Positions 1-42,900 of a stretch of 42,900 nucleotides of DNA are shown piece by piece. The first letter of the stretch is position 1. Every line of letters starts with the position of its first letter. The DNA comes from Omnitrophica bacterium GWA2_41_15 (GTDB taxonomy: Bacteria; Omnitrophota; Gorgyraeia; Ghiorseimicrobiales; Ghiorseimicrobiaceae). The stretch is taken from positions 1 through 42,900 of the forward strand of contig CAKKQO010000067.1 of the NCBI GenBank assembly GCA_919902105.1, read 5' to 3'. The notes under the pieces are model-generated. The model was not told where the DNA came from, ran no database searches, and worked only from the letters and a program-made list of their open reading frames with translations. The translations under genes were made by a program, and so were the position numbers.

Positions 1-98
1 GCGCGCAGATACGCCCGGATCTTAAAAGGATTATCTCCTTTAATCTCAAGAATCTCTGCCGTCTTCCTGAATATCTCCGCAATTTGTTTGTTTAACAT
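1..98 (-). CDS. polX: DNA polymerase X family (PolX), N-terminal fragment
   Basis: Only the first 32 codons are inside the window; the gene continues beyond base 1. The ATG is at 98-96. The visible peptide starts [20 protein letters not shown] and continues with [13 protein letters not shown]. The pattern of a short helix, then a Gly-(Asp/Glu)-Asn-Pro-Phe-(Lys/Arg)-Ile-Arg-Ala-Tyr segment, is the hallmark start of the helix-hairpin-helix domain of bacterial PolX proteins (Pol beta-like polymerase plus PHP domain, gap repair). The polymerase and PHP parts cannot be seen. A short N-terminal HhH domain protein of another kind is the alternative. No clear Shine-Dalgarno sequence or promoter was found in the 119 bp upstream. 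Confidence 0.6.
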
Positions 99-217
99 AA
101 CTAATCAATAAACAACCCAAAAAACCCGTCACTATCCCGTTTTACGAATAGTGGATATTTATTCACTCCTGAATTCTCCGCTAAAAATTAGGCTGGGCTA
201 TCTTTGTCTTTTAGCCA

Positions 218-694
218 TTAGAACTTAAATTCTTCTTGAGGATTTTCTTCTTTAATCTTTCTCATGATAAGCGATAGAAAGTCTTCAGCCGATTTTATCG
301 CATTTTTAGTATCAGTCCCTGAAATATCCAATTTCCACGGTTCATACATTAGAAGGTTTCTCTTTTTGCGCATGGTATCAAACTTTTGAAACAGAACTTT
401 ATAATTATCGCCAATATAGGCCCCGGCAAATTCAATCACTGTCTTATGCTGATTGAACCCTATCGGCCGAAAGCCATTTAATAACATCATCGCCCTTGCG
501 GCATAAAGCATGGCATTATAAACGCAAGTGTAGGAAACCTTTGGACTAATACCTAAAATCTTTATGCCATCATTCAATTCCTGCCTTGACTGTTGTATCA
601 GCTTGTTTATCTGATCCAAGCCAACACGCTGCCTTTTTATCAGCCCCTTAGATAGATATTCTTCAATAAATCTGCTATAAGTCACCCGTATCAC
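218..694 (-). CDS. HEPN domain protein (probable toxin half of a HEPN-MNT pair)
   Basis: 158 aa, all-helical in appearance. Residues 52-75 (SYTCVYNAMLYAARAMMLLNG) and the later RKKRNLLMYE motif around residues 109-118 are typical of HEPN proteins of the UPF0332 type. HEPN toxins usually carry R-x4-6-H, an RNase motif; here the terminal His position is occupied by Tyr117 (RNLLMY), a variant also seen in the UPF0332 branch. RNase activity is therefore uncertain. The GTG start at 694 overlaps the end of the nucleotidyltransferase gene by 20 bp, so the two are almost certainly co-translated. In characterised pairs (for example HepT-MntA) the MNT partner neutralises HEPN by adding AMP to it; whether that happens here is inference. 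Confidence 0.75.
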   Translation of the reverse strand: MIRVTYSRFIEEYLSKGLIKRQRVGLDQINKLIQQSRQELNDGIKILGISPKVSYTCVYNAMLYAARAMMLLNGFRPIGFNQHKTVIEFAGAYIGDNYKVLFQKFDTMRKKRNLLMYEPWKLDISGTDTKNAIKSAEDFLSLIMRKIKEENPQEEFKF

Positions 695-1244
695 CTACAA
701 GGAATATTTTAGGCCCGTTTAACACATCCTTAATAAACGAATTATTCTTTTTCTCCTTCATAAGCTCTTTTGGCGTATGGATAGTATAATTTATCTCGCG
801 GTCAAATTCCCTTTCGAGCCCGCTTATTTTTACCACCAAGTCATCTTCATCTATATCCCCAACTAAAAATAAATCCATATCGCTATTTTCTCCCTCTTCG
901 CCTTTGGCAAAAGAACCATAGATAAAAGCGTTTTTGATACCTTTTATCTTTTTAAGTTCGCTTTCCATCCTGCCTTTTAGCCCCTCGGTCTTAAAAATTA
1001 TCTGCTTTAACTCCTTAAATAAAGGATTATGCTTATTCATAAAGAAAAATTTTAAATTACCTACCTTTTCGGAATTTAATATTCTACTTTTTTCAAACTT
1101 AGTTAATTCCCTGTGAATTGTGCCTACGGAGGAATCAAGTAGCGTGGCAATCTGACGGACATAATATTTCTCTTCGGGGTTTGACAAAAACCTCTTTAAG
1201 ATATCCCGCTTTGTTTTTGAAGATATCAATGCCTCTAACAACAC
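675..1244 (-). CDS. Winged-helix plus nucleotidyltransferase (MNT) antitoxin-like protein
   Basis: 189 aa. Residues about 10-70 form a winged helix-turn-helix (KRDILKRFL...YYVRQIATLLDSSVGTIHRELTKFEKS in two stretches), suggesting DNA binding and autoregulation. Residues about 104-150 form a minimal nucleotidyltransferase fold with GSFAKGEEGENSDMDL, matching GSx10DxD; the catalytic Gly110-Ser111, Asp122 and Asp124 are present. The start is GTG at 1244, chosen because GGAG lies 6-7 nt upstream and the peptide begins at the winged helix. It is the first gene of a two-gene operon with the HEPN gene. The DNA-binding domain and the direct repeats at 1256-1286 suggest it represses its own promoter. 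Confidence 0.75.
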   Translation of the reverse strand: MLLEALISSKTKRDILKRFLSNPEEKYYVRQIATLLDSSVGTIHRELTKFEKSRILNSEKVGNLKFFFMNKHNPLFKELKQIIFKTEGLKGRMESELKKIKGIKNAFIYGSFAKGEEGENSDMDLFLVGDIDEDDLVVKISGLEREFDREINYTIHTPKELMKEKKNNSFIKDVLNGPKIFLVGDTGDL

Positions 1245-1255
1245 CTTATTCTCCT

Positions 1256-1286
1256 TTTGAGAACAATTGTATCATATTTGAGAACA
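1256..1286 (-). promoter_or_regulatory. Two direct repeats, candidate operator of the HEPN-MNT operon
   Basis: The 10-mer TTTGAGAACA occurs at 1256-1265 and again at 1277-1286, exactly 21 bp apart (two helical turns), on either side of and touching the -10 box of the promoter. The spacing and position suit binding of a repressor dimer on one DNA face, plausibly the winged-helix protein encoded just downstream. Binding is inferred. Confidence 0.55.
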
Positions 1287-1293
1287 TTGTCAA
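1266..1293 (-). promoter_or_regulatory. Sigma-70-type promoter of the HEPN-MNT operon
   Basis: Read on the minus strand: TTGACA at 1293-1288, 16-bp spacer, TACAAT at 1271-1266. The predicted transcript start is near 1259, giving a leader of about 15 nt that carries the GGAG ribosome-binding site. Confidence 0.65.
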
Positions 1294-1405
1294 TGCCCTC
1301 GCAACCGCGCCCGCCAGACTATTCTAACTTCATTTTGGGAAACCGACCACGCCCAAATAATATTCGGAAAGACGAGAATTAGACCGATAGATTGATAGGG
1401 ACAAA

Positions 1406-1771
1406 TTACTCCTCAAAACTCTTCGCTTCACTTCCTGCTAAAAGCTTTAGTTCTCTTATTATTTCTATAGCATTATAATAATTGACGGCGGCCGTGCGTA
1501 AATTTGTTAACTCTAAAAGCAAAAGCATCTTAACCACCTTAGAAGCAATTAATTCGGTTGTATCTTTTTGAGGTGTTATTTTAAATATCTCCGATGCTTG
1601 CTCGATATTACTAAGATAATAAGCAAAATCATTTGGTTCTATCGACTTCACAGGCCAAGTCAATATCTCATTTGAATTTCTCACTACAACTTCCTGATTA
1701 AGTAACTCGATTTCCTTGTTGAATAATCCCCATTCTTTATCATCATTTATCCTTGCGGATTTTATTAACAA
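1406..1771 (-). pseudogene. 3' part of a frameshifted exported-protein gene
   Basis: 121 aa open frame beginning at a TTG (1771) just before the stop of the 1765-2565 frame. It has no signal sequence of its own and no ribosome-binding site. The frame is open only three codons upstream of the TTG, where TAA stops it. Adding one T at the AAT-AC junction (about 1782) would join the two frames as ELAGN-YFELLIKSARIN without a stop. That suggests the two frames were once one protein of about 385 aa. A coupled separate gene or a sequencing error are the alternatives. The end is helical (TTELIASKVVKMLLLLEL); no family was recognised. Confidence 0.5.
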
Positions 1772-2565
1772 CTCAAAGTATTACCTGCAAGTTCTTCTCC
1801 TTGTTTTAGAAATTCTCTATGATATTTGCTTTTTAAAAGACTATTTGAAAAATTATTAACCTCGTCTATATCTATACCTTTTCGTATTTTAGATAAAAAT
1901 ATCTCTTTTTCATTCATATAAAGCTCTTCTATTAAAAAATGTTTTTTATTATGATCCGAAAGGTGATTGGAAATCTTTAAGCAATTCTGTTTTTGTGCAA
2001 TATTAGAATTTAAATATTGTTTTAAGGGTATGCAGGCATCTCTTTCTGCGGCTACTCCCATCATTTTAAATAGAAGACCTTTGCCTTCTGAAATATGCCA
2101 ACTAAATCTAAGCAATGATAAGTATTCGTCTGTTGCCTTATTGAATTCGCCATTTTTTTCATACCAGCGGCCCTTAAGTATAACCAGCTCTGTTAATTCC
2201 CTGATTTTTAGAAGAGAGGGGATCGGTTCATCTATTAAATATTCGTATTTCTTCCCAAAAGTAAAATCACATTGCTTAAGCAATATCCCATTGCTGAATT
2301 CCTTTAAACTAGGTTCACTTTGCTGTAAAATTTCTTCTACATCCTTATCTTCCTCTTGCCAACCCTTTTCCATAATTTCAGCAATTCTTTTAAAAATCTC
2401 TGGTCTTTGAGCAGGATCGGGAAACTTCAATAACTCCATCGCCTTAGTATAATAGACTGCAGCATTCCCCTCTTGAGGATCACTAGCCGCTTCCTGCTGA
2501 GCAAATAAACTAATCGGAGTTAACACCAAAGTTATTACGAAAATAATCAGATATATTTTCTTCAT
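1765..2565 (-). CDS. Exported helical protein of unknown function (5' part of a possibly frameshifted gene)
   Basis: 266 aa. Residues 1-22 are a classical signal peptide (MKKIYLIIFVITLVLTPISLFA followed by QQE), so the protein is exported. The mature part (NAAVYYTKAMELLKF, then several helical pairs) looks like a TPR-like repeat protein. No catalytic motif or family was recognised. The ATG at 2565 has GGGAG about 6 nt upstream. The end, GEELAGNTLSC, is probably an out-of-frame terminus; see the 1406-1771 entry. A 213-bp palindromic repeat lies upstream. Confidence 0.6.
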   Translation of the reverse strand: MKKIYLIIFVITLVLTPISLFAQQEAASDPQEGNAAVYYTKAMELLKFPDPAQRPEIFKRIAEIMEKGWQEEDKDVEEILQQSEPSLKEFSNGILLKQCDFTFGKKYEYLIDEPIPSLLKIRELTELVILKGRWYEKNGEFNKATDEYLSLLRFSWHISEGKGLLFKMMGVAAERDACIPLKQYLNSNIAQKQNCLKISNHLSDHNKKHFLIEELYMNEKEIFLSKIRKGIDIDEVNNFSNSLLKSKYHREFLKQGEELAGNTLSC

Positions 2566-2673
2566 TTTATTCTCCCTTTACATAAGTAAAAATCGCTGTG
2601 TTGGCGAAGCGAATCAACCTCATAAACCTGATAATGAAAGTTTTTGTGAAGCACACGTACAGCATAAACAGTT

Positions 2674-2886
2674 AATGAAGATTATATTTTTAGCGAATAT
2701 GATTTTTAGCAAGAGAGCTTTCAATAATTTTGGGAACCCAAACGTGGAAACATTTGGGCGGCGAGAATGTTTGAGCTCGTCCCGATGGCGTAAGCCCCGA
2801 CGAGCGAGTTTCGCAGCCGCCAAAATTATGAAAGAACTTTTGCGTATAAAAAATCATCCTGAGCTAAAAAATACTAATCTTCATTA
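2674..2886 (+). repeat. Long palindromic repeat, family P, copy 1
   Basis: The whole 213 bp folds back on itself. Outer arms: AATGAAGATTA (2674-2684) against TAATCTTCATT (2876-2886). Middle arms: CTTTCAATAATTTTGG (2719-2734) against CCAAAATTATGAAAG (2820-2834). Two inner hairpins are CCCAAA...TTTGGG and GCTCGTC...GACGAGC (2775-2781 against 2798-2804). Related copies are at 34771-34984 and, inverted, at about 33918-34106. It fills most of the gap between the exported-protein gene and panE. No protein is encoded. Confidence 0.75.
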
Positions 2887-2895
2887 ACCAACTAC

Positions 2896-3825
2896 CTACC
2901 CCACCCTCACCTTATAACTCTGCTCAATAGTCTTGACTAAATTTACCAATATTTCGTTTACCGGAGTGGCAATGCCTATAGATTTTCCCTGCCGCACAAT
3001 TACCCCGTTAATAAAATCTATCTCGGTGCGTTTTTGGCGCAAGACGTCTTGCAGCATTGAGGAAACATTGGTAGCGGTTGCTTCACACACTGACTCAACC
3101 TTAGATAAGGGGTCATCGTAAATCAGCTTTATCCTTTTTCTCTTAACAACCTTGACTGCCTCGGTTACCGCGTCTTTTAGAATCTCGCGCGTCCCCTCAA
3201 ATTCAATTAAGCGGCCGTTGTTTAAGCAGGTGATGGCGGTAAGCGCATTTATCCCGACATTAATGATCAGTTTTGACCAGATAAGGCTATCGATATCTTT
3301 GGAAATCCGCATCTCAAGGCCGGCCTTATTAAATGCCTCGCGGATATCGCGCATCAGCACTGGGGTTTTGCCGTGGCTCATCCCGATCACAGTCTCGCCT
3401 TTTCCAGCATGGCGCACATGGCCATCGCCGAGCAGTGTTGCGCCCAAATTACTTACTCCGCCGATTACTCTTTCTTCACCCACTTCTTCGACAATAATCT
3501 CCACATTACCTACGCCGTTTTGCAAGGTTAAAACCAAGGTATTTTCTTTAATCACTCCAGCGATAGATTTTGCCGCTTCTTTAGTATCGTATGATTTTGT
3601 GCAGATAATTACCGCATCCGCGGACTTGACTTCGCTAGTATCGGATACAGCCGAAACAGCCGCCTTCCAATTCCCTGAAATACCTTCAACCTTTATGCCA
3701 TTTTTGTTAATATAATCCGCGCGCGCCTTATTTTTATCCAGAAGGCAAATTTCATTCTTGGTTTTAGACAAAAATGCCGCAATCAAACACCCCATCGCAC
3801 CCGGGCCAACAATAACAATTTTCAT
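2896..3825 (-). CDS. panE: 2-dehydropantoate 2-reductase (ketopantoate reductase)
   Basis: 309 aa, the usual family length. It would reduce ketopantoate to pantoate with NADPH in the pantothenate/CoA pathway. The N-terminal Rossmann fold is marked by VIVGPGAMGCLIA (residues 4-16, GxGxxG). LTLQNGVGN and GGVSNLGATLLGDGHVRHAG lie at about 105-145. The C-terminal ApbA domain has SLIWSKLIINVGINALTAI, carrying the catalytic Lys of the family. The ATG at 3825 overlaps the recO stop by 4 bp (ATGA), indicating coupling. A paralogue acting on another 2-keto acid cannot be excluded. Confidence 0.88.
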   Translation of the reverse strand: MKIVIVGPGAMGCLIAAFLSKTKNEICLLDKNKARADYINKNGIKVEGISGNWKAAVSAVSDTSEVKSADAVIICTKSYDTKEAAKSIAGVIKENTLVLTLQNGVGNVEIIVEEVGEERVIGGVSNLGATLLGDGHVRHAGKGETVIGMSHGKTPVLMRDIREAFNKAGLEMRISKDIDSLIWSKLIINVGINALTAITCLNNGRLIEFEGTREILKDAVTEAVKVVKRKRIKLIYDDPLSKVESVCEATATNVSSMLQDVLRQKRTEIDFINGVIVRQGKSIGIATPVNEILVNLVKTIEQSYKVRVG

Positions 3826-4556
3826 AGGAACCTCACTGTTTTTAGCCGCTTCTCTAAATGAAAGGTCAAAAATCTATCCAACATATTCCGCAGTTCGCTT
3901 TTTATCGGTGAACTTAGATTTAACCTCAGGGTATCCGGCCATTCTGACTCCTCTATATGTTTTATTGAGGCAATTGTTCCTTTTAGCACCGGATGTATAT
4001 TGCTATCCCGATACGCGCAGTTAGGACAAAGCAGTCCTCCGAATTTAGAGCTGAATTTCGCCTCGCCGCCAATTTCATTATCGCATAAGACGCAGGAATC
4101 AAAATGCGGCTTAAACCCGGAAAGCCGTAGTAATTTTATCTGGGCGATATTAATGATTTTTTCGGGATCAAAGCTATCAGATAAATCATTTAAAGATGAA
4201 AGCATAATATTAAATACTTCTTCGTTCTTATCCTCAAGCGCTAAAAGCGCTGACACCAACTCTACTAAGAAACTTGCTAAATGTATTTTTTTTAGGTCGG
4301 CCCTGACATTTAAAAAATTATCCCGTAAGTCACATTGCGATACAAGATGTATTTCGCTATTTCTGCTTTCATAAAAAACAATCTCATTATAAGAAAACGG
4401 CTCAAGGGTTGAGCCGAATTTCTTACGGTCGGCCCGTATCCCTTTTAATATCCCTTTTAGCCGGCCAAAATCACGGGTAAAAAATTCGGCGATAATGCTG
4501 GTCTCGCGAAAATCAAATGTTTTTATAACTATGGCTTCGGTTTTGTGGATTGGCAT
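3822..4556 (-). CDS. recO: DNA repair protein RecO
   Basis: 244 aa, standard length. RecO works with RecR and RecF to load RecA on SSB-coated DNA. The N-terminal OB fold begins PIHKTEAIVIKTFDFRETS and has FTRDFGRLKGILKGIR (the family pattern of a short turn, then KGxR). The C-terminal helical part carries a zinc-binding site, CVLCD and CPNC at about residues 154-180. The start lies 28 bp inside ybeY; it is retained because PIHKTEAIVIKT is the conserved N-terminus. Confidence 0.9.
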   Translation of the reverse strand: MPIHKTEAIVIKTFDFRETSIIAEFFTRDFGRLKGILKGIRADRKKFGSTLEPFSYNEIVFYESRNSEIHLVSQCDLRDNFLNVRADLKKIHLASFLVELVSALLALEDKNEEVFNIMLSSLNDLSDSFDPEKIINIAQIKLLRLSGFKPHFDSCVLCDNEIGGEAKFSSKFGGLLCPNCAYRDSNIHPVLKGTIASIKHIEESEWPDTLRLNLSSPIKSELRNMLDRFLTFHLEKRLKTVRFL

Positions 4557-4981
4557 ATTTTTAAATAATACTGCTCTTTCTTTCTCATTACTGCACGCTC
4601 TCTAGCCGTACTATCATCATAACCTAATAAATGCAGGAGGCCGTGTATAATGTATAAATAAAGCTCATTTTGCGGAGTTGTTTTATAGATTTTTGCATTT
4701 TCTATTGCCGCGTCAGCCGATACAACAATATCGCCTAATAATATAGGATTGACTTTGGAAAATTTTCCTTCGACAAAGCTAAAAGCCAAAACGTCTGTGG
4801 GGGAATCTTTCTTTAAAAAACGCTTATTTATGTAGCGGATTTTTGCGGCGGTAGCGAGAGTCAGGGAAATTTCTTTTTTGTTGGGTACATTTTCTTTAAA
4901 TAGCACCAGGTTTATAATCTTATTGATTAGGCCTTGGTTTACCGGCAGTTTATGCTGTTGATCCGTTATTGTGACGCTCAC
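4529..4981 (-). CDS. ybeY: Endoribonuclease YbeY (16S rRNA maturation), variant metal site
   Basis: 150 aa, standard length. YbeY is a zinc endoribonuclease of 16S rRNA 3'-end maturation and ribosome quality control. SPTDVLAFSF and LGDIVVS are present in the usual order. The metal motif HGxLHLxGYDH appears as HGLLHLLGYDD (about residues 115-125): two His ligands remain and the third is Asp. The GTG start (4981) overlaps the upstream HD gene stop by 4 bp. The neighbours phoH and the HD phosphohydrolase are a common conserved context for ybeY. Confidence 0.9.
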   Translation of the reverse strand: MSVTITDQQHKLPVNQGLINKIINLVLFKENVPNKKEISLTLATAAKIRYINKRFLKKDSPTDVLAFSFVEGKFSKVNPILLGDIVVSADAAIENAKIYKTTPQNELYLYIIHGLLHLLGYDDSTARERAVMRKKEQYYLKICQSTKPKP

Positions 4982-6315
4982 CGTTCTTCTTGAGGGTACA
5001 TAATGCGCACATGATATACCGCGGATAAAATTTTAGTAAATACGGAGGCGATATTTTCCAAATCCGATAAGGTTAATTCACATTCGTCAAGCTGCCCATC
5101 TATAAATTTGTTATTGATGACCTTGCGCACCAGTTCGTATATTTTCTTAGGGCTGCGCTCGCCAAGCGCCCGGGTCGCCCCCTCTGCAGAATCCGCCAAT
5201 AGCACAATAGCTGTCTCTTTAGTCTGCGGCTTCGGGCCGCTATAGCGGAAACCCTCTTCTTCTACTTCATCTTCTACTTTTTCATTTTCTAATGCGCGGC
5301 AGTAGAAATAAAAAACTAAACTTGTGCCATGATGCTGGACAATAAAATCCAGAATAGCATGGTTTAATTTATATTTTTCGCCCAACTCAAGGCCCTCCTT
5401 AACATGGTTCATAATTACCATCTTGCTTATAGAAGGCTTAAGCTGCTCATGCGCCGTGGTTAAATTTTCTGTAGGCTGATTTTCAATAAAGTATTCGGCC
5501 TTATCAATTTTTCCGATATCATGATAATATGCGCCTATGCGCGCAAGTAATGAATTTGCCCCAATTGCCTCAGCCGCCGCCTCAGATAAATTCCCCACGA
5601 CCAGGCTATGATGATAGGTGCCGGCAGCCTCAAGCACCATTCTCTTAAGCAGCGGGTGATTAAAATCCGATAGCTCTAACAATTTAATATTGCTTGCTAC
5701 GTCGAACAGGTATTCAAATACCGGCAGCGCTCCCGATACAAATACACTTGAGAGCGCACAATTTAAAAGATTAGGCAAAATAAGCTCAATTGATTCCTTA
5801 AAATAAGGGGAATTTATAAAAATAGTGCTAAATGCTTGGATAACACCGGCGAAAATCCCTGCCTTTATAATCTGCGAGCGGCGCCGCAAATTTAAAACTA
5901 AGATGCTGGAAAAAATTCCGCCGATAAAAAGCACGCAGGTTAAATCTAAGTTGCCGCCAGTAATTATACCTAGAGATAAACTCGCCGCTAACGTCAAAAC
6001 AAAACTAAGGCCTATATCGTTAAAAAGAATTGTGCATAGCATCGAAACAACAGCCAGAGGAATATAGTATATCGAAAGCTCAGAATAAGTAACCAGCGCT
6101 TTAGCGGCTACAATGGCCATTGTCAAAAGCAGGCCTAAGGCAAGATAGTTATACCGTGGGTGTTTAAATAATCTTTGATAATAGTATTTTAGGTAAATAA
6201 AAAGCGTAAGAAGAATAATAGGAACCAGATAGGATATTTCGCTGATATAGGAAATAAGAAATAAACCTACGGAAGAAAGAAAAAATAATAGACTATTTAT
6301 AAGGCACTTTTTCAT
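4978..6315 (-). CDS. Membrane HD-domain phosphohydrolase, PgpH/YqfF-like (short form)
   Basis: 445 aa. Roughly the first 200 residues hold six or seven membrane helices. A cytoplasmic HD domain follows: TYHHSLVVGNLSEAAAEA, then GAYYHDIGKIDKAEYF, and DFIVQHHGTSLVFYFY. It resembles the 7TM-HD proteins of Listeria PgpH type, which hydrolyse c-di-AMP. The large extracellular 7TMR-HDED domain that normally precedes the membrane part is missing; full-length relatives are roughly 700 aa or more. The ATG lies 23 bp inside phoH, and the end overlaps ybeY by 4 bp. Substrate is inferred from family only. Confidence 0.8.
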   Translation of the reverse strand: MKKCLINSLLFFLSSVGLFLISYISEISYLVPIILLTLFIYLKYYYQRLFKHPRYNYLALGLLLTMAIVAAKALVTYSELSIYYIPLAVVSMLCTILFNDIGLSFVLTLAASLSLGIITGGNLDLTCVLFIGGIFSSILVLNLRRRSQIIKAGIFAGVIQAFSTIFINSPYFKESIELILPNLLNCALSSVFVSGALPVFEYLFDVASNIKLLELSDFNHPLLKRMVLEAAGTYHHSLVVGNLSEAAAEAIGANSLLARIGAYYHDIGKIDKAEYFIENQPTENLTTAHEQLKPSISKMVIMNHVKEGLELGEKYKLNHAILDFIVQHHGTSLVFYFYCRALENEKVEDEVEEEGFRYSGPKPQTKETAIVLLADSAEGATRALGERSPKKIYELVRKVINNKFIDGQLDECELTLSDLENIASVFTKILSAVYHVRIMYPQEER

Positions 6316-7243
6316 AGGCCTTGATTATCTGTTGCACTAATTCATGCCTAACCACATCGGCTCCGGATAAATATATAAACTTAATCCCTTCGATGCCAGA
6401 AAGTAGTTCCTGCGCCTGTAATAAACCCGCAGGTTTTCCCTCCGGCAGGTCACTCTGGGTAAGGTCGCCTGTGATAACAGTCTTAGAATCAAACCCTAAG
6501 CGCGTAAGAAACATCTTTAATTGCTCAGGCGTGCAATTCTGGGCTTCATCTAAAATAATAAAAGCATCATTTAAGGTCCTTCCGCGCATATAAGCCAGAG
6601 GTGCAACCTCTATTATATTTAATTCCTTATATTTTTCTATATGCGGCGCTTCCATCATGTCATATAATGCATCATAAAGAGGGCGCAGATACGGATTTAT
6701 CTTTTCATACATATCGCCCGGCAAATACCCTAAAGACTCGCCTGCCTCAATTGCCGGACGCGTAAGTATTATCCTGCGGGCGTATCCTTTTTTTAACGCC
6801 TCAACTGCCATTGCCATCGCAAGATAGGTTTTTCCTGTGCCAGCAGGGCCTAAACCGAACACAATATCAAAGCGTTTTATTGCCTTAACATACTCAAATT
6901 GCCCCTTTGTGCGCGGGCCAATTTGTTTACCCTTAACCTCGATCTCTATGCGTTCTTCATGTATATCTGCCGGCTCAATCCCGGAGCGGCTTTTTATAGA
7001 ACGGATATCGTAAAGCACATCTTTTTTAGACAGCCGCATACCTTCCCGAATAAGCATAAGCCAGTGTTGTAATAATTGGGCAGCTTTTTCCACATCCTGC
7101 GGCTGTCCGCTGAGCTCTAAACCTTCCTGTTGAAGATGAGTTTTGACCTTAAACTTAGATTCTATGAGCTTAAGATTCTCATCCAGCTCGCCGAATAAAA
7201 GACGTGCCTCGTTATTATCTTCAATGGGAACTAGTTTTGTCAT
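6293..7243 (-). CDS. PhoH-family ATPase (PhoH/PhoL-like)
   Basis: 316 aa from the ATG at 7243. A TTG nine bases earlier is possible, but no ribosome-binding site decides. The N-terminal KH-like part is followed by the P-loop FGLGPAGTGKTYLAMA (about residues 130-145), TRPAIEAGESLGYLPGD, the Walker B region AFIILDEAQNCTPEQLKM, and GDLTQSDLP. These are the signature blocks of PhoH. PhoH proteins are cytoplasmic ATPases implicated in RNA metabolism, usually next to ybeY as here. The exact biochemical role is unresolved in the family. Confidence 0.9.
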   Translation of the reverse strand: MTKLVPIEDNNEARLLFGELDENLKLIESKFKVKTHLQQEGLELSGQPQDVEKAAQLLQHWLMLIREGMRLSKKDVLYDIRSIKSRSGIEPADIHEERIEIEVKGKQIGPRTKGQFEYVKAIKRFDIVFGLGPAGTGKTYLAMAMAVEALKKGYARRIILTRPAIEAGESLGYLPGDMYEKINPYLRPLYDALYDMMEAPHIEKYKELNIIEVAPLAYMRGRTLNDAFIILDEAQNCTPEQLKMFLTRLGFDSKTVITGDLTQSDLPEGKPAGLLQAQELLSGIEGIKFIYLSGADVVRHELVQQIIKAYEKVPYK

Positions 7244-7255
7244 CTTAAGCAAAGA

Positions 7256-7771
7256 CTATTCCTGCGGTATTCTTAATTTTTGTCCCGGATACACCCGGTC
7301 AGGAGTTTTTAAGGTATCCCTGTTTGCCTCATAAATTTTCTGCCATTTTTTGGTAGTGCCATAAAACTTAGCAGAAATCTTCTGCAGGGTATCGCCTTCC
7401 TGTACCAGATATTCCTCGCCTGCCGCATAAGATTCCGGCATTGCCCCTGTCACTTCCCCTGAGGAAACTAATGGTTGTATTTCATCTTCAGCGGCTGTGC
7501 CTTTCTTCTTGGTTTCATCTACCTGAGGCATTTGCTTAATCTTAAAAGGATTGGCTAACTCAACTTCCAAGGTGTGAGTCTTACGCGTCTTAGGGCGGCC
7601 TTCAGCCTGCTGCGGCGGAACGCTTCCCTGAATATAACCGCGATTACCTTGAGTTAAATCCTGATCTACCCTGTCTTTAATTACCGTATAGTGCCTCATC
7701 GTGCAACCCGCAAAAACTAACGCTGTAAAAGATAACAAAGCTCCCACCTTTACTGCCTTTTCTCTCCCCAT
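7256..7771 (-). CDS. LysM-domain lipoprotein
   Basis: 171 aa from the ATG at 7771, chosen over a TTG six bases upstream because GGGAGG sits 6 nt before the ATG. Residues 1-20 form a lipoprotein signal ending VFAGC (lipobox), so the protein is membrane anchored. A proline- and charge-rich linker follows. One C-terminal LysM domain (EYLVQEGDTLQKISAKFYGT, then WQKIYEANRD and YPGQKLRIP) binds peptidoglycan. It precedes phoH by 12 bp. No enzyme domain is present, so it is probably a cell-envelope structural or anchoring protein. Confidence 0.85.
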   Translation of the reverse strand: MGREKAVKVGALLSFTALVFAGCTMRHYTVIKDRVDQDLTQGNRGYIQGSVPPQQAEGRPKTRKTHTLEVELANPFKIKQMPQVDETKKKGTAAEDEIQPLVSSGEVTGAMPESYAAGEEYLVQEGDTLQKISAKFYGTTKKWQKIYEANRDTLKTPDRVYPGQKLRIPQE

Positions 7772-7798
7772 TTTCAACCTCCCTTTCTGATTCTTCGC

Positions 7799-7830
7799 TT
7801 CCGCCGTAGGCGGATCCGCCTTTGGCGGAA
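7799..7830. repeat. GC-rich double-hairpin palindrome between aspS and the LysM gene
   Basis: TTCCGCC-gta-GGCGGATCCGCC-ttt-GGCGGAA. It is a dyad of two hairpins centred on GGATCC. The same AGGCGGATCC module appears inside queD (28028-28081), and CCGCCTTTGGCGG appears inside queC (27579-27650), so it belongs to a dispersed family. No T-run follows, so it is not a clear intrinsic terminator. Confidence 0.6.
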
Positions 7831-7834
7831 TACG

Positions 7835-9211
7835 TTATTTTAGTTTTATCCCTAACTCGTCCAACTGCTTTTTATCCACCCCAGAAGGCGCTTGCGTCAT
7901 AAGGCAGGCCGCCTTCTGCGTTTTAGGAAAAGCAATTACCTCCCTAATGCTTTCTGATCCGGATAAAATCGCCAAAAACCTATCTAATCCGATGGCAAAG
8001 CCTCCGTGCGGCGGCACTCCAAATTTAAAAGCTTCTAAAAGAAAACCAAAACGCTCACGAATCTCTTTTTCAGATAAACCGATGATATTAAAAATCTTTT
8101 CCTGGATATCCCGGCTATGAATCCTGAGGGAGCCGCTTCCTAATTCTACGCCGTTTAAAACCAAATCATAAGAACTTGCCCGCACCTTATCCGGGCTTGT
8201 CTCTAAAAAAGAAACATCTTCCTGTTTAGGCGCGGTAAACGGATGATGTTCGCTTTCCCATTTTCTTTCTTCTTCGTTATATTTAAATAAGGGAAAACCC
8301 ACCACCCACAAAAAGACAAATTCCTCAGGCGAGCGTCTTATATCCGGCTTATCCGTATTATATTTTTCCATCGCCTCATTATGGCTCATCCGGGGAAAAG
8401 GAATTTTGAGTTCGCTATTTTTTAACGCCTTAAATACAGTAAATAATAAACGTTCAATAAGCGAATAGACATCCTCCTCGTTTATAAACGACATTTCCAA
8501 GTCCAACTGGGTAAATTCCGGCTGCCTATCCGCCCTTAAATCCTCATCGCGGAAACATTTAGCTATCTGGTAATATTTATCAAAACCGGAAACCATAAGG
8601 AGCTGCTTGAATAACTGCGGAGACTGCGGAAGCGCATAAAAATTTCCCGGAGAGAGCCTTGCAGGAACAAGATAATCACGCGCACCTTCAGGCGTAGATT
8701 TTGTTAAGATAGGCGTTTCCACATCAATAAAGCCTTCTTTGTCCATAAAATCCCGGATAATTTTATAGGCTTTATTGCGCATAAATAATTTCCGTGCTAC
8801 TTTTGCCCGCCTTAAATCCAGATAACGATAGGTAAGGCGCATTTCCTCCGTCGGGTCCAACTCATCATTTATCTCAAAAGGCGGCGTCTGGGAAGCACTT
8901 AATATCTCTAAGCTTTTTGCCGCTATTTCCACCTCTCCGGTGGGAATTTTAGGGTTTTCTGTGCCTTTAGGCCGCCTGCCGACAATGCCTGAAACCTTAA
9001 TTACAAATTCCGACCGTAAATCCTGGGCTATTTTATAGGCCTCGGGCGTATCTTTGGGAAGAAACACGACCTGCGTTAGGCCATACTTATCACGTATATC
9101 AATAAAAATAAGTTTTCCGTGGTCGCGCCGCGTATGCACCCAGCCGCAAAGCGTAGCCTCTTTACCGATATCATTTACCGTTAACTCTCCGCAGGTGTGT
9201 GTTCGCAGCAT
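7835..9211 (-). CDS. aspS: Aspartate--tRNA ligase lacking the GAD insertion
   Basis: 458 aa from the ATG at 9211 (MLRTHTCGEL, the conserved start). An N-terminal OB fold binds the anticodon (CGWVHTRRDHGKLIFIDIRD). The class II core follows: motif 2 FRDEDLRADRQPEFTQLD and motif 3 GGFAIGLDRFLAIL. Bacterial AspRS is usually about 590 aa because a GAD domain sits before the FLW-FPLF block. Here DKPDIRR (about residue 292) runs straight into FLWVVGFPLF (about residue 300), so that domain is absent. The His after WV matches the residue reported to favour non-discriminating activity in some bacterial enzymes; tRNA specificity is not settled. It lies in an operon with hisS. Confidence 0.93.
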   Translation of the reverse strand: MLRTHTCGELTVNDIGKEATLCGWVHTRRDHGKLIFIDIRDKYGLTQVVFLPKDTPEAYKIAQDLRSEFVIKVSGIVGRRPKGTENPKIPTGEVEIAAKSLEILSASQTPPFEINDELDPTEEMRLTYRYLDLRRAKVARKLFMRNKAYKIIRDFMDKEGFIDVETPILTKSTPEGARDYLVPARLSPGNFYALPQSPQLFKQLLMVSGFDKYYQIAKCFRDEDLRADRQPEFTQLDLEMSFINEEDVYSLIERLLFTVFKALKNSELKIPFPRMSHNEAMEKYNTDKPDIRRSPEEFVFLWVVGFPLFKYNEEERKWESEHHPFTAPKQEDVSFLETSPDKVRASSYDLVLNGVELGSGSLRIHSRDIQEKIFNIIGLSEKEIRERFGFLLEAFKFGVPPHGGFAIGLDRFLAILSGSESIREVIAFPKTQKAACLMTQAPSGVDKKQLDELGIKLK

Positions 9212-9221
9212 TTTAACCCCA

Positions 9222-9292
9222 AGCGTCAAAGTATCAAAGTATCAGAGAGTCAAAGTATTTCTCTATGACACTATGACTCTTTGACACTCATA
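9222..9292. repeat. Degenerate TCAAAGTAT-type repeat tract between hisS and aspS
   Basis: Imperfect copies of GTCAAAGTAT and its complement (for example GTCAAAGTATCAAAGTATCA, and ATGACTCTTTGACACTC) cover the end of hisS and the intergenic gap. The last residues of HisRS (YECQRVIVS) are encoded by the tract. It is related in sequence to the TTTGACAC array inside hisS at 9555-9586. Confidence 0.55.
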
Positions 9293-10528
9293 AACTATAT
9301 TTTCAATCTTAACTTCTCTCTGCTCACCGGACTTCATATCCTTTAACATCACCATATTTTTCTTTAACTCATTTTCCCCTAAAATCAAAACATGCTTTGC
9401 CCCTAAATCATTTGCCCGGCGCATTGCCCCTTTGAGAGACCTATTCTCATAATCAGTATCGGATTTTATCCCGGCTTGGCGCAGATTATGCAACAACTTA
9501 ACCCCCTCTTTCTCTGCCTCTTTGCCTAAGGTAATCAAAAATACCAGGTCTTTCTTTGACACTTTGACACTTTGACACTTTGACACTAACAATAACCGCT
9601 CTACGCCAAAAGCAAAACCAATTGCACCACTTGGCGCACCCCCTAACTCAGCAACTAAATTATCGTATCTTCCGCCAGCGCCCAAGGCGTCTTGCGCACC
9701 TAAAGAAGAATGCGTAATTTCAAAAACTGTTCTCGTGTAATAATCGAGCCCGCGCACTATCTGCGGGCTTTCTTCGTATTCTATCCCTATATTTTTTAAA
9801 TTTTCTAATACTGCCGCAAAATGCTCAAAACAATCTTTGCAGAGATAATCTTGACGTTTAAGCTTAAGGCCTGCGATGATATTCCTGCAGGAGGCATTTT
9901 TACAATCGATGAGCCTAAAGACATTACGGTTAAATCTCTCCTGACAATCTGAACAAAAGAGAGAAAGCTTGCTTTTTAAAAGAATACGCAGTTTTTCGCC
10001 AAATTTCTTTTTATCATTAGCGCATCCTAATGTATTAATCTTTATTTTAAAACCGCTGATGCCTATTTTTCTTAAAATTGTATCTGCCAAAGAAATAACT
10101 TCTGCATCTAATAATGGATTGAGAGAACCGATTGCCTCAACCCCCAGATGATTAAATTGCCGTAACCTGCCTTTCTGCGGCCGCTCAGCGCGAAACATCG
10201 GGCCAAAATAATAGAATTTAGATAATGCATCGATGTGATTAAAATTATTTTCTAAATACGCACGGATAACGCCAGCAGTAGCCTCGGGACGAAGCGCAAG
10301 CAGATCTTGGCCCCGCTCAATAATAAACATCTGCTTATTGATAACTTCGCTATCTTTACCCAAAGAACGGATAAATAAATCCCGTTCTTCTAATATAGGG
10401 GTAATAATCTCACCGTATCCGTAAGCAGAAAAAAGAATCCTTGCCTGCGACTCTATATCATGTAAAATTTCTGCATCATTAGGCAATATATCTTTCGTGC
10501 CGCGCACAGATTGAAAAAGTAATGGCAT
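9263..10528 (-). CDS. hisS: Histidine--tRNA ligase
   Basis: 421 aa from the ATG at 10528; the peptide from there, MPLLFQSVRGTKDILP, is the family N-terminus. A TTG 45 bases upstream would read a tandem repeat and is not used. Class II core: LALRPEATAGVIRAYLE (motif 2 region), FGPMFRAERPQKGR, and the His-specific RGLDYYTRTVFEI. C-terminal anticodon-binding domain: LVFLITLGKEAEKEG onward. The linker between the two domains (SKCQSVKVSKK) is encoded by an 8-bp tandem repeat, and the C-terminal tail YECQRVIVS also comes from repeat sequence. AspS follows about 50 bp downstream. Confidence 0.92.
   Translation of the reverse strand: MPLLFQSVRGTKDILPNDAEILHDIESQARILFSAYGYGEIITPILEERDLFIRSLGKDSEVINKQMFIIERGQDLLALRPEATAGVIRAYLENNFNHIDALSKFYYFGPMFRAERPQKGRLRQFNHLGVEAIGSLNPLLDAEVISLADTILRKIGISGFKIKINTLGCANDKKKFGEKLRILLKSKLSLFCSDCQERFNRNVFRLIDCKNASCRNIIAGLKLKRQDYLCKDCFEHFAAVLENLKNIGIEYEESPQIVRGLDYYTRTVFEITHSSLGAQDALGAGGRYDNLVAELGGAPSGAIGFAFGVERLLLVSKCQSVKVSKKDLVFLITLGKEAEKEGVKLLHNLRQAGIKSDTDYENRSLKGAMRRANDLGAKHVLILGENELKKNMVMLKDMKSGEQREVKIENIVYECQRVIVS
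9555..9586. repeat. 8-bp tandem repeat (TTTGACAC x4) inside hisS
   Basis: Four perfect consecutive copies of TTTGACAC lie in the linker between the catalytic and anticodon-binding domains of HisRS. The unit is not a multiple of 3, so gain or loss of one unit would shift the frame; the present number keeps the gene open. Confidence 0.85.
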
Positions 10529-10542
10529 TTTTCTAAACGGGT

Positions 10543-10638
10543 GGCTTGTGGCTTTGGCTATATCGAGAGCCAAACCACTGCCTTCTGGCTTGTGGCTTTG
10601 GCTATATCGAGAGCCAAACCACTGCCCTCTGGCTTGTG
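10543..10638. repeat. 44-bp tandem duplication upstream of hisS
   Basis: A 44-bp unit starting GGCTTGTGGCTTTGGCTATA occurs at 10543-10586 and 10587-10630 with one T/C difference, followed by a partial third copy (10631-10638). Each unit holds GGCTTTGGCTATATCGAGAG with complementary GGCTNTGGC/GAGAGCC parts, giving small hairpins. It lies in the hisS leader, downstream of the HU gene. Confidence 0.85.
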
Positions 10639-10676
10639 AATGAGTTTTAAAAACTCAGGGCCGGGCTAAGCCGTTC

Positions 10677-10949
10677 TTATTTTATCTGCTTTTTCATCTC
10701 CAGGCCGGGCTTAAAAACAACTACTTTCCTTGAAGGCACAGGAACAACTTCTCCTGTACGGGGATTCCTGCCTGTACGGGGGCGTCTTTCTTTTACTTTA
10801 AATACACCAAAATTACGTAACTCAACTTTTTCGCCTCTGGCTAAAGCACCGACTATGCAATCAAACGTCTTCTGCACCACTACTTTAACTGCCGTCTGCT
10901 TTATCCGGCTGTCGTCAGAAATCTTTAGCGCAATATCCTTCTTGGTCAT
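10677..10949 (-). CDS. HU/IHF-family DNA-binding protein
   Basis: 90 aa from the ATG at 10949, chosen because GGAGGTGAAAAG directly precedes it; an upstream start would add 15 non-family residues. TKKDIALKISDDSRIKQTAV and KVELRNFGVFKVKERRPRTG with RNPRTGEVVPVPSRKVVVFK match the HU/IHF fold, including the beta-arm RNPRTGE. It is a nucleoid protein that bends DNA. The gene has its own promoter (10994-11021). HU, IHF-alpha and IHF-beta cannot be separated by eye. Confidence 0.9.
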   Translation of the reverse strand: MTKKDIALKISDDSRIKQTAVKVVVQKTFDCIVGALARGEKVELRNFGVFKVKERRPRTGRNPRTGEVVPVPSRKVVVFKPGLEMKKQIK

Positions 10950-10993
10950 CTTTTCACCTCCAAGGTAAAATTTTTTTATTTTTATTAACTCCA

Positions 10994-11021
10994 ATTATAT
11001 CAATTAATTATGACAAGTCAA
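10994..11021 (-). promoter_or_regulatory. Sigma-70-type promoter of the HU gene
   Basis: Minus strand: TTGACT at 11021-11016, 16-bp spacer, TATAAT at 10999-10994. The transcript would start near 10987, giving a leader of about 38 nt with the strong GGAGGTG site. Confidence 0.7.
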
Positions 11022-11058
11022 GAAAAATCTGCCCGCAGGGCAGAGGCTTGACCCGTTA

Positions 11059-11099
11059 TACACCTACGCGGTGAAAAGCTTTCACACCGCGTAGGTGTA
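11059..11099. repeat. Perfect 15-bp inverted repeat downstream of dnaE
   Basis: TACACCTACGCGGTG (11059-11073) and its exact complement CACCGCGTAGGTGTA (11085-11099) are separated by 11 nt. It lies between the dnaE stop and the HU promoter. There is no T-run on either side, so it is not a standard intrinsic terminator. A dispersed hairpin or a protein-binding site are the alternatives. Confidence 0.7.
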
Positions 11100-11140
11100 A
11101 TAGGGCATTAACCGATATAATTTCCTATTGCTTTAAGGAG

Positions 11141-14100
11141 TTACTGCAAAACAAAGGAAAGACGTTCCGGGCCTAAAATATCCTCAATATCCTTAATCAA
11201 TTCCTGTCCCGGGCGCACAAAAAGTTCCTCTCCTACAAGCACCTGTATTCTCTGTTTGGAAGACGTATCAAAATGCAGATAAATGGGGACATTGCCGGTA
11301 TTTAGGCTAAATTTATCCTTTAGTGTTTCTATTACATTCTCGCGTACGCCGGAAAGATTCAGGTGTATTATATTAATCAATCTGTAGGCATCTTCTAAGA
11401 GAAGTATACTATTTACCATAATCTTAGGGGTATCTTCCTTTAGGTTAAGCCGGCCTTTCACAATCACTATATTGTTTGGCCGGATATAGTTAGAAACCTC
11501 TCGAAAGGCAGAAGGAAAAACTATTGCCTCTACAACTGCCTCTAAATCCTCTATTTTTAATATAGCCATCTTCTCGCTCTTTGCCCGGGTAGTAGTATGT
11601 TTAATTTTCACGATCATTCCCGCAATACTAACCGGCTCATCGTCTTTTCTGCGAGATAAGGCGGATATCGGACAAGTGCTAAACTGCTTTAATTGATGCT
11701 GGTATTTGGTTAAAGGATGGCCTGTTACATAAAAACCGAGCATTTCTTTTTCAAAGGTAAGTATCTGGGTTTCCGGCCATTCTTTTATCTGGGGAACTTC
11801 TTTAGTAACGTAAGAAAACCCGTTATTATTAGAGGAACTTGACGTATCAAAGAAGGATAATTGAGCGCTATTTCTTTCCCGCTGTAATTTAGAGCTTATT
11901 TCTAATACCTTATCCAGCATCATTGCCATCTGCGCGCGGTATAACCCAAATGAATCTAACGCTCCGCATTTAATCAAACTCTCTACAACTTTCTTATTTA
12001 CTAAACGTAAATCCACCGTTTCGCAGAAGTCATAAATGCCCTTAAATTTACCCTTATCCCGCCGCGCCTCTAAAATTGATTCAATCGCGCCTAATCCGAT
12101 ATTCTTCACCGCGGCAAGGCCAAACCTTATCGCCTTGTCATTTATTATCGTAAAATCGGAAGAACTTTCATTTATGTCCGGACGAAGCACTTCAATACCC
12201 ATTTCTTGCGCTTCGTTTACGTATTCAACAATTTTATCAGTATTATCTTTTTCGCTGGTTAACAATGCGCTCATAAATTCCATCGGGTAATTCGCTTTTA
12301 AGTAAGCTGTCCGGTAGGAAATAAGCGCATAGGCGGCTGAGTGAGAACGGTTAAAGCCGTAACCTGAGAAATAATCAATCAAGTCGAATACCTTTTCTGC
12401 TACTCTCTTATCAATATTATTTTTGAGGCAGCCTTCGCTAAAGTTACGCCGCTGTTGCTCCATTACTTCGGGAATTTTTTTAGCAATGGCGCGGCGCAAT
12501 AAGTCTGCCTGCGCCATAGTAAAGCCGGCAAGCACAGATGCAATCTGCATTACCTGCTCTTGATAAACCATTATACCGTAGGTATCGGCTAAAATCGGCT
12601 CAAGTTTCTCATGGTCGTATTTTATGGCAGTAGCGCCGGCTTTACGATGGATAAAATCATCAAGCATCCCGGAACCAATAGGGCCGGGACGATACAGTGC
12701 TAAGAGGGCAATTAAATCCTCAAAACGGCTGGGATTAAGTTTCTTCAGCAAATCGCGCATGCCAGAACTTTCAAGCTGGAATATACCAATGGTCTTAGCC
12801 GCACACAACAACTCAAAGGTCTTCGCATCATCAAGCGGTATATTATTTATATCTACCACTATTCGCTTGGTTTTTTCTATAGCTTTTACGGCCTTAGCTA
12901 TTACGGTAAGGGTACGCAGCCCGAGAAAATCCATCTTCAAAAGGCCCATTTTCTCCAGCGACCCCATAGCAAAACCGGTAGTAATCTGTTCATCGCCTGT
13001 CTTATATAACGGCACATAATCTGAAAGCGGCTTATCGGCGATGACCACGCCTGCGGCATGTATTGAGGCATGGCGCGTTGTCCCTTCTAATACCTGTGCG
13101 ATATCTATCAATTCCTTTATCTGCGGATTATCATTATACATTTTAGATAGTTCCGGCTCTGCAGTTAGCGCATCTTTTAAGAGAATGTTTAGTTCGGCGG
13201 GAATAAGTTTTGCGATACGGTCAACTTCTGCATAAGGCACTCCCATTACTCTTCCTACGTCGCGGACTGCGGCTCTTGCCTGCATTGTTCCGAAGGTGAT
13301 AATCTGAGCGACGTTATTCTTACCGTATTTCTGCGTTACATAATCAATAACTTCGGGGCGCCGCTCAAAGCAAAAGTCTATATCAATATCCGGAAGGCCT
13401 GCCCTCTGCGGATTAAGAAAACGCTCAAAGAGTAATTTATATTTCAAAGGATCTAAGTCAGTAATATCTAAGAGGTAGCTGACTAAACTTCCTGCGGCAG
13501 AACCCCGGCCGGGGCCCACAGGAATCCCCTTCTCCTTAGCATAACGGATAAAATCCCAGACAATCAGAAAATAGCTGATAAAACCGGTATTGGTAATTAC
13601 TTCTAATTCATGCGCAAGGCGGGCTTTAATCTCGGGCGTCGCTTCTTTATACCTCTGCTTAAGCCCCTCTAAACATAAGTCTTTCAAAAATTCTTCTTTG
13701 GCTATACCGGACGGCGGCTCAAAATGCGGCAGATGAGTCTGGCGGAAATCCAATTCTAAATTGCAGGCCTCGGCAATTTTTAAGGTATTGGTAATTGCCT
13801 CAGGCGTTTGGGCAAAATTTTTTTTCATTTCCTCGGGGCTCTTAAAATAAAACTCATTAGTTTGAAACTTCATTCTTTCTGGATTTGCTAACGTATCCTG
13901 AGTCTGGATACAAAGCAATATTTCATGCGCGCGCGAATGTTCTTTCTTAAGATAGTGGACATCATTAGTTGCGACGAGGCCAAGATTAAGCTCTCTGGCA
14001 AATTTAACCAGTTCTTGATTTACTGTTGCCTGCTCAGGGATTAAATTTTCCTGAAGCTCCAGATAAAAATTATCTTTCCCAAACATACTGGATAAGTCAG

Positions 14101-14590
14101 CGATTACTTTACGCGCGTCATTTAAGCGGTTCTCTTGAATCAAACAGGGGATTTCGCCTTTCAGGCAGGCAGTAAGGCAGATTAAACCCTTAGAATGTTT
14201 GGCTAATATTTCTTTATCAATACGGGGGCGGTAATAAAAACCCTCCAAGAATGCGCTGGAGACTAATTTAGTTAAATTCTTATAGCCCTCTTCATCTTTT
14301 ACCAAAAGGATAAGATGATGAGAGGCATCCTTAATGCCGGATGCATCTTTTTCAAAACGAGACTTAGGCGCAACATAGACCTCGCAGCCGATAATCGGCT
14401 TAACCCCTGCCTGCTGCATTTCCAGGTAAAATTCAATTGCACCGAAGAGGTTGCCATGGTCAGTGATACTTAAGGCGGGCATTTTATATGCTGCGGCCAA
14501 CTGAGCGAGCGGCTTTAATTGACAGGCGCCGTCTAAAAGGCTATATTGGGTATGCAGATGCAGGTGGACAAAATCGGAAGTGTGTAACAT
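11141..14590 (-). CDS. dnaE: DNA polymerase III subunit alpha
   Basis: 1149 aa from the ATG at 14590 (MLHTSDFVHLHLHTQYSLLD); a GTG 12 bases earlier would overlap guaA more. This is the main replicative polymerase. The N-terminal PHP domain (HLHLHTQYSLLDG, TDHGNLFGAI) is followed by the Pol III palm with GPGRGSAAGSLVSYLL and the catalytic LPDIDIDFCFERRPE (about residue 400). Fingers: GIMVYQEQVMQIA and GYGFNRSHSAAYALISY. A C-terminal OB fold is marked by VSIAGMIVKIKHTTTRAKSE. There is no exonuclease insert, so it is DnaE, not PolC. It follows guaA by 2 bp. Confidence 0.96.
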   Translation of the reverse strand: MLHTSDFVHLHLHTQYSLLDGACQLKPLAQLAAAYKMPALSITDHGNLFGAIEFYLEMQQAGVKPIIGCEVYVAPKSRFEKDASGIKDASHHLILLVKDEEGYKNLTKLVSSAFLEGFYYRPRIDKEILAKHSKGLICLTACLKGEIPCLIQENRLNDARKVIADLSSMFGKDNFYLELQENLIPEQATVNQELVKFARELNLGLVATNDVHYLKKEHSRAHEILLCIQTQDTLANPERMKFQTNEFYFKSPEEMKKNFAQTPEAITNTLKIAEACNLELDFRQTHLPHFEPPSGIAKEEFLKDLCLEGLKQRYKEATPEIKARLAHELEVITNTGFISYFLIVWDFIRYAKEKGIPVGPGRGSAAGSLVSYLLDITDLDPLKYKLLFERFLNPQRAGLPDIDIDFCFERRPEVIDYVTQKYGKNNVAQIITFGTMQARAAVRDVGRVMGVPYAEVDRIAKLIPAELNILLKDALTAEPELSKMYNDNPQIKELIDIAQVLEGTTRHASIHAAGVVIADKPLSDYVPLYKTGDEQITTGFAMGSLEKMGLLKMDFLGLRTLTVIAKAVKAIEKTKRIVVDINNIPLDDAKTFELLCAAKTIGIFQLESSGMRDLLKKLNPSRFEDLIALLALYRPGPIGSGMLDDFIHRKAGATAIKYDHEKLEPILADTYGIMVYQEQVMQIASVLAGFTMAQADLLRRAIAKKIPEVMEQQRRNFSEGCLKNNIDKRVAEKVFDLIDYFSGYGFNRSHSAAYALISYRTAYLKANYPMEFMSALLTSEKDNTDKIVEYVNEAQEMGIEVLRPDINESSSDFTIINDKAIRFGLAAVKNIGLGAIESILEARRDKGKFKGIYDFCETVDLRLVNKKVVESLIKCGALDSFGLYRAQMAMMLDKVLEISSKLQRERNSAQLSFFDTSSSSNNNGFSYVTKEVPQIKEWPETQILTFEKEMLGFYVTGHPLTKYQHQLKQFSTCPISALSRRKDDEPVSIAGMIVKIKHTTTRAKSEKMAILKIEDLEAVVEAIVFPSAFREVSNYIRPNNIVIVKGRLNLKEDTPKIMVNSILLLEDAYRLINIIHLNLSGVRENVIETLKDKFSLNTGNVPIYLHFDTSSKQRIQVLVGEELFVRPGQELIKDIEDILGPERLSFVLQ

Positions 14591-14592
14591 TA

Positions 14593-16134
14593 TTATTCCC
14601 ACTCAATAGTCGCGGGAGGCTTAGAACTTATATCGTAAGTAACACGGTTTATCCCTTTAACTTCATTAATGATTTTGTTGGAAATTTTCTCCAATACTTC
14701 GTAAGGAACTTTTACCCAGTCGGCAGTCATACCGTCAACGCTTGCGACACACCTTATGGCGATTACATTTTCATAGGTTCTTTCATCCCCCATCACCCCA
14801 ACACTTTTAACCGGCAAAAGCACTGCAAATGACTGCCATATTTCCGGATAGATACTGGACTTTTTTATCTCTTCAAGCAGGCGCTCATCGGCCTGTCTTA
14901 AAATCTTCAAACGTTCTTCGTTAACTTCCCCGATGATACGTATAGCCAGGCCCGGCCCAGGAAAAGGCTGACGGCTGATTATGTTCGGCGGTAAACCAAG
15001 TTGTTTTCCAATCAAGCGCACTTCATCCTTAAATAAATCCCTCAGCGGTTCAATCAGTTTTAATCTCATATGCAAGGGCAGGCCTCCGACATTGTGGTGC
15101 GTCTTAATCTTTGCAGTCGGGCCGCCGAAAGCCGGAACGGATTCAATTACATCCGGATAAAGTGTGCCTTGCGCCAAAAACTCCGCACCTTTAAATTTAG
15201 CGGCCTCCTCTTCAAAAACCTTAACAAATTCATTGCCGATGAGCTTTCTTTTCTCTTCGGGATCGCTGATACCTTTAAGCTTTTTTAAAAAGCGGTTCCC
15301 TGCCTCAACATAATCCAAATCTATCTTAAAATAATCTTTGAATGTCTTCCTTACCTGTTCCGGCTCGTCCTTGCGCAATAGCCCGTTATTGATAAATATG
15401 CAGCGCAGTTGCTTGCCGATGGCTTTATGGATAAGCAAGGCAGCAACCGAAGAATCCACTCCGCCGGATAAGCCGCAGATTACCTTCTTTTTTCCCACGG
15501 CCTTTCTTACTTTATCTATTGTTTCTTTTATGAATGACTCCATCACCCAGTCAGGGCTAGTCTTACAGACCTTAAATAAAAAGTTGGCTAAAATCTTATC
15601 GCCCTTTTGGGTATGCGCTACTTCCGGGTGAAACTGCAGCCCGAATATACGGCGCCTGCGGTCGGCAATTGCCGCAAGCGGCGTATTTAAAGTATGCCCG
15701 ATACAATTAAAGCCCTTAGGAAGACTGGTCAGATAATCGCCATGGCTCATCCAACAGGTAAAATTAGCCGATGTCCCGCTAAAAAGGTCCTTATGGTCAT
15801 CTATGAAAAATTCTGCCCGGCCATATTCACGTTGTTTGCTGAACCTAACCTTGCCGCCTAAAACTTGCGCCGTAACTTGCATGCCGTAGCATATCCCTAA
15901 AATAGGGATACCTAACTTATAGATACTCTTATCAGGGATAGGGGAAACTTTTCTATAGACGCTGGCAGGGCCGCCAGACAAAATCAGGCCCCGCGGAGAA
16001 AGTTTTTTAACTTCATTGGCCTTGATATTGTAAGGCACGATTAAACTAAAGACATTATTCTCGCGCACCCGCCGCGCAATCAATTGCGTATACTGCGAAC
16101 CAAAATCTAGGATTAATATAATATTCTTAGGCAT
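14593..16134 (-). CDS. guaA: GMP synthase (glutamine-hydrolysing)
   Basis: 513 aa, full length. It converts XMP to GMP. The N-terminal class I glutamine amidotransferase has [18 protein letters not shown], the nucleophile in GICYGMQ, and the His/Glu pair in [12 protein letters not shown]. The ATP pyrophosphatase has the P-loop [14 protein letters not shown]. The C-terminal dimerisation domain ends [17 protein letters not shown], the family terminus. The start overlaps the guaB stop by 1 bp (TAATG), giving a guaB-guaA operon, the two consecutive steps from IMP to GMP. Confidence 0.97.
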
Positions 16135-17294
16135 TATTTACCCATCCCCACCCTCTGCGCTGCCTGGAAAATTTTTCCCTCTGTCTGTATAGAAGGGGCT
16201 ATGATAATTTCCACATCGTGCATCTCCTTAATGTCCTTTGCGCCGAGACAGCCCATAGAGGTAGTTAAGGCGCCCATTAAGTTTTGCGAACCATCATCGG
16301 TTTTTGCCGGGCCAAAAAGTATTTCTTCTAATTTCCCGCTGGTTCCCACATAGATACGCGTGCCGCGCGGAAGATTTACGTGCGAGGTAGCCATACCCCA
16401 ATGATAACCGCGGCCGGGCGCCTCTTCTGCTTTAGCAAAGGCAGAGCCGACCATTACCGCATCCGCGCCGCAGGCAAATGCCTTGCATATCTCGCCGCCG
16501 ATGCGCATTCCTCCGTCGGTAATAATCGGGACATACCTTCCGCTGCGCTTATAATAAAAATCGCGCGCAGATGCCGCATCAATCGTCGCGGTTACCTGCG
16601 GCACCCCTATGCCTAAAACCCCGCGGGTGGTGCAAGCGGCCCCCGGGCCTATACCCACAAGTAAACCCGCGCATCCTGTATCTAATAACTCCAGGGTAAC
16701 TTCATAACTAACGCAGTTTCCCACAATCACCGGAACCTTCATTGTTTTACAAAACTTCGCTAAGTCTAACGACTTATATGCGCGGGAAATATGCCTGACT
16801 GTAGTCACGGTTGACTGGACTATAAATATATCTACGCCTGCAGTTTGGGCAATTTTGCCGAATTTTTCTGCGTGCGCAGGGATACAGCTGGCGGCTGCCG
16901 GAGACTTTTTTGCCTTAATTTCTTTAATTCTTTTGGCGATAAGTTTTTCCTTAACCGGCGCAAGGTAAACGCTTTGCACTAATTCTGTGGCTTTTTTGGG
17001 GTCTGCTTTAGCAATTTCGTCTAATATCTTAGCGGGGTTTTCATAACGCGTCTGTATTCCATCAAGGTTTAAAACCGCTAACCCTCCTAACTTACCCATC
17101 TCAATGGCGAAGCGCACATCCACAACGCCGTCCATTGCCGCGGCAATGATAGGAATACGGTATTTTCTGCCCGCGAGCTCAAAATGCGTATCCACCTCAT
17201 CAGGATTGATGGTCGTCATTCCCGGGACAAGCGCAATTTCATCAAAGCCGTAACAACGCCTTGCCCTTTTGTTAATACCTAACCATTCCGCCAT
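16134..17294 (-). CDS. guaB3: GuaB3-type IMP dehydrogenase family protein
   Basis: 386 aa. A single TIM barrel without the two CBS domains that interrupt classical GuaB (about 490 aa). [17 protein letters not shown] replaces the usual FDDVLLVP start. The catalytic loop [20 protein letters not shown] keeps the Cys. [20 protein letters not shown] and the flap region [19 protein letters not shown] complete the fold. This pattern matches the GuaB3 branch known from actinobacteria and cyanobacteria. The position directly before guaA argues that it supplies XMP. The ribosome-binding site (TGAGGAG) is formed at the junction with the repeat element upstream. Confidence 0.85.
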
Positions 17295-17304
17295 AATTAT
17301 CTCC

Positions 17305-17490
17305 TCAATGACGACATAACTTATGGAGCGAAGCGCTCATAAGTTATATGTCGGAATTGATCCCGCCGAATGTATCAAAATTATAGTATAGAATTTTGAT
17401 ATTTCTTACCCTCTGCAATTCGAAGAATTGCGAGGACTTAGTCCCTGAAATTGTTTACCGAAGGTAAGCAATTTCTAGGGGTGAGGCGGG
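17305..17490 (-). repeat. Two-hairpin element (family H), expanded copy, in the guaB leader
   Basis: Read in the guaB direction, the element ends in TCATTGA (17311-17305), directly followed by GGAG of the guaB ribosome-binding site. Hairpin A: CATAACTTATG (17315-17325) with CATAAGTTAT (17338-17347). The linker is GGAATTGATC on the plus strand. Hairpin B is closed by CCCGCC (17362-17367) and GGCGGG (17485-17490). Inside B there are extra hairpins (ATCAAAATT/AATTTTGAT, GCAATTC/GAATTGC, TTTACC/GGTAAG), making this copy larger than the others. Confidence 0.7.
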
Positions 17491-17542
17491 GTAAAACTAT
17501 AGTAAAAAAACCTGCGAATGAATCTCAGAATTCCTTAAAATT

Positions 17543-17571
17543 ATCATACAGAATAGCGCATACCTTGTCAA
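17543..17571 (-). promoter_or_regulatory. Sigma-70-type promoter of the guaB-guaA-dnaE unit
   Basis: Minus strand: TTGACA at 17571-17566, 17-bp spacer, TATGAT at 17548-17543. The predicted start near 17536 gives a leader of about 240 nt that contains the hairpin element at 17305-17490. I found no recognisable purine riboswitch in that leader. Confidence 0.65.
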
Positions 17572-17624
17572 CCCTTTTAATACCCCTGGTAGTATACTCA
17601 ATTGTGTGTAAATTCGCTTTAAGA

Positions 17625-17659
17625 CACTCCCGCGGTGGCCGAAGGTCTCCGCGGGAGTG
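17625..17659. repeat. GC-rich hairpin in the guaB upstream gap
   Basis: CACTCCCGCGG (17625-17635) and its exact complement CCGCGGGAGTG (17649-17659) enclose a 13-nt loop. It lies in the gene-free stretch 17572-17794, which otherwise shows no convincing gene. The sequence is GC-rich against an AT-richer background, like the other inserted palindromes. Confidence 0.55.
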
Positions 17660-17794
17660 GCGAAGCGGGTTATTGACAAAACTAAAATTACCCACAAGCG
17701 TGTTTCTATGGTATATATTCTAATTGGTGAGTAAGTCCTCATTCGTGGGGTACCGGAATGGCGCCTCGTAAATAGCGGATGAGGCTTTACCATT

Positions 17795-17980
17795 TTAGGA
17801 AAATAAAGGATTTTCCTCGCTAATTTTCTTCCTTATCATCTCATAGTATGACTCGTCTCGATACTCATACTTCCTAAAAATAGCCCAGCTAATAAAATCT
17901 ACTACCTGTAATGGTTCTAATGGCTTCGCCAATTTAACTACCATCTGGATTATCGGCTTTTTAACAAAACCAAACTTGAT
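17795..17980 (-). pseudogene. C-terminal remnant of a DUF3800 protein
   Basis: Immediately after the AbiEii stop, in the same frame, 61 codons stay open to a TAA at 17797-17795. The peptide contains LAKPLEPLQVVDFISWAIFR followed by KYEYRDESYYEMIRKKI. This matches the end of DUF3800 proteins (the conserved Leu-Gln-x-x-Asp-Phe-x-x-x-Ala-Ile-x-Arg-Lys-Tyr pattern). The N-terminal DUF3800 part with its acidic residues is absent, and no start codon with a ribosome-binding site is visible (the first ATG gives 49 aa). It is most likely a decayed gene of a former defence or mobile region. Confidence 0.5.
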
Positions 17981-18721
17981 TTATCCGGCAAGATTGCGTT
18001 CAATCTCTGCCGCAAGCGTCTTTGGGAAATTTTTTATGATCATATGCTGGCTGACAGGAAGATAGGCTTTAAGCTCCTGCCTAAAATCAATTTTTCCTGA
18101 TTTGATAACCTTTAAAATCTTTGCCTTTAATTGCTTATCCCGTATAAACGCCTCTTTAAAGGCCATACGGCCGCGAAGGATAAAATAAAGGTCGTAGAAA
18201 TCCCGCGCCTTTTGGCGGCTAAGACAGGCTTGGATTTTCTCGGCAACAAGAATCTCTTCCTTGAGATGAATAAGCGTATAGGGCACGACAAGGTCGGATT
18301 GGATAAGCGCGGCCGCCCCTAAACCCTTTTTGCCGGTACGCAGAGAAACTTCTACCTGAATCTGGCTTTTATACTCATTAGTATTAAACTGAAATATGGC
18401 AAGGTATCCTCCGGATGTACTTTTTGACTCAATAATCTCGGTTTGGATACCTTCCATTTCTATCTTGGCAAGGGCTCTTTCCATTAAAGTTTCGATACCT
18501 TTGACCGTGATGTTTACTCCGGTAAAATCCAAATCCCCAGAGAACCGCGGACTCTGCCAAATAATCCGCAACGCAGTGCCTCCCTTTAAAAACAGGCTAT
18601 CGGAACTCTTTTCCTGATAAAGCCGTAAAAGAAACAGCTGTTGAAAATACTCCCGCACAACATTATCTATTGTCGTCTGCCAGTATCCGGCTAACTTTTG
18701 AACCTGTCTTTTTTCAATCAT
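17981..18721 (-). CDS. AbiEii/AbiGii-type nucleotidyltransferase toxin
   Basis: 246 aa. SLFLKGGTALRIIWQSPRFS followed by GDLDFTG (about residues 43-68) is the signature of the AbiEii (DUF1814) nucleotidyltransferase family: GG-T-L with the GDLDF acidic pair. KARDFYDLYFIL (about residues 169-180) is the second conserved block. In type IV AbiE systems AbiEii is the GTP-binding toxin that stops growth, for example during phage infection. The start overlaps the antitoxin gene by 4 bp (ATGA). The protein is shorter than the classic Lactococcus AbiEii. Confidence 0.85.
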   Translation of the reverse strand: MIEKRQVQKLAGYWQTTIDNVVREYFQQLFLLRLYQEKSSDSLFLKGGTALRIIWQSPRFSGDLDFTGVNITVKGIETLMERALAKIEMEGIQTEIIESKSTSGGYLAIFQFNTNEYKSQIQVEVSLRTGKKGLGAAALIQSDLVVPYTLIHLKEEILVAEKIQACLSRQKARDFYDLYFILRGRMAFKEAFIRDKQLKAKILKVIKSGKIDFRQELKAYLPVSQHMIIKNFPKTLAAEIERNLAG

Positions 18722-19311
18722 AAAATTTCCTTAACTAACTTTATCAGGCTCTTTCTGCCAAAAAGCTTTGCGTATTCCAATACGGTTTTTTTCTTTACGC
18801 CGCGGACATTGAGACGCTCATTAAGAGTTTTTCGCTTAAGGCTGACAAAATAAAGGTAATCTACGAGGGCCTTTTCCGGCTCGGCTATAAGAACAGTCAT
18901 ACCTCCTATCTTCTCTGTTTTATAGCCGCGATAAACCTGTTTTTTGATATGAGAGTAAGTAAACGACTTATTGCTGACAACAAACTCCCGGGTAAGCCGG
19001 GTTGTCGCTGATGTTATCGTATAAACGGATTCGGGAATGATGCCATAATGGGAGAGCGCGTATTCAAAAGAGATGTAACTGGGCTCATAAAGCCTGTTAG
19101 CAATAGTTTCATCTCTTGGCTGGTCAATTCGTAACGTATAAAGCCCATTTCTTATTTTAAGAAAGATGTCATCGCAGTGATCCTTGATAAACTCCTGCGT
19201 CGCGCGCAAAGAGACGCCAAAGACTCTCCGAAAGTCCGATGGAGAAAACAAACGGACTCCCTTTGCCTGAAGATACTGCTGGACAGATATCGGTTTAAGT
19301 TTTCGCTCCAT
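18718..19311 (-). CDS. AbiEi-type antitoxin/regulator
   Basis: 197 aa. The N-terminal winged helix (FSPSDFRRVFGVSLRATQEF, then IRNGLYTLR) is followed by the AbiEi C-terminal domain: EPSYISFEYALSHYGIIPE, TSATTRLTREF and VLIAEPEKALVDYLYF. The pattern of tyrosine-containing motifs and EKALVD is typical of type IV antitoxins. Such proteins bind inverted repeats in their own promoter and repress the operon; the promoter is at 19345-19372. It is the first gene of a two-gene unit with the toxin. Confidence 0.85.
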   Translation of the reverse strand: MERKLKPISVQQYLQAKGVRLFSPSDFRRVFGVSLRATQEFIKDHCDDIFLKIRNGLYTLRIDQPRDETIANRLYEPSYISFEYALSHYGIIPESVYTITSATTRLTREFVVSNKSFTYSHIKKQVYRGYKTEKIGGMTVLIAEPEKALVDYLYFVSLKRKTLNERLNVRGVKKKTVLEYAKLFGRKSLIKLVKEIL

Positions 19312-19344
19312 ATGACGCTAAATGTTAAATGGGTATCTAAAGCG

Positions 19345-19372
19345 ATTATAGCTTATCCCTTGGATTATGCAA
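19345..19372 (-). promoter_or_regulatory. Promoter of the AbiE operon
   Basis: Minus strand: TTGCAT at 19372-19367, 16-bp spacer, TATAAT at 19350-19345. The expected start near 19338 gives a leader of about 27 nt. It is divergent from the helicase promoter, with the -35 boxes 10 bp apart. Confidence 0.6.
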
Positions 19373-19382
19373 GCTTTTTTTA

Positions 19383-19411
19383 TTGGATAAATCGACATCT
19401 TCGGTTATAAT
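19383..19411 (+). promoter_or_regulatory. Promoter of the helicase gene, predicting a leaderless mRNA
   Basis: Plus strand: TTGGAT at 19383-19388, 17-bp spacer, TATAAT at 19406-19411. Only 6 nt separate the -10 box from the ATG at 19418, so the transcript should begin at or within a base of the start codon. No Shine-Dalgarno sequence is possible in that space. Confidence 0.65.
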
Positions 19412-19417
19412 AGGTCT

Positions 19418-21352
19418 ATGCTTTACGACCGCTTCCAACAAGAGGCAATAGATTATATCAATGCGGGGCATTCTGTAGTCGTCTCCGCGCCTACCGGCGC
19501 CGGCAAAACCGCGATTGCCGAATACATCATCCAGAATTCACTCAACATACATCAAGGCGTCGTATATACCGCGCCGATAAAGGCCCTTTCCAACCAGAAA
19601 TTCCGCGATTTTCAGGGGCAATTCGGTCAAAATATCGGTATATTAACCGGGGATGTCTCTATAAATGCTTACGCGCCGATACTGATAATGACTACGGAAA
19701 TATTCCGCAATAAAACCATAGAAGAGCCTGATGCCCTAAAAAAGTATTCTTGGATTATCTTTGATGAGGTGCATTATATCGATAATTTCGAACGCGGCAC
19801 AGTCTGGGAAGAATCGCTTATCTTTTTACCTACCCATATAAAAATACTCTGCCTGTCCGCAACCATACCCAATATCGATGAATTTACCGCCTGGCTTGCA
19901 AGTATCCGCAAGAGCCCGATAAAAGTCGTCACGGAGAATAAACGGCCGGTGCCGCTGCATTTTTTCTTCCAATGTCAAAATGAGATTGCCGATAGCCTGC
20001 AAAAGTTAAAATTCCCTAAATACCCAGCGTTGAATTACCGCCAGAGAGGCAGATCCTATAGGTATAGATTGGAATTAAAGCCTAATCGGCTAAATACATT
20101 AATAAACCATATCAGCCAGAAAAAAAGTTTCCCCCTGATTTACTTTGTCTTCAATAGAAGAAGGGCTGAAGCCTTAGCGCAGGAATTAATAACTTATAAT
20201 TTTTTAACCGCTGCGGAGAGAAACGAAATAACTACCCTATTTGATAATTTATGCCGCAGGTTTGAACTGGCTAACGAAGCAAGCGCCGGCGAGCTCTATC
20301 CTCTCATACAACGCGGCATCGCCTACCATCATGCAGGAATGCTGCCCACCTTAAAAGAAGTCATCGAACAATTATTTACCTCTAAGCTCCTAAAAGTAAT
20401 CTTTACCACTGAAACGTTCGCTTTAGGGATTAATATGCCTGCCCGTTCTGTAGCCTTCGACGATATAAGAAAATTCTACGGCGATAACATAAAAGCCCTT
20501 AAAACCCGTGATTTTTTTCAGATGGCCGGCCGTGCCGGCAGGCGCGGCATGGATAGCGAAGGTTTTGTCTATCTGCGTATAAATCCTTACAATATAACTA
20601 TAGAGGAGATAAAACGTATCATTTACGGAAAACCTGAAAGCATCAGGAGCCAACTGAATAATTCCTATGCCACCATATTAAACCTTTACGATAAATACCG
20701 CGAAAATATCTTCGAAGTATACGGCCTTTCTTTCCACTCATACCAGGCGAATAAATACAGCCAAAAAGAAGCCCAAGATTTAATGAAAGCAAAAATAAAT
20801 TTTTTAAAAGAATTGGGCTATATCATTTCAGGCGAAGGCAATGTTTTATCGGATAAAGGGCATTTTGCCAAGGCGGTATATGGATATGAAATAATACTTT
20901 CCGAATTATATGACGAAGGATTTTTAGAAGAGCTTGATGAGGAAGGCTTAGGGGTATTAGCCTGCGCGGTTATCTTTGAACCCAGAAAAAACCAAGAAAT
21001 ACTTTCCCTCTCTAAAAAAGCGCATAATATAAAAAGAAAATGCGACAAACTTATTGAACAAATCCGCTATAAAGAAACAAGATACAAAATCAGGCCGCAG
21101 AGTAAAAAACCTTACTTTCATCTTTCGCAAAGCATCGAGGCCTGGATAAAAGGCGATAGCTTCAACAAGATACTTGGGCTTTCTGACGTGGATGAAGGAG
21201 AACTTGTCCGTTATTTCAGGATGGCTCTGCAGATCCTACGCGAGATAAAATCATCGCCTGCCGCCTCGCCAGTCCTAAAAGAAAGAATACAAAGGACAAT
21301 GCAGGCGATTAACCGAGACGTTATAGATGCAGAAAAGCAGTTAAGGGAATAA
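19418..21352 (+). CDS. Ski2-like superfamily 2 DEVH helicase
   Basis: 644 aa. Helicase motifs in order: VSAPTGAGKTAIAEY (motif I, about residues 23-37), YTAPIKALSNQKFRDF (Ia), ILTGDVSIN, IIFDEVHYI (motif II, DEVH), LSATIPNIDEF (III), the Ski2-like AYHHAGMLPTLKEVIEQLF, TETFALGINMPARSVAFDD (V) and FFQMAGRAGRRGMDSEGF (VI). The C-terminal 200 residues are a helical region without a recognised extra domain. It resembles Ski2/Mtr4 and actinobacterial HelY, so an RNA helicase role is likely, but the substrate is unknown. It is one of only two plus-strand protein genes, with its own promoter. Confidence 0.88.
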   Translation: MLYDRFQQEAIDYINAGHSVVVSAPTGAGKTAIAEYIIQNSLNIHQGVVYTAPIKALSNQKFRDFQGQFGQNIGILTGDVSINAYAPILIMTTEIFRNKTIEEPDALKKYSWIIFDEVHYIDNFERGTVWEESLIFLPTHIKILCLSATIPNIDEFTAWLASIRKSPIKVVTENKRPVPLHFFFQCQNEIADSLQKLKFPKYPALNYRQRGRSYRYRLELKPNRLNTLINHISQKKSFPLIYFVFNRRRAEALAQELITYNFLTAAERNEITTLFDNLCRRFELANEASAGELYPLIQRGIAYHHAGMLPTLKEVIEQLFTSKLLKVIFTTETFALGINMPARSVAFDDIRKFYGDNIKALKTRDFFQMAGRAGRRGMDSEGFVYLRINPYNITIEEIKRIIYGKPESIRSQLNNSYATILNLYDKYRENIFEVYGLSFHSYQANKYSQKEAQDLMKAKINFLKELGYIISGEGNVLSDKGHFAKAVYGYEIILSELYDEGFLEELDEEGLGVLACAVIFEPRKNQEILSLSKKAHNIKRKCDKLIEQIRYKETRYKIRPQSKKPYFHLSQSIEAWIKGDSFNKILGLSDVDEGELVRYFRMALQILREIKSSPAASPVLKERIQRTMQAINRDVIDAEKQLRE

Positions 21353-21378
21353 ATCAATCCTGCCATTCATGTAATACA

Positions 21379-22761
21379 TCAAGCATACAAATTAACTTTT
21401 GCCTTTTTCCATCTCCCCATTTCAAACCAGATAAGCGTAAGTAAACCATTTAGGGCATAAGAAGTCGCTACCGCCCACCATACGCCTGCCAGGCCAAAAC
21501 GGGTATACTTTGCTGCAAAATAGGCCACCGGAACGAGGTAACCCCAAAGACTAATAAAAGTTATTAGCATCGGCACCACTGTATCACCCGCGCCGCCCAA
21601 GGCCCGGTTTAAAACCACGCCAAAGGCAATAAAAATATAGAAAAACGCCGAAATGCGCATAAATTCTGAACCAATAGCAATTACTTCCGCATCTTTAGTA
21701 AATAGGCGCATAATCGGTGCGGAAAAATAATAAAAAATTAATCCGGCAATAAACATAAGAATCAAATTAATCATAGTGGCAACCCAGGCGCTTTCCCGCG
21801 CCCGCTCAATGTTGCCTGCGCCTAAATTCTGCCCGACTAGCGTGGCGGCAGAACCGCCAAGAGCAAAAGCAGGTAAAAGCGCATTAATATGTATGCGCAT
21901 CACCACCCCGAATGCCGCAAGTGCGGCTGTACCAAAACCTGCCACAATACTAACAATAAACATATTCATCACCGAGCGAAAGAGCATCTGCAGCATCGCC
22001 GGCACGCCTACTTTTAAGATATCCAGCATAATCTCAAAACGGATTCTAATTTTATTGAAACTAATGCGGATTTTTGAGCGCTTATGCGAAAAAAGACGCA
22101 GGCTCAAGAAAAGCGAGACTCCCTGCGCAATCACTGTGGCCACAGCCGCGCCGGCAGTATGCATCGGCTTAACCCCTATACCGAAAATAAAAATTGGGTC
22201 CAGCACAATATTTAAGAGGTTTGCAATGACCATAAAAATCATCGGGTTGATTACATCACCGGCACCCTGCAAAATTGAACTGCTTAATAAAAGCAAAATC
22301 ATCGTAAAACTTCCTAAAAGCAATATCCTTAAATAATCAGTACCCGCGGCAATTACCTCTTTATTTGCCCCTAAAAGCGCTAAAAGCTTTTCCGCATGAA
22401 ACAATCCTAAAAGCCCACCAATAATAGAAAGAAAAAAACCAAGAATTAATGTTTGATAGGCACAAAGCTGGGCACCGGCGGCATTCTCTGCTCCGATATT
22501 TTTAGAAACTAAAGAAACCGTGCCCATGCCTATGCCGGCAACAATAGTAAAAATAAGCATCATCAAAATTCCGCTCATTGCTACTGCCGCAATTGCAGCC
22601 GGGCCTAAACTCCCTACCCAAAACATATCTACCAAGCTCTGGCTGCCCTGCAGCAATGCGCCGATCATTAAAGGGGCCGCCAAAGATACTACATTTTGGA
22701 CAATATGGCCTTCGGTAATGCGTTTATCGTTACTAAAAATATCCTTAATAAAATGTTTCAT
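21379..22761 (-). CDS. MATE-family multidrug/Na+ antiporter
   Basis: 460 aa with twelve hydrophobic segments in two related halves. GHIVQNVVSLAAPLMIGALLQ, then LVDMFWVGSLGPAAIAAVAM, and NMFIVSIVAGFGTAALAAFG in the second half are MATE hallmarks (NorM/DinF-like). It is an inner-membrane exporter of cationic compounds in exchange for H+ or Na+; the substrate cannot be predicted. It is convergent with the helicase (26-bp gap). Its start overlaps rdgB by 4 bp. Confidence 0.88.
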   Translation of the reverse strand: MKHFIKDIFSNDKRITEGHIVQNVVSLAAPLMIGALLQGSQSLVDMFWVGSLGPAAIAAVAMSGILMMLIFTIVAGIGMGTVSLVSKNIGAENAAGAQLCAYQTLILGFFLSIIGGLLGLFHAEKLLALLGANKEVIAAGTDYLRILLLGSFTMILLLLSSSILQGAGDVINPMIFMVIANLLNIVLDPIFIFGIGVKPMHTAGAAVATVIAQGVSLFLSLRLFSHKRSKIRISFNKIRIRFEIMLDILKVGVPAMLQMLFRSVMNMFIVSIVAGFGTAALAAFGVVMRIHINALLPAFALGGSAATLVGQNLGAGNIERARESAWVATMINLILMFIAGLIFYYFSAPIMRLFTKDAEVIAIGSEFMRISAFFYIFIAFGVVLNRALGGAGDTVVPMLITFISLWGYLVPVAYFAAKYTRFGLAGVWWAVATSYALNGLLTLIWFEMGRWKKAKVNLYA

Positions 22762-23354
22762 TGAAGTAATTTAATCAATGTTTTCTTTATCTTTCTAAAT
22801 GCCTGCCCCCGATGGCTCATCGTATGTTTTATTTTTTCGCCTAACTCAGCGAAGGTTTTTTTATATTTAGGAATAATAAATAAAGGGTCATAGCCAAAGC
22901 CGTATTTTCCGCAAGGCGTATAAGCAATGAGCCCTGAACATTTACCCTCTACCACTTTAATTAGGCCCTCTTTACCTGCTACGGCAACCGCCGATTTATA
23001 AACCGCTTTTCGTTCTGAAAGCGGAAGCCCTTTTAAGAGCCTTAATAACTTACGATTATTTTTTTCATCATCCTTTGGCCAGCCGCCGAAACGCGACGAA
23101 TATATTCCGGGCGCGCCTTCCAGCGCCATAACTTCTAATCCCGAATCCTCTCCTAAGCTAAGCATCTTTGTGAACTGCGCAATACGCATTGCTTTTTTTA
23201 CGGCATTTTCCTGGAAAGTTTTGCCATTTTCCTTGATATTGGGCGCGCCGGGAAAATCATCTAAGCAGTATAATTTGACCTTATACCCATCAAGCAGCTG
23301 CCTTATTTCGCGCAGTTTCTTCCTGTTTTTTGTGGCAATGACTAATTCTCTCAT
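22758..23354 (-). CDS. rdgB: XTP/dITP diphosphatase (non-canonical purine NTP pyrophosphatase)
   Basis: 198 aa, standard length. It hydrolyses XTP, dITP and ITP to keep them out of nucleic acids. Family blocks: LVIATKNRKKLREIRQLL (start), GKTFQENAVKKAM, LGEDSGLEVMALEGAPGIYS (with SSRFGG following), YGFGYDPLFIIPKYKKTFAE and KIKHTMSHRGQAFRK. The start codon is at 23354, about 17 bp from a long palindrome (23371-23571). Confidence 0.95.
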   Translation of the reverse strand: MRELVIATKNRKKLREIRQLLDGYKVKLYCLDDFPGAPNIKENGKTFQENAVKKAMRIAQFTKMLSLGEDSGLEVMALEGAPGIYSSRFGGWPKDDEKNNRKLLRLLKGLPLSERKAVYKSAVAVAGKEGLIKVVEGKCSGLIAYTPCGKYGFGYDPLFIIPKYKKTFAELGEKIKHTMSHRGQAFRKIKKTLIKLLQ

Positions 23355-23370
23355 GCGCTATTGACTTTAG

Positions 23371-23571
23371 CAAAAGTAATAGGAATTCCTTAAGCACACA
23401 ATTAGAAATCTTTTGGCAAATGTTGACAAGGGGTTACGGTGAAGCGAATGCCGAAACTGACCGAGCCCGGCGATATTTCCTCCGGGGGAGGGAATTTCGG
23501 CAAATGAGCGAGCCGTAAACCGCTGTCAACGGCAAAAGATTTCGTGTGCGAAGAAGTTCCTATTACTTTTG
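23371..23571. repeat. 201-bp near-continuous palindrome between rdgB and rph
   Basis: Outer arms are perfect: CAAAAGTAATAGGAA (23371-23385) and TTCCTATTACTTTTG (23557-23571). Moving inward, GCACAC/GTGTGC, AAATCTTTTG/CAAAAGATTT, TTGACA/TGTCAA, GGTTACGG/CCGTAAACC and GCCGAAA/TTTCGGC all pair. The centre is GC-rich. No open frame or T-run is present. It resembles a small non-autonomous mobile element. I could not match it to family P or family H. Confidence 0.75.
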
Positions 23572-23580
23572 TATCTCTCA

Positions 23581-24303
23581 TTAAAATATAAGAATGTCTC
23601 TCAATAAACTTCGCTGGATATCTACTAATTTACTAATTCCGCTTTTTGCTAACGCGAGCAATTCATTCATCCTATCTTGGCTAAAGGGCTTGCGTTCGGC
23701 AGTCCCCTGAACTTCAATAAATTCGGCATTTCCCGTCATTACGATATTCATATCCACTTCTGCCGCAGAATCTTCATCGTAAGTCAGGTCTAAAACGGGT
23801 ATTCCATCAATAACTCCTACGCTGGTCGCCGCCACATAGTCAGAAACCGGAATTTTACTGATTACTCCGTCTTTTTTTACCTTATCAAGCGCCTTTACTA
23901 AGGCAATAAAACTTCCCGTTATGGATGCGGTGCGCGTTCCGCCGTCGGCCTGAATGACATCGGCATCAATCCAAATGGTGCGTTCACCCAACACCCTCAT
24001 CTCCACCACTGTCCTTAAGCTTCTTCCGATTAGCCGCTGAATTTCGGTTGACCTGCCACCTGACTTATCCAGGCGCGGGATACGCATCTTACAGGAACGC
24101 GGAATCATGCCATATTCAGCCGTCACCCAGCCGGTCCCGGTGTTGCGCAAAAACGGCGGCACTGAATTTTCTACTGATGCGGTGCAAATCACCTTGGTGC
24201 TGCCTAATTCAATTAAACACGACCCCTCGGCATATTTATTAAAATCAGGCACGATATTAATTTTTCTTAAATCTTTAAACGTCCTGCCATCTAATCTTGC
24301 CAT
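23581..24303 (-). CDS. rph: Ribonuclease PH
   Basis: 240 aa, standard length. A phosphorolytic 3'-5' exonuclease trimming tRNA 3' ends. The start MARLDGRTFKDLRKINIVP differs slightly from the usual RPDGR but keeps the pattern. Family blocks: GSTKVICTASVE, GWVTAEYGMIPRS, RLIGRSLRTVVEM and DADVIQADGGTRTASITGS, with LDLTYDEDSAAEVDMN and EVQGTAERKPF near the end. The ribosome-binding site GAGAGGAAG abuts the TCATTGA end of a family H repeat. Confidence 0.95.
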   Translation of the reverse strand: MARLDGRTFKDLRKINIVPDFNKYAEGSCLIELGSTKVICTASVENSVPPFLRNTGTGWVTAEYGMIPRSCKMRIPRLDKSGGRSTEIQRLIGRSLRTVVEMRVLGERTIWIDADVIQADGGTRTASITGSFIALVKALDKVKKDGVISKIPVSDYVAATSVGVIDGIPVLDLTYDEDSAAEVDMNIVMTGNAEFIEVQGTAERKPFSQDRMNELLALAKSGISKLVDIQRSLLRDILIF

Positions 24304-24315
24304 TATTTCTTCCTC

Positions 24316-24427
24316 TCAATGAACCCACAACTTACAGAAACGAAGCTGATGTAAGTTGTTTGGGCGAATTGATCCCGATAGCTACAAGAAAATTTAGTAT
24401 AAATTTTCACCGTGATTTGCTATCGGG
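24316..24427 (-). repeat. Two-hairpin element (family H), rph copy
   Basis: In the rph direction the element ends in TCATTGA (24322-24316), directly before the rph ribosome-binding site. Hairpin A: CAACTTAC (24329-24336 region) with GTAAGTTG (24351-24358). Linker: GGGCGAATTGATCCCG. Hairpin B: CCCGATAGC (24374-24382) with GCTATCGGG (24419-24427), and an inner AAAATTT/AAATTTT stem. A fragment resembling the element start (CAATGACATAACTTA) follows at about 24444-24458. Confidence 0.75.
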
Positions 24428-24467
24428 ACAAAGTTACCTTAACCAATGACATAACTTAGCTCTTAAT

Positions 24468-24989
24468 TTAATAGATATCTTTTCCATAAGCATCAATCCC
24501 AACAATCAAGGGAAAATTTTCCACCTCTAATTTATAAATTGCCTCGGTACCCAAATCCGGATAGGCAATGGGTTCGCATCTTTTGACAAATGTAGAAAGC
24601 AGCGCACCGCATCCGGCATAAGTTAGGAAATATACTGCCCTATATTTTTTTATCGCCTCTCTTACGGCTTGCGAGCGCCTGCCTTTACCAATCATGCCTT
24701 TCAAGCCTGCCTTAAGTAAGAGCGGCGTAAACTCATCCATCCGGGAACTCGTCGTCGGCCCGCAGGAGCCGATGACCTCACCTTTTTTTGCCGGGGTAGG
24801 GCCGCAATAATAAACTATTTGGCCTTTTAAATCAAAAGGCAATTTTTTGCCTTTTTTAAGAAGGCTGGCCAATCTCTTATGCGCCTGGTCGCGGGCAGTA
24901 TAAATAATTCCGCTTATTAGCACTTGCTGGCCTGCTCTTAAACTTTTTATTATTTTATCGGTTAAAGGAGGTAATTCGATTTTCTTCAT
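24468..24989 (-). CDS. Fumarate hydratase class I, beta (C-terminal) subunit
   Basis: 173 aa, the length of the separate beta subunit. ISGIIYTARDQAHKRL (about residues 26-41), VYYCGPTPAKKGEVIGSCGP, TTSSRMDEF and MIGKGRRSQAV match the C-terminal domain of class I fumarase and tartrate dehydratase. Together with the alpha subunit it would interconvert fumarate and malate with a [4Fe-4S] cluster. The ATG overlaps the alpha gene stop by 4 bp. L-tartrate dehydratase activity is the main alternative. Confidence 0.88.
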   Translation of the reverse strand: MKKIELPPLTDKIIKSLRAGQQVLISGIIYTARDQAHKRLASLLKKGKKLPFDLKGQIVYYCGPTPAKKGEVIGSCGPTTSSRMDEFTPLLLKAGLKGMIGKGRRSQAVREAIKKYRAVYFLTYAGCGALLSTFVKRCEPIAYPDLGTEAIYKLEVENFPLIVGIDAYGKDIY

Positions 24990-25849
24990 AACGTCTTTGT
25001 AGCGCTGCGAAGAGCATGGCAGGAAATATTTACGCAGACAGGCAATCCCGCGATATGCGTCGGATAAATCTGGGCATTTACTGCCAGTGCCGTGCTCTTG
25101 CCGCCTAAACCCATTGGTCCGATATTTAAATTGTTTATCTCCGTTAATATGTCTTTTTCTAATTTACGAATTTGGAATTTTGGTATTTGGGATTTATTTC
25201 GGATTTCGGATTTCGGATTTCGGATTTTTCTTAATAATGCTTTCTTGGCTAATAAACAAGCATAATCAGCTGTCCCGCCTATCCCCACACCCACGACGTA
25301 CGGCGGACAGGCATCAGGCCCGGCAGACTTAACAGTTTCAAGAATAAAATTTTTTATGTCTCTAATGCCGGCTGTCGGTTTAAACATTTTAACTTGAGAT
25401 TTATTTTCACAGCCAAACCCCTTAGGAAAAACAGTTATCTTTAGCCTGCCGCCTTTAACGATATCTACATGAATCACTGCCGGTGAATATCCGGGCTTAT
25501 CCCTATTAACTGGGTCGCTGACTATCGATGCCCTCAAATACCCCTTTTTATAACCTAAGACAATGCCTTTATTGACGGCTCGATTGAAATCTCCCTTTAT
25601 ATATACATCCTGCCCTAATTCTACGAATACAATCGGCATGCCAGTATCCTGGCAAATCGCCAGTTGTCTTTCATTCGCAATCTTTGCATTTTTAAGCAGC
25701 TCTTTTAAGAGCTCTTTAGGGCGCTTTTTAGCCTCTGACAGGTATGCTTTCTTTAAGGCCGCCAAAACGTCTTTTCTTAAGATGGTGTTTGCTTTAACAG
25801 ATAAGTCTCTAACGGTATGCTTTATTAATTTAGCGTCGATTATCCTCAT
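24986..25849 (-). CDS. Fumarate hydratase class I, alpha (N-terminal) subunit, with a repeat-derived insertion
   Basis: 287 aa. Cluster-binding cysteines are visible in LAICQDTGMP (Cys66), FGCENKSQ (Cys147) and DACPPYVVGVGIGGTADYA (Cys181). GPMGLGGKSTALAV near the end is a family block. Between KKALLRK and LEKDILTEIN, about 20 residues (209-228, IRNPKSEIRNKSQIPKFQI) are encoded by a 7-bp tandem repeat and its degenerate flank; this stretch is not part of the family. The frame stays open, so the enzyme may tolerate it as a surface loop. The ATG at 25849 has no clear ribosome-binding site. Confidence 0.88.
   Translation of the reverse strand: MRIIDAKLIKHTVRDLSVKANTILRKDVLAALKKAYLSEAKKRPKELLKELLKNAKIANERQLAICQDTGMPIVFVELGQDVYIKGDFNRAVNKGIVLGYKKGYLRASIVSDPVNRDKPGYSPAVIHVDIVKGGRLKITVFPKGFGCENKSQVKMFKPTAGIRDIKNFILETVKSAGPDACPPYVVGVGIGGTADYACLLAKKALLRKIRNPKSEIRNKSQIPKFQIRKLEKDILTEINNLNIGPMGLGGKSTALAVNAQIYPTHIAGLPVCVNISCHALRSATKTL
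25198..25225. repeat. 7-bp tandem repeat (TTCGGAT x4) inside the fumarase alpha gene
   Basis: Four perfect TTCGGAT units, with degenerate relatives on the left (GGAATTTTGGTATTTGGGAT, 25174-25193). Encodes Asn-Pro-Lys-Ser-Glu-Ile-Arg-type residues. The unit length of 7 means copy-number change would break the frame. It resembles the short tandemly repeated heptamers (STRR) described in cyanobacteria. Confidence 0.85.
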
Positions 25850-25860
25850 ATCACTATTTA

Positions 25861-25984
25861 CCCCGTTAGAGATACCTTACATACTATCTAAAAACCAACT
25901 ATTCATTTATGGAACCAATTATTTATTAAAACATCTCTCCCCAATAGACAGCCCCGACATTGTCGGGGCTTATCTCTAACGGGG
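25861..25984. mobile_element. Small MITE-like element with 14-bp terminal inverted repeats
   Basis: CCCCGTTAGAGATA (25861-25874) and its exact complement TATCTCTAACGGGG (25971-25984) bound a 124-bp AT-rich segment without a gene. TTTA occurs immediately outside both ends (25857-25860 and 25985-25988) and could be a target duplication. Inside the right end is a hairpin, AGCCCCGAC (25950-25958) with GTCGGGGCT (25962-25970). The right end supplies the last codons and stop of queF. A pair of nested terminator-like hairpins is the alternative. Confidence 0.5.
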
Positions 25985-26374
25985 TTTATGATATTCGCGG
26001 CTTACAGTGGTAGTGATTCCCCCTCTGGGGTTGAAGGTGCCGCTCACTTTTACCCATTTTGGAGAGACTGTTTTAACGAAATCTTCGGTGAATCTATTAA
26101 TCACATTTTCATGAAAAATGCCCAAATTGCGGAAAAAAATGGTATACATCTTAAATGACTTGAGTTCCAGGCAATACTTATCCGGAGAATATTCAATCTT
26201 TATGGCGGCGAAATCCGGAAGGCCAGTTTTAGGGCAGAGACAAGTAAACTCAGGAATTTCTAAAGACACGATGTAGTCTTTATCCGCATAGCGGTTTTTA
26301 AATACCTCTATCTTGGGAGTTTTAAGGTTACGGATATTCTTCTGTAAACTTTCATAGGAAGATCGTTTTTTCAT
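25976..26374 (-). CDS. queF: NADPH-dependent 7-cyano-7-deazaguanine reductase (preQ0 reductase)
   Basis: 132 aa from the ATG at 26374 (MKKRSSYESLQKNIRNLKTP); upstream codons are low-complexity leader. It is the short, single-domain (Bacillus-type) QueF. PEFTCLCPKTGLPDFA holds the catalytic Cys and Asp. LELKSFKMYTIFFRN and GIFHENVIN are the substrate-binding blocks, and FNPRGGITTTV is near the end. It makes preQ1 from preQ0 for queuosine in tRNA. The C-terminal codons (HKPR and stop) lie in the inverted repeat of the adjacent element, so the natural end may have been altered. Confidence 0.93.
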   Translation of the reverse strand: MKKRSSYESLQKNIRNLKTPKIEVFKNRYADKDYIVSLEIPEFTCLCPKTGLPDFAAIKIEYSPDKYCLELKSFKMYTIFFRNLGIFHENVINRFTEDFVKTVSPKWVKVSGTFNPRGGITTTVSREYHKPR

Positions 26375-26447
26375 GTCTTTTCTACACGGATGGATACGGT
26401 TTTCCCATAACACTGATATGCGCAGATATTCTTTATCAGCGTTAATC

Positions 26448-26467
26448 CCTGCCTGCCGGCAGGCAGG
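26448..26467. repeat. Perfect 20-bp palindrome between queE and queF
   Basis: CCTGCCTGCC followed by its complement GGCAGGCAGG, with a run of T (26470-26475) to the right on the plus strand. On the coding (minus) strand there is no T-run after it, so it is not a terminator for queE. TATCAGCGTT occurs as a direct repeat on both sides (about 26435 and 26487). Part of a low-complexity repeat stretch 26400-26494. Confidence 0.6.
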
Positions 26468-26494
26468 TGTTTTTTATCCGTGCCTATCAGCGTT

Positions 26495-27181
26495 TCAATG
26501 CACTGCTAAATACTTATGCACCTGCGGGATAATCCTTACATCTGAAACAGCGTGAAATAAAGTATCCTGATAAGACTTAGCTTTATCTATAAGGCGCTTG
26601 CTTAATTCAAAAGTGTTAGGCTGAATGATCAGCGGGATATCTCTTCCTGACTCCTTTATCAACTGCATTACCCTTTGGATATCATCGTCGTGAGTCGATA
26701 GGCAGACAATACATTTAATAAAGACCTCTTTTTTTATAGCTAACTCTAAAAATCTTTTATGCTCCTTCCAGTATTCTTCATGCTTGCCGGAAGTGGGCAG
26801 CTTAAAATCCATGGCAATAATATCAATATAATCAATCACTTCCTCGAGCTCCTTATGCAGTATCCCATTCGTCTCAAGGTAGGTCTTAGTTGCGTCTTCT
26901 TTTATTAATTTAAGCACCTCCTTTAAAAAATCCTTCTGCAAGAGCGGTTCTCCGCCTGTAAGGCTGATTGAGTGATAATTTTTTTCAAATCTCGAAATTA
27001 CATCAAATAATTCGCCAGGGGTATATTTCTCATAACTAGACTGAGGTGTATCGCAGAAAACACAATCCAAATTACAGCCGTAGAACCTCACAAATAACTG
27101 CCGCGCTCCGGTATAAAGGCCTTCTCCTTGAATACTCGAGAATACCTCTGAGACTTTTCCTGATAATGATGGTTTAAGCAT
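26495..27181 (-). CDS. queE: 7-carboxy-7-deazaguanine synthase (radical SAM)
   Basis: 228 aa. It converts CPH4 to CDG, the third step of queuosine precursor synthesis. VFSSIQGEGLYTGARQLFVR precedes the radical SAM cysteines FYGCNLDCVFCDT (CX3CX2C, about residues 34-41). SLTGGEPLLQ is the SAM-binding GGE motif, and YLETNG is typical of the family. The ATG at 27181 overlaps the end of queC by 8 bp. All three cluster cysteines are present, so it should be active. Confidence 0.93.
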   Translation of the reverse strand: MLKPSLSGKVSEVFSSIQGEGLYTGARQLFVRFYGCNLDCVFCDTPQSSYEKYTPGELFDVISRFEKNYHSISLTGGEPLLQKDFLKEVLKLIKEDATKTYLETNGILHKELEEVIDYIDIIAMDFKLPTSGKHEEYWKEHKRFLELAIKKEVFIKCIVCLSTHDDDIQRVMQLIKESGRDIPLIIQPNTFELSKRLIDKAKSYQDTLFHAVSDVRIIPQVHKYLAVH

Positions 27182-27902
27182 AGGCCGGGTCCTCCATCTG
27201 AAGAGCCAAAAAGCCCTTTTTTCTTAAAACACAACTGTCACAGGCGCCGCATGGTTTTTTGCCCCCCGCATAACAGGACCAGGTGAGCTCAAGCGGCACC
27301 CCTAAGTTTAACGCAGCCCTGACAATAGCCGTCTTGGTTTTATAAATCAGAGGTGTAAAAATTTTTATTTTCTTTCCTATCACTCCTTTCTTTGTGGCAA
27401 CTAATGCCAATTGGTTAAAAATTTTGAAATATCCCGGGCGACAATCCGGATATCCCGAAAAATCTACCGCGTTTGCGCCGATAAATATGCTGTCTGCTCC
27501 GATTGCCTCAGCATAGGAAAGAGCGAAACTTAAAAAAATAGTATTACGCGCCGGAACATAGGTTGAAGGAATAACGTTTGCCCGACCCGCTTTCGCGGGT
27601 GCCCCGCCAGTTTGCCAGCCACCGCCTTTGGCGGGGTGCCGTCCGAAGGCGGCATTTGCCGATTGAGGAATTGATATTTTCTTATCCAAAAGCGAAGAGC
27701 CTTTCCATGGCAGGCTTATTTTGATAACTTGATATTTACAACCTGCATACCGGGCTATTTCTTTGGCTGACGTAATCTCTCGCCTATGCCGCTGGCCATA
27801 GTCAAAAATCAAACAATAGGTTTTATAGCCTTTATTTTTTGCCCAAAATAAAGTTGTCGTTGAATCTAACCCGCCCGAGAGTAAAACAACCGCCCTTTTC
27901 AC
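27174..27902 (-). CDS. queC: 7-cyano-7-deazaguanine synthase with an in-frame repeat insertion
   Basis: 242 aa, starting with GTG at 27902 and sharing 1 bp with the queD stop. It makes preQ0 from CDG, ammonia and ATP. VVLLSGGLDSTTTLFWA is the PP-loop. STYVPARNTIFLSFALSYAE and DFSGYPDCRPGYF are family blocks. The C-terminal zinc site is CGACDSC with an upstream Cys (SCYAGGKKPCGACDSC). About 24 residues (85-108, AFGRHPAKGGGWQTGGAPAK then AGRA) lie before IPSTYVPARN and do not belong to the family; they are encoded by GC-rich palindromes. Confidence 0.93.
   Translation of the reverse strand: MKRAVVLLSGGLDSTTTLFWAKNKGYKTYCLIFDYGQRHRREITSAKEIARYAGCKYQVIKISLPWKGSSLLDKKISIPQSANAAFGRHPAKGGGWQTGGAPAKAGRANVIPSTYVPARNTIFLSFALSYAEAIGADSIFIGANAVDFSGYPDCRPGYFKIFNQLALVATKKGVIGKKIKIFTPLIYKTKTAIVRAALNLGVPLELTWSCYAGGKKPCGACDSCVLRKKGFLALQMEDPAYA
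27579..27650. repeat. GC-rich palindromic insertion inside queC
   Basis: ACCCGC-tttc-GCGGGT, CCCCGCCA...TGGCGGGG and CCGCC-ttt-GGCGG are packed into about 72 bp (24 codons), read in frame. The composition (Gly, Ala, Pro, Lys) and GC content differ from the flanking queC sequence. Shares the CCGCCTTTGGCGG module with 7799-7830. Confidence 0.7.
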
Positions 27903-28309
27903 TAATCATAATAGGTAGCCAAAGAATTCTCCGACTCCCATACCGTTACCGATTTAACAAGCGGAACATGAGATTTAATTCTGATATAAATATACTTGGC
28001 GATATTTTCCGAAGTAGGATTAACTTTTTTCCCGCCGGAGGCGGATCCCTGCCCGGACGAGCCGCGGGCGCCTGCGGCGGAAAAATATGGAATCTCATTG
28101 AGATACTTATGATCCAAAACCTCTAATATTTTATTTAGTTTCATCTTTAAATATTTAAAATCTAAAACCATCCCTATTTTATCTAAAACTTCGCTCTCTG
28201 CCGTAACCTCAACTTTCCAGTTATGGCCGTGCAACTCTTCACACTTGCCTTTGTATCCTTTTAAATTATGCGCCGCGCTAAAACTGGCTTCTATTTTTAT
28301 GCTGTACAT
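27902..28309 (-). CDS. queD: 6-carboxytetrahydropterin synthase with an in-frame repeat insertion
   Basis: 135 aa from the ATG at 28309 (MYSIKIEASFSAAHNL), the family start. It makes CPH4 from dihydroneopterin triphosphate. Zinc ligands: His in SAAHNL and the pair in HGHNW. The catalytic Cys lies in GKCEELHGHNW, with LDHKYLNEIPYF and NPTSENIAKYIYIRIK further on. Between NEIPYF and NPTSENIA, where relatives have a few residues, about 18 extra residues (77-94, SAAGARGSSGQGSASGGK) are encoded by a GC-rich repeat. It lies 10 bp after murI. Confidence 0.92.
   Translation of the reverse strand: MYSIKIEASFSAAHNLKGYKGKCEELHGHNWKVEVTAESEVLDKIGMVLDFKYLKMKLNKILEVLDHKYLNEIPYFSAAGARGSSGQGSASGGKKVNPTSENIAKYIYIRIKSHVPLVKSVTVWESENSLATYYD
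28028..28081. repeat. GC-rich palindromic insertion inside queD
   Basis: About 54 bp (18 codons) rich in GC, with CCCGCCGGAGGCGGATCC, GCCCGGACGAGCCGCGGGC and CGCCTGCGGCGG. The AGGCGGATCC module is shared with the palindrome at 7799-7830. The insertion is in frame and lies at a loop position of QueD. Confidence 0.7.
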
Positions 28310-28319
28310 AAGTGCCTCG

Positions 28320-29120
28320 TTAGCTAAGCTCTGCCTTTGATACATCTTTAACCGGATACCCCAAGAATCTCTCGGCTAAATTAGTAAACCATTCGGGGTT
28401 ATCGCTTACGTAAAATCTTGCCTTTCCTTTCTTTGTACTGCTAAGCAGGTTTTCAGAAACAAGCATCTTCTTAACTTCCATGCCAACCTGTTTAGCCGAA
28501 TCTATCAAAGTAACTTTCCTGCCCAAAACTTCTTGGAGCACTGATTTTAACAAAGGGTAATGCGTGCAGCCTAAAATAAGCGTATCCACATTCTTTTTAA
28601 TTAAAGGCTCCAGGTATTTCCTTGCCACATCTTTGGTTACTGGCGTATTTATCCAACCCTCTTCCACTAAAGGCACAAATAAAGGAGTAGCCGCGCTAAA
28701 GACCTTAATTTCAGGATCAAACTCTTTTATTAGATTCTCATAACTATGGCTTTTTATAGTGCTGGGCGTACCGATAACGCCTATACGCTTATTCTGCGTG
28801 GCATATACCGCTTCTCTTACTGCCGGTGTCAGCACCCCGACAATAGGGGCGCGAAAATGGTTTTTGATTACCGGCAAAGCCACGCTGGAGACGGTATTAC
28901 AGGCTACACAAATCAGCTTTACACTCTGCTTTAATAAAAATAAGATATTCTCGATAGAAAAGCGTATTACCGTCTCTTTGGATTTTATACCGTAAGGAAC
29001 GCGTGCGGTATCGCCGAAATAAACTATATCTTCCGCGGGTAACTGACGGATTAATTCTTTGGCTACGGTAAGCCCGCCCACGCCTGAATCAAAAATACCT
29101 ATTGGATAATCATTAGCCAT
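28320..29120 (-). CDS. murI: Glutamate racemase
   Basis: 266 aa, standard length. It supplies D-glutamate for peptidoglycan. IGIFDSGVGGLTVAKELIRQ and YFGDTARVPYG form the start. Both catalytic cysteines are present: VACNTVSSVAL (about residue 73) and ILGCTHYPLL (about residue 186). The ATG at 29120 overlaps the amidase stop region by 1 bp, tying two cell-wall genes together. Confidence 0.95.
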   Translation of the reverse strand: MANDYPIGIFDSGVGGLTVAKELIRQLPAEDIVYFGDTARVPYGIKSKETVIRFSIENILFLLKQSVKLICVACNTVSSVALPVIKNHFRAPIVGVLTPAVREAVYATQNKRIGVIGTPSTIKSHSYENLIKEFDPEIKVFSAATPLFVPLVEEGWINTPVTKDVARKYLEPLIKKNVDTLILGCTHYPLLKSVLQEVLGRKVTLIDSAKQVGMEVKKMLVSENLLSSTKKGKARFYVSDNPEWFTNLAERFLGYPVKDVSKAELS

Positions 29121-30250
29121 CAGGTTTGCTTTTCATTATCTTTACTTTTTATATACGATAAAATTCCACAGACAAGCGCCTCGGCAACCTGCTGGCGATA
29201 AAATGCATTCTTAAAATACTTTTCCTCTTGAGAATTAGAGATGAAACCAACTTCTACCAATATCGCGGGCATCTGAGTCTGCCGCAATACCGCAAACGGC
29301 CCGCCTTTTATCCCTAAAACTTTTACACCGGCATCTTGAGCTGAAAATTTACAGATCTGTCTGGCTAATTCTACGGATTCGAAACGATTTTCGGTAAGCA
29401 TCAAATCCCAAAGTATCGCCTTTATGTTTTTAGAAAGGCTCGCTTGATAAAAATTTCTTGGCCCTAAGTCTATCTTATCCTTAGGAAAAACTGCGCCATT
29501 TTCAGCTAAAGCCAAAGCGCGCGCATTATCGTCTGCATTATCGCCGATATAATATACTTCAAAACCGGATGTGCTTCTGCGCCTGGAGGCATTAGCATGG
29601 ATACTGATAAACAAATCAGCGCCGCTTCTATTAGCAATTTGGGCGCGTTTCTCTAACGGGACAAAAATATCGCTGGCACGCGTCGTGACTACTTCTAATC
29701 CTTTTGCCTTTAATTCCCTTCTCATCCGCATAGTAATATCTAAAACTATGTTTTTCTCTTTTAAGCCGTAATGCCTGCCTACGGCACCCGGGTCTTTTCC
29801 GCCGTGGCCGGCGTCAATGCAGATTTTGCTAATTCTATAATAGGGAGGTATCCCTTTATATAGAGGCGCTCTAAACTTTAACAGCTTTGCCAAAGAATTA
29901 TTAAAAGTATAAGGAACTACAAGCATGCCGCGGTATAATCTTACCGGATGCCTTAAATCTTCTGGCTTACCCTCTGCTAAAGCTAAAGAACTATCCAAAA
30001 GCAACCTTATCTCGCTATCTTCTTTGTTTAATATTACCGTATGGCTAACAGCATCATAATTCCAAGCAATATCTTTTTTATCGCAAATATTGATTAAAGG
30101 AAAATATTTTATCCCGCCAATAGTTATTGCCGACTCTGGATATACCTCCAAAGGAAGCCTGCTGGTAGCGCAGCCGCAAATTAAAGTAGCGAGTAGCGAG
30201 TAGCGAGTAGCGAGTAAAAAAAATGAAAGTATCTTTTTATATTTTGTCAT
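29120..30250 (-). CDS. Lipoprotein N-acetylmuramoyl-L-alanine amidase (Amidase_3)
   Basis: 376 aa from the ATG at 30250; the 19 codons upstream fall in a palindrome and are not used. The N-terminal signal (KKILSFFLLATRYSLLATLI) ends in a lipobox-like ICGC (Cys27), suggesting a lipoprotein. A copper-amine-oxidase-N-like domain follows (GGIKYFPLINICDKK...SHTVILNKED). The catalytic Amidase_3 domain has ICIDAGHGGKDPGAVG (Zn His), the Glu in LKEKNIVLDI, ISIHANAS and LVEVGFISN. It cleaves the stem peptide from glycan. The signal peptide contains a 7-bp tandem repeat. Confidence 0.9.
   Translation of the reverse strand: MTKYKKILSFFLLATRYSLLATLICGCATSRLPLEVYPESAITIGGIKYFPLINICDKKDIAWNYDAVSHTVILNKEDSEIRLLLDSSLALAEGKPEDLRHPVRLYRGMLVVPYTFNNSLAKLLKFRAPLYKGIPPYYRISKICIDAGHGGKDPGAVGRHYGLKEKNIVLDITMRMRRELKAKGLEVVTTRASDIFVPLEKRAQIANRSGADLFISIHANASRRRSTSGFEVYYIGDNADDNARALALAENGAVFPKDKIDLGPRNFYQASLSKNIKAILWDLMLTENRFESVELARQICKFSAQDAGVKVLGIKGGPFAVLRQTQMPAILVEVGFISNSQEEKYFKNAFYRQQVAEALVCGILSYIKSKDNEKQT
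30186..30216. repeat. 7-bp tandem repeat (GTAGCGA x4.4) in the amidase signal peptide
   Basis: Four perfect GTAGCGA units plus GTA. On the coding strand it encodes LLATRYSLLAT within the hydrophobic core of the signal peptide. A gain or loss of one unit shifts the frame before the mature domain, so the repeat could switch the gene on and off. Confidence 0.85.
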
Positions 30251-30290
30251 TAATGGACTGTTAGTGGCGCCGAAACACCTTGTTTCGGCA

Positions 30291-30326
30291 TCCACCATTT
30301 GTTTCATTAATGAAACAAATGGTGGA
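30291..30326. repeat. Perfect 36-bp palindrome spanning the 3' end of ssrA
   Basis: TCCACCATTTGTTTCATT (30291-30308) and its exact complement (30309-30326). The last seven bases of tmRNA (TCCACCA) form one end of the palindrome. A second perfect hairpin follows in the transcription direction: GCCGAAACA/TGTTTCGGC (30269-30277 and 30281-30289). There is no T-run, so the pair could be a processing or Rho-related structure, or an inserted repeat. Confidence 0.75.
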
Positions 30327-30730
30327 GGTGGCGAGAATCGAACTCGCGTCCTTAAATTTCAGAATAAAAGCCTCTACATGTTTAGTTTACCTTTTAAATC
30401 TCACCCTTGCTTACTTCGGTAAACGGAATTAACCAAAGGCCAGCCTTTTAAGATCTCGCTCAAGTATCAAAGGCTAATCTACCTAAGCTATCCTGCTTAC
30501 GACGCCTGGCCCTGTTCCACAGGCAGAACAGGCAGGCGGGTTACACTATTAGTGTAACACTGTCATCAACGGGCTGGGAACTATTTGCATAGTTGTCATT
30601 AACCCATTGAAGGTTGCTGGCATTTCTATTTTGTCAGCATTTGTGTTTTTGCAAGGTGTTTAACGAGGCCTCCTTGCCACCTCGACATGCCACCCTTACT
30701 CATCCATCTAAGTCGATGCCTTTCACCCCC
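30320..30730 (-). ncRNA. ssrA: Transfer-messenger RNA (tmRNA)
   Basis: 411 nt, one-piece form. The 3' tRNA-like end reads GGACGCGAGTTCGATTCTCG then CCACCTCCACCA. The 5' end GGGGGTG pairs with CACCTCC, keeping the G-U at position 3 that marks alanyl-tRNA synthetase recognition. Pseudoknot 1 is visible at 5' CGAGGTGGCAAGG...CCTCG...CCTTGC (about 30685-30651). The tag region lies at about 30640-30541. Two Ala-starting frames are open: GCT at 30638 (29 aa) and GCC at 30621 (26 aa, containing NDNYANSSQPVDDSVTLIV). Neither ends in the usual LAA. It rescues stalled ribosomes with SmpB, encoded just upstream. Confidence 0.93.
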
Positions 30731-31037
30731 TCAATGACGACACAACTTATGGAAATCATAAATTGACATAAGTTGTTTGTCGGAATTGATGCCGAAAGCT
30801 GCGAGAAAAATTTGCAACAAATTTTTAAGCGCTTAGCTTTCGGCGCAATCATCTACAAAATCTCGCTTTCAGTGCACGAATTGATCCCGTTGAGTGTATC
30901 AAAATTGTAGGATTAGAATTTTGATACATTTTACGAAACGGGACAAATCACAGGTTGATGTAAGTTCTTTGCCGGAATTGATACCGACAGCTGCAATGAA
31001 AATTTGGAACAAATTTTCGCAGCGCTTTGCTGTCGGT
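30731..31037 (-). repeat. Three tandem family H hairpin units between smpB and ssrA
   Basis: The unit nearest ssrA has TCATTGA (30737-30731) touching the tmRNA 5' end. Its hairpin A is ACAACTTATG (30742-30751) with CATAAGTTGT (30767-30776), and hairpin B is GCCGAAAGC (30791-30799) with GCTTTCGGC (30836-30844). The second unit has only a B-type hairpin, CCCGTT (30886-30891) with AACGGG (30937-30942), around TATCAAAATT/AATTTTGATA. The third has a short GATGTAAGTTC trace and hairpin B ACCGACAGC (30983-30991) with GCTGTCGGT (31029-31037). The units fill the whole smpB-ssrA gap. Confidence 0.75.
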
Positions 31038-31041
31038 ATGT

Positions 31042-31494
31042 TTATTTTCTGCTCATCGCCTTTTTTATCTCCAAATCTACTTCCCGCTTCTTTATCGATT
31101 CTCTCTTATCGTATTCCCTCTTGCCCTTAGCCAGCGCAAGCTCTAATTTGGCTATGCCCCGCTCATTAAAATAAATCCTTAGCGGAATAAGCGTCCAACC
31201 TTTTTGACTGACCGAGCCTGCTAATTTATCAATCTGGTTTCGATGAAGCAGGAGTTTCCTTACCCGCAAAGGCTCAACCTTAAATGCGCCGGTTTTTTCG
31301 TATTGAGCGATATGTGTATTATATAAGAAGAGCTCGCCATTATCAATACGGGCAAAACTGTCCGCTAAAGAAACTTTTCCCTCCCTCAACGACTTAACCT
31401 CTTGGCCTTTTAGCTCAATGCCGCAATCTATCTTTTCAAAGATATGATAATCATGGTAGGCTTTTCTATTAGAAATAACAGGTACACTACTCAT
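31042..31494 (-). CDS. smpB: SsrA-binding protein SmpB
   Basis: 150 aa, standard length. It delivers tmRNA to stalled ribosomes. ISNRKAYHDYHIFEKIDCGI and ELKGQEVKSLREGKVSLADS are the OB-fold blocks, followed by FLYNTHIAQYEK, RKLLLHRNQIDKL and TLIPLRIYFNERG. The basic C-terminal tail KGKREYDKRESIKKREVD is present. It shares 1 bp with the AEC transporter stop, and ssrA lies 312 bp downstream on the same strand, so the two trans-translation partners may be co-transcribed. Confidence 0.96.
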   Translation of the reverse strand: MSSVPVISNRKAYHDYHIFEKIDCGIELKGQEVKSLREGKVSLADSFARIDNGELFLYNTHIAQYEKTGAFKVEPLRVRKLLLHRNQIDKLAGSVSQKGWTLIPLRIYFNERGIAKLELALAKGKREYDKRESIKKREVDLEIKKAMSRK

Positions 31495-32468
31495 TATATC
31501 CCGCTAATTACAAAAAACAGGCTCAAAAATAACGGTATAGTAAAGATGCTTAGTAAATGCGTCCAGAAGATTCCCTGATTGATAAAGTCCGCGCCTTCGA
31601 CTTTATAATGGCGGCTTATCAGAGAAAGCGTGGTCGCCGAAGGAACGGCGGCTTCGAGCATAATCAAAAGCCCAACTAATGAAGTCAGCTTAAATTTATA
31701 GAGGATAAATAACGCCAAGAACGGAAGCAGCACCAACTTTGCCAGAACAATATTCACTAAAGTCCCTATCTTCATTGCGGCCTTAGAAAAATCTATTAAA
31801 GCTAAACTTCCTCCCACAACCAACATTGCCAAAGGAATGGTGCATTCACCGATTAACTTAAGCGGCCGAATGACCATATCCGGAATAAGCCTATCTAACC
31901 CTAAAGCCGTAACTAAAAGCCCTAATAATATCGCCACTACTGCCGGGCTAAATAAGCTTCCCAATTCAAAACCTTTCCTCTTATGATTTGAAAGCAAAAA
32001 TACCCCAAGAGACCATATTAAAAGATTAAACCCTAAAAGGAATAAAAAAACATAAATCAATAACTCATCAGCGCGGTCCTTAGGCAAAAGCGCCACCACC
32101 AAAGGAAATACCAGATACCCCGAGTTCTGAAAAGTCGAAAGCGCCAAAAACTCTCTTTTTTGCGGTATCTTTGCTCCGCTAATTTTAAGCAAAATAAACC
32201 CAATGATAAATCCGCAAAAATTGATAAGAAGGCTCAAAGTGGGAAAAATATACCAGTTAGGATAAAGCGAAAACTTAAATCTTAAGAGAAGCTGGGTAAA
32301 GACAAAAAGCGGAAGCGTTACCTCTACCACTAACTTACTGATTATATCTAACCCGTTTACTGTTATAAAGTTTCGTTTCAGAATTATAAAGCCGCAAAGC
32401 CCCAGAATAAGTATCTCGAAGACCGCAAAACTCGTAGTTTTAAAAGAAGTAAAAAAGGTTTCTACCAT
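31494..32468 (-). CDS. AEC-family (auxin efflux carrier-like) transporter
   Basis: 324 aa, about ten hydrophobic segments in two halves of five. FQNSGYLVFPLVVALLPKDR and LLIMLEAAVPSATTLSLISR are the conserved half-end blocks of bacterial AEC transporters, as in malate/malonate exporters. The substrate cannot be read from sequence. The ATG at 32468 lies only 6 nt from a TATAAT box, so the mRNA is probably leaderless. It is the first gene of a likely AEC-smpB-ssrA transcript. Confidence 0.85.
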   Translation of the reverse strand: MVETFFTSFKTTSFAVFEILILGLCGFIILKRNFITVNGLDIISKLVVEVTLPLFVFTQLLLRFKFSLYPNWYIFPTLSLLINFCGFIIGFILLKISGAKIPQKREFLALSTFQNSGYLVFPLVVALLPKDRADELLIYVFLFLLGFNLLIWSLGVFLLSNHKRKGFELGSLFSPAVVAILLGLLVTALGLDRLIPDMVIRPLKLIGECTIPLAMLVVGGSLALIDFSKAAMKIGTLVNIVLAKLVLLPFLALFILYKFKLTSLVGLLIMLEAAVPSATTLSLISRHYKVEGADFINQGIFWTHLLSIFTIPLFLSLFFVISGI

Positions 32469-32474
32469 AGCGTA

Positions 32475-32503
32475 ATTATAGCAAGAAAGGCATTTTGTTT
32501 CAA
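32475..32503 (-). promoter_or_regulatory. Promoter of the AEC transporter gene, predicting a leaderless mRNA
   Basis: Minus strand: TTGAAA at 32503-32498, 17-bp spacer, TATAAT at 32480-32475, then TACGCT and the ATG at 32468. The 6-nt distance puts the transcript start at the start codon. It is back to back with the tRNA-Leu promoter. Confidence 0.7.
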
Positions 32504-32514
32504 GGATTATGATA

Positions 32515-32543
32515 TTGACGGAGCGCCAAAGATAGGATATACT
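32515..32543 (+). promoter_or_regulatory. Promoter of the tRNA-Leu gene
   Basis: TTGACG at 32515-32520, 17-bp spacer, TATACT at 32538-32543. The predicted start near 32550 gives a precursor leader of about 170 nt that includes the family H repeat. RNase P would have to remove it. Confidence 0.6.
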
Positions 32544-32607
32544 ATGAGCAGACTTTTATTCTTGCGCCGCGCAAGTATGAAGATTTTAACAATGATATTT
32601 GTTGTTA

Positions 32608-32720
32608 ACTCCTTGCTTAAGCGCTTGAAAATTTCGGAGAAATTTTCTACGCAAGCTTCGGAGTCAATTCGCCCAAGCAACTTACCTCAGCTTCGCTTCT
32701 GTAAGTTGTGGGCTCATTGA
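32608..32720 (+). repeat. Two-hairpin element (family H), tRNA-Leu copy
   Basis: Hairpin B: ACTCC (32608-32612) with GGAGT (32660-32664) around the perfect GAAAATTTC/GAAATTTTC stem. Linker: CAATTCGCCCAAG. Hairpin A: CAACTTAC (32678-32685) with GTAAGTTG (32701-32708). The element ends GGCTCATTGA at 32720, and the tRNA begins at 32721. Orientation relative to the gene is the same as in the guaB, rph and ssrA copies. Confidence 0.75.
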
Positions 32721-32804
32721 GCGGAGGTGGTGAAATGGCAGACACGCAGGTCTCAGAAGCCTGTGCCGCAAGGCATGAGGGTTCAACTCCCTCCCTCCGC
32801 ACCA
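32721..32804 (+). tRNA. tRNA-Leu (CAG)
   Basis: Acceptor stem GCGGAGG with CCTCCGC, then A-CCA encoded. Anticodon arm CAGGT-CTCAGAA-GCCTG gives anticodon CAG (codon CUG). A class II long variable arm (TGCCGCAAGGCA) and T arm GAGGG-TTCAACT-CCCTC are present. 84 nt with CCA. It has its own promoter, with a structured repeat in its leader. Confidence 0.95.
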
Positions 32805-32931
32805 TTTAGGAAATTGCAAGGAAAATGTGTTCGCCTCGCTTCGCTCGGCGACTAATTTGTATTCAACTTTGGGGGCAAAAACGAATTGGCGGTTCCGTTT
32901 GGGGGAAAGAAAATTTTTAATAACAAAACTT

Positions 32932-33753
32932 ATGACCAAAAAAATATTTATTATAATCGTAATACTTGCTGTGGGTGTTATCGGTGCAATAATTTTTGCG
33001 AACCCTAACAATATCAAATCGCCACTACCACCTCTGACCGGCAAATTAACTGTGCCAGAATATGTGAGTGTATTTCTTGCCTCATCAGTCGAAAATAATG
33101 AGAGGGTGCCCGTCTTGATTTTATCCGCCGTTGCAGGTGGTGGTTGCGATTCTGCCTCGGACTTAGAAACAAGAAAGTCATTGAATGGTGATACCTTGGT
33201 TGTTGATATAAAGAGATATAAGTTCACCAAAGGCACCGGCGAAGTTTGCCCAGCAGTTATTTTGGAATCAAGAACTAAAGTTAGTGTAGATCCCTGTTGG
33301 TTGAAGCAAGGTGAAAATAAAGAAATCATATTTAAATTAGGTGGACAGGATAATAGATATAAAATTTCGTATAGCAAATACCAAGTAACTTTGAGCGGGA
33401 TTCAGGCGACCAACATTATCACCAATCGACCAGGATACAATCTTTCTGAAACGCCGATAACTTTGGAGATGACATTGTACCCCACAGATGTTGCTATTAT
33501 GTATCTTGCGGGTTCTGTTTCGTCCGCAAAAGATTACAGACCAGCAATGCGAGATTTTGCCCAAGCAAAAGAATTTATTCCAGCCGAGGAAGTTTATTCC
33601 GGACTTGAGCAAAACGAAAAAAGCCAATTTTACGTAGTACTCAAGAATCACCCTATGCCAGAACCAAATCGTGGTGAATCGCTGGGTGAATTGCCCGGCG
33701 AGGGTGTCGGCGTTTATCTTAAACAAGTTGTTAGTGATGCAGAGCATTATTGA
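32932..33753 (+). CDS. Exported or membrane-anchored protein of unknown function
   Basis: 273 aa from the ATG at 32932. An in-frame GTG-type start further up would read through a GC-rich hairpin (CGCCTCGCTTCGCTCGGCG) next to the tRNA. The N-terminus MTKKIFIIIVILAVGVIGAI is a signal or anchor. The mature part is mostly beta (GDTLVVDIKRYKF, ESRTKVSVDPCWL, KISYSKYQVTLSG) with three cysteines. No family was recognised. The N-terminus and the hairpin style resemble Patescibacteria genes, so transfer next to the tRNA is possible but not shown. It is the second of two plus-strand protein genes here. Confidence 0.6.
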   Translation: MTKKIFIIIVILAVGVIGAIIFANPNNIKSPLPPLTGKLTVPEYVSVFLASSVENNERVPVLILSAVAGGGCDSASDLETRKSLNGDTLVVDIKRYKFTKGTGEVCPAVILESRTKVSVDPCWLKQGENKEIIFKLGGQDNRYKISYSKYQVTLSGIQATNIITNRPGYNLSETPITLEMTLYPTDVAIMYLAGSVSSAKDYRPAMRDFAQAKEFIPAEEVYSGLEQNEKSQFYVVLKNHPMPEPNRGESLGELPGEGVGVYLKQVVSDAEHY

Positions 33754-33917
33754 TTTCTTAATTTTTAATTGCCGCCAAAGAAAAACTTGAAATTGTTATC
33801 GGTGCGGCTCCGCCGGCTTTCCGAATTTTCGCGGGGGGACTTCCTCGCCGCCGCAAGCGGCGAAAGCCGTTCGAACTATCTTTAGAATACAGCACCACCC
33901 ACCCTTGCTTCGAAATA

Positions 33918-34106
33918 GCTTATATTTTTTCGTCGATAGCAATTTTTGCCTAAAGGCACGCTAAGTTCTCGGAATTTTAAGCGCCTGCGGAACTCGTTCT
34001 TCGGCGGCTTCGCCGCCAGGAATGAACTCAAACAGTCCTCGGCGTATTTATTAAAATTCCTCCGCTCCTTAGCTAAAAATTGCAAAATCGCTCAAAAATA
34101 CAAACT
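33918..34106 (-). repeat. Long palindromic repeat, family P, inverted copy
   Basis: In the gap 33754-34111, which holds no gene. On the minus strand it shares GAACGAGTTCCGCAG and GAGAACTTAGCGT with the other family P copies (which have GAGCGAGTTCCGCAG and AAGAACTTTGCGT). Its own arms pair: CAATTTTTGCCTAAAGG with CTCCTTAGCTAAAAATTG. The centre is GGCGGC-ttc-GCCGCC (34001-34015 region). A separate GC-rich hairpin, CGCCGC/GCGGCG, lies at about 33847-33863. Confidence 0.6.
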
Positions 34107-34111
34107 ATTTT

Positions 34112-34753
34112 TCAATCCATCATACTATTCTCTAAATATGCTTTATTTATATTCTTCATTTCCTTTACTTTCTTTTTATTTTTAAAAGTATCGTATTTAT
34201 AAACCCTCTTAAACTGTACATGCTTGTTAAAATTATCGGCTATGGATTCATATCCTGAAACTAGCGAATATTTATCACCCTTATCATTTTCCCAATCTAT
34301 AAAAATATCAACTTCATACTTCTTTTCATTATTCTGGTATATTACTGGACTAGCAGCTGCCCCTTGTGGCAAATATCCATCATAATCTTTACCGTTAGGA
34401 GAAATTTCTTTAGGTTGTATAACCCGATTTTCTTTCGCATAGTACTTGTTTCTCGCATACTTGCTAAAACCATTATCATTTATGAAATCTATCATTACAT
34501 TTTTCGCCCAAGCATTACTCTGATTTACCACTGTTACCATAATCCCTGTTACATTACCGTCACTAATAAGTTGAGAAAAGAACCTTGGTTCAATAATTTC
34601 CAATTTAGGGGTATGCTGCTCACTATAACTCAACCACATATACCATAAACCAATCCCGCCAATTATTAATCCTAATATAGTAGACCAAAATAATATTGGA
34701 TGTTCTTTTTTAAGACTATTAATCATTAATGTTATGTTTACGTTTTTTGCCAT
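34112..34753 (-). CDS. Membrane-anchored protein of unknown function
   Basis: 213 aa from the ATG at 34753, chosen because AAGGTG lies 6 nt upstream; the longer frame would run into the family P palindrome. One membrane helix near the N-terminus (ILFWSTILGLIIGGIGLWYM, about residues 22-41) is followed by a soluble beta-rich domain (PKLEIIEPRFFSQLISDGNV, then GIMVTVVNQSNAWAKNVMID). The domain looks like a periplasmic or extracytoplasmic immunoglobulin-like fold. No family was recognised. It is flanked on both sides by family P palindromes. Confidence 0.6.
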   Translation of the reverse strand: MAKNVNITLMINSLKKEHPILFWSTILGLIIGGIGLWYMWLSYSEQHTPKLEIIEPRFFSQLISDGNVTGIMVTVVNQSNAWAKNVMIDFINDNGFSKYARNKYYAKENRVIQPKEISPNGKDYDGYLPQGAAASPVIYQNNEKKYEVDIFIDWENDKGDKYSLVSGYESIADNFNKHVQFKRVYKYDTFKNKKKVKEMKNINKAYLENSMMD

Positions 34754-34770
34754 CTTCATCACCTTAAAAG

Positions 34771-34984
34771 TTAATGGTTCTGGTGTTTTTGAGCGAATAT
34801 GATTTTTAGCAAAGCAGCTTGAACAGTTGAGGGAATCCAAACGTGGAAACATTTGGATGGCGAGGATGTCTGAGCTCGTCCCACGGACGTAAGTCCCGAC
34901 GAGCGAGTTCCGCAGCCACCGAAACTGCGAAAGAACTTTGCGTAAAAAAATTATCCTGAGCGAAAAAATAGCCAGAGCTATTAA
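34771..34984 (+). repeat. Long palindromic repeat, family P, copy 2
   Basis: 214 bp, about the same length and the same orientation as 2674-2886. Shared core: GAGCGAATATGATTTTTAGC (34791-34810), then CCAAACGTGGAAACATTTGG, TGAGCTCGTCCC and CCCGACGAGCGAGTT. The outer arms differ from copy 1 but still pair with each other (TTAATGG-TTCTGG with CCAGAGCTATTAA). The GCTCGTC/GACGAGC hairpin is identical in both. Confidence 0.75.
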
Positions 34985-34987
34985 CTA

Positions 34988-35761
34988 TTAAATCTTCAAC
35001 CCAAAAAGAATACGCGCGTTATTAGTAGTAATTTCCGAAACATCCTTAAAGCTCACCTGTCTAATCTTAGAGGTCTCTTCGGCAAGTAATTTTATCTGCA
35101 TCGGCTCATTGCGCTTGCCGCGGAAGCCTTCAGGGGAAAGATATGGGGCATCGGTTTCAAGCAACAACCTGTCTAAAGGCGTAACTTTAAGGATTTGGCG
35201 CAGATTGTCCGCTTTTTTGTAAGTAATATTGCAGGTAAAAGAAACATAAAAACCGAGATCAAGGCAGGCTGTTAGAAAAATTTCATCGCCGGAAAAACAA
35301 TGCACTACTCCCCGCATTTGCGGAAAACTCTCTTCTTTTAAAATACGCAGGAAATCCGCCTGTGCCTGCCGGCAGTGAAAAATTAAAGATAAATTCCGCT
35401 CTTTAGCTAAACCAATAAATTTTCTAAATGCCTCTTCCTGAATTTCTTTTGGCGAGAGATTACGGTAAAAATCTAGCCCTACTTCGCCTATGGCAATAAC
35501 CTTAGTGTTATTTTTTGCTAATTCCTTAATTTCGTTAAATGCCGCTTCAGAAAAATCTTTTGCATCGTGCGGATGAATACCTGCTGAGGCAAATACTGCG
35601 GTAAATTCTTGAGAAAGTTTTACTGCGGCGCGGCTGTTTTCCAGGCTTGAGCCGACATTGATGATATATTCAACGTGCGCTTCTTTTGCCCGCGCCATCA
35701 CCCCTTCCCTGTCGGCGTCAAATTCGGGAAAATCCAAATGGCAGTGGGTGTCGATAAGCAT
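34988..35761 (-). CDS. TatD-family metal-dependent DNase
   Basis: 257 aa from the ATG at 35761, overlapping the metG stop by 1 bp. TIM-barrel amidohydrolase fold: LIDTHCHLDFPEFDADREGV (first metal His pair), IAIGEVGLDFYRNLSPKEIQ (metal Glu), IFHCRQA, GVVHCFSGDE and LLLETDAPYLSPEGFRGKRN. A 3'-5' exonuclease or DNase role is inferred from the family. The metG-tatD pairing is widely conserved. Confidence 0.92.
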   Translation of the reverse strand: MLIDTHCHLDFPEFDADREGVMARAKEAHVEYIINVGSSLENSRAAVKLSQEFTAVFASAGIHPHDAKDFSEAAFNEIKELAKNNTKVIAIGEVGLDFYRNLSPKEIQEEAFRKFIGLAKERNLSLIFHCRQAQADFLRILKEESFPQMRGVVHCFSGDEIFLTACLDLGFYVSFTCNITYKKADNLRQILKVTPLDRLLLETDAPYLSPEGFRGKRNEPMQIKLLAEETSKIRQVSFKDVSEITTNNARILFGLKI

Positions 35762-37242
35762 CACTTCGTAACGTCTATTCTGGGAAATAAAGGCTGGCCT
35801 TTGATTATTTTATCTTTAGCAAATTGCTTTTCTATTTTTCCTGCGGTCTCTGGCATAAAACATGATAATTCTTCTGCTACCTTCTTTATCACCTCAACTA
35901 AAAGCGCGATAAAATCTTTTAATTCTTCTGCTTTATTCTCTTTGGCTAAATTCCACGGTTTGGTTTCTTCTACGTGTTTATTCGCTAAATTTATCAGGCC
36001 CCAGATTGCCTCAAGGGAGGCGGAAAATTCAAATCTTTGCAAAAATTTCTCTACTTCTTCGGATAAGACCGCAATTTTATTCCTGATTATTGAATTCGGC
36101 GCTAAATTTAAAGCTTTAGGCACGGCTCCGGAATAATATTTCTCAACCATTGTGAGCGTTCGATAAACTAAATTTCCCAAATCGTTGGCTAAATCGGAAT
36201 TATAGCGCTTGATAATTGAACTTTCGGAAAAAGTCCCGTCTAACCCAAATGGCACATCGCGCAATAAAAAATAGCGGTAGGCATCTACGCCGAATTTTTC
36301 TGCCATTTCAGCGGGGTCAATGACATTGCCTTTGGACTTAGACATTTTTTCCTGACTTTTACCGATAAGCCACCAGCCATGGGCGGCAATTTTATAAGGC
36401 GGCTCTAAATCTAGGGCTCTTAGCATTATCGGCCAGTAAATTGCATGCTGGCGCAAAATGTCTTTACCGATAAAATGCACGTCTGCCGGCCAAAATTTCT
36501 TAAATTTATTCTGGTCGTTTTCAAAACCTACTGCGCTTATGTAGTTAATTAAGGCATCAAACCAGACATAAGTAACGTGCTCTTTGCTAAACGGCACCTC
36601 TATTCCCCAGCCCATCCGCGCCTTGGGACGGGAAATACATAAATCTTCTAACTTTTGCTGGGTAATAAAACTTAATGCCTCGTTATAACGAAAGCCCGGA
36701 AGAACAAAATCCGGATGCGCTTTAAAATAATCCGTCAACCAATCCTGATACTTGGAAAGCTTAAAGAAAAAATTTGTTTCGCTGATCTCTTCTAATTTTC
36801 TTTTACAGTCCGGACATATTTGTTCAGGACCTTGGGTTTGCGGCCAAAATGTCTCGCAAGGCGTGCAATACCAACCCTCATATTTTGCCTCATATATATC
36901 GCCTTTTTTATAAAGGATAACTAAGGCTTTCTGGACGGCTTTAGTATGGCGTAGTTCAGTCGTACGGATAAAATCATCATTCGAAATGGACAGTTTTTGC
37001 CAGAGATCTTTAAATTTTCCCACGGTTTTATTCGCAAACTCTAAAGGCGATAGCTCTGCCTCAATTGCTGAACGCTCAACTTTTTGGCCGTGTTCATCGG
37101 TACCAGTCAAAAACAAAACTTCAAAGCCAGACTTACGCTTATAGCGGGCAAGGACGTCTGCGGCGATATTAGTATAAGAATGCCCGATATGCGGCGCGGC
37201 ATTAACGTAATATAGAGGTGTGGTAAGATAAAATTTGCTCAT
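35761..37242 (-). CDS. metG: Methionine--tRNA ligase
   Basis: 493 aa. Class I core: the HIGH motif in PHIGHSYTNIAADVL (about residues 17-31), the zinc knuckle CTPCETFWPQTQGPEQICPD (two CxxC pairs) and KMSKSKGNVIDP (about residues 290-301). The helical anticodon-binding domain follows (WGLINLANKHVEETKPWNLA). There is no C-terminal tRNA-binding (Tbp111-like) domain, which is common in shorter enzymes. It overlaps ricT by 4 bp and lies in the tmk-holB-ricT-metG-tatD cluster. Confidence 0.96.
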   Translation of the reverse strand: MSKFYLTTPLYYVNAAPHIGHSYTNIAADVLARYKRKSGFEVLFLTGTDEHGQKVERSAIEAELSPLEFANKTVGKFKDLWQKLSISNDDFIRTTELRHTKAVQKALVILYKKGDIYEAKYEGWYCTPCETFWPQTQGPEQICPDCKRKLEEISETNFFFKLSKYQDWLTDYFKAHPDFVLPGFRYNEALSFITQQKLEDLCISRPKARMGWGIEVPFSKEHVTYVWFDALINYISAVGFENDQNKFKKFWPADVHFIGKDILRQHAIYWPIMLRALDLEPPYKIAAHGWWLIGKSQEKMSKSKGNVIDPAEMAEKFGVDAYRYFLLRDVPFGLDGTFSESSIIKRYNSDLANDLGNLVYRTLTMVEKYYSGAVPKALNLAPNSIIRNKIAVLSEEVEKFLQRFEFSASLEAIWGLINLANKHVEETKPWNLAKENKAEELKDFIALLVEVIKKVAEELSCFMPETAGKIEKQFAKDKIIKGQPLFPRIDVTK

Positions 37243-38033
37243 TTTTCTTTTTCTTTATAGCTAACGGTAATCTGCCTGCCGTCTTCTAACTCTATTAATG
37301 CGGTTCTTTTTAAAGGATTAACGCTTAATACCCTGCCTTTCCCTTCGGGAAGTGTTACCTTGGCTCCTTCTTGCGGAAGGCCAAGGGATAAATCTTTATA
37401 AGTTTTATATTCGTAAGACAAACAACACATTAAACGGCCGCATAAGCCGGAAATTTTCGGAGGATTAAGCGGTAAGTTCTGCTCCTTGGCCATCTTAATT
37501 GTTACCGGCTCGAATTCCTTTAAAAACTTTGCACAGCATAAGGCTCTTCCGCAGGGGCCGAAACCTCCGAAAATTTTTGCCTCATCCCGCACGCCAATTT
37601 GCCTGAGTTCAATGCGCGTCTTAAATAAATGCGCCAAATCTTTGACTAACTCCCGAAAATCCACTCTTCCTTTAGCGGTAAAATAGAAAATAAGCTTTGT
37701 GCGGTCAAAAGCATACTCCGCATCCACCAACTTCATATCTAATTTATGCTCTTCGATCTTTTTTGTACAGGAAGAGAATGCCTCTTTTGCCTTTTGTTTA
37801 TTCTGCTCTATCTGTTTTATATCTGAAAGGCTGGCTAGGCGTAAAACTTTCTTTATCCCCTCTTCCAACTTCTCTTCAGAAAGCGCCTCGCACTCGGTAA
37901 TGACTTGTCCGTAATCAATGCCGCGGTCTGCCTCGATAATCACATAATCATCTACTTTTAGATGAATTTTATCCAAAATAAAATATAAAGCCTGCCCTGC
38001 CTCCCGCAGGCGCACCTGAACTACGCTTTGCAT
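37239..38033 (-). CDS. ricT: PSP1/RicT (YaaT)-family protein
   Basis: 264 aa. The PSP1 domain is recognised by FGGFGPCGRALCCAKFLKEF, then NPPKISGLCGRLMCCLSYEY (about residues 155-210), with paired cysteines that bind iron-sulphur in Bacillus YaaT. Bacillus RicT acts with RicA and RicF to stimulate RNase Y processing. Neither partner is in this window, so the precise role is uncertain. It is placed between holB and metG exactly as in many Gram-positive genomes. It overlaps holB by 13 bp. Confidence 0.88.
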   Translation of the reverse strand: MQSVVQVRLREAGQALYFILDKIHLKVDDYVIIEADRGIDYGQVITECEALSEEKLEEGIKKVLRLASLSDIKQIEQNKQKAKEAFSSCTKKIEEHKLDMKLVDAEYAFDRTKLIFYFTAKGRVDFRELVKDLAHLFKTRIELRQIGVRDEAKIFGGFGPCGRALCCAKFLKEFEPVTIKMAKEQNLPLNPPKISGLCGRLMCCLSYEYKTYKDLSLGLPQEGAKVTLPEGKGRVLSVNPLKRTALIELEDGRQITVSYKEKEK

Positions 38034-39010
38034 AATTTTATCCTCGCTAAATTAGTAAGCAGCCTTAGGTTGATATTTCTCTCTAAATACAACAGTGCCT
38101 CAGATATAAAATTAATATAACTTTTTAATTCGGATATTGTATACTTGTTTTTATTCTTCAGAAGCTCTGCCTCTCTATCGATATTAATTAAAGTAGGCCG
38201 CTTCATAAGCCTTGAGAGAAGTAAATCCCTTAACCATCCCAAAAATAAATTTAATTTATATTGCGCATCGAACCTATCTTTAAAAAATATTTTTTTACGA
38301 AGAAAATCATCTATCAGTGAATTCTTTTCGGTTAATATATCCTTATCTTTAATTTTTAATACATTGGCGAGCCTGCCTTGAGAGAAGCAACTTAAAAAAT
38401 GCGCTTTGGTTTCATCTAAACGGTAATCCGCTATCAGCATTTCTTTCATTTCCTCTAAACTTAAGGCGTTAAACTTTATTCTGCGGCAACGAGACACAAT
38501 GGTTGCGGCCAGCATTCTCTCGCTGGCGCTGACAAGAATAAAAATAGTATCTTTCGGGGGCTCTTCTAAAGTTTTTAAAAGCGCATCGGATGCTTCCTGC
38601 GTCATCTTCTCTGCCTCATCAATAATAAATATTTTATATTTTGCTTCATAAGGCCTAAAAGAACTTCTCTTCCCTATCTCTTTAATCTGCTCTATTTTTA
38701 TTGCCGAACTTGCTTCTTTTTTACTACTCACCATAGTATCTATTTCTTTCGCCGAATCGGCAGTAACTAAAAATATATCCGGATGCTGTCCATTATCTAT
38801 TTTTTTACAAGTCGGGCACCCCCCGCAAGAATCCTGCCTTTCCCCGCTTATATTCTCGCAACTAATAAACTTGGCAAAGTTTAACGCTACCAATTTTTTG
38901 CCAATACCTGACGGTCCGCCGAATAAATAACCCGAAGACAATTTACCTAAATTTACATCGGCTATTAAATTCTTAATCTGGATGCTATGGCCCTTAATCT
39001 GATTAAACAT
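38021..39010 (-). CDS. holB: DNA polymerase III subunit delta-prime
   Basis: 329 aa. Clamp-loader AAA+ protein. GYLFGGPSGIGKKLVALNFA is the P-loop, CENISGERQDSCGGCPTC is the zinc knuckle, IFIIDEAEKMTQEASDALLK is Walker B, and LKTLEEPPKDTIFILVSASE with TIVSRCRRI (SRC) follows. The C-terminal collar domain is less conserved. It shares 1 bp with tmk (TAATG). Absence of full catalytic ATPase residues would be expected of delta-prime, but DnaX (gamma/tau) is unlikely given the length and context. Confidence 0.9.
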   Translation of the reverse strand: MFNQIKGHSIQIKNLIADVNLGKLSSGYLFGGPSGIGKKLVALNFAKFISCENISGERQDSCGGCPTCKKIDNGQHPDIFLVTADSAKEIDTMVSSKKEASSAIKIEQIKEIGKRSSFRPYEAKYKIFIIDEAEKMTQEASDALLKTLEEPPKDTIFILVSASERMLAATIVSRCRRIKFNALSLEEMKEMLIADYRLDETKAHFLSCFSQGRLANVLKIKDKDILTEKNSLIDDFLRKKIFFKDRFDAQYKLNLFLGWLRDLLLSRLMKRPTLINIDREAELLKNKNKYTISELKSYINFISEALLYLERNINLRLLTNLARIKLCKA

Positions 39011-39624
39011 TATTTAAGCAACTTATCTGCCAATTCTCTTATCTTGCCTTGGGTCTTATTTATCTCTGTGTCTTGGCTAATGATTCTAATTCTTTCTGGT
39101 TCAAGATTAGCTAACTGCATATAGCCAAAATGCACTTTTTTATGATAAGAAAGCGGTTTATTCTCAATACGGTCTTTGATTTTACCATGTTGGTTTAAGC
39201 CTTTATCTACATCGTTATCTAAAAAAATAGTCAAATCGGGTTTTATTCCTAAGGTAACTGCCTTGCCAAGCATCTTTATTAAGCCTATATCTAACCCTCC
39301 GGCATAGCCCTGATAGGCAATAGTAGCATCTAAAAATCTATCGGATATAACAATTTTACCTTCTTTTAGGGCCGGTAAAATTACTTCTTTGACTAATTGC
39401 GCGCGCGCCGCCATATAAAGGCACATCTCTGCTATTTCAGAGAGCTCTTTATTCTCAGGGTCTAAAAGAATGCTCCTGATTTTTTCGCCTATTGCCGTCG
39501 AACCCGGCTCGCGCGCATAAACAATATCCTTGCCTTTTTCTCTTAAATATTCGCAGAGAAGTTTTGTATGCGTGCTTTTGCCAGAGCCTTCCGGGCCCTC
39601 AAATGTAATAAATATGCCTTTCAC
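39010..39624 (-). CDS. tmk: Thymidylate kinase
   Basis: 204 aa, standard length, GTG start. It phosphorylates dTMP to dTDP. ITFEGPEGSGKSTHTKLL is the P-loop, YAREPGSTAIGEKIRSILLD carries the dTMP-binding Arg-Glu-Pro-Gly, VISDRFLDATIAYQGYAGG is the DR(Y/F) motif with the LID precursor, and PDLTIFLDNDV follows. It heads the tmk-holB-ricT-metG-tatD set, downstream of the DUF5674 module. Confidence 0.95.
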   Translation of the reverse strand: MKGIFITFEGPEGSGKSTHTKLLCEYLREKGKDIVYAREPGSTAIGEKIRSILLDPENKELSEIAEMCLYMAARAQLVKEVILPALKEGKIVISDRFLDATIAYQGYAGGLDIGLIKMLGKAVTLGIKPDLTIFLDNDVDKGLNQHGKIKDRIENKPLSYHKKVHFGYMQLANLEPERIRIISQDTEINKTQGKIRELADKLLK

Positions 39625-39673
39625 CCCGCTCTTCCTTTCCTCTCTTTACCCACACCCTTTAGGAAGGGCGGGG

Positions 39674-40006
39674 TTAATTCGCCATGCGCGCGGCAAAATT
39701 AAAAGCGAAAAAATAACTATGCCAAGATTTATCCGTAGACTTATATTCGTTATTAAAAACAAAGTAGTCGGCTAAACATTCTCTTACTCGCGCTAGTTCC
39801 CTAAGCCGCCCCATGTTTTTCCTATCGGCAAGAGTTAAATCTAAAAGCTCAAGCGCGCGTTCAAAAGCCATGCGGCTATATTCGGCATTGCCCTTGTTTT
39901 TCCACTTTATCGCACGTTCAACTTCACTGCCGATATTCGCCATCTGCGCGAAAAAAGATAAATTATTCCACTTGCCTAAGGCAAGTTCCTTATGCTGATA
40001 AATCAT
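39674..40006 (-). CDS. Small all-helical protein, partner of DUF5674
   Basis: 110 aa, entirely helical in appearance. Conserved-looking blocks are FFAQMANIGSEVERAIKWKN, MAFERALELLDLTLADRKNM and LREL-ARVRECLADYFVF. From memory, proteins with this pattern occur next to DUF5674 genes in candidate-phylum genomes, annotated only as hypothetical. No catalytic motif is visible; a helical-bundle (HEPN-like) fold is conceivable but not established. The ATG at 40006 lies 17 bp inside the DUF5674 gene, so the two are co-translated. Confidence 0.6.
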   Translation of the reverse strand: MIYQHKELALGKWNNLSFFAQMANIGSEVERAIKWKNKGNAEYSRMAFERALELLDLTLADRKNMGRLRELARVRECLADYFVFNNEYKSTDKSWHSYFFAFNFAARMAN

Positions 40007-40349
40007 TATTTAGTAATTTAGCCACAACCGCGGTTATTTTTCTGCGTATCTCTTGATTATCTACGCCGCGGCTTTTATTTCCATGTGATGGACGCAGGTT
40101 TATCATTGAGTCAAATTCAATAAAATCATTGCCTTCTAATTCAGGATATATATTTATACCCCAAAGGTTCTCTTGCTTTGAACCGTTTTCTAAAAGCAGG
40201 GCTTCTTCATCGGAATGCAATTCTGCGTCAATAGCCATAATCTCCTTCTCAATATCAACCACTGCTTTTACAAGGTTACCAAACGTTTTTCCGGCTCCCT
40301 CTTTCAGCTGTTTCCTAGAAATTTTTTCTGATGCTTCAATTATCTTCAT
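39990..40349 (-). CDS. DUF5674 family protein
   Basis: 119 aa from the ATG at 40349, chosen because it makes an ATGA overlap with the cysS stop and has AAGGA just upstream; a start 15 bases earlier also exists. VKAVVDIEKEIMAIDAELHS, DEEALLLENGSKQENLWGIN and YPELEGNDFIEFDSMINLRP match DUF5674 (domain of unknown function). The Asp/Glu/His-rich pattern (AVVDIEKE, ELHSDEE, SKQENLWG) looks like a small metal- or ligand-binding domain, but no activity is known. It forms a compact two-gene unit with the 110-aa helical protein, inserted between cysS and tmk. Confidence 0.75.
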   Translation of the reverse strand: MKIIEASEKISRKQLKEGAGKTFGNLVKAVVDIEKEIMAIDAELHSDEEALLLENGSKQENLWGINIYPELEGNDFIEFDSMINLRPSHGNKSRGVDNQEIRRKITAVVAKLLNNDLSA

Positions 40350-41788
40350 ATCTTCCTTCGCCAAATTGTCCCTTCTTTAGTATCTTCTAAAATCACGCCC
40401 TTCTCTTCTAATTCTTTACGGATTTTATCGGAAATGGCGAAATCTTTATTTTTCCGCGCCTTATTCCTTTTTTCGATCAATGAATCAATGTCTGATTCAG
40501 TGCGCACGCTGACATCTCCAGATGAAACCCTAAGCTCGATTACTTCGGCTTTGACAATGACATACCTACTTAGATTAAGGCCTAATCTATCCGCCAAATT
40601 ATATAATAAAACCTTAGCTTCAAATATAAACTCGGGATCATCTATATTCTTGTTCGTAATATTTACCAATTCAAATATAGAAGCCAGCCCCTGCGGCGCA
40701 TTAAAATCATCATCCATTGCCTCAATAAATTTATTTTTAATTTCTTCTATTTCATTAAATTTTTTACTACCAGATACTAACTGTTGATCAGTAGCTTTAC
40801 GCTCTATCTTATCTCGCAATATCAAAATCCTCTCCAGCGCCTGCCTTGCTTCCTCTATTTTCTCTTCCGTGTAATCTATCGGGTGTGAATAGTGTGCAGA
40901 TAAAAAGAATAATTTCAATAAATCGGCATTCTTATATTTAGCCACAAAATCTTTTACGGTCACAAAATTGCCCATAGATTTTGCCATTTTTTGGCTGTTT
41001 ATGGTCAAGAGGCCGTGGTGAAGCCAGTATTTAGCAAAGGGTTTATCGGTGAGCGCCTCAGCTTGGGCGATTTCGTTTTCATGATGCGGAAAAATCAAGT
41101 CGCGGCCGCCGGCATGGATATCCAGCGTCTCTGTTTTTAAAAATTTTTGAGACATTACCGAACATTCAATATGCCAGCCCGGCCTGCCTCTTCCAAAAGC
41201 ACTCTCCCAATAAGGCTCATCGGGCTTTGCTATCTTCCAAAGGGCAAAATCCAAGGGGTCTTTCTTGCTTTCATCCGGCTCTTTACGCACTCCGGTCAAC
41301 ATCTGCTCAATACTTTGCCCGGATAATTTACCGTAATCCTTAAATTTACGCACCTTAAAATATACACCAGTCTCGGTAACATAGGCATAACCCTTATTTA
41401 TTAAACCTTCGATGTATTTAATCATCTCCGGAATATTTTCCGTAGCCCTCGGCTCAAAATCTGCCCTCTCAATACCTAACGCCTCTAAATCTTCATAATA
41501 CCGGTTAATATACTTATCGACTAATTCTTTCCAACCAATCTTTAATTCTTTTGCGCGGTTGATAATTTTATCTTCGATGTCGGTGATATTGCGCACAAAA
41601 TTAACTTTAAACCCGCGATATTGCAAGTAGCGCCTTAAACAATCAAAAACATAAAGGCTGCGGGCATGGCCGATATGACATTCGTCATAAACAGTAACGC
41701 CACAAGTATAAATATTAACTTTGGGAGGGTTTAAAGGAATAAATTCTTCTTTTTTGTGAGTGAGAGAATTGTAGATCTTGATAGGCAT
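40346..41788 (-). CDS. cysS: Cysteine--tRNA ligase
   Basis: 480 aa. Class I enzyme: YNSLTHKKEEFIPLNPPKVN, then the first zinc Cys and HIGH motif in YTCGVTVYDECHIGHARSLY. The zinc site continues with GWHIECSVMSQK and DIHAGGRDLIFPHHENEIAQ. KMAKSMGNFVTVKDF is the KMSKS motif (about residue 270). The DALR and C-terminal domains follow, with KNKDFAISDKIRKELEEKGV near the end. CysE lies 4 bp upstream, coupling cysteine supply with charging. Confidence 0.96.
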   Translation of the reverse strand: MPIKIYNSLTHKKEEFIPLNPPKVNIYTCGVTVYDECHIGHARSLYVFDCLRRYLQYRGFKVNFVRNITDIEDKIINRAKELKIGWKELVDKYINRYYEDLEALGIERADFEPRATENIPEMIKYIEGLINKGYAYVTETGVYFKVRKFKDYGKLSGQSIEQMLTGVRKEPDESKKDPLDFALWKIAKPDEPYWESAFGRGRPGWHIECSVMSQKFLKTETLDIHAGGRDLIFPHHENEIAQAEALTDKPFAKYWLHHGLLTINSQKMAKSMGNFVTVKDFVAKYKNADLLKLFFLSAHYSHPIDYTEEKIEEARQALERILILRDKIERKATDQQLVSGSKKFNEIEEIKNKFIEAMDDDFNAPQGLASIFELVNITNKNIDDPEFIFEAKVLLYNLADRLGLNLSRYVIVKAEVIELRVSSGDVSVRTESDIDSLIEKRNKARKNKDFAISDKIRKELEEKGVILEDTKEGTIWRRKI

Positions 41789-41792
41789 GAAA

Positions 41793-42482
41793 CTAACTCT
41801 TTATTTTCTTCTCGATATCGCTGATGCGCTTCTCTATCTCTTCGATATTCTGCAATATCGGGTCAATGATATGGATATGGTCTAAGTCAAAGTCTATTTT
41901 TTTACCGTCCTGCTTGGTAATACGTCCGGGCACACCTACAACCGTTGAATTATGCGGTACATCCTTAATCACTACGGCATTTGCGCCGATATAAGAATTA
42001 TCCCCGACGGTAATATTACCTAATACTTTTGCACCTGCACCGATTACCACATTATTGCCAATGGTCGGATGGCGTTTGCCTTTCTGTATACCCGTTCCTC
42101 CGAGTGTTACGCCTTGGTATAAAAGGACATCGTCACCGATAATGGCAGTCTCTCCTATAATTACCCCCATACCGTGATCTATAAAAAAACGCCTGCCGAT
42201 TTGAGCTCCAGGATGAATTTCGATGCCGGTAAAGTGGCGCGAGAACTGGCTGATTAAACGCGCAATAAAGAATAGATGGGCTTTATAAAATAAATGCGCA
42301 ATGCGATGACTGATTAAAGCATGCAGGCCCTGATAAAGCAAAAGCACTTCCAAGAAATTCTTTGCCGCAGGGTCTCTTTTCTGAGCCGCTCTTATTTCAT
42401 CATAAAAAAACATACTAACTAAAATAATCTTTGCGATAAATAAAAAAACTAAAACAACTAATATTTTCAGGCAAAGGGTCAT
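41793..42482 (-). CDS. cysE: Serine O-acetyltransferase with an N-terminal membrane helix
   Basis: 229 aa. It makes O-acetylserine, the cysteine precursor. [20 protein letters not shown], then [20 protein letters not shown] match the CysE helical domain. The left-handed beta-helix has [20 protein letters not shown] (catalytic DH pair), then [20 protein letters not shown] and [20 protein letters not shown]. Residues 1-23 ([20 protein letters not shown]) are a membrane helix not usual in CysE. The ATG at 42482 is preferred over an internal Met because AAGGAGG precedes it, while the internal start has no such site. It follows ispF by 1 bp. Confidence 0.93.
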
Positions 42483-42483
42483 T

Positions 42484-42900
42484 TTAGGCCTCCTTAATAA
42501 TTATGGCTACAGCATAAGCGGCAATTGCTTCTTTTCTCCCCATTGCATCCAGCCCCTCATTAGTCTTGGCTTTTATATTTACGTCTTTTTCGCTCATTTT
42601 TAAAACCACAGCAATCTTCTCTCGTATCTGTTTTTTAAATGGCGAGAGGTTCGGCTCCTCGGCAATAACCACTGAATCCAACTGATTAATTCTAAAACCC
42701 TTATCTTCAACTAAAGCGGAAACTTTTTCTAATAATTTTATACTAGAAATACCAAGGTAGCGCTGGTCAGTATCAGGAAAATGTTCGCCAATGTCGGTTT
42801 CTCCTAACGCACCCAATAATGCATCACCGATTGCATGCAGAAGCACATCGCCGTCAGAATGCCCCAACAGGCCTTTAAGATATGGGATCTCTATTCCGCC
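42484..42900 (-). CDS. ispF: 2-C-methyl-D-erythritol 2,4-cyclodiphosphate synthase (5' end outside the window)
   Basis: About 138 codons visible; the gene continues past 42900. The frame is open to the edge, reading [20 protein letters not shown], so the TTG inside (42867) is not the start. [19 protein letters not shown] and [13 protein letters not shown], with [20 protein letters not shown] near the end, are the IspF blocks of the non-mevalonate isoprenoid pathway. The N-terminal metal ligands (DxH) fall outside. A fusion to IspD cannot be excluded from this window. Confidence 0.95.

Follow-up and report, generated by a model that had tools for sequence, protein, structure and literature searches.

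Palindromic repeats in frame in queC of an Omnitrophota bacterium: probable passenger DNA tolerated in a protein loop

The queC gene of Omnitrophica bacterium GWA2_41_15 raises the question of how a GC-rich palindromic segment came to lie inside a conserved coding sequence, and what it does there. The window, by which we mean the whole stretch of 42,900 nucleotides that was analyzed, comes from a 1.45-Mb genome (83 contigs, 89.75% complete). A first-pass annotation had reported a GC-rich palindromic repeat inserted in frame in queC at 27579-27650. The repeat is present at this position, within one intact ORF:

27174-27902, minus strand: intact queC gene, including the in-frame insert (ORF; Pfam QueC, E-value 1.4e-70; AlphaFold; Foldseek)
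27582-27650, minus strand: inserted segment of queC, residues 85-107 (AFGRHPAKGGGWQTGGAPAKAGR), predicted disordered loop (alignment; pLDDT)

To place the segment in context, 59 relatives were searched and the 29 QueC proteins found in the same class were aligned. The segment is missing from all 29, pointing to an insertion ahead of the IPSTYVPARN motif. Relative to the three nearest relatives, one of the same genus (G001) and two of the same family (G002 and G003), the net gain is 18 residues. The initial estimate of about 24 residues is close to the length of the low-confidence stretch described below (23 residues), but it exceeds the net gain, because the relatives have a short variable loop at this site. 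It is not the case that the close relatives all carry the same loop encoded by unrelated DNA: only one of the 29 proteins (L009) has a longer loop, and its content is a different, tandem repeat. In the solved QueC structures (2pg3 and 3bl5), few residues separate the flanks of the insert site. The AlphaFold model, based on 27 sequences, has a mean pLDDT of 88.7; values under 50 are confined to residues 85-107, which map to the reported insert. Foldseek searches with this model returned 2pg3 and 3bl5 as the top matches. According to the model, the insert forms a disordered loop and leaves the enzyme fold intact; as the sole disordered stretch of a confident prediction, it appears to sit in a tolerant part of the protein. 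Judging from sequence and model, QueC is most likely made as a protein with the loop, and nothing suggests that the loop is excised or has acquired a new function.

Closer analysis of the DNA revealed that the segment is a composite of a 24-bp hairpin (family F1), a 38-bp double hairpin (family F4) and copies of the heptamer GTTTGCC, which adjoins both:

27583-27606, plus strand: F1 element, 24 bp, CGACCCGCTTTCGCGGGTGCCCCG, hairpin ACCCGC/GCGGGT (exact copies in ispG and rnfC; edge conservation)
27617-27654, plus strand: F4 element, double hairpin of about 38 bp, AGCCACCGCCTTTGGCGGGGTGCCGTCCGAAGGCGGCA (second copy; predicted fold)
27576-27582, plus strand: GTTTGCC repeat adjoining F1 (repeated at 27610-27616; TTTGCCG at 27655-27661)

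The F1 hairpin in queC reads ACCCGC-TTTC-GCGGGT, and the predicted hairpin folds are strong (-40 to -42 kcal/mol). As had been anticipated, other copies exist in the genome, namely those of F1 in ispG and rnfC and an intergenic one of F4 on contig C10 (G000:C10:672-716). In L009 the QueC loop is filled by a GGCAAAC tandem repeat, which matches the repeat beside F1, and contains no palindromes; in L008, L010 and L028 it is filled by other tandem repeats. Because tandem repeats occupy the loop in these four sequences, it was probably a tolerant, repeat-bearing site before the palindromes arrived, an order of events suggested by sequence comparison. Owing to the variability of this loop among relatives, no clean empty site is available for the queC composite.

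The F1 24-mer (CGACCCGCTNTCGCGGGTGCCCCG) has three exact copies in the genome, all of them in frame in conserved genes (queC, ispG and rnfC), while the reversed control pattern has no matches. When 84,980 species genomes were scanned for exact matches, 33 loci were identified, in a groundwater MAG of Planctomycetota and in one MAG each of Myxococcales, Nitrospirae and Dehalococcoidia. At up to three mismatches the copies number 202, 20, 7 and 4, respectively, compared to zero for the controls. Counting the present genome, F1 thus occurs in at least five phyla. Among the copies listed, variation is mostly confined to the hairpin loop. In the Planctomycetota MAG, conservation ends abruptly at a left-hand CG and a right-hand CCCCG, and GC is preferred upstream at positions -5/-4. 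The same MAG carries F1 in frame within Pkinase, peptidase M1 N-terminal, FAD oxidoreductase and HATPase domains. In the kinase, F1 lies between HRDLKPAN and DFG and corresponds to a gap of exactly 8 residues (24 bp) in two relatives. Structure alignment of the FAD oxidoreductase against solved structures gave no matches. Any target duplication is weak at best, as the flanking matches in this MAG average 4.4 nt versus 3.9 nt for shuffled pairs. The three copies in our genome do have direct repeats of 7-10 nt at their flanks, but these belong to tandem repeats; G001, too, has tandem repeats at the rnfC and ispG sites. A separate observation concerns a histidine kinase ORF (4849-5667) of the Planctomycetota MAG JACOUH01 (L085), in which F1 is preceded by another in-frame repeat, ETQARNASEGPTQARSASEGPTQARSASEG.

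The hairpins of the queC segment had also been described as shared in part with an intergenic palindrome at 7799. The sharing amounts to 13 bp, or one hairpin unit (CCGCCTTTGGCGG, at 27622-27634 and 7816-7828), but the intergenic palindrome itself represents a different family, F2. This family and another one, F3, also occur in the window:

7800-7829, no strand assigned: F2 element, 30-bp unit, intergenic between ORFs 7256-7777 and 7835-9229 (pattern search)
27902-28345, minus strand: queD gene, interrupted in frame by a second palindromic insert (Pfam PTPS, E-value 1.1e-38; 17-residue gap versus G001-G003)
28031-28081, minus strand: queD insert, 51 bp, a 30-bp F2 split by a 21-bp GC-rich piece at 28049-28069 (sequence; alignment)
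26448-26467, no strand assigned: F3 element, CCTGCCTGCCGGCAGGCAGG, between queE and queF (hairpin search)

F2, with the sequence (T)CCGCCNNAGGCGGATCCGCCTNNGGCGG(A), has 12 copies in the genome (none for the reversed pattern) and is present in 91 of the 384 genomes of the phylum (no control matches). In our genome it occurs in frame in cobT, trpE, dapF, folC and mnmE, and one copy extends the end of rnhB. The gaps in relatives are exactly 30 bp, or 10 residues, in dapF, trpE and mnmE. At the dapF site, G001 has nearly identical DNA on both sides of the gap, and this empty site showed no target duplication. The dapF gene contains F3 too, again with an exact gap (21 bp) and with the in-gene version CCTGCCTGTCCGGCAGGCAGG. 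F2 also interrupts Pfam domains in frame, among them those of glutamine synthetase (in two genomes), class IV aminotransferase, DapA, redoxin, UDP-glucose dehydrogenase and sulfite reductase. In folC, the copy is present in the congeneric G001 as well, but missing from G002 and G003; therefore, it has been retained since before the two congeneric species separated. The number of contigs and the incompleteness of the genome might raise the suspicion of an assembly or binning artefact of the MAG. However, the ORFs are intact, an independent congeneric genome has the same folC copy and the families recur across many genomes, leaving an artefact with a negligible probability. We also noticed that L087 and L111, from different families of the phylum, have F2 at an identical site of glutamine synthetase (HQSLF|K, approximately at residue 255 of the ORF).

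To what extent is F2 associated with genes? With one locus sampled per genome, 22 of 29 loci lie within ORFs of at least 120 residues. The start of F2 coincides with a codon boundary in 24 of 27 ORF copies (14.4 expected from the phase of the T^AA site; P = 2.5e-5), a set that includes five copies from our own genome and some ORFs that are predictions only. Among the 14 copies for which a Pfam domain or an empty site provides confirmation, 12 start at a codon boundary. The peptide encoded by codon-boundary copies, SAxGGSAxGG, is linker-like. Half of the F2 copies sampled from G154 and G088, two genomes rich in them, are outside ORFs of at least 150 residues; hence, the intragenic share of F2 varies among genomes. 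Inside the ORFs of these two genomes, which are predictions only, the codon-boundary preference is missing.

The unit lengths derived from clean empty sites (30, 24 and 21 bp) are all multiples of three and therefore keep the frame at any site. This property could partly reflect survivorship, since it was inside genes that the families came to notice, although the F2 core is equally long in intergenic copies. The units are also poor in stop codons. F1 is stop-free in all six frames when the loop base is C, G or T, F3 has no stops in six frames, and F2 has them only with certain loop triplets, while 98% of random 30-mers of the same base composition have a stop in at least one frame. GC hairpins as such are overrepresented: we counted 45 in a 443-kb sample, compared to 9-14 in Markov controls (the census of hairpins draws on this sample together with pattern searches). 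An explanation that requires no mobile element is that the loop grew by tandem-repeat slippage, with the hairpins as chance products of GC-rich repeat tracts. It would account for the tandem repeats in the same QueC loop of L008, L009, L010 and L028, for the GGCAAAC repeats at the F1 and F4 flanks and for the rnfC and ispG tandem repeats in G001, but not for an identical 24-mer in unrelated genes, for its 202 copies in another phylum against none in controls or for the exact gap lengths. Slippage is thus contradicted for the palindromic parts and we find it very improbable as a general explanation, although it explains the flanking GTTTGCC copies reasonably well.

Taken together, the queC segment is in our view quite likely a composite of passenger palindromic repeats, F4 and F1, tolerated in a loop. 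The two would have been inserted, probably successively, into a variable QueC loop that already contained repeats. Insertion into a solvent-exposed loop would be near neutral, because the unit preserves the frame and brings few or no stops, and the element would then survive as translated sequence. Could the insert instead be functional, either as an mRNA hairpin regulating queC, queD and queE or as a ribosome-bypass or excision element? The strength of the predicted hairpins and the presence of two inserts in adjacent genes of one queuosine operon are in line with such a role. Against it, the same families also turn up between genes and in unrelated genes, the reading frame is preserved and stays open, which neither excision nor bypass would need, and the Rfam search gave no credible match; a function of this kind seems to us extremely improbable.

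If the segment is passenger DNA, what moves it? The mobility of the elements is deduced from their presence/absence pattern. We picture them as non-autonomous DNA that would be copied by a trans-acting enzyme or by a replication-linked process. The apparent lack of target duplication and the short upstream motif would fit single-strand insertion. In particular, the elements might be REPs moved in trans by the RAYT (Y1/HUH) transposases of the genome in a REPtron-like manner, as their short imperfect palindromes, the apparent absence of target duplication and GC at -5/-4 of F1 are compatible with HUH single-strand transposition and the genome has two Y1 transposases. However, both Y1 genes are bracketed by other ends (GGGACACATCC... 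and GGGGACACTC...). In a Y1 search of our own and nine other genomes, the flanks of 32 Y1 loci in F1- or F2-bearing genomes were scanned; none is flanked by F1 and a single F2 lies about 1.2 kb away. Moreover, no Y1 gene was found in G088 (25 F2 copies, 87% complete) or in G393, which has the F1 family, and the GTAG tag is absent from the F1 and F2 flank logos. Consequently, we consider the RAYT explanation unlikely, the scanned Y1 loci having yielded no mobilizing enzyme. Viral vectors received little support either: in 2.9 million viral contigs, the exact F1 pattern had no match and the F2 pattern one. We also noticed that two RAYT-like Y1 transposases (L035 and L036) are bracketed by GGGACACATCCTATTTTT and GGGGACACTCTTTATAACTAT and resemble the TIR-flanked type (PMC3733652).

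A more general and only tentative proposal is that F1, F2 and F3 are widespread ultra-short selfish palindromes selected to live in genes. Their lengths of 21, 24 and 30 bp, the scarcity of six-frame stops, duplication-free insertion at short target motifs and the codon-boundary, Gly-Ser-like linker of F2 would all be aspects of this lifestyle, and F1 might have spread horizontally across phyla by means of some mobilizing enzyme.

The first-pass annotation had likened the process to that of Rickettsia palindromic elements (RPEs). The comparison holds for the in-frame behavior but not for the size of the units (21-30 bp) or the CGTC tag, which they lack. RPEs are about 100-150 bp long (105-146 bp in PMC2229807; see also PMC3767692), one end of RPE-4/6 is marked by a CGTC tag (PMC3733652), and in-frame fusions of Rickettsia intragenic palindromes have been reviewed (PMC10969869) and located at solvent-exposed positions (PMC3767692). 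Rickettsia Gmk bearing an insert has been reported to be translated and active (PMC2229807). Like RPE-1 to RPE-10 and Wolbachia palindromic elements, the present families are found both between genes and in frame in unrelated conserved genes (PMC2229807, PMC10969869, PMC3767692). Unlike RPEs, they are 4-5 times shorter, have different ends (CGAC/CCCG in F1, TCCG/CGGA in F2; the CGTC tag of RPE-4/6 was not found in either) and reside in other lineages, F1 spanning several phyla. The families work like RPEs without being members. Intragenic GTAG/CGTC REPs are similar, as these palindromes measure 20-40 bp and in several species include copies within known genes (PMC3733652), whereas our families have no GTAG/CGTC end, no RAYT link that we could find and measured units whose lengths are exactly divisible by three. 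Bacterial MITEs with ORFs (RU-1/ERIC and the 107-bp Correia element) are likewise non-autonomous and fused in frame (PMC2229807), yet the present families are much shorter, with no clear target-site duplication seen and no parental transposon found.

Palindromes inside genes are therefore already known; what is new is short in-frame palindromic repeats that are widespread in a phylum and in part shared across phyla. Our literature search on Omnitrophota together with palindromic or in-frame repeats found no relevant report. Most of what is known about RPEs comes from obligate intracellular Rickettsiales, and here a comparable process is phylum-wide in uncultivated bacteria. The many natural presence/absence pairs could be used to learn how short repeats enter genes and become protein loops, and which enzyme moves them. 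The process also offers an explanation for puzzling low-complexity inserts (SAxGGSAxGG, RPALAGAP and RGTRESGS) in metagenome-predicted proteins.

Several other repeats were observed in the window. At 25950-25970 on the minus strand lies a hairpin whose flanks are constant (CCCCGTTAGAGATA-[7-10 bp stem]-GTCTA), and 10 more copies are found in L208, L212-L214, L219 and L221-L223. The stem sequence differs in each copy with pairing always kept, and several copies are located approximately 75-150 nt upstream of a start codon. The hairpin had no match in Rfam and looks like a family of structured RNAs or regulatory hairpins. Fumarate hydratase has an in-frame tandem insert, IRNPKSEIRNKSQIPKFQIRK (ATCCGAA units), at 25163-25225 (minus strand) that is missing in G001. 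Similar tandem repeats of 7-8 bp occur in ispG and rnfC, where G001 has different units at the same sites. Finally, an N-acetylmuramoyl-L-alanine amidase-like ORF contains near its N-terminus (30185-30220, minus strand) the stretch FLLATRYSLLAT, which looks like a translated short tandem repeat.

Follow-up and report, generated by a model that had tools for sequence, protein, structure and literature searches.

A 15-bp hairpin element lies in frame in queD and other conserved genes of an Omnitrophica bacterium and recurs across distant phyla

The insert in queD and its copy in mnmA

The window, a stretch of 42,900 nucleotides that corresponds to contig C67 of Omnitrophica bacterium GWA2_41_15 (genome G000; 1.45 Mb, 83 contigs, 89.75% complete), carries the neighbouring genes queC and queD, each with a GC-rich palindromic sequence inside it (Table 1). 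The one in queD is a copy of a family of palindromic elements. An earlier sequence-only reading had proposed an in-frame GC-rich palindromic repeat at this place, and empty sites in relatives, a 98% identical copy in mnmA and a genome-wide family all bear this out. The span that it gave, 28028-28081, was slightly too wide; the measured insert is 51 bp long.

Table 1. Genes and palindromic features of the window
Feature	Positions	Strand	Basis
queC, neighbouring gene with its own palindromic insert	27174..27902	-	ORF; Pfam QueC, E=1.4e-70
Palindrome of a second family inside queC, part of ...NAAFGRHPAKGGGWQ..., with CCGCCTTTGGCGG core	27614..27659		homologous copy at G000:C10:676-699; 18 residues of this stretch missing from QueC of G001
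queD (6-carboxytetrahydropterin synthase), gene that carries the 51-bp insert	27902..28345	-	ORF; Pfam PTPS, E=1.1e-38; solved QueD relatives
Composite palindromic insert of 51 bp, encoding SAAGARGSSGQGSASGG in frame	28031..28081	-	length and translation; absent in 29/29 relatives; 98% identical copy in mnmA
Nested 21-bp piece within the double unit (ARGSSGQ)	28049..28069	-	double unit of G001 mnmA lacks these 21 bp
TTCCGCCGTAGGCGGATCCGCCTTTGGCGGAA, a plain double unit that is probably intergenic and lies at an ORF end or close to one	7799..7830		sequence; hairpin fold z=-3.9

The insert sits between the codons TTT and AAA, supplies residues 89-105 of the 147-residue QueD and has a GC content of 84%, against 35% in the remainder of the gene. 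Between DHxxLN and NPTSEN the protein has 37 residues, compared with 20 in all 29 relatives that were read, so that exactly 17 residues are extra. The alignment which the sequence-only reading had called for thus shows a loop that is not common in QueD. A single-sequence structure prediction gave pLDDT values below 50 over residues 88-105, as in a loose loop. The model is weak overall (mean pLDDT 59.6), although QueD/PTPS folds were still found with it, and it suggests only that the insert is unstructured.

Such a loop might have been made by the host as a functional part of QueD, with no connection to mobile DNA. Proteins can tolerate Gly/Ser loops or benefit from them, and around the insert the active-site motifs of QueD look intact in sequence. 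Yet the same DNA, 98% identical, lies in the unrelated mnmA, and its unit occurs in many unrelated proteins, which leaves next to no room for this explanation; on this ground a function of the loop for QueD was rejected.

The basic unit of the family is a 15-bp hairpin, TCCGCCNNNGGCGGA, with a 5-bp core stem plus a T-A pair and a loop of 3 nt, mostly NNA. Units occur singly and as doubles, the common 30-bp form being two of them in inverted tandem. Placed head to tail, two units yield ...GGCGGA|TCCGCC..., of which AGGCGGATCC is the junction. The sequence-only reading had regarded AGGCGGATCC as the core of a repeated module that also occurs at 7799-7830. The sequence is indeed repeated (11 copies on each strand of the genome, against none of the reversed control), with matches in the window at 7808, 7812 (reverse) and 28039, and the DNA of the insert is not unique; that reading is refined in that AGGCGGATCC is only the point where two 15-bp units meet.

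In queD the insert is composite and consists of a double unit into which a further 21 bp are nested. Its counterpart in mnmA (G000:C34:1834-1888) is read in the same frame (SAAGARGSYGQGSASGG). At the same place, mnmA of the sister species G001 has a plain 30-bp double unit (STAGGSASGG / TCCACCGCAGGCGGATCCGCCTCCGGCGGA), that of G002 has one unit-like GSSFGG, and in G003 and G005 there is no such unit. With up to 3 mismatches allowed, the composite core was found twice in 384 genomes, both times in G000, and the same search revealed nothing of the nested 21 bp beyond these two copies. Both copies, in mnmA and in queD, end on the same base (GGCGGG), and immediately beyond it their right flanks are unrelated (CAT versus AAA). 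The copied piece therefore stops where the element stops. Since mnmA of G001 has just the 30-bp unit in its plain form, it is probable, and the simplest order of events, that the composite originated in mnmA and that queD then received a copy, a direction read from this one sister species; gene conversion into mnmA from a third copy, since lost, may also account for the pattern.

Insertions in both queC and queD had been noted from the sequence, and both genes have one. They are not the same element: the one in queC belongs to a second, related palindrome family, whose one other copy in the genome (C10:676-699) directly adjoins a double CCGCC unit. The common pathway of queC and queD is apparently a coincidence, since inserts also occur in genes with no such relation (leuS, dapF, mnmE, trpE, cobT and others).

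Further repeats were seen in the window. A palindrome family at 26444-26467, CCTGCCTGCCGGCAGGCAGG, reads PACRQAG, and some of its copies lie in ORFs; it has 26 forward and 24 reverse matches in the genome (at most 1 mismatch, overlapping matches included) against 0 for the control, and dapF also has a PVRQAG piece. A repeated element of about 85 nt occurs at 17303-17389, 24311-24431, 30729-30848, 30950-31040 and 32618-32725 in both orientations, its copies being 60-90% alike and some of them lying close to the genes for tmRNA and tRNA-Leu; in other parts of the genome, similar sequences have a single central CCGCCNNNGGCGG unit. Finally, a 121-nt direct repeat (2720-2840 and 34819-34939) is 83% identical over a distance of 32 kb.

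In-frame copies in other genes of the genome

The exact core CCGCCNNNGGCGG occurs 48 times in the genome and once as the reversed control. In 30 of the 48 it is flanked by T and A, which gives the exact 15-mer TCCGCCNNNGGCGGA. A pattern that tolerates two mismatching core bases picked out ten plain double units in the stretches examined; regular-expression scans for imperfect units do not enter these counts. Across 384 genomes of the class, the exact 15-mer was counted 1910 times in 267 genomes, and the control 102 times in 60.

The motif is in frame in 15 genes, namely cobT, folC, mnmA, trpE, dapF, dapA, purD, leuS, dnaK, prmC, argS, secA, mnmE, xerC and queD (ten named by NCBIfam, queD by Pfam, and dapA, dnaK, secA and xerC by eye). 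Twelve of them read it as SAxGG or a similar sequence (PACGG in prmC) and three, trpE, mnmE and xerC, as PPxAD; a binomial test of this split against an expected share of one third gives p=0.0003. A copy beside lpxK, at an ORF start, was excluded, as the alignment of relatives begins beyond it.

Comparison with relatives, which covered 14 of the 15 genes (all but dnaK), revealed that in at least 9 conserved genes the in-frame copy is missing or simpler in related genomes. A net insertion of 30 bp distinguishes trpE, dapF and mnmE from their G001 counterparts, and the corresponding figures are 15 bp for dapA and leuS, 27 bp for cobT and 51 bp for queD. The boundaries are precise in dapF, where filled and empty sites differ by an exact 30-bp insertion between ...GAACT and AAGAAC, with no target duplication. 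The double unit of folC is present in G001 at the same place, with substitutions, and absent in G005. Other genes gave less regular results: prmC differs by 21 bp net and carries a CCC...GGG variant, not cleanly inserted; purD differs from G001 by 6 bp net, also not cleanly; argS and secA show zero net length against G001 (argS 15 bp against G005); and in xerC, G001 has a longer, different insertion. In purD, argS and secA the unit-like motif takes the place of residues, with no clean addition of 15 bp relative to G001; judging from these alignments, some copies may be eroded or of other origin.

The dapF gene of G005 (L127, L135) carries a different insert, SAIRYPCLAGRQA, at the loop that holds the SAxGG element here. 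The dapF loop thus accepts inserts from more than one family.

Reading frame and spread across bacteria

At least 116 stretches of the GTDB genome collection contain the exact double unit, defined by its 24 fixed bases, where chance would give at most 0.1 even at 70% GC. The list of matches is a sample in scan order and not a census. Counted by hand, the names of the 80 titled matches listed comprise 45 Patescibacteria, 9 Omnitrophota, 5 Kiritimatiellae, 10 unnamed bacteria, two each of Lentisphaerae, Ignavibacteria, Chloroflexota and Auribacterota, and one each of Firestonebacteria, Margulisiibacteriota and Deltaproteobacteria; there was no Rickettsia among these 80. Several of the titled contigs listed come from groundwater. 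Pfam searches at 10 loci identified the host genes as those for primase, PheT, a UvrD-type helicase, cysteinyl-tRNA ligase, an ATP synthase alpha/beta subunit, RpoB, TsaD and others, as well as DnaJ, with two inserts in one protein. The viral collection yielded 1 stretch with the double unit, so that phages are apparently not its chief vehicle.

At three loci (L206, titled Ignavibacteria, L250 and L259) a YPNPF|NPST-like motif is interrupted by the double unit and is thus a repeated landing site. This motif resembles the type IX sorting domain.

Copies inside and between genes were scored together with their reading frames, as the sequence-only reading had suggested. At least 122 double-unit sites were available in the GTDB and viral loci listed: 78 are read in the SAxGG phase of a long ORF, 5 and 4 in the other two phases, and 35 lie in no ORF of 150 residues, so that 87 of these 122 are in long ORFs and one frame dominates. 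We then compared the phases with an expectation composed of site preference and stop avoidance, the former measured on the same copies, genic ones included. For this the viral locus and sites too near the edge of a stretch were dropped, which left 120 of the listed sites. The 85 of them that fall in long ORFs are distributed 77:4:4, against an expected 41.5:20.4:23.0 (p ~1e-13), and the dominant frame of these 77 copies reads SAxGGSAxGG. A bias of this size implies filtering at the protein level and hence, as far as phase counts can tell, inserts that are translated rather than removed from the RNA.

Of the 120 listed double units, 31 are perfect palindromes, compared with 16.7 expected by shuffling. 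Most of the listed copies have T at -2 and A at +2, with mostly T or C before the element and A or G after it.

These results bear on two further explanations. A DNA uptake signal or a transcription terminator could happen to fall in genes as well, and the flanks of copies outside genes are indeed T-rich and A-rich, as those of a two-way terminator would be. We consider this very improbable, given that 30 exact 15-mers in 1.45 Mb is a low copy number, that copies arise through insertion and not through point change, and that most of the listed double units lie in long ORFs in one frame. An assembly or library artefact seems virtually negligible. It is true that the genomes are mostly metagenome assemblies and that GGATCC is a common cloning site, but the folC copy stands at the same place in two species and has acquired substitutions; moreover, copies come from many projects, vary in their loops and show the frame bias.

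Mobility of the element and its relation to known systems

Overall, the observations are best explained by a non-autonomous mobile palindrome that is selected by frame and whose composite form was copied from mnmA to queD, a reading that we hold with considerable confidence on the strength of sequence comparison. The evidence for movement is comparative throughout and comes from metagenome assemblies. A very small palindrome would enter DNA at sites that are T/Y-rich on one side and R/A-rich on the other, with a TT|AA-like consensus, and would leave the target unduplicated. It would be able to land in genes because its lengths (15, 30 and 51) are multiples of three and because it is nearly free of stop codons. 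Selection would then retain mainly the Ser-Ala-x-Gly-Gly-Ser-Ala-x-Gly-Gly readings, which as flexible linkers would sit in tolerant loops. On the line leading to this genome, mnmA would already have held a double unit when a GC-rich piece of 21 bp entered that unit, and queD would then have received a copy of the 51-bp composite so formed. Replicative copying by an activity that acts in trans on hairpin DNA is likely, and horizontal transfer could have carried the element between phyla.

What performs the copying is a separate matter, for which the search for enzymes covered Y1_Tnp. One candidate is a REP-like process in which a RAYT-type Y1 HUH transposase cuts hairpins from single-stranded DNA and joins them at TT|AA-like sites without target duplication. 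Hairpin units, dimers and the lack of a target duplication suit Y1 chemistry, and a Y1_Tnp gene is present in all 23 genomes of the class with at least 20 copies, compared with 274 of 361 others (p=0.004; Spearman 0.20; kinship, genome size and completeness uncorrected). We nevertheless think it rather unlikely that this enzyme is involved. A GTAG or CGTC tag lies within 10 bp of an end in 4 and 5 of 118 copies, which is about chance; 8 genomes with at least 8 copies show no Y1 match; and these hairpins are absent within ~1.5 kb on either side of the two Y1_Tnp genes in our genome. A link to RAYT is thus unsupported at the level of the locus and amounts to a weak association of counts. Repeats of the GGGACAC type (ATTAGGGACACATCC... 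and GGGGACACTCTT...) border both Y1 genes (L112, L113) and form a repeat system of their own.

Alternatively, no dedicated transposase may be needed, and hairpin DNA could be copied by repair, by template switching or by uptake from neighbours, with short T/A tracts in the flanks as a guide. The flank preference is indeed weak rather than a strict target, neither Y1_Tnp gene of the genome is linked to the hairpins, and the listed matches come from many phyla, several titled contigs being from groundwater. This possibility appears doubtful to us in view of the sharp ends of the copies, since the unrelated right flanks in mnmA and queD and the clean 30-bp insertion in dapF suggest recognised ends.

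Protein-coding palindromes are best known from Rickettsia, and no mechanism of their movement is known to have been established. Our palindrome is not known to share its sequence with theirs.

As described in the cited text, the Rickettsia palindromic elements (RPEs) and their Wolbachia counterpart are palindromes that occupy in-frame positions in numerous conserved genes of unrelated function, occur in intergenic DNA too and are tolerated by proteins (PMC2229807, PMC10969869). Our element shares the in-frame position in conserved, unrelated genes with empty sites in relatives. The RPEs are set apart by their description, which comes from Rickettsia and gives lengths of 105-146 or ~150 bp, whereas the element here has 15, 30 or 51 bp and is common in exactly the same form to many phyla. 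RPE sequences of R. conorii are also said to end in CGTC (PMC3733652), an end that ours does not have.

REPs of the GTAG and CGTC families are presented in the same source as 20-40 bp hairpins, which occur as singles and dimers and are sometimes, in several species, intragenic, although most are intergenic (PMC3733652). The element agrees with this description in its hairpin, whose 5-bp core stem falls within the 5-13 bp of REPs, and in its singles and dimers. Unlike those REPs, it has no GTAG/CGTC tag above chance and no linked RAYT in this genome, and 87 of the 122 listed copies lie in ORFs of 150 residues or more.

Bacterial MITEs, which are characterised as short, non-autonomous and capable of in-frame fusion (PMC2229807), resemble the element in all three respects; they differ from it in that the dapF copy has no target duplication and that the element has neither long terminal inverted repeats with a spacer nor TA ends of its own. 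PARCELs are likewise coding palindromic repeats that spread horizontally between distant microbes (PMC2996958). By their published outline, however, they consist of amphipathic repeats of 25 residues, arranged in tandem within unassigned ORFs (PMC2996958), while here single inserts of 5, 10 or 17 residues occupy conserved enzymes. The element therefore behaves like RPEs and intragenic REPs, yet departs from them in tag, size and linkage to a transposase. Among the open-licence papers listed, judged by title and the start of the abstract, we found none that describes it in Patescibacteria or Omnitrophota.

We also advance a broader proposal, for which the arguments seem to us evenly balanced. 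A single minimal mobile hairpin, with 15 bp per unit and SAxGG as its linker, may have passed by horizontal transfer among Patescibacteria, Omnitrophota, Kiritimatiellae, Ignavibacteria and other phyla, and may go on inserting itself in frame into such core genes as rpoB, dnaJ and those for ATP synthase and tRNA ligases, by means of an undescribed mobilising activity, its frame and linker chemistry making it tolerable to proteins.

The family is far smaller than the RPEs, is open in nearly all frames and is identical letter for letter outside its loops in distant uncultured phyla. The hop of the composite from mnmA to queD would be datable and the empty sites are known, so the mechanism can be put to the test. 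Many predicted proteins of Patescibacteria and Omnitrophota may contain SAxGGSAxGG inserts that originate from mobile DNA, and inserts of such origin matter to alignments, structure prediction and annotation.
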